Shown: in pieces, positions 1-33,236 of the stretch | How positions within the stretch are numbered: position 1 is the stretch's first letter | How the letters are laid out: the number at the start of each line of letters is the position of its first letter | From: Actinomycetota bacterium | GTDB taxonomy: Bacteria > Actinomycetota > AC-67 | Assembly: GCA_005884515.1 (NCBI GenBank) | Contig: VAWS01000069.1 | Span: 1-33,236, forward strand | Direction of reading: 5' to 3' | DNA: 33,236 bases | Program-made: the position numbers and the translations under genes | Notes under the pieces: generated by a model | The model's input: the letters and a program-made list of their open reading frames with translations, nothing else | Told to the model about the DNA's origin: nothing | Database searches by the model: none

Positions 1-1
1 C

Positions 2-181
2 GGTGCGTTCTTGGCCCCCGCCCACAGTCGGGTCTTCGTTCGGCTCCTCGTGCAGGCGATCTCGGATGCCAAAGCAACCGAGGTGATAAGCGGCTTACGT
101 GTCGACGCCGAGAGCTGGAGCTGGGCTCATACGACGCTGATCCCCTTCCAGCAACCGATCAAGCTGGAGAAACCTCGTTAG
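2..181 (+). CDS. C-terminal end of an unidentified protein (5' end outside window)
   Basis: An open frame runs from the window edge to a TAG at 179-181 and gives 59 residues ending in IKLEKPR. The piece is mixed hydrophobic and charged, with one Trp-rich stretch (ESWSWAHTT). I see no motif, signal or membrane segment in it and do not recognise the family. The ABC transporter ATPase gene starts 36 bases downstream on the same strand, but a -10-like hexamer lies in that gap, so the two need not be co-transcribed. Confidence 0.5.
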   Translation, partial: GAFLAPAHSRVFVRLLVQAISDAKATEVISGLRVDAESWSWAHTTLIPFQQPIKLEKPR

Positions 182-203
182 AAGAACGGCGCGCGCACGG
201 GCG

Positions 204-209
204 TATTGT
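204..209 (+). promoter_or_regulatory. -10-like element of the ABC transporter operon
   Basis: TATTGT sits 7 bases before the ATG at 217. With the usual spacing the transcript would start at or next to the ATG, so the mRNA would be leaderless. No Shine-Dalgarno sequence lies in front of this ATG. No convincing -35 box is seen. Confidence 0.35.
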
Positions 210-216
210 TGCGACG

Positions 217-1128
217 ATGGCCGTCATCGAGGTCGAAGCGCTTCACAAGGAGTTCCGTCGTCTCCGTGGCGGCCGCACCATAGCGGTCGACGGGCTGGAT
301 CTGGCGGTCCCCTACGGTGGGGTTTTCGGTTTCCTCGGCCCGAACGGTGCCGGCAAGACGACGACGATCCGCTGCGCGCTTGGGCTCGTCAAGCCGACGG
401 CCGGCAGAACCCGGGTCCTCGATGCCGAAGCCAACCGCCTCCACACCGTCATCGATCGCATCGGCTCGATCGTCGAGACGCCGACGTTCTTCCCGACATT
501 CTCCGGACGGCGGAACCTCCGGCTGCTCGGAAGGGTGGACGGCATCGGAGCGGCAGCGGTCGAGCAGGTGCTCGAACGCGTCGGTCTCGCCGAGCGGGGC
601 GACGACATCTTCAAGAACTATTCGCTGGGGATGAAGCAGCGTCTGGGGATCGCCGCCGCGCTGCTTCGCGAGCCGGAGCTCCTCATCCTCGACGAGCCTG
701 CGAACGGCCTCGACCCCGCGGGGATCAAGGAGGTGCGTCAGCTACTGCGATCCCTTGCAGACGAGGGCCGCACGGTCTTCCTGTCGAGTCACCTTCTCGG
801 TGAGGTCCAGCAGATCTGCGATCGCGTTGCGATCCTCGCGCGCGGCAAGTGCATCGCGCAAGGCGAGGTCGCCGACGTGCTCTCGCGCGGTCAAGCGGCA
901 CGCATGGTCGTAAAGGTCGAGAACATCGACGGCGCGCTCCAGGTCCTGACCGGCGCCGGATTCGACGCCAATGTCGAGCGAGACGAGATCCTCGTAACGG
1001 CGCCGGCGAGCGACGGCGCGCGCATCAGCCGGACCCTCGCGTTGAAGCGCATCTACGTCGCAGAGCTGCGGCCCATGGAAGTTTCGCTCGAAGACGTCTT
1101 CCTCCAGCTGACGGAGGGCGGCTCGTGA
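217..1128 (+). CDS. ABC transporter ATP-binding protein
   Basis: This 303-residue protein is the cytoplasmic ATPase of an ABC-2-type exporter. All nucleotide-binding motifs are visible: Walker A GPNGAGKT at about residues 41-48, the ABC signature YSLGMKQR near 135, Walker B LLILDEPANGLD near 155, and the H-loop SSH near 190. About 90 residues follow the ATPase core, as in the DrrA/CcmA-like ATPases of drug and lipid exporters. The ATG at 217 keeps the normal N-terminal beta-strand (VIEVEALHKEF). Its stop overlaps the GTG of the permease gene (GTGA at 1125-1128), so the two are translationally coupled. The substrate cannot be told from sequence. Confidence 0.93.
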   Translation: MAVIEVEALHKEFRRLRGGRTIAVDGLDLAVPYGGVFGFLGPNGAGKTTTIRCALGLVKPTAGRTRVLDAEANRLHTVIDRIGSIVETPTFFPTFSGRRNLRLLGRVDGIGAAAVEQVLERVGLAERGDDIFKNYSLGMKQRLGIAAALLREPELLILDEPANGLDPAGIKEVRQLLRSLADEGRTVFLSSHLLGEVQQICDRVAILARGKCIAQGEVADVLSRGQAARMVVKVENIDGALQVLTGAGFDANVERDEILVTAPASDGARISRTLALKRIYVAELRPMEVSLEDVFLQLTEGGS

Positions 1129-2069
1129 GACTCGTCGGCGTCGAGCTGCGACGCGCGTTCGCGCGCCGGCTCACGAAGCTCGTCATCGTGGTCTCGATCG
1201 CCGGCATCGTCGCCGCCGGCCTCGCCGTGTACTTCCACTCGAACCGAACGACGGCGGAGATCTCGCCGGCAGCGCCGAAGATCGAAGACGTCAAGAACCG
1301 AGCAATCCAGGACTGCGTCAACGGCGGTTCACTTGATTTCCCGACACCGCCGACGGCGTTGCCGCCGGTCGGGAGCGCGCAGCGCGCGGGCGCGTGTCAG
1401 AACCTCGTGGACCAGCTCCAGTTCAACCAGGCCGTCGACAAGCGGTTCCACGTGACGCAGCTCGCCGACGTCTTGCAGCACGTGAGCGCGTTCGCCGCGA
1501 TCATCGCGTGGCTGCTCGGCTCGTCGCTCGTCGGCGCCGAATGGCGCAGCGGATCGATGGCCACGCTCCTGACGTGGGAGCCCAGGCGCATCCGCGTGAC
1601 GATGGCGAAAGCGTTCGCAGCCGTCGTCGCGGCGTTCCTCATCGTGATGGTCTTGCAAGGGCTGCTCGTCGGCGCGCTCTACCCAGCCGCACGCTTCCGC
1701 GGCAGCACGGCCGGAGCCACGAATGAGTTCTGGCGATCGCTCAGCTACCTCGGCCTGCGATCGGGCGGCCTTGCTGCGGGCGCAGCGCTCATCGCCTTCT
1801 CGGTGGCGTCCATTGGTCGCAGCACGGCGGCGGCCCTCGGCGCCGGCTTCGGATACCTCGCGCTGGTCGAGGGCGCACTGCTGGGCGCACTCGTTCCAAG
1901 CTCGCGCCCGTGGCTGATCGTTCGCAACGCGGTCGTATTCATCACCGACCGACGGGGCTTCGATGTGCCGGGCCGATCGCCCGAGCAAGCCGGGTTGTTG
2001 TTGCTGGGCTACGCGCTGGGGTTCTTGCTCATCGCCGCGCTCGTCAACCTGCGGCGCGACGTTAACTAG
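1125..2069 (+). CDS. ABC transporter permease (ABC-2 type)
   Basis: This 314-residue membrane protein is the channel partner of the preceding ATPase. I chose the GTG at 1125 because it overlaps the ATPase stop as GTGA. A first membrane helix lies at about residues 17-37, followed by an extracytoplasmic loop of about 85 residues with two cysteines (QDCVNGG and GACQNL) that could form a disulfide. Four or five more hydrophobic segments follow from about residue 120 to the C-terminus. The motif GAEWRSGSMATLLTWEPRR is typical of ABC-2 permeases that act with DrrA-like ATPases. Its stop codon shares the palindrome CTAG with the stop of the convergent glutamate synthase gene. Confidence 0.88.
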   Translation: MRLVGVELRRAFARRLTKLVIVVSIAGIVAAGLAVYFHSNRTTAEISPAAPKIEDVKNRAIQDCVNGGSLDFPTPPTALPPVGSAQRAGACQNLVDQLQFNQAVDKRFHVTQLADVLQHVSAFAAIIAWLLGSSLVGAEWRSGSMATLLTWEPRRIRVTMAKAFAAVVAAFLIVMVLQGLLVGALYPAARFRGSTAGATNEFWRSLSYLGLRSGGLAAGAALIAFSVASIGRSTAAALGAGFGYLALVEGALLGALVPSSRPWLIVRNAVVFITDRRGFDVPGRSPEQAGLLLLGYALGFLLIAALVNLRRDVN

Positions 2070-5000
2070 GCTCGCGCGCCCTTCAGCGTTCCCTCTTGTT
2101 TCTGGCTGATCTTGGCGACGTCCGACTTCGGGGCGACGCGCCAGACGTGGCGGAGGCTCACGTCTGCGTCGGACATGATCTCCGCCGCTTTGCGCGATCC
2201 CGTCAGTTCCGCGTGGCGTGCGATCAGCGCGTGCACGCGGTCGAGTTGCTCGGGCGTCGGGCGGTGCGCCTCGACCAGCTCGGTGTTCACGAAGACGGGC
2301 AAGCTTGCGGCCGGGTCGTAGACGTAGCATTCGCCGCCGGTCATCCCAGCGCCCAGGTTCTGGCCGACGGGACCGAGCACGACGACGGTTCCACCCGTCA
2401 TGTACTCGCAGCAGTGCTCCCCTGCGCCTTCGATCACTGCGGTCGCGCCGGAGTTACGCACGGCGAAACGCTCGCCGGCTCGCCCGGCGACGAACAGCAT
2501 CCCGCCGGTCGCGCCGTACAGCACCGTATTCCCGACGAGGTAAGGGTCGCCGGCGTCGTTCGAGGGTGCGCGCACGGCGATCAGCCCTCCGCCCATGCCC
2601 TTGCCGACGTAGTCGTTCGCTTCACCGGTGAGGTGCAGCTCGACGCCGTGCGCGAGGAACGCGCCGAACGACTGGCCTGCCTCCCCCTCCAAGCGCACGA
2701 TCGCGCGCCCCGGGGGCTCGCCTTCGCCGAACTCGTGACCGATCGCGCCGCCCAGGCGCGCACCGATCGTCCGGTCGGCGTTGGTGATCTCGTACTCCAG
2801 CTCGATCGTGGCCCCATGTCGGATCGCGCTGAACGCGTCGGTCACCAGCCTGTCTCCGAGTCCCGCCTTCGGCTGCATGATCGGCAGCGTGCGACGGAAG
2901 CGGCGCTCGCCGCCGAAGGAACGGAACAACCACGAGAGATCCACGGCGTCCGCTCGCGCGAACGCGTGCCGCTGACGCAGCAGATCGGCGCGGCCGATCG
3001 CCTCGTCCAGCGACCGCAGCCCGAGCGACGCGAGGATCCGCCGTACCTCTTCGGCCACGAACATCAAGTAGTGCACGACCATCTCGGGCGTCCCCGCGAA
3101 CTTCGCGCGCAGGTCCGGTCGTTGCGTAGCGATACCGACAGGGCACGTGTCGAGATGACACGTACGCACCATGATGCAGCCTTCCGCCAACAACGCAGCG
3201 GTGCCGAACGAGTACTCGTCTGCCCCCAGGAGCGCAGCGATCACAACATCGCGGCCGGTCTTGAACCCGCCGTCCACGCGTAGGCGCGCGCGATCACGCA
3301 AGCCGTTCTCGATCAGCGTTTGCTGAGCCTCGGCGAGGCCGATCTCCCACGGCAAGCCCGCGTTCTTGATCGAGGACATCGGCGACGCACCGGTTCCGCC
3401 GTCGGCGCCGGAGATGTGCACCACGTCGGCCAAGCCCTTCACGACACCGGCGGCGATCGTCCCGACGCCGACCTCGGCGACGAGCTTCACCGACACGGCC
3501 GCTCGAGGGTTCACCTGTTTCAGGTCGAAGATCAGCTGCGCGAGGTCTTCGATCGAGTAGATGTCGTGGTGCGGGGGCGGCGAGATCAAAGCGACACCGG
3601 GCTGTGTGTGGCGGAGGCGCGCGATCTCCTCGGACACCTTGTGTCCCGGAAGCTGGCCGCCTTCACCCGGCTTCGACCCCTGTGCGATCTTGATCTGCAG
3701 CTCGTCGGCGAACGAGCAGTATTCGGGGGTCACACCGAAGCGGCCGGACGCCACCTGCTTGATCGCCGAGTTCTTCTCGGTGTGGTAGCGCGCCGGGTCC
3801 TCGCCGCCCTCACCGGTATTCGCCTTACCGCCGATCCGGCGAAGCGCGATCGCGAGGGTCTCGTGTGCCTCCTTGCTGATCGCGCCGTGGCTGATCGCAC
3901 CCGTCGAGAATCGCCGCGCTATGTCGCCGACCGGCTCGACTTCCGCCAAGGGGATCGGCTCCGCCGTCGGAACCATCTCGAGCAGGTCGCGGATCGCCGC
4001 CGGAGGCCGCTCGTTCACCATCCGCGCGAACTTCACGTACTGGTCGTAGCTGGGGTCTGCAGTGATCGCGCTTTGAAGCACGTGTGCCGCTTTCTCGCCC
4101 GCGTCGGTGTCCGACTCGGTTATATCGACTTCCTCGTCACCTTCCTCATCGCCGGCTTTGGTCGACTTCAAATGCACCAAGCCGGGGTCGACGGTCTCGT
4201 GCAGATGGCGGACGACGTTGGGGTTGGTCTGGTGGTATTCACCATCGCGATGGAACTTGATAAAGCCGGGGTTCGCGAGCTTGGGCACTTCGCCGCCGAA
4301 CGCTTCGGTGTGGCGCGCGAGCACGTCGGCGGCGACCTCTTCGAAACCGACGCCGCCGACCGGCGAGGGGGTCCCCTCGAAGCAGAGGTCGACGATCTCT
4401 TGCGACAGGCCGACCGAGTCGAAGATCTGCGCGCCGCGGTAGGAGTCGACGCAGCTGATCGCCAGCCGCGGGTAGATCGCTTCGGCGCCGTACCCGAGGA
4501 GACACGCGAAGTGGTGAGACTCGCGCGCATCGTCGGTCTGCACGACGATCGATGTGCGCGTGCGGTGCCCGGCTCTCAGCAGCGCGGTGTTGACCGCGCC
4601 GACCGCAAGCAACGACGGCACGGGCGCGCGCTCAGCCGACACGTTCTCGTCGCTGATCACCAAGATGGCGCTGCCGGTCGTCGCCGCGCGCTCGGCGCCT
4701 TCCGCCAGCGACGCGATCGCCGCGCGCAACCCGTCGGCGCCGTCGGCGGCGGCAAACGTGGCGTCTAAGAACGTGCCACCCGGTGGCTTGAACAACAGGA
4801 ACGTCTCGTACTCGAGCAGCGCGCCGCCTTCCGGCCGCTCCCAGAGAACGGGGTCGCGCGGGCCGAGCAGCGTGCGCAGGCTCATCACGTGCCGCTCCCG
4901 CAAGTGGTCGATCGCCGGATTGGTGACTTGCGCGAAGCGCTGCTTGAAGTAGTTGTAGAGCGGCCGGCGGTGCTCGCTGAACACCGCGGCCGCGGTGTCG

Positions 5001-6460
5001 TCTCCCATTGAGAACGTCGGCTCTTTGCCGTTCGTCGCCGACGGCCGCAGCACCAACGTAATTTCCTCACGCGTGACGCCGTGCGTGATCTGCAGCTGCG
5101 TCAGCTCGTCGGGGATCTCGACCTGCGGATCACCGGGCGACGCGTCTGCGCGGTACTCGGACAGCCACAAGCCGAACGGCCGCTGCGACGCGATGCGCTT
5201 CACGGGGTCTGCTTGGAAGCCGCCGTCTGTCGGGTCGACGAAGATCATGTCGCCGGGTCCGAGCTTCCCTCGCCGCACGCGCCCGTGCCCGCGCAGCGAA
5301 ACGGCACCGGCCTCGGATCCAACGGCGATCAGCCCGTCGTCGCACACGAACGTCCGCAACGGGCGCAAGCCGTTGCGGTCCAACGACGCGCCGACGCGGA
5401 AACCGTCGGTGAAGATCAGCCCGGCCGGGCCGTCCCACGGCTCCATCAGCGACGCGTGCCAGCGGTAGAAGTCGGCGACCTGCGGGTCCATGTCGGCCGC
5501 GCGCTCCCATGCCGCTGGGATCATCATCGCCACGACGTGGCGGATGTCGCGGCTCTCCCCCGGCTTCGGGCCCTCGCGCACCAGCAGCTCGATCGCGTTG
5601 TCGAGCATCGCGGAGTCCGAGCCCGTTTCGTCGATCACCGGCCGCAGCACTTCTTCCTCGAGCAGCGACCACTTCCCGAGCCGCCCCTCGCGCGACCGCA
5701 TGCGGTTGACGTTGCCGGCGATCGTGTTGATCTCGCCGTTGTGGCAGAGCATGCGGAACGGCTGCGCGCGCGTCCACGACGGCGACGTGTTCGTCGAGTA
5801 GCGCTGGTGATAGATCACGAACGACGCGTCGAACCGCGGGTCGGCCAGGTCCTTGTAGAACTCGGCGAGCTGATCCGCCGCGACCAGTGCCTTATACGTC
5901 ACGGTGCGGAAGCTGAACGACGGGAAGTAGATCGAGCGGCCCTCGCTCAAGATCGTCTTCTCCGCGCGACGGCGGGCGCGGTGACAGTGGCGCTCGGCTT
6001 CGTCCGCGTCGACGCCGACCGGCCGCAGCAGCAGCGCCTGGCGGATACGCGGCATCAACGCGAGCGCGCGCCCACCGAGCGCATTGTGCTCGACCGGAAC
6101 GTCGCGCCACGCGATCACATCGATCGCTTCCGCGCGACACGCTTCCTCGACGATGCGCTGGAGATCGAGCTCGGAGGTGTCGTCCATGACGAAGACCATG
6201 CCGACGCCGATCCACTCCGGTTCGACCTCCGGCAGCCCGAGCCGGGTGGCCTCCGCGGCGAAGAAACGGCCGGAGATCGGGACGAGCAGCCCTGCCCCGT
6301 CGCCCGTCTTGGCGTCGGATGCGACGGCGCCGCGATGGCGGACGTTGCAGAGCGCGCTGATGGCCGTCTCGACCATCGCGCGGCTCGACCGGCCTTCGGC
6401 GTCGGCGACGAAGCCGATGCCGCAGGCGTCCCGTTCGATCCGAGGATCCCAGCCCATCAA
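2066..6460 (-). CDS. gltB: Glutamate synthase, large (alpha) subunit
   Basis: This 1464-residue enzyme makes two glutamates from glutamine and 2-oxoglutarate in ammonia assimilation. The class II amidotransferase domain starts at Cys13 (RDACGIGF), which becomes the N-terminal nucleophile once a 12-residue leader is removed. The central domain follows, then the FMN-binding synthase domain with QGSKPGEGGQLPG and SGADGGTGASP. The 3Fe-4S cysteines are in the block CIMVRTCHLDTCPVG. The C-terminal GXGXG beta-helix domain ends the protein. Length is normal for the family (about 1500). The start is ATG ATG, with AGAGG upstream. The small subunit gene gltD is not adjacent: the gene next to the 3' end is the convergent ABC permease. 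A terminator-like hairpin lies in the leader about 30 bases before the start. Confidence 0.97.
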   Translation of the reverse strand: MMGWDPRIERDACGIGFVADAEGRSSRAMVETAISALCNVRHRGAVASDAKTGDGAGLLVPISGRFFAAEATRLGLPEVEPEWIGVGMVFVMDDTSELDLQRIVEEACRAEAIDVIAWRDVPVEHNALGGRALALMPRIRQALLLRPVGVDADEAERHCHRARRRAEKTILSEGRSIYFPSFSFRTVTYKALVAADQLAEFYKDLADPRFDASFVIYHQRYSTNTSPSWTRAQPFRMLCHNGEINTIAGNVNRMRSREGRLGKWSLLEEEVLRPVIDETGSDSAMLDNAIELLVREGPKPGESRDIRHVVAMMIPAAWERAADMDPQVADFYRWHASLMEPWDGPAGLIFTDGFRVGASLDRNGLRPLRTFVCDDGLIAVGSEAGAVSLRGHGRVRRGKLGPGDMIFVDPTDGGFQADPVKRIASQRPFGLWLSEYRADASPGDPQVEIPDELTQLQITHGVTREEITLVLRPSATNGKEPTFSMGDDTAAAVFSEHRRPLYNYFKQRFAQVTNPAIDHLRERHVMSLRTLLGPRDPVLWERPEGGALLEYETFLLFKPPGGTFLDATFAAADGADGLRAAIASLAEGAERAATTGSAILVISDENVSAERAPVPSLLAVGAVNTALLRAGHRTRTSIVVQTDDARESHHFACLLGYGAEAIYPRLAISCVDSYRGAQIFDSVGLSQEIVDLCFEGTPSPVGGVGFEEVAADVLARHTEAFGGEVPKLANPGFIKFHRDGEYHQTNPNVVRHLHETVDPGLVHLKSTKAGDEEGDEEVDITESDTDAGEKAAHVLQSAITADPSYDQYVKFARMVNERPPAAIRDLLEMVPTAEPIPLAEVEPVGDIARRFSTGAISHGAISKEAHETLAIALRRIGGKANTGEGGEDPARYHTEKNSAIKQVASGRFGVTPEYCSFADELQIKIAQGSKPGEGGQLPGHKVSEEIARLRHTQPGVALISPPPHHDIYSIEDLAQLIFDLKQVNPRAAVSVKLVAEVGVGTIAAGVVKGLADVVHISGADGGTGASPMSSIKNAGLPWEIGLAEAQQTLIENGLRDRARLRVDGGFKTGRDVVIAALLGADEYSFGTAALLAEGCIMVRTCHLDTCPVGIATQRPDLRAKFAGTPEMVVHYLMFVAEEVRRILASLGLRSLDEAIGRADLLRQRHAFARADAVDLSWLFRSFGGERRFRRTLPIMQPKAGLGDRLVTDAFSAIRHGATIELEYEITNADRTIGARLGGAIGHEFGEGEPPGRAIVRLEGEAGQSFGAFLAHGVELHLTGEANDYVGKGMGGGLIAVRAPSNDAGDPYLVGNTVLYGATGGMLFVAGRAGERFAVRNSGATAVIEGAGEHCCEYMTGGTVVVLGPVGQNLGAGMTGGECYVYDPAASLPVFVNTELVEAHRPTPEQLDRVHALIARHAELTGSRKAAEIMSDADVSLRHVWRVAPKSDVAKISQKQEGTLKGARA

Positions 6461-6490
6461 AAAGCCTCTGCTTCCTGGGGAAATAGAAAA

Positions 6491-6510
6491 GGCGCCCCAC
6501 TCGGAGCGCC
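6491..6510 (-). terminator. Terminator-like hairpin in the gltB leader (possible attenuator)
   Basis: Read on the minus strand, GGCGCTCC and GGGGCGCC pair around the tetraloop GAGT (8 pairs, one G-U) and are followed by TTTTCTATTT. This is the shape of an intrinsic terminator. It ends about 30 bases before the gltB ATG. No minus-strand gene lies between it and the divergent helicase gene, so it most likely acts on the gltB transcript itself. I do not recognise a known riboswitch in the 240 bases upstream. Confidence 0.55.
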
Positions 6511-6672
6511 GTTGCTCGTCAGAAATCGATCGTACCAGTGTTACAGGCGTGTGACCAGCGTGTTCTCCAGCTTTCCGCGGGTCCGATACGTGCCTCTACC
6601 TGCTGCTATGCTGTGTTCACGGATGGCACCGTCATCCCGTGAGGTTTCGCTTCCGGCTCCTCCTTTCGGACG

Positions 6673-6712
6673 ACTCGGGTTTGGGACCTCTCCGAGTGTC
6701 CGACCTTCGGAC
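6673..6712 (+). other. Two adjoining stem-loops in the leader of the DEAD-box helicase mRNA
   Basis: ACTCGG (6673-6678) pairs with CCGAGT (6692-6697). Immediately after it, GTCCGA (6698-6703) pairs with TCGGAC (6707-6712) around a 3-base loop. Both stems are perfect 6-bp helices with no base between them. They end 40 bases before the helicase ATG and upstream of a strong ribosome site (AAGGAGG). A folded leader fits autoregulation of an RNA helicase, but that is inference. Confidence 0.4.
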
Positions 6713-6752
6713 ATCACCGACGTAGCTTTGCTGCGCCAAGGAGGAACACCGC

Positions 6753-7895
6753 ATGACACCAGGTACACCCGCGCGCGCCGAGGACGACGTGGACGAAGAA
6801 CACGTTGAAACAGAGGTCCCCGTCGCAGTCCCCGCGCCGAGCTTCGCCAACTTCGGGGTCTCCAAAGCCGTCGTCGACGCATTGTCGATGCGCAACATCG
6901 ATGGGACGTTCGAGATCCAAGCACTGGTCCTCGCCGACGCGATCGCCGGACGCGACGTGCTCGCCAAGTCGCGCACCGGATCCGGCAAGACGCTCGCGTT
7001 CGCCGTCCCCATCGTCGAGCGGCTCGAGCACGACCAGAAGAGTCCCACCGCGCTCATCCTCGTTCCGACACGCGAGCTCGCAACGCAGGTCGCCGACGAG
7101 TTCCGCGGCATCATCGACCCGAAGGGCATGAAGGTTGCCACCGTGTACGGGGGCGTTGGGCTTCAGGATCAAGGCAAGCGCGCCGCGAAGGCAGACGTCA
7201 TCGTTGCGACGCCCGGCCGGCTGATCGACCTCGTCAACCGCAGGCTCGTGAAGCTCGACCGGGTGCGCATCTCGGTGCTCGACGAGGCCGACAGGATGCT
7301 CGACATGGGGTTCCTGCCCGACGTGAGCAAGATCCTCGCGATGCTTCCGCCGGAACGTCAGACGATGATGTTCTCCGCGACGCTCGACGGTGAAGTTGGT
7401 CATCTCGCGCAGCGCTTCACGGTCGAGCCTGTGCGTCACGAGATCGTGGACGACCGGCCGCTCGTCCGCGAAGCTGATCACAAGTTCATCCCGGTGGACC
7501 CGGGAGAGAAGATCAACGTCCTCGTGCGCGAGCTTGCCGCCGAGCGCGGGCTGACCTTGATCTTCGTCCGCACCAAGCGCGGCGCCGATCGCCTCGCCGA
7601 CACCTTGAAGACGCACGGATTCCAGGCGCAGGCGTTGCACGGCGACATGAGCCAGCCCGCGCGCGAGCGCGCCGTCCACCGCGTCGGCCGGACGGCGCGC
7701 GCAGGCCGTGGCGGCACCGGCATCACGCTCGTGCTCCCCGACCAGCGAGGCGACGTGAGCCGCATCGCGCAAGCGCTCCAGCTGCACACCGAGCTGACCG
7801 ACGCCGGCATGAAGATCCACCCGCCGCGCGTGATCTACCGCGGGGGCCGGGGACGGAACGCCTTGCTCGGCCGCCGCTCGAAGCGACGCTTCTAA
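6753..7895 (+). CDS. DEAD-box RNA helicase lacking motif V (internal deletion)
   Basis: This 380-residue ATP-dependent RNA helicase would act in ribosome assembly or RNA decay. Present are the Q motif (FEIQALVL), motif I SRTGSGKT, Ia PTRELATQ, DEAD (VLDEADRMLDMGF), SAT, the start of the second RecA domain (FVRTKRGADRLAD, ALHGDMSQ) and motif VI HRVGRTARAGR. The text jumps from SQPARERA directly to VHRVGRTARAG at about base 7673. In the family about 45-50 residues lie here, holding the motif V block (consensus ATDVAARGLD). The loss is in frame. Motif V contacts both RNA and ATP, so this version should be inactive if the sequence is correct. The C-terminal tail is basic (RRSKRRF). AAGGAGG lies 8 bases before the ATG. 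Confidence 0.9.
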   Translation: MTPGTPARAEDDVDEEHVETEVPVAVPAPSFANFGVSKAVVDALSMRNIDGTFEIQALVLADAIAGRDVLAKSRTGSGKTLAFAVPIVERLEHDQKSPTALILVPTRELATQVADEFRGIIDPKGMKVATVYGGVGLQDQGKRAAKADVIVATPGRLIDLVNRRLVKLDRVRISVLDEADRMLDMGFLPDVSKILAMLPPERQTMMFSATLDGEVGHLAQRFTVEPVRHEIVDDRPLVREADHKFIPVDPGEKINVLVRELAAERGLTLIFVRTKRGADRLADTLKTHGFQAQALHGDMSQPARERAVHRVGRTARAGRGGTGITLVLPDQRGDVSRIAQALQLHTELTDAGMKIHPPRVIYRGGRGRNALLGRRSKRRF

Positions 7896-9073
7896 GCCAG
7901 CCGGTAGATATGCGACGCGTCCGAGTAGTACAGGACGTGGTTCGGCGCTTGCGTGACGGCGAGGCGGCATCTCGAGGGACCGTTCCGGACCGAACCACCC
8001 GACAGGATGAGCATGCCGCGCGCGTACGTGCAGAACACGAGGTGTCCTGCATAGCCGCTCGGGCCTGAGGAATCGACGTACCACGCGCCGGTCGGGACAA
8101 CGGTGCTCGACTCGCTGCTCCAGGTCGGACCGTGCTGGCCGGCACCGCACGACGTGTGACTCCCCAGCGGGTGGCTGTAGCCGTAGCAGTTCGGCCACTG
8201 GTATCCGCCGCCTCGCACGACGCCGTCGACGACGGTGTCGTATCCGGTGCTCGGGCTGCCGGCGTCGCCGGTCGGCCCATTGCTCGTGATCGCGATCCGT
8301 CCCGACGACGAGATCGCGAGGCCGAACGGGTTCCGGAACCCGTAGGCGTACACGGCGTTGCCGAACGGATTGCCCGGCGCCGGCCGGCCGCTCGGCGTGT
8401 ACCGCAGCAGCTTCCCGCGCACGTCGCCCTTGTTCTGAGCGGAACTCGCAGTGTGCTCGTCCCCCAAAGACACGTAGAGCATCCCGTCCGGCCCGAACGC
8501 GATCCGCCCGCCTTTGTGACAGCAGTCCCCTCCGGCCGGCAACGTGATGATGATCCTCGGCTGGGTGCCCTTGCCTGCGCAGTCGGTCCAGCGGATCACG
8601 TACTGGTGCGCGTAGTCCGATCCCGAGAAGAACGCGTATACATGGCGGTCGCGCGTGAACGTGGGACTGATCGCCAGTCCGAGCAGCCCTCGCTCGCTGT
8701 ACGAGCCGCCGGGTTCGGTCGTGACGGTGGACACGCGCGCGAACACCCGGGACCGGCCACCCTGCCAAACGCGTACCGTGCCTGAACGCTCGGTCCAGAA
8801 CAGACGGCCGTCGGGGGCGAACGCGAGCGCCGTCGCGAAGTTGGCGTTGATCGTTCCGCGCGGCGCGGATTGTTGCCCGACGCCGCAAGACGCAACTGGA
8901 GATCTCGAACGCGTCTGTGCCGGCCTCGGAGTTGGAGACGAGGAAGATACCGTCGGACCGGGGGCTGGAGAAGAGGAAGACGGTGTCGCCGCGGGTTTCC
9001 GCGTGCCCGACGAACACGCGATGAGGCATAAGCAGAGGACGAGGATGGACCCGGCAAACGGTCGTCGATGCAC
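7892..9073 (-). CDS. Lipoprotein of the PQQ-type glucose/sorbosone dehydrogenase family
   Basis: About 393 residues from the GTG at 9073. The N-terminus is a lipoprotein signal: basic VHRRPF, a hydrophobic stretch and the lipobox LIAC, followed by a Ser/Pro/Thr-rich linker of about 40 residues. The rest is a soluble six-bladed beta-propeller of the GSDH type, with ALAFAPDGRLFWTERSGTVRV, SERGLLGLAISPTF, IAFGPDGMLYVSLGD, YAYGFRNPFGLA and a C-terminal YYSDASHIYRL. It would be anchored to the outside of the cell membrane. Family members oxidise sugars with PQQ, but many homologues have no proven substrate. An in-frame start at 9181 is possible, but it would put a poor extension over a terminator palindrome. 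The 3' end overlaps the helicase gene end by 4 bases, convergently. Confidence 0.85.
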   Translation of the reverse strand: MHRRPFAGSILVLCLCLIACSSGTRKPAATPSSSSPAPGPTVSSSSPTPRPAQTRSRSPVASCGVGQQSAPRGTINANFATALAFAPDGRLFWTERSGTVRVWQGGRSRVFARVSTVTTEPGGSYSERGLLGLAISPTFTRDRHVYAFFSGSDYAHQYVIRWTDCAGKGTQPRIIITLPAGGDCCHKGGRIAFGPDGMLYVSLGDEHTASSAQNKGDVRGKLLRYTPSGRPAPGNPFGNAVYAYGFRNPFGLAISSSGRIAITSNGPTGDAGSPSTGYDTVVDGVVRGGGYQWPNCYGYSHPLGSHTSCGAGQHGPTWSSESSTVVPTGAWYVDSSGPSGYAGHLVFCTYARGMLILSGGSVRNGPSRCRLAVTQAPNHVLYYSDASHIYRLA

Positions 9074-9160
9074 GGCATCTTTATAGTCGCCGAGACCCGA
9101 TGAAGCTGCGAAGAGTTTCCTTCTCGAGACCTGAGCGTGCGCTGTGAGGACACGCGTGAC

Positions 9161-9196
9161 CGGGGCGGATCCGACCTGCACATCGGATCCGCCCCG
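9161..9196 (-). terminator. Perfect 14-bp inverted repeat after the slipin gene
   Basis: CGGGGCGGATCCGA at 9161-9174 is the exact reverse complement of 9183-9196, with an 8-base loop. It begins 2 bases beyond the slipin stop codon. There is no T-run on either side, so it is either a factor-assisted terminator or an mRNA-end stabiliser. Confidence 0.6.
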
Positions 9197-9198
9197 AC

Positions 9199-9957
9199 CT
9201 ACTCCACGTTGCTGGACTGCTCCGGCTTCGGCGCGACCGGAATCACGCCGGGCAGGCCCACGACCAGCGTGCTACCCGGTGCGCCGCCGATCGCCTGCAG
9301 CATCCGCAGCTGCAGCAGTGCTGGGTTGTCCTTCACCGCGCGCGCGGCGTTCGCCAGGTTGCGCAGGGCTGCCGTCTCACCGCGCGCCCTCTCGAGCGCG
9401 GCCAGACCCTCCTGCTTCGCCTGAACTACCTGCGCGAAGATCTTCTTCAGCTCGCCGGGGAACATGATGTCCTTGATGTCGGCGGCGAGCAGCCGCAGGC
9501 CGAGTGCTGCGATCGGCTCGGTTGCGGTCTGAAGGAGACCCTCCCCGAACCGCGAACGGTTCTCGAGGAGCTCGTCGATCTTCGCGCCGCCAACGATGTC
9601 CCGAAGCGCCATCTGCAGCGTCAGGTACAGGGCCGACATCGCGTCCTGCGTCTTGTTGAACGCGACGTCGAGGTCGGCTACCTCGTACTGGGCGACGATG
9701 CTGACCTTCAAGGTCACGCCGTCCGAAGACAGGACCTCCTGACCCGGGATCGTCACGAAGGCAGGCCGGATGTCGACCGGCCGGACCAGTGTGTCGCGCG
9801 CGCGTAGCAAATAGCGGCCCGGCTCGAGCACGCGAATGAATCGACCCTCGCGGTACAGCATGCCTCGCTGGAACTCGAAGATCACGACCTTCAGGAACGG
9901 ACCGCGACGAACACCGCTCCGGGGGCCGAAGAACATCTGCGAACGCATCATCATCAT
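9199..9957 (-). CDS. SPFH/Band 7 (slipin, stomatin-like) membrane protein
   Basis: A 252-residue protein of the stomatin/prohibitin superfamily, which forms membrane-bound rings. The start is the first of four consecutive ATGs at 9957, preceded by AGGAGGA. A short hydrophobic stretch (PFLKVVIFEF) opens the SPFH core, which runs through EGRFIRVLEPGRYLL, VTIPGQEVLSSDGVTLKVSIVAQYEV and ALRDIVGGAKIDELLENRS. A charged Ala/Glu-rich helix (QAKQEGLAALERARGETAALRNLANAARAV) follows, then a Pro-rich end. Unlike most slipins it has no long N-terminal membrane helix. It is the first protein gene downstream of the tRNA array on the same strand, about 145 bases after the last tRNA-like unit. Confidence 0.88.
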   Translation of the reverse strand: MMMMRSQMFFGPRSGVRRGPFLKVVIFEFQRGMLYREGRFIRVLEPGRYLLRARDTLVRPVDIRPAFVTIPGQEVLSSDGVTLKVSIVAQYEVADLDVAFNKTQDAMSALYLTLQMALRDIVGGAKIDELLENRSRFGEGLLQTATEPIAALGLRLLAADIKDIMFPGELKKIFAQVVQAKQEGLAALERARGETAALRNLANAARAVKDNPALLQLRMLQAIGGAPGSTLVVGLPGVIPVAPKPEQSSNVE

Positions 9958-10099
9958 TGCTCCTCCTTTCCTTTTCTTCGTTGTTGTCTCGAGACTGTGG
10001 TGCGCAACGCTCGAAGGGTCACAAGCGCGAAGCGGAGATCCGAAGATCTGCAAGGCTTCGAGCTTGCTGCGGGAGACCGCCGACCCTTGCGAGCGCGCG

Positions 10100-10190
10100 C
10101 GGTGGGGGAGTCGAACCCCGGTCGCCAACCGATAGAGACGGACCGATGGGCAAAGCTGCATCGACGATGTCGACGCCGCTGCTGGGTGCT
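10100..10190 (-). pseudogene. Degenerate tRNA-like unit at the end of the array
   Basis: The 3' half has a good T-arm (GGGG TTCGACT CCCC, about 10103-10120), and a possible D-stem GATG/CATC lies upstream. The candidate anticodon arm is weak: only three firm pairs, loop TCTCTAT, which would read TCT (Arg) but has C at position 33. No 5' acceptor strand matches the 3' ACCGCGC. It looks like a tRNA that has lost its 5' part. Boundaries are approximate. Confidence 0.35.
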
Positions 10191-10197
10191 CCCGTCG

Positions 10198-10269
10198 AGC
10201 CGCGCGCAGGACTCGAACCCGCTCCTGCCGTTTACGAGACGACTGCTCTTCCCGATGAGCTATCGCGGC
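10198..10269 (-). tRNA. tRNA-Thr (CGU)
   Basis: The acceptor GCCGCGA pairs with GCGCGGC except for an A7-G66 mismatch. The D-arm GCTC/GAGC and the T-arm GCGGG TTCGAGT CCTGC are normal. The anticodon arm GTCGT CTCGTAA ACGGC reads CGT. CCA is not encoded. It lies 4 bases after the Leu unit. Confidence 0.85.
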
Positions 10270-10273
10270 CGTG

Positions 10274-10353
10274 TGCCCCGGGAGGGAGGCGAACCCCAAC
10301 GACTTGCGGCACCGGTTTCTGAGACCGGCGCGTCTTCCGATTCCGCCACCGGG
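10274..10353 (-). tRNA. tRNA-Leu (CAG)
   Basis: About 80 bases with the long variable arm expected of tRNA-Leu. The acceptor GCCCCGG/CCGGGGC is perfect, and the anticodon arm CCGGT CTCAGAA ACCGG reads CAG. The T-loop is TTCGCCT, so the nearly invariant A58 is replaced by C. CCA is not encoded. Confidence 0.87.
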
Positions 10354-10360
10354 GCAGGTT

Positions 10361-10434
10361 CGCCGCCAGAGAAGGGATCGCACCTCCGTCTCCCGGGTTT
10401 CAACCGGGCGCTCGTCTGCGTGAGCTATCTGGCG
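10361..10434 (-). tRNA. tRNA-Phe (GAA)
   Basis: The acceptor CGCCAGA/TCTGGCG is fully paired and the D-arm is GCTC/GAGC. The anticodon arm CCCGG TTGAAAC CCGGG reads GAA. The T-loop is TGCGATC: position 55, normally pseudouridine, is G. The discriminator is G rather than the usual A. CCA is not encoded. Confidence 0.85.
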
Positions 10435-10442
10435 AGACGTCG

Positions 10443-10514
10443 TCGCGGGTGCGGGGATCGAACCCGCATCGCCGGATTATGAGACCGGCCGGGCACCACG
10501 CCCTGCCACCCGCA
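10443..10514 (-). tRNA. tRNA-Met (CAU), type unresolved
   Basis: The anticodon loop CTCATAA sits on a stem with a T31-T39 mismatch. Six firm acceptor pairs (GCGGGT/ACCCGC) are preceded by a weak T1-G72. The D-arm GGGC/GCCC has only a 5-base loop, and T8 is missing. The T-arm GCGGG TTCGATC CCCGC is good. The three G-C pairs that mark an initiator anticodon stem are absent. It could be elongator Met, or an Ile tRNA with a modified C34; sequence alone does not decide. Confidence 0.7.
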
Positions 10515-10519
10515 TCGCG

Positions 10520-10591
10520 CCTCGGGCCAAGGATTCGAACCCCGATCCGCACGTTCAGAGCGTGCTGTGCTTCCGGTTGCACCAGCCCGAG
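10520..10591 (-). tRNA. tRNA-Gln (CUG)
   Basis: The acceptor CTCGGGC/GCCCGAG is perfect and the D-arm is GTGC/GCAC. The anticodon arm GCACG CTCTGAA CGTGC reads CTG. The T-arm CGGGG TTCGAAT CCTTG has two G-U pairs. The discriminator is G, as is usual for Gln. CCA is not encoded. Confidence 0.9.
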
Positions 10592-10598
10592 ATTTCAG

Positions 10599-10672
10599 CT
10601 GTCAGGGTGGGAGTCGAACCCACACAGTCGCGGAGTAACGGTCCGCCGCGCTACCCGTTGCGCCACCTGACA
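10599..10672 (-). tRNA. tRNA-Asn (GUU) with C33
   Basis: The acceptor TGTCAGG/CCTGACA gives seven pairs, and the discriminator is G as in other Asn tRNAs. The anticodon arm GCGGA CCGTTAC TCCGC reads GTT, but position 33 is C instead of the almost invariant U. The T-arm GTGGG TTCGACT CCCAC is perfect. CCA is not encoded. Confidence 0.85.
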
Positions 10673-10677
10673 ATGAG

Positions 10678-10751
10678 AGCGCCCGGAGAGATTCGAACTC
10701 CCACCACCCAGGGTCGAAGCCTGGTGCTCTTGTCCGTTGAGCTACGGGCGC
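10678..10751 (-). tRNA. tRNA-Arg (UCG)
   Basis: The acceptor GCGCCCG/CGGGCGC is perfect, with D-arm GCTC/GAGC. The anticodon arm CCAGG CTTCGAC CCTGG reads TCG. The T-arm is GGGAG TTCGAAT CTCTC. The discriminator is T, unusual for Arg. CCA is not encoded. Confidence 0.88.
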
Positions 10752-10760
10752 TTGTCTTCG

Positions 10761-10831
10761 TGGGTTGCCGAGGACTCGAACCCGCTCGTCCGGGTAAGAG
10801 CCGGATGCTTTCCCCGCCAAGCTCGCAACCC
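10761..10831 (-). tRNA. tRNA-Lys (CUU) with damaged T-stem
   Basis: The acceptor GGGTTGC/GCAACCC is perfect and the anticodon arm TCCGG CTCTTAC CCGGA reads CTT. Position 8 is G instead of U. The variable region is only three bases. The T-stem GCGGG/CCTCG has two mismatches (49-65 and 50-64). Function is plausible but doubtful. Confidence 0.75.
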
Positions 10832-10836
10832 CATGG

Positions 10837-10907
10837 TCGGCACGGATGGAGTCGAACCATCGTCTTCCGCGTATCAGACGGATGCTCTCCCGTTGAGCCA
10901 CGTGCCT
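10837..10907 (-). tRNA. tRNA-Ile (GAU) with A1-G72
   Basis: U8 and the D-arm GCTC/GAGC fix the numbering, which makes the first acceptor pair A1-G72 followed by six normal pairs (GGCACG/CGTGCC). The anticodon arm TCCGT CTGATAC GCGGA reads GAT. The T-arm GATGG TTCGACT CCATC is perfect. CCA is not encoded. Confidence 0.85.
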
Positions 10908-10938
10908 TCGTCGCGATATGGATTTTTCAAGGTCTTCG

Positions 10939-11011
10939 TGGACCCGGTCGGATTCGAACCGACGTTCCCTGGTTGCAAGCCAGGCGCTCTTCCCGATTGA
11001 GCTACAGGCCC
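10939..11011 (-). tRNA. tRNA-Ala (UGC)
   Basis: The most canonical member of the array. Acceptor GGGCCTG/CGGGTCC, D-arm GCTC/GAGC, anticodon arm CCTGG CTTGCAA CCAGG reading TGC, T-arm GTCGG TTCGAAT CCGAC, discriminator A. The acceptor has wobble pairs at 3-70 and 6-67, so the G3-U70 identity element of Ala is present. A 31-base gap, the longest in the array, separates it from the Ile unit. Confidence 0.93.
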
Positions 11012-11015
11012 ATCG

Positions 11016-11087
11016 TCGAGACGGAGGGAATCGAACCCCCACCCTCCGGATCCCAAATCCGGTGCGCTTCCGTTACGCCACATCTCG
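11016..11087 (-). tRNA. tRNA-Pro (UGG)
   Basis: Acceptor CGAGATG/CGTCTCG, D-arm GCGT/GCGC, anticodon arm CCGGA TTTGGGA TCCGG reading TGG with G37, and T-arm GGGGG TTCGATT CCCTC. The discriminator is A, as expected for Pro. CCA is not encoded. Confidence 0.92.
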
Positions 11088-11091
11088 TTCG

Positions 11092-11164
11092 AGTGGACGA
11101 CGGGAGTCGAGCCCGCGTCTTCACCGTGGCACGGTGACGTGCTGCGCCGCTGCACCACGCCCAC
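11092..11164 (-). tRNA. tRNA-Gly (GCC), first unit of the array
   Basis: Acceptor GTGGGCG/CGTCCAC, D-arm GTGC/GCAC, anticodon arm TCACC GTGCCAC GGTGA reading GCC. The T-loop is CTCGACT, so T54 is replaced by C. It lies only 4 bases from the Pro unit and directly follows a terminator-like hairpin at 11172-11197. Confidence 0.88.
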
Positions 11165-11171
11165 AAGTAGA

Positions 11172-11197
11172 AAGCTCCCTTCTCGCGAAGAGAGCTT
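11172..11197 (-). terminator. Hairpin directly upstream of the tRNA array
   Basis: On the minus strand AAGCTCTC pairs with GGGAGCTT (8 pairs, one G-U) around a 10-base loop and is followed by TCTACTTG. It lies 22 bases after the stop of a small open frame and 8 bases before tRNA-Gly. It may terminate that small transcript, attenuate the array, or be a processing signal. Confidence 0.45.
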
Positions 11198-11218
11198 CGT
11201 CAAACGGAACGACGAGAA

Positions 11219-11362
11219 CTACTCGCTCGCGGGACCTCCGATCTGCGCGCATGTCGGGGCGGCAACCGTTTCAATAAAGACGTGCGCATCGAGCGCGCGC
11301 TCGAGACCGAGCCGCAACCGGAACACGTTGGCACACATCGTTCGTCTCATCGCTTCCTCACT
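11219..11362 (-). CDS. Possible small protein upstream of the tRNA array
   Basis: An open frame of about 48 residues runs from an ATG near 11362 (MSEEAMRRTM) to a TAG at 11219-11221. An inner ATG five codons later (MRRTMCANVFRLRL) has GAGGA just before it and would give about 43 residues. The product is mildly basic then hydrophobic (RLGLERALDAHVFIETVAAP) with no recognised domain. A TACTAT hexamer lies about 25 bases upstream. Its position between a promoter-like site and the hairpin before the tRNAs suggests a leader peptide or small gene. Coding is not certain. Confidence 0.28.
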   Translation of the reverse strand, partial: SEEAMRRTMCANVFRLRLGLERALDAHVFIETVAAPTCAQIGGPASE

Positions 11363-11453
11363 CATCGGTAAGTGCATCAATAGTACGCGAGGATACGGGC
11401 ACACGATCGTGATTTTCCGAGACGGCGTCTCGTTGGTCGCGACGTGAGGCGAA

Positions 11454-11477
11454 GGGGCGGTCCGATAGGACCGCCCC
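11454..11477 (-). terminator. Terminator after the SRPBCC gene
   Basis: GGGGCGGTCC and GGACCGCCCC form a perfect 10-bp stem around a 4-base loop, 20 bases past the SRPBCC stop codon. Only short T-runs flank it (TTCGCC on the minus strand, TTCT on the plus strand), so it may act in both directions. Confidence 0.65.
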
Positions 11478-11497
11478 TTCTGCAGCCTTGCGCGTGA

Positions 11498-11983
11498 TCA
11501 GGCCAGCGTTGCCAGCAGCTCTTCCAGCCGATCCATCGTCTGCGCCGCGCCGTCCTGCATCGCTTCGGCGTGCCCGTCGCGCATTTCCTTCGACGGCCAA
11601 AGCATCGTCGTTCTCGCGTATGTCCGGCCACCGCGGTCTTCGAGCTCGACCGTCTCGATCGCGACGTTTTCGTTGAAGGGTGCGACGTCGAAGATCCACG
11701 TGTAGGACAGCCGCTCGACCGGCGTGATCTCGCGATACATGCCGCGGAAGAGGTACTCGGACCCGTCCTGGGCCCTGCTCACGTAACGCCACTCACCACC
11801 GACGCGCAGATCGATCTCGCACGACGGCAGCGTGTAACCACGCGGGCCCCACCACTGCTTCACGTACTCGGGCTTCGTCATCGCGTCCCAGACGAGGTGC
11901 CGCGGCGCATCGAACTCACGCTCGAGCAGGATCGTGGTGTCGGTCGGGAGCGTCACCTTCAGTTGGTTCGTCTTAGCGGCCAT
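11498..11983 (-). CDS. SRPBCC (AHSA1/START-like) domain protein
   Basis: A 161-residue cytoplasmic protein of the AHSA1 activator family, a helix-grip fold with a hydrophobic ligand cavity. Typical signatures are ILLEREFDAPRHLVWDAMTKPEYVKQWWGP, EIDLRVGGEWRYV, FRGMYREITPVERLSYTW and a C-terminal helix AMQDGAAQTMDRLEELLA. It is complete. The ATG at 11983 has a strong GGAGGAAGG site before it. It overlaps the ArsR-type gene by 25 bases, the usual arrangement in which the regulator controls its SRPBCC partner. The ligand is unknown. Confidence 0.92.
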   Translation of the reverse strand: MAAKTNQLKVTLPTDTTILLEREFDAPRHLVWDAMTKPEYVKQWWGPRGYTLPSCEIDLRVGGEWRYVSRAQDGSEYLFRGMYREITPVERLSYTWIFDVAPFNENVAIETVELEDRGGRTYARTTMLWPSKEMRDGHAEAMQDGAAQTMDRLEELLATLA

Positions 11984-12201
11984 TGCCCTTCCTCCCCTTT
12001 TTCTTGCCGGGCGCCGACGGGCCGCACGCTTGTGAAGCCACTTTCGCGGAGCACGCGCAGATGCTGGGACACGGCCGGCTGAGACACCCCGAACTCCGCC
12101 TGGACGATCGCGGTGATCTCCCCCGCCGGACGCTCGCCGTCTGCGAGCAGCTCGAGCAGCCGTCGCCTGACGGGATCTCCGAGAACATCGAACGCGTGCA
12201 T
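11959..12201 (-). CDS. ArsR-family transcriptional regulator, C-terminally shortened
   Basis: An 80-residue winged-helix regulator. The DNA-binding part is clear: DVLGDPVRRRLLELLADGERPAGEI, then SQPAVSQHLRVLRESGF. After RPVGARQ the frame runs into a tail EKGEEGQWPLRRTN, whereas family members continue for 30-40 residues with the wing and the dimer helix. Another frame here reads GKKKGRKGNGR and stops, which looks like the natural C-terminus. A block therefore seems to be missing near 12005-12015, with a frame change. The promoter region holds a palindrome suited to autoregulation. If the shortening is real, dimer formation should fail. Confidence 0.75.
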   Translation of the reverse strand: MHAFDVLGDPVRRRLLELLADGERPAGEITAIVQAEFGVSQPAVSQHLRVLRESGFTSVRPVGARQEKGEEGQWPLRRTN

Positions 12202-12209
12202 GACAACGG

Positions 12210-12237
12210 TGTATCATGCGCCCCTTATATAAGTCAA
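12210..12237 (-). promoter_or_regulatory. Promoter and candidate ArsR operator
   Basis: A -35 box TTGACT (12232-12237) and a -10-like GATACA (12210-12215) are 16 bases apart. The perfect palindrome CTTATATAAG (12224-12233) overlaps the -35 box, where a repressor would block polymerase. Transcription would begin at the ATG, giving a leaderless mRNA. Confidence 0.45.
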
Positions 12238-12283
12238 GGCTAATCTTACCGTGATCGATCCGGTGGTCCTGGTTATCGACCCT

Positions 12284-13260
12284 TCACGGTTTTCCCGGGG
12301 GATACGACCCCGGCGGCCACGGATACACCGCTTGCGGCCAGAAGCACCCGTGACCGAACGGACCCGGCACGCAGAACCCTCCGACCGGCATCACCGGCGG
12401 CCAATGCTGGGACGCCACCGCCCCGATCCGCAGACCGACTGCGGGGCCGGACGTGTTGCCCCACCGGTCGGTGAAGCCATGCTGCGGCACGCGGATGGTT
12501 CCCGAAGTCGCATCGCCCGGAAGACGCGCGATCCACGCGTGCGTGGCGGTATCGAAGGTGGCGCGACCATGCGCGCCGTCGTGCGTGAACAGGATGGCGC
12601 CGCCGTCCGGAGTGCGAGCCCGGTCCCAGAGATTCACGTTTGGGTCCGGAGCCGGATTGGCCGTGAAGAACCGCAGCACCGTGGCACCGCCGCTCCGCCG
12701 AGCGGTCACGCCTAGGATCGACAGCCGGCTCGAATCCGCGATCGCGAATGAGTGCGAAACGAGCGTGTAGCGCGCGCTCGTGATCTTGAAGCGGTACGTG
12801 CCCGTCGGGAAGTCGGTAGGAACATCGAAGACCGCGCTGTATATCGACGAGCTTCCATCGAAGCGCCATTCGAACCCGGGGTTGAGATCGCTCGTGACGG
12901 CGCGCCACGCGTTCGGCGTGGAGGCGTGTCCCGACGATCCCGGCAAGCCGAGGAAGATCAAGGTTCCGATGACGAGTTCTGCGGCGGCCGCGCTCGCCGT
13001 CCGCGGGCGTCGCCGCATCAAGGTGCCCGCTCCACCTGCGATGCCGAGGAGCACGATGAAGCCTGCGGCAGCGGGGCGCGTGCCTGGGGGCGACGGTGAT
13101 GCGGCTGCCGCCATCCGGCCGGTCGCGCCGTTGCGCTCGAGGGTGAGGAAAGGACCGCCGAGCGGCCGATCCTTCCCAGCTGCGCCGCCCTTCCAGCGAA
13201 CCGAGACGGTGCGCATGCGCTCGACTCTCGGCTGAGGTTGTTGCGTGATGCTGCCCGGTG
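12284..13260 (-). pseudogene. C-terminal part of broken neutral ceramidase, with membrane insertion
   Basis: This frame continues the ceramidase gene after a frame change near 13240-13270. It opens with the C-terminal ceramidase motif (VERMRTVSVRWKGGAAGKDRPLGG, FLTLERN) and resumes it with WRAVTSDLNPGFEWRFDGSSS and DVPTDFPTGTYRFKI, the family's C-terminal beta-sandwich. Between them lie about 65 residues with two hydrophobic stretches (AAAGFIVLLGIAGGAG and ELVIGTLIFLGLPG) that could be membrane helices and that I do not know in this family. About 150 further residues end in a Pro/Gly/Trp-rich tail. An ATG near 13217 could start a separate product, but the context argues for one broken gene. 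Confidence 0.65.
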
Positions 13261-13872
13261 CCCTCCATCGCCCGTGAGAACCGGAGCTTGGCCGATGTTC
13301 GAGCCCGGTAGTGTCCCGCCCGGCGCCGGGTCCGGCTTGCCGAGCAAGAGCCGCCGCGCGAGATCGCCGTGTGCCTGGATGATGAGATCCGACGACCACT
13401 TGCCGAAAACCGTGTGACCACCCTCGTAGAACTGCTTGTCGTACTCCTGGGGCGTCGTGTAGTACCCCGTGTATTCCTGGGCGAGGCCGACGACGACGGT
13501 GAAGTCGATGCCGCGCGCGGGCGTCGCGCCGGATCGAGCCATCGCAGCTTGGATCCGTCGGCCCACTTCGATGGAGGGCTCGCCCGGGACGCTCGCGATG
13601 ATCGCGTCGCCGATCCGGACCTCGCTCAAGGGCATGACGGTGGGATACGGGACGGGGAACGCGAGGATCTTGCGCCCCCAGACGGGGTCGGCCAACTCTT
13701 TCGGCCGCCTCTTCCCCTCTGTTTGGAGCGGCTGGTAGAAGATACTCGGGCCGTTCTGGGCTCCCCCGAGGAACGATGCTCCCATGAAGCCCTGAGACGC
13801 GACCTGCTCCTCGCTCCCGTTCTGATCTTTGAACTTCTGACCGCAGAAGCAGATCACTGCGGTCCGCACGTC
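13260..13872 (-). pseudogene. Middle part of broken neutral ceramidase
   Basis: This frame carries the central ceramidase region: AVICFCGQKF, MGASFLGGAQNGPS, LADPVWGRKILAFPVPYPTVMPLSEVRIGDAIIASVPGEPS, and the diagnostic VVVGLAQEYTGYYTTPQEYDKQFYEGGHTVFG. It lies in a different frame from the N-terminal part and begins at about 13872. It ends in meaningless sequence after APVLTGDGG near 13262, where the third frame takes over. There is no start signal for this piece alone. Confidence 0.75.
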
Positions 13873-14753
13873 TCGTCGCCGTTCGCGAACAACGCGACGA
13901 CGCCCCGGTGACCTTGGGCAGCAAGGTCCTGTTCGAATCGCCATTCGGATAGGCCCGACCAGTCGCTCGTATACAGGTCGTTCGCCGGTGGGAATGCAGT
14001 GTCGTGCGCGGAAAAACGGAACCACGCCGCCATCGGCACGGTGTGGCTTCCTTCGACGGCGTCGATACGCAGAAGCCCGAGCACGGGATCGATCGCATCG
14101 AGCGGTCCCTTCGGATCGTCAGCGGGCGTCTTGGTATGCGGAGGAGCGTCGATCCCAAAGTTCGCGACGTGTGCCTCGAGACTGCGGTTGTCGCTCGCGT
14201 TCGGAATCGAAACGCTGCTCCACCCGATCGAAGCCGGCCGAAGGTTCGCGTACGCACGACGAACCGAAAGGGCGATCTGCTGAACCAGGAACGCTTTGAC
14301 GTTCGCGCCCGGGTTGCCGGCTTCGATCGTCGGCGTGCTCGTCGTGTTGATCATCATGTCGGGGCCCGAATGCGTGTGCGATCCCAACAGCAAGATGTTG
14401 TTCTCCGTCAGACCGAGGTCTGCGACCCGGCCCGCAAGCGCATGGTGCATGTCCCCGAGAGCGCCGACGAGGTCCACCGACACGAGCGCGATCTTGCGCG
14501 CACCGCGCGTCAAGACGAGGGTGCGTGCCCAAAGGCGCGTCGCCACGCCGTTCGCCAATATGTCGGGTCGAACGTAGCCGTCGAAGTTGCGACCGAGATC
14601 GGGGGTGATGTCCGCGACCCCAACGCCGGCCTGGAGTCGGGTGCTCGCCGCCCGGACGCCTCCCCCAGCCAGCGACACTGTCAGCGCAAACACGCCGACG
14701 GCGGATGCAAGCGCGACCCGCCTAGTGATCTTGTTCCGTTTCCCGATGCGCAC
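13854..14753 (-). pseudogene. N-terminal part of broken neutral/alkaline ceramidase
   Basis: The family hydrolyses ceramide to sphingosine and fatty acid outside the cell. The GTG at 14753 gives a signal peptide (KITRRVALASAVGVFALTVSLAGG). Family motifs follow: GVGVADITPDLGRNFDGYV, LVLTRGARKIALVSVDLVG, the zinc-site region LLLGSHTHSGPD, and a C-terminal VVALFANGDE. After NGDE the frame ends in TCGPQ and a stop, while the next frame resumes with DVRTAVICFCGQ. About 40-50 residues normally lie between these points, so both a deletion and a frame change are likely. A start at 14864 would overlap the divergent oxidoreductase start and adds no signal-peptide logic. Confidence 0.78.
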
Positions 14754-14846
14754 GCTCCGGCCCTTCCGGTCATGGCTACTCCAGTGAACTTCGCCGAACC
14801 AGTGGCCGTTCCTGCGCCGACCCGACCGCCTGCACAGGGCCTCGTG

Positions 14847-14852
14847 TAGGCT
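14847..14852 (+). promoter_or_regulatory. -10-like element of the LLM oxidoreductase gene
   Basis: TAGGCT ends 10 bases before the ATG at 14863, and no Shine-Dalgarno sequence lies between them. A start at or within a few bases of the ATG is implied. No clear -35 box. Confidence 0.3.
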
Positions 14853-14862
14853 CGCGCGCGTC

Positions 14863-15879
14863 ATGCGCCTGCCGATCGGGATCGAGATCCCCTACACCGA
14901 CCTTCAGGACCGCGCGTCGCTGATCGCGCTCGCGCGCGAGGCGGAAGACCTCGGTTACGACTGCATCTGGTGCAGCGAGGTCTACACGTACGACGCGTTC
15001 ACGACGCTCACGCAGATCGCGTGCGAGACCTCGACGATCAAGGTCGGCACCAACATCGCGCAGATCTACGCGCGCACACCATCGCTCCTTGCCACGACGG
15101 CGGCGTCGCTCGACCAGCTATCGGGCGGGCGCTTGATCGTGGGCGTCGGCGCGAGCGGCCCTCAGGTCGTCGAGGGATGGCACGGCGTCCCCTACGACCG
15201 CCCTGTCCAGCGCACGCGCGAGATCATCGAGATCGCGCGCACGGTGTGGTCGGGCCAAAAGGTGCTCCACGACGGTCCGATCTATCACCTGAACAAGGGC
15301 CTGAAGCTGCTCAACGCCGGTCATCGCAAAGACATCCCGATCTATGTGGCCTCGCTCGGGCCCAAGAACGTGGAGATGACGGCGGAGGTAGCCGACGGGT
15401 GGCTGCCGTTCCCGTTCTCATCCGCGCACGCGCGCGCGGTGTTCGACGCGCCGATCAAAGCCGGGCTGGCGAAGCGTTCGGCAGAACGCGGTTCGTTCCA
15501 CGTCGCGCCGTTCGCGCCGGTCTTCGTCGGCGACACCGAGCAAGGCTTGAACGGCGCGCGCATGGTGGTCGGCTTCTACATCGGCGGGATGGGCTCGAAG
15601 GAGAAGAACTTCTACAACCAGCTGGTGCAGCGCTACGGCTTCGTCGAGGAAGCGAAGAAGGTGCAGGAGATGTTCCTCGGCGGCGACAAGGCCGGCGCGA
15701 TCGCGGCGACGCCGGACGAATTGGTCGATCAGGTATCGATCGTCGGTGACGAAGCGCGGGTACGCGACCGGCTGCAGGCGTTCGCCGATGCGGGCGCCAC
15801 AGAGCTCGTCGTCTCGTTCCTGGGAGACCCGGCGGCGCGCAGTGACATGATGAAATCGCTGGCGCGCGCGAACGCCTGA
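14863..15879 (+). CDS. LLM-class (F420-dependent type) oxidoreductase
   Basis: A 338-residue luciferase-like monooxygenase-fold enzyme, a TIM barrel that typically uses F420 in actinobacteria. Family features are the N-terminal GIEIPYTDL, LAREAEDLGYDCIWCSEVYTYDAFTTLTQIA, KVGTNIAQIYARTPSLLATTAASLDQLSGGRLIVGVGASGPQ, the middle PIYVASLGPKNVEMTAEVADGWLPF and the C-terminal VSIVGDEARVRDRLQAFADAGATELV. Length is normal (about 330-350). The substrate is unknown. The stop lies one base from the stop of the convergent membrane-protein gene. Confidence 0.93.
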   Translation: MRLPIGIEIPYTDLQDRASLIALAREAEDLGYDCIWCSEVYTYDAFTTLTQIACETSTIKVGTNIAQIYARTPSLLATTAASLDQLSGGRLIVGVGASGPQVVEGWHGVPYDRPVQRTREIIEIARTVWSGQKVLHDGPIYHLNKGLKLLNAGHRKDIPIYVASLGPKNVEMTAEVADGWLPFPFSSAHARAVFDAPIKAGLAKRSAERGSFHVAPFAPVFVGDTEQGLNGARMVVGFYIGGMGSKEKNFYNQLVQRYGFVEEAKKVQEMFLGGDKAGAIAATPDELVDQVSIVGDEARVRDRLQAFADAGATELVVSFLGDPAARSDMMKSLARANA

Positions 15880-15880
15880 G

Positions 15881-17041
15881 CTATTTCGACGGCGTCGAGC
15901 ACGGGTAAACGATCACCGAGACGATGACGCGCGTCCTCCCGTTCAGCGGCTGGGTCGCCGCCGAAGCGCTCCCGCACCCCCGGCCTTTCAGCGAGCCGGT
16001 CCGACCCTCCGGTCTCGCCTGACCGTCCGTCACCGTCCAGCCGGCCGTCTTGAGCGCGCCGGTGTACCTGCTGTAGGCCTGGTTCAGGCCGAAGGTCGAG
16101 AACCATGTCGCAATACACTCGGAGGAGGAGTCATAACCGATGTAGGCCGTGAAGCCCGCCGGTGTGGGAAGGTGCAACTTCGTCGCGCACGGCGGAAGCC
16201 CTCTGATCCGGCTCGGCTGTGGCCCCGGCTTTATGACGGTGGGTGACGCCACCGGAACCGACGTGTTCGTCAGCCCGATCGTGATCCCGGCGGCGAGCGC
16301 AACGGCGGTCACCACGATGCCGATCCACCCGGGCTTCCCCGTAAACCAGCGGGGGCGCATGACGAACGCCGTGTTCTTCGACGCCATCCCGGCGAGGAGC
16401 GCGAGGCCGAGCGCGCACGCAAGCGACACGAAGATCCAGCCGTCCGACGGAAGCTTCGCGTCGAAGGCGATCGGTTGCAGGTAGCGCTTCAAGATCAGAC
16501 CGATCACGCACGCCCATCCGATCCCCTCGACCACGAGCGGCGACTCGACCGGGAACGCGATCGCGACTCCGGCGCGCCGCAGGATCACGATCGCGAGCGC
16601 CGCCAGCGAGAGGAAGAAGATGATCGGTCCCCACGTGCCCGAGCTCCAGCCGCTGACGTTTCCCGGGCTGCTGTGGTACCAGGGCAGGAACACCGAACCG
16701 GCCAGCAAGACAGCGAACACCCCACTGCCGAGCTCGGCCCACGGCTGGTCGACGATCTGCGGCGACTCCTTCGCCGGCGCAACCCGTACCGGCACCTCGA
16801 CCGGCGCCGGAGCGGCCGACTCCCAAAGCGCGCGCCCCTCGCCGACCGCGACGGGGCGGGCGGGCTGCTCGGCCTCGTCGCGCGTGATCTCGACGCGAGG
16901 CCGGTCCTTCGCACGCGGGGACGGCCTGGATGCTCGAGCAGCCTTCGCGCGCGGCTTCGGCTTGGCGCGCGCCTTCACAGCCCTCACCTTCACAGCCTTC
17001 GGCTTCGCGCTCGATGTGGGTTTCTTCTTCTGGGGAGACAT
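15881..17041 (-). CDS. Membrane protein with a basic Lys/Ala/Arg-rich N-terminal tail
   Basis: About 386 residues from the ATG at 17041 (GGTGAG upstream; a GTG at 17050 is the alternative). The first 55 residues are almost wholly Lys, Ala, Arg and Pro, like nucleic-acid-binding tails. A Glu/Val/Pro-rich linker follows. Five hydrophobic segments lie at about residues 105-125, 143-160, 170-187, 203-220 and 240-262. The last 120 residues are a soluble domain with four cysteines (PPCATKLHL, SECIAT, GRGCGS, YPCSTPSK), probably outside the cell. I do not recognise a family. It ends the uvrD2-adnA-adnB run, 40 bases after adnB, so it is probably in the same operon. Confidence 0.8.
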   Translation of the reverse strand: MSPQKKKPTSSAKPKAVKVRAVKARAKPKPRAKAARASRPSPRAKDRPRVEITRDEAEQPARPVAVGEGRALWESAAPAPVEVPVRVAPAKESPQIVDQPWAELGSGVFAVLLAGSVFLPWYHSSPGNVSGWSSGTWGPIIFFLSLAALAIVILRRAGVAIAFPVESPLVVEGIGWACVIGLILKRYLQPIAFDAKLPSDGWIFVSLACALGLALLAGMASKNTAFVMRPRWFTGKPGWIGIVVTAVALAAGITIGLTNTSVPVASPTVIKPGPQPSRIRGLPPCATKLHLPTPAGFTAYIGYDSSSECIATWFSTFGLNQAYSRYTGALKTAGWTVTDGQARPEGRTGSLKGRGCGSASAATQPLNGRTRVIVSVIVYPCSTPSK

Positions 17042-17080
17042 CGGACTCACCAGGCTACTGGGTGCGCCGAAGCCGGGGAA

Positions 17081-20000
17081 TCAGGGCGCGTTGGCGGCCA
17101 GCCACGCGCGCCCTTCGGCGCAGTCGCGCTTGAAGTCGCAGAAGCGGCACTGCGGGCCCGGCGTCGCCTCGAACTTGCCGGCGGCGATCGCGGTAAGCGC
17201 CCCGTCCAGCTCGGCCCGGATCTCGCCGGCCGAGCGCGCCGCGTACGAGCGCTCCGTCTCGTCGCCGAGATACACGAACGTCACCGTCAGCTCGTCGGGC
17301 TTCTTGCCCCAGATCTCTTGCGCGGCCAGCGCATACAGGTCGAGCTGCCATCGCTCGGCGCCCTCTTCCTCGGGACCGCGGCCGCTCTTCCAGTCGACGA
17401 TCTCCCAGCCGCCTTCGGGCCGCTCGAACACGGCGTCCATGCGGCCTTGCACGATGTGGTTCCCCACAACGAGCGAGATCGGCCGCTCCGCCATCATCGG
17501 CGGTACGCCCGAGAAGCGGGTCTTGCGGAACGCTTCCTTCAGCCGCGTCATCGTTGCTTGGTCGAGCTCCGGACCGCGCTCCTCGAAATCCTCCGGCTCG
17601 ATCAGCGTGCCTTGGCCCTTGCCCTCTTGCTCGATCCACGAGTGAACGACGGTTCCGATACGTGCGGCGCGTGACGACTGCCGCGGGAGCGGGCGGATCA
17701 CCGACCAGTAGAACTTCTTGGGGCACTGCGCGTAGGTCACGATCGACGTCACGTTCAGCGCGCGCGGGCGGGCCGGCGGGGCCGGCTCGATCGGCGGGAA
17801 CAGCGATTCGTCCGGCGTGGTGCGTGCGCGTGCCTGCTCGACCGTTGCCGCGATGCCGTCGGGGAACAGCGGGTCGGGATCGCGCTTCGCCGCAAGCGGC
17901 CAGACCTGCGCGCGTTGCGCGCGGCGTTCGATCAGGGGGTTCTCTTCGGGGGCATCCGATTCCACGATGACCTCCACGTCACCGAAGTCTCGCACCTCGC
18001 GCCAGTACTCGCTGGGTCCGAGCGGCTCGGTGAGCGCTTCGAACATCCCGGACGGGTAGTACCAGTGGGCCGCCGTACACACGAGGCGCTTTCGCGCGCG
18101 CGTCACGACGACGTAGAACAGCCGGCGCTCCTCTTCCTCCTGTCGGACCTTCAGCTCGTCCGTGTACTGCGACAGGTTGCCCATGAAGCGGGGGAACACT
18201 TCGGCGTCACCACGCAGGTCGGTCGGGATGTGTTGCGGCGACGTGTACGCGTTCCACGTGCGGGAGATGTCGGGAAAGATCTGCGAGCGACGGCCGCGCG
18301 CGAGCCCCGGCACGACCACAAGATCGAACTCGAGGCCCTTGGCTTGGTGGATCGTCATCAGCTTCACGGAGTCTTCGTCGGTGGGCTGGGCGGCTTCGAT
18401 CTCTTCATCGGCTTCTTCGATCGCGTCGAGCCACTCGATCAACGCGCCCAGCGTTGGTTCGCCTTCGAGCGGCTGGAACGCAGCGATGCGGTCGAGGAAG
18501 TTTGCGAGGTTGTGGCGCGCCGCCGGCGCGGCGTTCGACGGCGACGCGTCGAGCTCGGCCACGATGCCGATCATGTTGAGAGCTCGCTGCGCGAGCTCGG
18601 GCAGCGGCAGGTGACTCTGGGCGCGCAGCTCGGTCAGCATCGCGTTGAAGCGCGTGAGGCGCGCCCGCGCCTCGTCGCTCAGGCCCTCGACTTCGTCTGC
18701 CGCCGCGACCGCTTCCGCGAGGGAGAAGATCACGTCGCCCGGCGCGTCGAGATCGCCGAGCTGTTCCTTCAGGGAGCGGTTCTTCTCGGCTGCTCGGCGA
18801 GCGATCAACGCGAGATCGCGGTGGCCGATCCGCCAGCGCGGGCCGCGCAGCAGGCGCGCAAGGGCAACGTTGCGCATCGGGTCTTCGAGCACGCGCAACA
18901 GCGAAACCAGGTCGATGACTTCCGGCATCTTGAGCAGCCCGCCCAGCCCTATCACTTCGAAGGCGATGTCGCGCGCGCGCAGCTCTTCGACGAGCGGCCC
19001 GAACAGGCGCTTCTTGCGGCACAGGATCGCGATCTCGCGCCACGGCGTCGTTCCGGCGGCGTGTGTGCGCGCGATCTCCTCGGCGATGCCTGCGGCTTCG
19101 GCCGATTGGTCGGGCCACAAGCCGACGGCGACCGCGCCGTCGCCGAGGTCCGGGAAGTGCCGCAGGACCTTGTCCGCGGCACGCCGCTGCGGCGACACGT
19201 GGTCGATCAGCTCGTTCGCCAGCGACAGGATGCGGGCGCCGGAACGGAAGTTGACCTCGAGCGGCAAGATGCGCGCCTTCGATCCGTCGCCTTGCACGAA
19301 CTGCTCGGGGAACGCGAGAAGGTTGTGCAGGCTGGCGCCGCGCCACGCGTAGATGTTCTGGTCGGGGTCGCCGACGGCCATCACCGGGTAGCCGTCCGGC
19401 ATCAGCCGCTTCAACATCCTCGCTTGCGCGATGTTCGTGTCTTGGTACTCGTCGAGCAGCGCGAACCGGTAGCGCGACAGGAAGTCGGCCACGACGCGCG
19501 GGTCGGCGGCGATCTCGCTGGCGAGACGGATCTGGTCGCCGTAGTCGAGCACGCGGCGCGCTTCCTTCGCCTGCTGGTAGGCCTCGACGACGCCGGCGAG
19601 CTCGATGCGCTTCCTGGACGCGTCGACGATCTTGGCGGCGATCTTGTCTGCGGAGTTCTTGATATTCTCGAGGAACTGCTCGTCCCACGCGACGATCTCG
19701 CGCGGATCGACCAAGTGGTTCGAGCAGTCGTCGGCGAGCTGCCGGACGTACGAGACGTGCCAGAGCGTACGCGCCTCCATGTACTGGTACGTGCGCGCGG
19801 AGTACAGGGCCTGATCGCGTCGCGCACGCGACGGAGCAGGCTTTCGGCGGCTTTGTTGGTGAACGTGAGGCCGAGGATCTCGTTCGCCTTGGCGTGTCCG
19901 TTCACGATCAGCCACACGATGCGCGCAGCCATCACGGCGGTCTTGCCGGAGCCCGCGCCGGCGATCAGGACGCTCGGTTCCAGCGGCGCGCTGATCGCGG

Positions 20001-20085
20001 ACCACTGCTGCTTCGTCGGCCATCGCTCGCCGAGCGCCTCGTAGACCTCGACCGGCGCGTCGGTGACGAACATGCTCGCGGTCAC
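17081..20085 (-). pseudogene. adnB: AdnB-like helicase-nuclease, frameshifted near the N-terminus
   Basis: AdnB is the main motor of the actinobacterial AdnAB end-resection complex. The GTG at 20085 overlaps the adnA stop (GTGA). The first frame gives Walker A (LIAGAGSGKT) and motif Ia (LGLTFTNKAAESLLRRVRDAI); near 19800-19825 the reading shifts frame. The second frame continues through YGDQIRL, Walker B LLDEYQDT, VGDPDQNIYAWRG, LEVNFRSG, TIHQAKGLEFD and RRLFYVVVTRARK. A RecB-type nuclease follows (VHSWIEQ, GRMDAVFE, IVDWKSG), with four cysteines (QCPKKF; QCRFCDFKRDC) as in Fe-S nucleases. Motif Ib (usually T-HAFA) and about 35-40 residues around it are absent at the frame change. The remaining 900 residues look intact, which favours a recent lesion or a sequencing fault. 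Confidence 0.88.
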
Positions 20086-22919
20086 AGCGGCACCTCGTCG
20101 CCTTCGGGCCAGACGGGGCACAACGTCTTGAAGCGGCACCACTTGCAGTCTGCGCCGGCGGACGGCGCGAATCGCTCCGCGCGGATGCCATGCACAAAAC
20201 CTTCGAGACGTGCCTGAGCCTTCTCTCCGAATTCCGGATCCTTGGTCGGGTCGACTTGGGCTCGCATGAATCCGCCGCTTTTCGGCATCGCGCCGAGATA
20301 GGCGAGCTGAAGGATCTTCGGTTTGCCTAACTTCGCAAGCTCGGGGACACGGGTCAGCGCAAGATAGTAGGAGGCCAGCTGCAGGTCCTCTGCGGCTTCG
20401 TCGTCCGTTTTGGCATTGCGGCCCGTCTTGTAGTCGATGAGCCTCACCATCGAGCCTGCGAAGCGAACCACCCGATCGATGCGACCTCGCATAACCGCTC
20501 CATCGATCGAAAACTCGAAGGCAACTTCGCTCGCGAGCGTCTCGAGATTTCCATCTGTGGCGAGCCAACGCCGAAGCATCTCCCGGCAATCGAGCTTTCG
20601 GCGGTGCTCGATCGCAACGCTTTCGAACACGGTTGGGTCCCACAGCTCGTCGAGAGCCGCGAGCAACGCTTCTTCCGTGCCCGCGATCTCGCCGCGCGCG
20701 CACCGGTCGACGATGTCGTGCACCCACGTGCCGACGAGCATCTGGTGGCTGGTGTCTGGATCGAGCCCGAGCTCGACTTGATACAGGTACTGCAGCGCGC
20801 AGTTGTCGTATGAGGACAGCCGCGAGTAGCTGGTGCGCAGATCTTCCGCGACGAGCGGCGTTCCGGGATCGGTCCACTCGTGCTCGTACCACCAGGTTTG
20901 TGTGTCGACGCCCGGAAGACGCGCGATGTGGTCGAGGGCGTCGCGGCGTTCGGCGTCGGCGATAGACGCGTCGCGCATCGTGCGTCGCCACGTCGCTTCG
21001 GCCTCGTCCCGCGTTAGCGGTTCCGGCCTCGCCGGCGCCGTGCCCCATTCGAGCCCGAGGTGATGCAGGAACGATGATGGCACTTGCGGTTCGCGTTGGC
21101 TCGACTCGCGCGCGCACGTGAGCAGCATGTGCCGGCGCGCGCGGCTTGTCGCGACATTGAAGAGCCGCCGCTCTTCCGCGAGCCGGTTCATCTGCCGGTC
21201 GAACGGCGACGCAGGCGCCAGAAGGTCGCGCAGGTCGAGCATCGCGCGCTTGTCGCGCGGGTCGGGGAACTCGCCCTCGACGCAGCCGGCAACGATGACG
21301 GCTTCGTGTTCGGTGCCCGCCGCGTTGTGGGCGGTGAGCAAGCGGACTGCGCCGGGCCTGCGCTCGTCCGGCATGTGCCACGGCTCGGGGCCGAACTCGA
21401 CGCCTTCGAGCACGTCGAGGTAATCGTCGAACTGCTTGCCGGGGCGGCGGTCGCTGAACCGCTCGATCGCCTGCGCGAACGCAGTCACCGCGTCGAGCGC
21501 GTCCTCGTCCTCGTCGGCGACGGCCTGTCGCAAATAATCGAGCGACTCCCACAGGAACCAGAAGACCTGGTCCGGACGCTCGCGCATGTTGCGGTCGGCT
21601 ATGTCGTCTATCAGCGCGCGCAGACGATGCAGCTGCGCGACGATCTTCTCCGGCAGCTCACCTGCCGGTGCGTCGATCATCGCCGCCAGCGACGCGCCGC
21701 GGATGTGCGCCTCGCGCCGAAGCGCGCGCACCTCGTACGGGTCGAGCTCGCACACCGGCGACGCGAGCAGCTTCGGCAGCCGGTCTTCGCGTTCGGCGGG
21801 CCGCAGCGCTGCGCGCGCAAGCTCCACCAGCGGGATCAGCACGGGTTCCATCGCGAGCGGCCTGTTCTCGCCGACCACCACGAACGGGACGCCTTCGCGA
21901 TCGAGCGCGCCCCGGATCGCGCGCGACGCGGGTCCGTACCGCCGCACGATGATCGCGATGTCGCCCCACCCGATGCCTTCGCGCGCGCGCAGCCGGTGGC
22001 ACTCGCGCGCGATCGCGTCGGCCTCCTCGGTGAGGTGATCGAACTGCCAGGCCTTCGTTTCGGGCGTCCCGCGATGGCTGCTCGACAGTTCGATCGTCTG
22101 CGTGCCGGGAAACGCCTTTGCGAACGCGGCGCCGGCGTCCGGCAGGCTGCCGCGGAAGCCGTAGATGCGCGCGTCGGGGTTGACCGTCGCAGTGACCGAA
22201 CCGCCAGTGACGAAGAGCGCGCGCAGCAGCTCGTGCTGCGCGGGCGAGACATCTTGGTAGTCGTCGACGAGCAGGTGCTTGGTCTCGGCACGGACCTCGT
22301 CGGCTACGTCTTGGCTTTCGTTCAGCAGCTGCCATGCGCGCGCGATCACGTTGGCGTGGTCGACGACGGCGTCGTCGCGCGCGTCCAGCGTGGTTAGGTA
22401 GCGGCGGAAGAATCGCGCGGCTTCCTCCAGATCGGGCCGGCCGGCTTGGCGCGCCAGATCCTCCAGCTGCTCGGGCGACTTCAATGCGTCTTGCGCGCGC
22501 AGCACGAACTCACGGAGCTCTTCGACGAAGCCGGCCAAGCGGGTCTGCTTCGGGAACGCCGACCAATGCTTCTGCTCGGTGGGGTCGTCGAGCATCTCGC
22601 GCACCAGCGTGAACTGCTCGGGACCGGTGAGCAGCCCGGGCTCTCGGCGGTAGCCGAGACGCCGGTAGTAGTTGCGCAGGAGGCTGAGGCCGTAGGAATG
22701 CCAGGTCGTCACGCGGACCTGGTCCGTGGAGGTGCCGAGCTCGAGGAGGATGTCCTGCGAGAGCGCGCGAGCCGCGCGCCGGCTGTGGACGAGGAACAGG
22801 TTCCCCTTCTCGTTCGCACGGACGAGGTCCAGGTATCGGTTCCGCAGGTGGGTCGTCTTCCCCGACCCGGCCGGGCCCACGACGAGAGAAGCCCCAGCTA
22901 GTTGGATATTCCCGAGCAC
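20082..22919 (-). CDS. adnA: AdnA-like helicase-nuclease subunit
   Basis: A 945-residue partner of AdnB in double-strand break resection. The N-terminal half is a UvrD-type motor with Walker A VVGPAGSGKT and Walker B LLVDDYQDV. The usual DE of motif II is DD here; I recall a similar DD in mycobacterial AdnA. Later motifs are NPDARIYGFRG, SSHRG, LLTAHNAAGTEHEAV (divergent motif V) and RRLFNVATSRARR. The C-terminal half is a RecB-family nuclease with GTWVHDIVD, GRIDRVV and LIDYKTG. Four cysteines (YDNCALQ; ADCKWCRFKTLC) match an Fe-S clasp. It overlaps adnB by GTGA and follows uvrD2 by 33 bases. Confidence 0.88.
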   Translation of the reverse strand: MLGNIQLAGASLVVGPAGSGKTTHLRNRYLDLVRANEKGNLFLVHSRRAARALSQDILLELGTSTDQVRVTTWHSYGLSLLRNYYRRLGYRREPGLLTGPEQFTLVREMLDDPTEQKHWSAFPKQTRLAGFVEELREFVLRAQDALKSPEQLEDLARQAGRPDLEEAARFFRRYLTTLDARDDAVVDHANVIARAWQLLNESQDVADEVRAETKHLLVDDYQDVSPAQHELLRALFVTGGSVTATVNPDARIYGFRGSLPDAGAAFAKAFPGTQTIELSSSHRGTPETKAWQFDHLTEEADAIARECHRLRAREGIGWGDIAIIVRRYGPASRAIRGALDREGVPFVVVGENRPLAMEPVLIPLVELARAALRPAEREDRLPKLLASPVCELDPYEVRALRREAHIRGASLAAMIDAPAGELPEKIVAQLHRLRALIDDIADRNMRERPDQVFWFLWESLDYLRQAVADEDEDALDAVTAFAQAIERFSDRRPGKQFDDYLDVLEGVEFGPEPWHMPDERRPGAVRLLTAHNAAGTEHEAVIVAGCVEGEFPDPRDKRAMLDLRDLLAPASPFDRQMNRLAEERRLFNVATSRARRHMLLTCARESSQREPQVPSSFLHHLGLEWGTAPARPEPLTRDEAEATWRRTMRDASIADAERRDALDHIARLPGVDTQTWWYEHEWTDPGTPLVAEDLRTSYSRLSSYDNCALQYLYQVELGLDPDTSHQMLVGTWVHDIVDRCARGEIAGTEEALLAALDELWDPTVFESVAIEHRRKLDCREMLRRWLATDGNLETLASEVAFEFSIDGAVMRGRIDRVVRFAGSMVRLIDYKTGRNAKTDDEAAEDLQLASYYLALTRVPELAKLGKPKILQLAYLGAMPKSGGFMRAQVDPTKDPEFGEKAQARLEGFVHGIRAERFAPSAGADCKWCRFKTLCPVWPEGDEVPL

Positions 22920-22952
22920 GTAAGCAGCCTTTCGATTTCGACGCAGCGGATA

Positions 22953-24890
22953 CTAACCGGCTGCTGTGACAGGAACCCCCGGTGCGGGAAAAGTTGCGAC
23001 GATTTTCATGATCTGCTCGCCGTAGCGTTGCATCTTGAGCGGCCCGACACCCGAGATCGCACGCAGTGCAGCGCGCGTGTCGGGATGGACGCGTTCGATC
23101 TCGGCGAGCGTGGCGTCGTGGAAGATCACATACGCGGGCAGTCCCGCCTCCTTCGCGGCGGTCGCGCGCCAGGTCTTCAGCGCCTCGAACAGCGGGCCGC
23201 CGGTGCGAGCCGCGGGCTTCGCGCGAGCAGGCACCACGTCGGCCACCGGCCGCTCGGACGGGGGCGTGATCTCCGATAGGAACGGACTCGGCCGCGGCTT
23301 CGAGCGGCGCTCGCCGTCGCGCGCGCGCGCGAACGAGATGGCGAGGTACCCCTTCGCGCGCGTGATGCCCACGTAGAAGAGACGGCGCTCTTCCGCCCGA
23401 TCCTCGTCCGACGTAGACAGCGCGAACGGCAGCTCTTTATCTTCTAGGCGCGGCAGGAACACGGCTTCGAACTCGAGGCCCTTCGCTCGGTGGAAGGTCA
23501 TCAGCTGCACACCGCGTCCTTCCTCTTCCGACGCGAACCGCGCGCGCAGGTCCGCAAGGAACGCCTCCATGTCTTCGCCGGGGAACTCGGCGGCAAGAAC
23601 CACCAGCCGCTCGAGATCGGCTTGCCGGGTCGCTTCGTCGCCGCCGTCGTACTTGCCGCGCGGGTCGTAGCCGAGCTCGGTGGCGACCCGCACCGCAGCG
23701 ATGGCGACGGGGCCGGTCGCGGCACGCGCCCTCACCGCGAAGCTGCGTGCCGCCGGCCGTTGCAAGAACGAGCCGTCTCGGACCTGGAACGGGATGTGCG
23801 CGCGCGCGAGTTCTTCCTCGAAATCTTCCGAGCGACCGTTGATACGGAACAGCACGGCCATGTCCTCGTACGCGAAGCCGTCGGAGTGCAAGCGCCGGCA
23901 CTCCGAGACGATCCAGGCGATCTCCTGGCGGCCTGTCTCGAAGTCGCGTAGCTCGTGGCGCGCGCCCGACGGCTTCGTCGCGCGCAGCGTCTTCTTCGAG
24001 CCACGGAGGCGCGGTACCAAGCGGTTTGCAACCGTGAGGATCTCCGGCGTGGACCGGTAGTTCTCCTCCAGCGTGACGATGGTCGTGTGGTCCCAGCGAC
24101 CCGCGAAGCGCAGCAGGTGCTCGGGCGTCGCGCCGGTAAAGCCGAAGATGCTCTGGTAGTCGTCGCCGACCACGCACACGTCGTCCCGCGCGCCGACCCA
24201 CAGGTCGAGCAGCGTCTGCTGCAGCAGGTTGACGTCCTGGTACTCATCGACGGTGAACGCGCGGTACCGGCCGCGCACGACGCCGAGCGCGCGCTCGTCC
24301 TCCTGCAGAATAGTGACCGTCTGCTCGAGCAAGTCCTCGAAGTCGATCATCCCCGCCGTGCGCCTCCGCTGCTCGTAAGTCACATAGACGCGGTGCATGA
24401 GGTCGGCGGGGATCGGCGGCTCGTGCGGCCCGAGGCGTTCCAGGTAGTCGCGCGCTGGGATGCGACGGTTCTTGGCCCACTCGATCTCTCCGGCGAGATC
24501 GCGCAACGCCGTGAAGCGGTACGGCATCGGCAGCGACTGCGCGATCCGATGCAGCACCTGACCTTTGTGCGAGAGGATCTCGGGCTGCTCGGGCGAGAAA
24601 CGGCGGAACTGCGCCAGGGCTTCGGCGTGGAACGTGTTGGCGCGCATGCCGGTCGCGCCCAACGCCTGCAACCTGCTGCGCATCTCCCCCGCGGCCTTCG
24701 CCGTGAACGTCACCGCCAAGATCTCCCCGGGCATGAACGCGCCGGTCAGGACCTGGTTCGCGATGCGGCGCGTGATGGTGGTGGTCTTCCCGGTCCCGGC
24801 GCCGGCAAGGATGGCGACCGGACCGGTGACCGCTTCGACCGCCTCGATCTGGGCGTCGTTCAGGCCGTCGAAGATCGGGTTCTCCCCCAT
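22953..24890 (-). CDS. uvrD2: UvrD2-like DNA helicase with C-terminal HRDC domain
   Basis: A 645-residue superfamily 1A helicase that unwinds DNA 3' to 5' in repair. The seven motifs are intact: ILAGAGTGKTTT, AVTFTAKAAGEM, ANTFHAEAL, FTVDEYQDV, VVGDDYQSIFGFTGA, LEENYRSTPEI, LMTFHRAKGLEFE, RRLFYVGITRAKG. A linker rich in Pro, Ala and Arg leads to an HRDC domain (LFEALKTWRATAAKEAGLP, AYVIFHDATLAEI, ISGVGPLKMQRYGEQIM). The HRDC domain and the adjoining adnA and adnB genes are the basis for UvrD2 rather than UvrD1. The tetracysteine region reported in mycobacterial UvrD2 is not visible. It is first in the operon; a -10-like TACTGT lies 7 bases before the ATG. Confidence 0.92.
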   Translation of the reverse strand: MGENPIFDGLNDAQIEAVEAVTGPVAILAGAGTGKTTTITRRIANQVLTGAFMPGEILAVTFTAKAAGEMRSRLQALGATGMRANTFHAEALAQFRRFSPEQPEILSHKGQVLHRIAQSLPMPYRFTALRDLAGEIEWAKNRRIPARDYLERLGPHEPPIPADLMHRVYVTYEQRRRTAGMIDFEDLLEQTVTILQEDERALGVVRGRYRAFTVDEYQDVNLLQQTLLDLWVGARDDVCVVGDDYQSIFGFTGATPEHLLRFAGRWDHTTIVTLEENYRSTPEILTVANRLVPRLRGSKKTLRATKPSGARHELRDFETGRQEIAWIVSECRRLHSDGFAYEDMAVLFRINGRSEDFEEELARAHIPFQVRDGSFLQRPAARSFAVRARAATGPVAIAAVRVATELGYDPRGKYDGGDEATRQADLERLVVLAAEFPGEDMEAFLADLRARFASEEEGRGVQLMTFHRAKGLEFEAVFLPRLEDKELPFALSTSDEDRAEERRLFYVGITRAKGYLAISFARARDGERRSKPRPSPFLSEITPPSERPVADVVPARAKPAARTGGPLFEALKTWRATAAKEAGLPAYVIFHDATLAEIERVHPDTRAALRAISGVGPLKMQRYGEQIMKIVATFPAPGVPVTAAG

Positions 24891-24897
24891 CGCCGCA

Positions 24898-24903
24898 ACA
24901 GTA
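24898..24903 (-). promoter_or_regulatory. -10-like element of the uvrD2-adnAB operon
   Basis: TACTGT on the minus strand, 7 bases before the ATG at 24890. This spacing predicts a leaderless transcript. A -35 box is not obvious. Confidence 0.35.
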
Positions 24904-24970
24904 GAGGCGAGGTGTGACAGCTTCGTGGAGGCTCGTTAGCTGGAGACTTCCGCCAGCGGGCGTAAGAGAA

Positions 24971-24990
24971 GGGGCCTCTTTCGAGGCCCC
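24971..24990 (-). terminator. Intrinsic terminator after the GYD-family remnant
   Basis: GGGGCCTC and GAGGCCCC form a perfect 8-bp stem with loop GAAA on the minus strand, followed by TTCTCTTAC. It stands 21 bases past the stop of the GYD-family frame and would insulate uvrD2 from it. Confidence 0.75.
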
Positions 24991-25011
24991 TCACTCCACC
25001 CGGCTCCCCAC

Positions 25012-25191
25012 TCAGATCAGCTTGCGCACCTCGTCCATCGTGAACGCGCGCACGGTCTCGGTTGCGACGTTTCCGCGACCTGCGACCAGCAGAGTGACCT
25101 TGGCAACCGTCTCGTCGTCGGGCGCGTCGCAGATCACGATCTGGTCGTACTGCCCCATCGTGAGGTAGTGCCCGACGATCTTGACGCCCAT
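25012..25191 (-). pseudogene. GYD-family protein lacking its N-terminal third
   Basis: From an ATG at 25191 the frame gives 59 residues: MGVKIVGHYLTMGQYDQIVI, then CDAPDDETVAKVTLLVAGRGNV and TETVRAFTMDEVRKLI. This matches the central and C-terminal part of the small GYD domain proteins (about 95-100 residues). The first strand and helix, normally MPTYVxLxxFT with the Gly of GYD-type turns, are not upstream in any frame: the same frame runs open for about 20 codons of unrelated sequence without a start. It is probably a remnant, or a gene with a lost block near 25195-25240. Function in the family is unknown. Confidence 0.6.
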
Positions 25192-25280
25192 GTCTTCGAC
25201 GCGCTTCTGGACGAACGGGCGTCCGTCTTGCTCTCGTCCTACACCCAGCGCGCGCGGAATGGAACCCCTTCGTTGAAGAA

Positions 25281-25310
25281 GAAAAAGGGAGGACCCCCTT
25301 TCGGGGGCCC
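25281..25310 (-). terminator. Intrinsic terminator of rnpB
   Basis: On the minus strand GGGCCCCC pairs with GGGGGTCC around GAAA (8 pairs, one G-U), and TCCCTTTTTCTTCTTC follows. A classic terminator immediately after the RNase P RNA. Confidence 0.85.
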
Positions 25311-25314
25311 CCGA

Positions 25315-25674
25315 TGAAGAGCGGGCCTATAAGCGGGATCCTGTCCTCCGCCGAAGCGGAGGGGCGACCATCCCTCTGGGATCGCCGTTACCGGCGACCT
25401 CGTGCAGCCGACCCGGGAGCATCGAGCGGGCTACTCGCTCCCTGCTTGGCCTTGCTCCGCGCGGGGCTTGCCGAGCCGCGACGGTCACCCGCCGCGCTGG
25501 TGAGCTCTTACCTCACCGTTTCACCCTTACCTGCATCGCTGCAGGCGGTCTGTTTTCTGTGGCGCTTTCCCCGGGTTGCCCCGGGTGGGCGTTACCCACC
25601 GCGCTGCCCTACGGAGTCCCGACTTTCCTCGACACGGTCACCCGTGCCGCGGTCGCCCGGCCTGCTCTCCGGCA
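25315..25674 (-). ncRNA. rnpB: RNase P RNA, bacterial class A
   Basis: The catalytic RNA that trims the 5' ends of tRNA precursors. The conserved blocks are in order on the minus strand: GAGGAAAGTC near the 5' end, CACAGAAAACAGACCGCC, AGGGTGAAACGGTGAGGTAAGAGCTCACC, a large central arm with GCAAGGCCAAGCAGG, and the 3' block GGACAGGATCCCGCTTATAGGCC. The 5' GAGAGC pairs with the 3' GCTCTT to close P1. Two normally conserved spots differ: GTCCGG is GTCGGG after GAGGAAA, and the usual ACAGAA near the 3' end is ACAGGA. End positions are estimated from the P1 pairing. Confidence 0.93.
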
Positions 25675-25686
25675 CCAGTGTAACGC

Positions 25687-26142
25687 CTAGAGCAGCCCGT
25701 CCAATGCCAGATTCACGAGCTCGTCCGCGCGGACATTCTGCTCGCGCCGCACGTGCTCGTACGTGACGCGGTCGAAGGCGCGCGCCAGCTCGATCGCCTC
25801 GGTGTGCAGCTCCTTCAACCCCGGGTTCTTCACTTTGTAGCGTCCGGAAAGCTGCTCGATCAGAAGCTTCGAGTCACTGCGCACGTGCACCGCGCGCGCG
25901 CCGATCTCCGCGACACGGCGCAGCCCGGCGATCACCGCGCTGTACTCCGCGACATTGTTCGTCGCGACGCCGATCGTCTCGCCGATGCCTTCGATCTCGT
26001 TTCCGTCCGGCGTCTGGATGGACACGCCGTACGCGGCCGAACCGGGGTTGCCGCGCGAGCCACCGTCGCAATTGATGATCAGTTCTGCCGGCGGCTCCGG
26101 CCAAAGTGTCAAGTGAGCCTTGATCGATGGACGCTTCCCCAT
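25687..26142 (-). CDS. RNase H-family protein (Rv2228c N-domain type)
   Basis: About 151 residues. The four acidic catalytic positions of RNase HI are visible: D in INCDGGSRGNPG, E in NNVAEYSAV, D in VRSDSKLLIEQL and D in NVRADELVN. The enzyme would cut RNA in RNA-DNA hybrids. I chose the ATG at 26142, since GAGGGA lies just before it; a TTG at 26169 overlaps the stop of the zinc-ribbon gene and is the alternative. In mycobacteria the homologue is fused to a phosphatase domain; here only the RNase H part exists. It ends 13 bases before the 5' side of rnpB. Confidence 0.9.
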   Translation of the reverse strand: MGKRPSIKAHLTLWPEPPAELIINCDGGSRGNPGSAAYGVSIQTPDGNEIEGIGETIGVATNNVAEYSAVIAGLRRVAEIGARAVHVRSDSKLLIEQLSGRYKVKNPGLKELHTEAIELARAFDRVTYEHVRREQNVRADELVNLALDGLL

Positions 26143-26165
26143 CGATCCCTCATCCCGGCCATCGA

Positions 26166-26900
26166 TCAACCCTCAGGAATGACGAGCAGCCGGCGGCAGT
26201 TCTCGCAGCGGATGATCGGCTCGTCGCTTCGCTTGATCTCGTCGCGTTGCATCGGTGACAGCGGAAGGCCGCACGCGCGGCAGGTCCCGTCGACGAGCGC
26301 GCCGACCGCGACGCCGCCGCGCCGCGCGCGGATGTCTTCGTACAGCGCGAGGACTTCCGGGTGGATCGTCGGCACCAGCTGCGCGCGCTCCTCCGCGAAG
26401 CGCTTCAGCTCGTTCTCGATCTCGATCGATGCGTCGTCCCGCCGCTTCGTCGCGTCGGCGATCTTGCCGTCGAGCTCGGCAAGCGAGGTGAAGAGGTCGC
26501 CGTGCTCATTCTCGATGGTCTCGCGCCGCTCCATCACCTCGAGCTCCTGGTCTTCGAGGTGGGACTTCCGCCGGCGAAGCGCGTCGAGCTCGGCTTGGAT
26601 GTTTGCCAGCTCCTTGGGGTTCGAGACCTCGCCCGAGTACAGCCGGCTTTGCTCGTGCGAGACCTTGTCGTCGATCTGTTGGATCTCCGTCTCGAGCTTC
26701 GTCTGCTCGCGCGCGACCGAATCGAGGCTCGCTTGCGCCTCGGCGTGCGTGACGGCAAGTCCCGAGCGTTGCTCGTTCAGCTCGTCGAGCTCGCGCTGCT
26801 CGGGGAGGTCGGCCTTCCGTTGATTCAGGCGGTCTATCCCGCTATCGACCCGCTGGAGATCAAGGAGCGGACGCATCGACTCGCGCGTGACACCTTCCAC
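26166..26900 (-). CDS. Coiled-coil protein with C4 zinc ribbon (Rv2229c type)
   Basis: A 244-residue cytoplasmic protein. Residues about 10-180 are a long Glu/Arg/Leu-rich antiparallel coiled coil. The C-terminus is a four-cysteine zinc ribbon: CRACGLPLSP, then IRCENCRRLL. This matches the actinobacterial family next to the RNase H gene (Rv2229c-Rv2228c order), and the two genes overlap or abut here as well. The family has been linked to nucleic-acid or secretion roles without proof. The Nif3-like gene usually upstream in mycobacteria is absent; mtrA lies divergently instead. Confidence 0.9.
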   Translation of the reverse strand: MEGVTRESMRPLLDLQRVDSGIDRLNQRKADLPEQRELDELNEQRSGLAVTHAEAQASLDSVAREQTKLETEIQQIDDKVSHEQSRLYSGEVSNPKELANIQAELDALRRRKSHLEDQELEVMERRETIENEHGDLFTSLAELDGKIADATKRRDDASIEIENELKRFAEERAQLVPTIHPEVLALYEDIRARRGGVAVGALVDGTCRACGLPLSPMQRDEIKRSDEPIIRCENCRRLLVIPEG

Positions 26901-26996
26901 CCCTTCGGTTCCCCCCTGTTTTCAGGTCGTCGCGCCCAACCTAGCAGCGCCGCAAGCCGTCTGCGAGTGGACCTCCCGCGCGCAACTGCGCAACGG

Positions 26997-27002
26997 TATC
27001 GT
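26997..27002 (+). promoter_or_regulatory. -10-like element of the mtrAB operon
   Basis: TATCGT ends 8 bases before the ATG at 27011. No Shine-Dalgarno sequence lies between them, so a leaderless start is likely. The -35 region is not clear. Confidence 0.35.
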
Positions 27003-27010
27003 TTGAGCCG

Positions 27011-27694
27011 ATGGCCGAGCGGATCTTGCTCGTTGAGGACGACCGCCGGGTGCGGCGCGCGACGGCGCTTACCCTGGCCGACGAAGGCTACGAAGTGCTC
27101 GAAGCGGAAGATGGTTCGAGCGGCCTTCGCTTGCTCGCCGAACGCCGGCCCGAGCTTGCGATCCTCGACGTCATGCTGCCCGACATCGACGGGTTCGAGG
27201 TGTGTCGCGAGATCCGCAAGCGCAACGACCTCCCGATCATCTTCCTCACCGCGAAGACCGACACCGTCGATGTCGTCGTGGGGCTGGAGTCCGGGGCCGA
27301 CGACTACCTGACGAAACCGTTTGCGCCGAAGGAGCTGGTCGCGCGCGTGCGTGCCTTGCTGCGCCGGTTCCGCTCGGAACCGCGGCCGGTGCGGATCCAA
27401 TTGGGCGACGTCGAGATCGATCCCGAAGGCGGAGCCGTTCGCAAGAACGGCCGGCAGGTCTCGCTGACCAAGACCGAGTTCAACCTGCTTCGTTGCTTGG
27501 CGGAACGGCCGAACCAAGTATTCAGTCGCGAGACGCTGCTCGAACGGGTGTGGGGCTACGATTATCTCGGCGACTCGCGCCTCGTCGATGTTCATGTGCG
27601 CCGGTTACGCGCGAAGATCGAAACCGATGCCGCCAACCCCACGGTCATCGTGACCGTGCGCGGGCTCGGGTACAAAGCGTCGAGCGAGCCGTGA
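27011..27694 (+). CDS. mtrA: OmpR-family response regulator, MtrA-like
   Basis: A 227-residue DNA-binding regulator. The receiver domain shows the acidic pair in LLVEDDRRVRR, the phospho-acceptor Asp in LAILDVMLPDIDGFEV (about residue 52), Thr in IIFLTAKTD and Lys in DDYLTKPFAPKELVARV. The OmpR winged helix follows, with LTKTEFNLLRCLAERPNQVFSRETLLERVWGY, RLVDVHVRRLRAKIE and a C-terminal TVRGLGYK. The order regulator, kinase, GerMN lipoprotein matches mtrA-mtrB-lpqB, which controls cell wall and division genes in actinobacteria. Its stop overlaps the kinase GTG (GTGA at 27691-27694). Confidence 0.93.
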   Translation: MAERILLVEDDRRVRRATALTLADEGYEVLEAEDGSSGLRLLAERRPELAILDVMLPDIDGFEVCREIRKRNDLPIIFLTAKTDTVDVVVGLESGADDYLTKPFAPKELVARVRALLRRFRSEPRPVRIQLGDVEIDPEGGAVRKNGRQVSLTKTEFNLLRCLAERPNQVFSRETLLERVWGYDYLGDSRLVDVHVRRLRAKIETDAANPTVIVTVRGLGYKASSEP

Positions 27695-29082
27695 GGTCGC
27701 CCCTCAAGTTCTTCCGTAGCCGGAGCCTCCGGTTCCGGATAACGCTGGCGTTCGTTGCGTCGGGTTTCTTGCTCGCCGTGATCCTTTCCGTTGCCACGTT
27801 CTTCACGGTGCGGTCCTTCCTCGAGAACCAGCGTGTGAAAGCGTCCACACGCCAGACACTCTTCGGAGTACTGTTCGCGCGCGAGTTCTTCCAGCAAGCG
27901 CGCGGCAACACCGAAGACATCGTGTCCCTGCTCCAGACCCGCAGCGGGCTGGACGCGATGATTATCCAAGGTGATCAGTACCTGGCCACGTCGCTCTCTT
28001 TGACCCCCAGCGTCGTGCCGAAAGACCTCAAGCGGCTCGTCGCCAACGAGCGGCTGGGCTACCAGCAAACCGAGATCGGCAGCGCCCGCGAGCTCGCCTT
28101 CGGAGCGCCGCTCCCGGCGCCGGACACCGCGTTGTACTTCTTCTATTCGCTCGCCGACATCGACAAGACGATGAGTGTTCTCTTGCGCGCACTCATAGTC
28201 GCCGGCTTGGCCGTCGTCATGATCAGCGCAGTGCTCGCGCTACGGGTCGGCGGCAGGATCCTGCGACCCCTACACGAAGTATCGTCGGCGACGCAGCGCG
28301 TTGCGGAAGGGCTGCTCGAAACACGTGTTTACGCCGCGACCGAGGATGAAGTCGGGGTGCTGGCCGCGTCGTTCAACGAGATGGCCTCCGCGTTCCAAGG
28401 CATGCTGGAGCGCGAGCGCCGGTTCGTCGCCAACGTGTCGCACGAGCTGCGCACGCCGCTATCGGCGTTACAGAGCGCGAGCGAGCTGCTCGTGACGCAC
28501 CGCAACGACTTCTCGCCGTCCTCTCGTGAAGCCGTCGATCTGATCGCCGATGACGTTGCGAGCTTGCGGAGGCTGGTCGAAGAGCTGATGGAGGTATCCG
28601 AGGTCGACGCTGGTAAAGCGATCATCCGATGGGAAGAGGTCGACCTGCGCGCGCTGACGACCGCGGTCGTTCGTAAGCTGCACCGCAACGCGCCAGTGGC
28701 GGGACCTGCAGTCGTCACTCTGTCGGACAAAGCGCGGCTCGAGCGGATCATGTCCAACCTCGTGCACAACGCGTTCGAGCATGGGCGCGGTAACGACGTG
28801 CATGTGACGATCGGCGAGGAGAACGGGACCTGCCGGCTTGCCGTTTCCGACGGCGGACCAGGGATCCCACCCGACGCCTTGCCGCATCTGTTCGACCGGT
28901 TCTACAAAGCCGACCGAAGCCGCTCGCGCGACCGCGGCGGCTTCGGGCTGGGATTGGCGATCGCGTTCGAGAACGCCCGGCTCTTGGGGGGCACGATCGA
29001 GGCGACAAGCCCATTGGGCGGCCCCACCACATTCACGGTTCTCATCCCCCGAAAGGCGGCCCCGCCAGAGGAAACGCCGTGA
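27691..29082 (+). CDS. mtrB: Sensor histidine kinase, MtrB-like
   Basis: A 463-residue membrane kinase and partner of the preceding regulator. I chose the GTG at 27691 for its GTGA overlap. Membrane helices lie at about residues 16-40 and 165-187, enclosing an extracytoplasmic sensor of about 125 residues. A HAMP linker follows (RVGGRILRPLHEVSSATQRVAEG). The phosphorylated His is in NVSHELRTPLSAL (about 249). The ATPase part has the N box NLVHNAFEHG, DGGPGIP, FDRFYKAD and GFGLGLAIAFENA. All catalytic motifs are intact. Confidence 0.93.
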   Translation: MRSPLKFFRSRSLRFRITLAFVASGFLLAVILSVATFFTVRSFLENQRVKASTRQTLFGVLFAREFFQQARGNTEDIVSLLQTRSGLDAMIIQGDQYLATSLSLTPSVVPKDLKRLVANERLGYQQTEIGSARELAFGAPLPAPDTALYFFYSLADIDKTMSVLLRALIVAGLAVVMISAVLALRVGGRILRPLHEVSSATQRVAEGLLETRVYAATEDEVGVLAASFNEMASAFQGMLERERRFVANVSHELRTPLSALQSASELLVTHRNDFSPSSREAVDLIADDVASLRRLVEELMEVSEVDAGKAIIRWEEVDLRALTTAVVRKLHRNAPVAGPAVVTLSDKARLERIMSNLVHNAFEHGRGNDVHVTIGEENGTCRLAVSDGGPGIPPDALPHLFDRFYKADRSRSRDRGGFGLGLAIAFENARLLGGTIEATSPLGGPTTFTVLIPRKAAPPEETP

Positions 29083-29630
29083 GACGAGCCGCGGCCGGGC
29101 TCCTTCTCCTCCTTGCCGCGTGTAGCAGTGTGGACCGAGCCACGGCGATCCCCAGCGATGAAGTCCCGTTCTCGCTGTCGCGTGCCTCCGAGTCGCCCGC
29201 GCCGGTTACGGCGACTTCCCCCTTCGTCCTGACCTTCGTGCTCCACGGGCGGCTCGTAGACGTGACCAGACAACTCGGCTCGGCACAGCCCGAGGAGTCG
29301 GTCCTTGTCGCATTGCTAGACGGACCGACGGCGCGCGAAGCCACTCGCGGCATTAGGACGGAGATCCCTGCCGAAGCCCGCCTCCTGACAGTATCCGTGA
29401 CCGGCGGCGTCGTACAGGTGAACCTCAGCCGCGAGTTCCAAGCCGCCGGCTCGAGCCAAAGCGTGCTCCTGCGCGTCGCTCAGGTCGTCCGGACCCTCAC
29501 CTCGATCAAGGGGATCTCGCTCGTCTGGTTCCAGATCGACGGCGAGTTCGTCGGCGTTCCGACCGACTCCGGCGTGGTTAACCGCCCGGTCGGTTCGACG
29601 GACTACGGGTCGATTCGACCGCGTCCTTAG
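29079..29630 (+). CDS. GerMN-domain lipoprotein (short LpqB-like)
   Basis: 183 residues from a GTG that overlaps the kinase stop as GTGA. The N-terminus is a lipoprotein signal (RRAAAGLLLLLAACSS) with lipobox LAAC. A GerMN domain covers about residues 47-150 (VLHGRLVDVTRQ, LVALLDGPTAREATRGIRTEIPAEARLL, VNLSREF, LRVAQVVRTLTSIKGISLVWFQIDGE). LpqB of mycobacteria is about 580 residues and has a beta-propeller after the GerMN domain; that part is absent here. The place after mtrAB suggests the same job of modulating the kinase outside the cell. Confidence 0.87.
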   Translation: MRRAAAGLLLLLAACSSVDRATAIPSDEVPFSLSRASESPAPVTATSPFVLTFVLHGRLVDVTRQLGSAQPEESVLVALLDGPTAREATRGIRTEIPAEARLLTVSVTGGVVQVNLSREFQAAGSSQSVLLRVAQVVRTLTSIKGISLVWFQIDGEFVGVPTDSGVVNRPVGSTDYGSIRPRP

Positions 29631-29733
29631 AGACAGAAGAGCCGAATCGTCACGCGACTGTAACGAGTCCGTAGGCGTTTCTTCATCTGGGGGCGGCATC
29701 CTAAAACGTGCGGCACCTGAGATGGTTTCCCCC

Positions 29734-29787
29734 ACTCGGATCCCTCGCCGCGCCGCACGCACGGCGAGGGACTCCGGGTATTTTTTT
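29734..29787 (+). terminator. Long intrinsic terminator of the mtrAB operon
   Basis: ACTCGGATCCCTCGCCG (29734-29750) pairs with 29762-29779 to form a 17-bp helix with one bulged C at 29772, and is followed by A and seven Ts (29781-29787). It lies about 100 bases past the GerMN stop. I see nothing else in 29631-29733. Confidence 0.85.
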
Positions 29788-29790
29788 GGG

Positions 29791-29943
29791 CTATTTTTGG
29801 GTCTGTTTTCCGCGCCACTCGTCGGCCGTCAGCGCGTACATCCGGTGGTCTTCCCACACCCCGTTGATCAGAAGGTACGCCGGTGCGTGACGGGGGCCGA
29901 GCGGCTTGATCGAAGCGACCGTCCCGTCGATCGCGACTCTCAT
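29791..29943 (-). CDS. Small protein of 50 residues, family unknown
   Basis: The ATG at 29943 overlaps the stop of the upstream coiled-coil gene (ATGA), and the frame ends at a TAG at 29791-29793. The sequence MRVAIDGTVASIKPLGPRHA, followed by PAYLLINGVWEDHRMYALTADEWRGKQTQK, has regular hydrophobic spacing and a Trp-rich second half. I see no signal peptide or membrane helix. The stop-start overlap and sensible composition support real coding. I do not recognise it. It would be last in the operon with the coiled-coil gene, just before the convergent mtrAB terminator. Confidence 0.65.
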   Translation of the reverse strand: MRVAIDGTVASIKPLGPRHAPAYLLINGVWEDHRMYALTADEWRGKQTQK

Positions 29944-30707
29944 CCCCCGCGCTCCGCACGTCGAGCTGCCTTGTCGGCAACGCGGCGCGCCTCGGTCGCT
30001 TCTCGGCGCGCGAACCGAACCTTCTCTTTCGCCGCGTCGGCGCGGGCCCGCGCGTCGTCCGCTTCCTTCGCGAGCTGGGTGGCGCGCGCTTCTGCTTCCG
30101 TGGCGCGGCCTTCCGCTTCCTCGGCGGCCGTTTGGAGCTTGGCGGACTCCTTCTGCAGGCGCGCGCTCGTCTGACGGGGTTTATCTTCCTCGGCGCGCGC
30201 GGCCGGCACCACACTCAGCGCGCCGACGTCGCCGAAGCCGGCTCGTTTGAGCTCCTTCGTGAGCGTGCCGTTGCGGACGGCCTCGCGGCCTTCGTCGTCG
30301 ACGGTAGTCGCGTAGAAGGTGTCGGCGACTCGCTCGAGCAACGCCTCGTTCGGCGTGTGACCGGCGTCGGAGAGGATCTTCCGCGCGCGATCGACCAGAT
30401 CGCGGACGGCTTTCCGCTCTGCCGCCGTCGCCTCCTTCACGGCCGCCGCGTCGCCCGACCGTATGAGCTTCTTCTGTGCATCTCGAAGAAGCGCACCCGC
30501 TTCGAAGAGCGACTCAACGGCCTCGGGATAGGCGCGCGCAACCTGATTGACGGCCCAGGCCGGGACGCCCGGCTTCTTGAGCGCGCGCACTTCGGCTGCT
30601 GCGTCCTTGTCCCCGCCGGCGGCCAGCTCCTTCGCGAGCGCGTTGCGCGCGCCCGTGAACTCGTCCAGCGGGAGCGCGTACAGGTCCGACGTAGGGTCTT
30701 TCGCCAC
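29940..30707 (-). CDS. Coiled-coil protein with Ala/Arg/Glu-rich C-terminus
   Basis: A 255-residue protein with no signal or membrane helix. The N-terminal 170 residues are a helical domain with LYALPLDEFTGARNALAKELAAGGDKDAAAEVRALKKP, VPAWAVNQVARAYPEAVESL and RARKILSDAGH, a pattern I associate with uncharacterised actinobacterial proteins. From about residue 175 it is one long coiled coil of Ala, Arg, Glu and Lys. It is downstream of Ku on the same strand, 24 bases away, and overlaps the 50-residue gene. Co-transcription with Ku hints at a DNA-related role, but that is context only. Confidence 0.85.
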   Translation of the reverse strand: MAKDPTSDLYALPLDEFTGARNALAKELAAGGDKDAAAEVRALKKPGVPAWAVNQVARAYPEAVESLFEAGALLRDAQKKLIRSGDAAAVKEATAAERKAVRDLVDRARKILSDAGHTPNEALLERVADTFYATTVDDEGREAVRNGTLTKELKRAGFGDVGALSVVPAARAEEDKPRQTSARLQKESAKLQTAAEEAEGRATEAEARATQLAKEADDARARADAAKEKVRFARREATEARRVADKAARRAERGG

Positions 30708-30731
30708 GCGCGAACTCTACCGCGCCGCCGC

Positions 30732-31562
30732 TCAGGCAGACTTGCGCGCGCGGCTGCTCGAACGTTTCTTCGTCGACTTGCGCTTGGAGCCGCCGCTCTG
30801 CTCGACCGAAGCCTTCAGCGCTTCGATCAGATCGACGACCTTCGGGGTCTCCTTCGCTTCCTCGTGGATCGTGATCGTCTGTCCCTTGGCCTTCTTCTTG
30901 ATCAAGCCCTCGACACGCTTCCGGTACTCGTCGTGATACTTGCCCGGGTCGAAGTCCGTCGCTAGCGAGTCGATCAGTTGCTTGGCCATCTTCATCTCGC
31001 GGTCGGCCAGTCGCTGCTGCTTCGGCAGCCCGCGGAGCTCATCGACGGACACGATCTCGTCGGGGAAATACATGGTTTCGAGCGCCAGCGCGCGCTCGTA
31101 CGGCCTGATCGCCGCGAGGTACTCCTTCGTCCTGATGACCACGCGGCCGATCGCGACCTTGTCGCTGTCCTTCATCGCCTTGAGCAACAACGAGTACGCC
31201 TTGTCACCGCCGGTGTCCGGGGCGAGGAAGTACGTGTGCTCGTAGTAGATCGGATCGATCTGCTCCAGCTCGACGAAGTCTTCGATGTCGATCGTGTGCG
31301 TCGCCTCCGGCGTCAGCTTTTCCAGTTCCTTCGGCTCGATGACGACGTACTTGTCGTCGCCGATCTCGTAGCCCTTTGCGATCTTCTCGTAAGGAACTTC
31401 CCGGCCGGTCTTCTCCGAGACGCGCTTGTACCGGATGCGCGCGCCGGTCTTCTCGTCGACCTGATGGAATGCGATGTCCTTCGGCTTCACCGCGGTGAAA
31501 AGCTTCACGGGGACGCTGACGAGCCCGAAGTTGATCGCGCCGCTCCAGATGGCACGTGCCAC
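30732..31562 (-). CDS. ku: Ku, DNA end-binding protein of non-homologous end joining
   Basis: About 276 residues. Bacterial Ku is a homodimeric ring that binds broken DNA ends and recruits LigD. The conserved opening ARAIWSGAINFGLVSVPVKLFTAV is followed by VSEKTGREVPYEKIAKGYEI, the Ku core EDFVELEQIDPIYYEHTYFLAPD, KVAIGRVVIRTKEYLAAIRPY and LETMYFPDEI. A Lys/Arg/Ser-rich tail (GGSKRKSTKKRSSSRARKSA) is typical of actinobacterial Ku and binds DNA. I prefer the GTG at 31562 to that at 31571, because AGGAGG stands 8 bases before it. No ligD gene lies in the window. Confidence 0.95.
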   Translation of the reverse strand: MARAIWSGAINFGLVSVPVKLFTAVKPKDIAFHQVDEKTGARIRYKRVSEKTGREVPYEKIAKGYEIGDDKYVVIEPKELEKLTPEATHTIDIEDFVELEQIDPIYYEHTYFLAPDTGGDKAYSLLLKAMKDSDKVAIGRVVIRTKEYLAAIRPYERALALETMYFPDEIVSVDELRGLPKQQRLADREMKMAKQLIDSLATDFDPGKYHDEYRKRVEGLIKKKAKGQTITIHEEAKETPKVVDLIEALKASVEQSGGSKRKSTKKRSSSRARKSA

Positions 31563-31640
31563 GACGACCACCTCCTGGCAGTGCTTTACCCGGGCGCGAG
31601 GTGCGAAAACACTCGCTTCAGCCGGATGAAAGTGGCCAGG

Positions 31641-31883
31641 TCAGCCGATGTACTTCTCGACCGTGTTCGCGTCCCGGACTTTGGCCGAGTCGGGATCGAG
31701 GCCCGCCGCGCGCCGCGCGCGCCGCTGATGCAACAGGTCCCAGCATTGGTCGAGCGTCACTTCCAGCTTGCGAAGCTCCGCGCGTTCCTCGTCGGTGACG
31801 CCGGCTTCCGCTTCCTTCCGGAAGAGCTCGTGTTCCTTCTCGGCAAGCTTGTTGATCTGAGAGAGAACCTCTTTGTCGTCCAC
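31641..31883 (-). CDS. DUF2630 family protein
   Basis: An 80-residue helical protein from the GTG at 31883, with AAGGAGCAGCC before it. The core DDKEVLSQINKLAEKEHELFRKEAEAG, TLDQCWDLLHQRRARRAAG and C-terminal VRDANTVEKYIG are the signature of DUF2630, small actinobacterial proteins of unknown role. It lies 78 bases upstream of Ku on the same strand and could share its transcript. Confidence 0.9.
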   Translation of the reverse strand: MDDKEVLSQINKLAEKEHELFRKEAEAGVTDEERAELRKLEVTLDQCWDLLHQRRARRAAGLDPDSAKVRDANTVEKYIG

Positions 31884-32030
31884 GGCTGCTCCTTCCTCGG
31901 GCGCACCAACCGTCGCGGCCGACACTCTATTCCTTCCCCATCCGAGCAGCCTCTCCCGGCACACTCGGCTCGCTCGGCGCGCGCTCGATGGAGTAGCGTC
32001 TGCGCGGAGCTGGCGAAGAGAGGAGGAGCC

Positions 32031-32253
32031 GTGTCGAGGTTCTTGGTGCTGTATCGCTCGCCGGTTACCGCCGCCGAGCAGATGGACGTCACGCCTGAGC
32101 AGGCGAAGGCCGGCATGGATCTGTGGATGGGGTGGGCACAGCACGGAGTCGGTGGACGACGCGGTCACCTTGCTGAAGGACCACCCGCACTTCCACTCTC
32201 CGGGCGAGTCATCGATCGAAGTCCTGGAGTTCGTCACCATCCCGGGGATGTAG
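32031..32253 (+). pseudogene. YCII-related protein with internal deletion and frame change
   Basis: A GTG at 32031 with AGAGGAGGAG before it starts SRFLVLYRSPVTAAEQM, then PEQAKAGMDLWMGWAQ, the beginning of a YCII (dimeric alpha-beta barrel) protein. A different frame carries the end, STESVDDAVTLLKDHPHFHS, then IEVLEFVTIPGM and a stop at 32251-32253. The middle of about 40 residues is missing at about 32135-32145, where the frames change. The family has small enzymes and sigma-factor-linked proteins. As it stands it cannot make the full fold. Confidence 0.8.
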
Positions 32254-32258
32254 CTCGC

Positions 32259-32918
32259 GTGGCCGAACTCGGCGTCTTCGACGTGCTCCATTCGCTGCGC
32301 GCGATCCGGGAGTTCGAGCCCGACCCGATCCCCGATGATGCGATCGCGACGATCCTCGAGGCGGGGACGCGCGCGCCGAGCCCGCAGAACTCGCAGCCGT
32401 GGGCATTCATCGTCGTACGCGATCCTGCGACGAGAGCACAGATCGCCGAGATCTACCGCCGCGTGTGGAACCTGGTGAAAGAGCCCGTGTACGGGGACAT
32501 CGACGCGATCGAGGATCGGTCGCAGAGGCGGTTGCTGCAAGCGACCGACCGGCTGGCGGCCGCCGTCGACGAGGCCCCGCTGTTCATCTTCGCTATGCTC
32601 GACCGTTCGAAGCTCGGCGTGATGGTGACGCCGGACCTGCAGACCCTGCTCGAACCGTCGTCCGCGTACGGCGCCGTGTGGGCGGCGATCGAGAACATGC
32701 TGCTCGCCGCGCGCGCGCTCGAGGTCGGTGCGATCACGACGAACCTCACGCGGCTGATGGACACCGAAGTGCGGCAGATCCTCGGCTATCCCGAGCACGT
32801 CGAGACGGTCAGCATGCTCGCGCTGGGGCGGCCGCGCGCGCCGGCGCGATTCGGTCCGACCACGCGGCGGCCGGTCGGCGAAGTCGGCCATTCGGAGCGG
32901 TGGGGCCGGCCGATCTAG
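32259..32918 (+). CDS. Nitroreductase-family FMN oxidoreductase
   Basis: A 219-residue enzyme from a GTG at 32259, 5 bases after the YCII stop. FMN-site signatures are LHSLRAIREFEPDPIPDDAIATILEAGTRAPSPQNSQPWAFIVV near the N-terminus and AAIENMLLAARALEVGAITT in the middle, with LGYPEHVETVSMLALGRP near the end. Such proteins use NAD(P)H, or F420H2 in some actinobacteria, to reduce nitro compounds or quinones. Length and motifs are normal. Confidence 0.92.
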   Translation: MAELGVFDVLHSLRAIREFEPDPIPDDAIATILEAGTRAPSPQNSQPWAFIVVRDPATRAQIAEIYRRVWNLVKEPVYGDIDAIEDRSQRRLLQATDRLAAAVDEAPLFIFAMLDRSKLGVMVTPDLQTLLEPSSAYGAVWAAIENMLLAARALEVGAITTNLTRLMDTEVRQILGYPEHVETVSMLALGRPRAPARFGPTTRRPVGEVGHSERWGRPI

Positions 32919-32958
32919 ACGGGACGAACGCCCCCTGTGGCCCGGGCGGGGCGGTGCC

Positions 32959-32964
32959 GATACT
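32959..32964 (+). promoter_or_regulatory. -10-like element before the secreted-protein gene
   Basis: GATACT ends 6 bases before the GTG at 32971, with no ribosome site between them. Another leaderless-type arrangement. Confidence 0.3.
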
Positions 32965-32970
32965 TACGCC

Positions 32971-33236
32971 GTGGGGAGGTTCGCGCGCGCGCTCGCAGTG
33001 GCAGCGATGGTGATCGCCGTCGCCGTGCCGGCCGCCGCCATCCCACCGCCCGGCGCGCCGGCGTGCTCGGTCTTCCCGTCGAACAACGTGTGGCACGCGG
33101 ATGTCTCGAAGCTGCCGGTGAACTCGCACAGCAGCGCGTGGCTATCGTCGATGAACGCATCCTCGACCCACTTGCACCCCGACTTCGGGCCGTCGGGCGG
33201 CTTCCCCTACGGCATCCCGTACGACGTCGTGTCGAG
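32971..33236 (+). CDS. Secreted protein, N-terminal part (runs off the window)
   Basis: 88 codons from a GTG. The signal peptide is clear (GRFARALAVAAMVIAVAVPAAAIPPP), with cleavage probably after AAA. The mature part PACSVFPSNNVWHADVSKLPVNSHSSAWL, then THLHPDFGPSGGFPYGIPYDVV, resembles an uncharacterised family of secreted actinobacterial proteins that open with a similar FPxNNVWN motif. No catalytic site can be named from this piece. Confidence 0.8.
   Translation, partial: MGRFARALAVAAMVIAVAVPAAAIPPPGAPACSVFPSNNVWHADVSKLPVNSHSSAWLSSMNASSTHLHPDFGPSGGFPYGIPYDVVS

What the first reader, a model, noticed from the sequence alone, without database searches (positions are those of the whole stretch)
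10198..11164. Compact array of twelve tRNAs, one per amino acid
Twelve tRNA genes lie head to tail on the minus strand: Gly, Pro, Ala, Ile, Lys, Arg, Asn, Gln, Met, Phe, Leu, Thr. Most gaps are 4-9 bases and the largest is 31. No amino acid is repeated, and none of the genes encodes CCA. Actinobacterial tRNA genes are usually scattered. Dense one-of-each arrays are known from some phages, plasmids and actinobacterial mobile islands, but no mobile gene is visible here. This may be a second, auxiliary tRNA set, for example one that resists or decoys tRNA-cutting toxins. That role is inference.
Basis: partly seen in the sequence, partly recalled or inferred. Interest (0 to 1): 0.85.

Follow-up and report, generated by a model that had tools for sequence, protein, structure and literature searches.

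The report
Spare tRNA set beside RNA-repair slipin
A soil actinobacterium carries twelve divergent extra tRNA genes directly in front of a structured RNA and a slipin gene of a kind that elsewhere sits in RNA-repair operons, and some viral contigs carry a similar tRNA array-slipin-RNA ligase arrangement, so it is probably a backup tRNA set used when the cell's own tRNAs are damaged.

Summary
The twelve tRNA genes are real. They are not the housekeeping set. Nine of the twelve anticodons have a separate gene elsewhere in the genome, to which the array copies are only 63-74% identical. The array is conserved, in the same place, in the other held genome of the genus. The adjacent slipin has no close relative in the family's three other genera.

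A covariance model built without the window finds that RNA here and nowhere else in the window (E 1.5e-9). The RNA-slipin pair occurs in other phyla, twice inside RtcR-slipin-RtcB-RtcA operons. The only slipin relatives found in viral contigs sit behind a 19-tRNA array and before RtcB.

Six of twelve array tRNAs carry C38 in the anticodon loop, against 0 of 34 housekeeping tRNAs, recalling the loop changes reported for phage tRNAs.

Best reading: a backup tRNA set built into a slipin RNA-repair-type module, probably resisting tRNA-cutting nucleases. The genomic association is shown; expression and function are inferred.

The parts
11219..11350 (-). possible 43-aa leader ORF upstream of the array (candidate only)
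   Evidence: open frame MRRTMCANVF... ending in a stop before the hairpin; no homologue or expression tested
11171..11198 (-). 12-bp hairpin just before the first tRNA; processing site or attenuator unknown
   Evidence: RNA fold; the whole 201-nt leader is not unusually stable (z -1.5)
11091..11164 (-). tRNA-Gly (GCC), C38
   Evidence: ARAGORN, Rfam 51.5 bits, loop
11015..11087 (-). tRNA-Pro (TGG)
10938..11011 (-). tRNA-Ala (TGC)
10834..10907 (-). tRNA-Ile (GAT), C38, apparently with encoded CCA
10760..10831 (-). tRNA-Lys (CTT), C38, weak score
   Evidence: (37.5 bits)
10677..10751 (-). tRNA-Arg (TCG), C38
10598..10672 (-). tRNA-Asn (GTT), C33 and C38
10519..10591 (-). tRNA-Gln (CTG)
10442..10514 (-). 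tRNA-Met (CAT), weakest score
   Evidence: 30.9 bits
10362..10434 (-). tRNA-Phe (GAA), C38
10273..10355 (-). tRNA-Leu (CAG)
10197..10269 (-). tRNA-Thr (CGT)
10001..10198 (-). slipin-associated structured RNA: hairpin domain, T-arm, long stem with TTGCAG...CTCCGC internal motif
   Evidence: covariance model built without the window, E 1.5e-9; covariation; fold z -4.6
9199..9957 (-). slipin / SPFH (Band 7) protein, 252 aa
   Evidence: Pfam PF01145 E 7e-27; 96% identical in sister genome

Best explanation
The array is an auxiliary tRNA set forming the 5' part of a slipin / structured-RNA module of the kind found in Rtc-type RNA-repair operons. Shown: array, RNA and slipin gene are consecutive and co-directional, with almost no gap up to the RNA; the RNA-slipin pair is conserved across phyla and twice lies in RtcR-RtcB-RtcA operons; tRNA array-slipin-RtcB recurs in a viral contig. 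Inferred: the twelve tRNAs and the RNA are transcribed together when tRNAs are being cut (toxins, phage infection or other translational stress); the spare tRNAs, with changed anticodon loops, keep translation going; the slipin and its RNA form a membrane-bound scaffold for repair or handling of damaged RNA, with RtcB supplied from elsewhere in the genome.
For: Nine of twelve anticodons are redundant with housekeeping genes and the copies are only 63-74% identical to them. Array, RNA and slipin are colinear in the sister genome. The RNA is confirmed by a model built without the window and by covariation. The RNA-slipin pair lies in RtcR-RtcB-RtcA operons in L095 and L096. A viral contig has array-RNA-slipin-RtcB in the same order, and related viral contigs have arrays with RtcB. 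C38 in 6/12 array tRNAs versus 0/34 housekeeping, recalling loop changes in phage tRNAs. By analogy, in Anabaena a tRNA operon, rtcB and a slipin are all repressed by TrcR, and the Salmonella rtc operon is activated by tRNA fragments. Cognate codons are mostly common, against rare-codon supply.
Against: No expression data. No promoter recognised. RtcB is not in cis. Only the genus and one viral element combine array and slipin; other cellular relatives lack the array. Some array tRNAs score poorly and the array evolves faster than housekeeping tRNAs, which also fits decay. C38 was noticed after inspection.
Confidence: 0.5

Rival explanations
1. A remnant of a phage or plasmid tRNA array that landed beside a slipin module by chance and is slowly decaying; the adjacency has no function.
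For: Array tRNAs differ between sister genomes at 7 of 374 sites versus about 4 of 1290 in housekeeping tRNAs. Met and Lys score weakly. Best single-tRNA matches in the phage and plasmid collections include tRNA arrays such as L098 and L102.
Against: All twelve still pass the tRNA model, the tRNAs change less than the flanking DNA (93-96%), the spacing to the RNA is nil, and the same order recurs in a viral contig.
Confidence: 0.22
2. Decoys: the tRNAs are sacrificial or inhibitory substrates that soak up anticodon nucleases and are not used for translation.
For: Some tRNAs are poor canonical tRNAs, and Asn has C33 instead of the otherwise invariant U33 of this genome's tRNAs. The authors of PMC7790460 raise a competitive-inhibitor role for the YrlA tRNA-like domain.
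Against: Changed cleavage-region loops fit resistance better than attraction; most tRNAs look chargeable, for example tRNA-Ala keeps G3:U70 (sequence).
Confidence: 0.12
3. Ordinary translation supplement or part of the housekeeping set.
For: Arg-TCG and Leu-CAG were found only in the array in this incomplete genome.
Against: Nine of twelve are redundant, strongly divergent from the housekeeping copies, and no comparable array was seen among the tRNA places listed for the other genera of the family (list truncated).
Confidence: 0.08
4. The tRNAs act mainly as 5' processing signals that release the slipin RNA from the transcript.
For: The RNA begins at the end of tRNA-Thr.
Against: One tRNA would do; twelve different isotypes are not needed, and most relatives have no tRNA there.
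Confidence: 0.05

Closest known systems
tRNA array units of mycobacteria, their phages and plasmids (PMC5966550, PMC12803027)
   Same: Dense co-directional array, redundant with and divergent from chromosomal tRNAs, with changes in the anticodon domain; C38 is frequent in the M. avium plasmid array
   Different: 12 rather than at least 20 genes; joined to a slipin RNA-repair-type module; lies in the same chromosomal neighbourhood in two genomes of the genus
Band-7/SPFH RNA-repair modules with a tRNA-like RNA (Burroughs and Aravind 2016, recalled; paper not held) and Rtc operons (RtcR-RtcB-RtcA)
   Same: Slipin preceded by a T-arm-bearing structured RNA; relatives lie in RtcR-RtcB-RtcA operons
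   Different: No ligase or RtcR in cis here; a twelve-tRNA array sits in front of the RNA
Anabaena trn operon and TrcR regulon (PMC10272220)
   Same: Silent extra tRNA operon, rtcB and a slipin under one regulator
   Different: There the slipin is at a separate chromosomal locus; no array-slipin linkage and no regulator identified here
Phage tRNAs that evade anticodon nucleases (PMC10264068)
   Same: Loop substitutions relative to host isoacceptors
   Different: Bacterial locus; which nuclease, if any, is unknown

Membership tests
tRNA array unit | At least 20 tRNA genes (PMC5966550) | tested here: not met
   12 genes; definition
tRNA array unit | Density of at least 2 tRNAs per kb | tested here: met
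   12 genes in 968 bases
tRNA array unit | Redundant with the genome's other tRNAs | tested here: met
   9 of 12 anticodons
Band-7 RNA-repair module with tRNA-like RNA | SPFH/Band-7 protein | tested here: met
   PF01145
Band-7 RNA-repair module with tRNA-like RNA | Structured tRNA-like RNA directly upstream | tested here: met
   identity with the RNA of the 2016 paper could not be checked
Band-7 RNA-repair module with tRNA-like RNA | RNA ligase in the operon | tested here: not met
   No RtcB match among the window proteins scanned and both genomic RtcB copies lie on other contigs
Rtc operon | RtcR and a sigma-54 promoter | tested here: not met
   No sigma-54 consensus in the window and no RtcR match among the proteins scanned
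Nuclease-resistant tRNAs | Anticodon-loop changes relative to host isoacceptors | tested here: met
   C38 in 6/12; C33 in Asn
Nuclease-resistant tRNAs | Actual resistance to cleavage | not testable with these tools
   Needs a biochemical assay

The most novel reading that the evidence does not exclude
Bacteria and phages share a cassette in which an array of nuclease-resistant spare tRNAs, a slipin and its scaffold RNA (with RtcB in cis or trans) form one tRNA-damage response that both replaces and repairs tRNAs.
Probability: 0.35. Interest if true: 0.8.

Novelty: new variant of a known kind. Interest (0 to 1): 0.62.

Why it matters
What redundant tRNA arrays do is an open question (PMC12803027 calls them only a putative antidefense system). 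Physical linkage of an array to an RNA-repair-type slipin and its RNA, in a bacterium and again in viral contigs with RtcB, ties the arrays to tRNA damage and gives a small, direct system to test. The conserved slipin-associated RNA gave no match in Rfam release 15.

Tried and rejected
Housekeeping-set explanation rejected. Sigma-54/RtcR-type promoter before the array: no match in the window. Sigma-70 promoter scan: none. YrlA (Ro60 Y RNA) match at 27.7 bits overlaps tRNA-Ala/Pro and is far below its gathering score of 69; rejected. Array-wide relatives in phages and plasmids: only single-tRNA matches. The four tRNAs beside the Omnitrophota slipin look like ordinary spaced tRNAs, not an array. 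Slipin in phage records: none for the window protein. Other Actinomycetota slipin loci have no tRNAs nearby. The covariance model does not score the viral RNA significantly, although its fold has a similar layout. The key 2016 paper was not held. No structure prediction was run: the SPFH fold is clear from Pfam.

Full report
Observation. All pass Rfam's tRNA cut-off. Gaps are 2-8 nt with one of 30. tRNA-Ile appears to encode CCA (ARAGORN ends it ...GACCA); the other eleven do not.

Is it the housekeeping set? No. The window lies in a 2.39-Mb genome of 248 contigs, 83% complete, with 47 tRNA matches, 35 of them outside the array. Pro-TGG, Ala-TGC, Ile-GAT, Lys-CTT, Asn-GTT, Gln-CTG, Met-CAT, Phe-GAA and Thr-CGT all have a separate gene. 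The array copies are only 63-74% identical to those same-anticodon genes. Gly-GCC, Arg-TCG and Leu-CAG were seen only in the array, but the genome is incomplete; the sister genome and two other family genomes have a separate Gly-GCC gene. Most cognate codons are common in nine window genes, so rare-codon supply is not the reason.

Conservation. The other held genome of the genus (contig VAYV01000044, an uncultured actinobacterium MAG) has the last five array tRNAs (its contig ends there), the following RNA and the slipin in the same order. It aligns colinearly with window 10612-3723 at 93-96%. The five tRNAs differ at 7 of 374 sites, against about 4 of 1290 for housekeeping tRNAs (the housekeeping total is approximate). 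So they are constrained, but less than housekeeping genes. The three other genera of the family have no close relative of the slipin. No comparable array was seen among the tRNA places listed for them (list truncated).

Directly downstream on the same strand is a slipin (SPFH/Band 7) gene, 9199-9957. Between tRNA-Thr and the slipin lies an element with a tRNA-like T-arm. The same kind of element precedes slipin relatives in Omnitrophota and Acidobacteria. From six such sequences, without the window, I built a covariance model. It finds one place in the window, 10001-10198 minus, E 1.5e-9, and the upstream region of most relatives. E-values from this tool are rough. On a seven-sequence alignment 91% of pair cells are standard, 31 of 56 pairs show changes on both sides, no shuffle of 500 reaches this, and sliding the partner destroys it. 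Relatedness inflates the shuffle control, but the slide control keeps relatedness. The window RNA folds 4.6 s.d. below shuffles. No Rfam family matched this RNA, in the window or in relatives.

The module elsewhere. Slipin relatives at E 1e-40 are patchy: 4 of 297 genomes in the phylum, 5 of 396 and 9 of 384 in two other phyla, at about 40-59% identity outside the genus, which looks like lateral transfer. In two loci (L095, L096) the RNA-slipin pair sits in an operon with RtcB and RtcA, divergent from RtcR. A Citrobacter plasmid slipin has rtcR upstream, a T-arm-like sequence before it and a nucleotidyltransferase downstream, though that RNA does not score significantly with the model. In this genome RtcB exists on two other contigs, not beside slipin.

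Array plus slipin again. None of the cellular relatives outside the genus has an array. But the only two slipin relatives found in viral contigs, evidently one element seen twice, lie directly behind a 19-tRNA array on the same strand. Between array and slipin is a T-arm-bearing structured RNA. The next genes are RtcB, an HNH endonuclease and a phage portal protein. Other viral contigs with close RtcB relatives carry arrays of 14 and 21 tRNAs without this slipin. So array, RtcB and slipin recur together.

Anticodon loops. Six array tRNAs (Phe, Asn, Arg, Lys, Ile, Gly) have C at position 38; none of 34 housekeeping tRNAs of the genome does (Fisher p 1e-4). Against 77 isotype-matched tRNAs from four genomes (both genus members included) the count is 2 (p 4e-5). 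The M. avium plasmid array has C38 in 9 of 25. Phage tRNAs are reported to carry loop changes predicted to block VapC and other nucleases (PMC10264068). The feature was noticed after inspection, so the p-values are descriptive.

Mechanism. Shown: order, strand, spacing, conservation, module recurrence, loop signature. Inferred: co-transcription, induction by tRNA damage, resistance to nucleases, and slipin as a membrane scaffold for RNA repair. Support by analogy: in Anabaena a silent tRNA operon, rtcB and a slipin are all repressed by TrcR (PMC10272220), and in Salmonella the rtc operon is activated by tRNA fragments (PMC7790460). Weak points: no promoter recognised, no RtcB in cis, some array tRNAs look degenerate, and relaxed evolution fits decay too.

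Known or new. By the formal definition this is not a tRNA array unit (12 genes, minimum 20), though it is otherwise alike. It meets two of the three features I used for the Band-7 RNA-repair module but has no ligase beside it. That module with a tRNA-like RNA was, as I recall, described by Burroughs and Aravind in 2016; the paper was not held, so the RNA itself may already be known. The fusion of an auxiliary tRNA array to it was not found in the papers searched. I therefore call it a new variant of a known kind.

Noticed in passing
L148:3361-6737 (viral contig IMGVR_UViG_3300035681_000111): The viral array seems to hold more tRNAs than programs detect, because many have unusual T-loops (for example GGGGCAGCACCC or GGTGCAATTCC instead of GGTTCGAATCC). 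ARAGORN finds 19 and Rfam at least one more; the gaps look tRNA-like.
   Followed up: partly
window 11171-11350: A 43-aa open frame followed by a strong hairpin lies directly before the array; it could be a translation-sensing attenuator, or chance.
   Followed up: partly
window 17081-24890: Three neighbouring UvrD-type helicase genes, two fused to PD-(D/E)XK nuclease domains (AdnAB-like), with a Ku gene at 30732-31571: a DNA-end-repair neighbourhood.
   Followed up: no
L057:3570-7523 (Citrobacter freundii plasmid): rtcR, a sigma-54-like promoter, a T-arm-bearing sequence, a slipin and a nucleotidyltransferase without RtcB: apparently another variant of the slipin repair module.
   Followed up: partly
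L098 and L101 (mycobacterial plasmids): C38 is common in the M. avium plasmid array (9 of 25) and present in 4 of 20 tRNAs of the Mycolicibacterium plasmid array; whether C38 is a general mark of mobile tRNA arrays was not tested.
   Followed up: partly
L042:3964-5400: A divergent RtcB paralogue lies among polysaccharide-biosynthesis genes (flippase, sugar transferase, glycosyltransferase) in the window's own genome.
   Followed up: no
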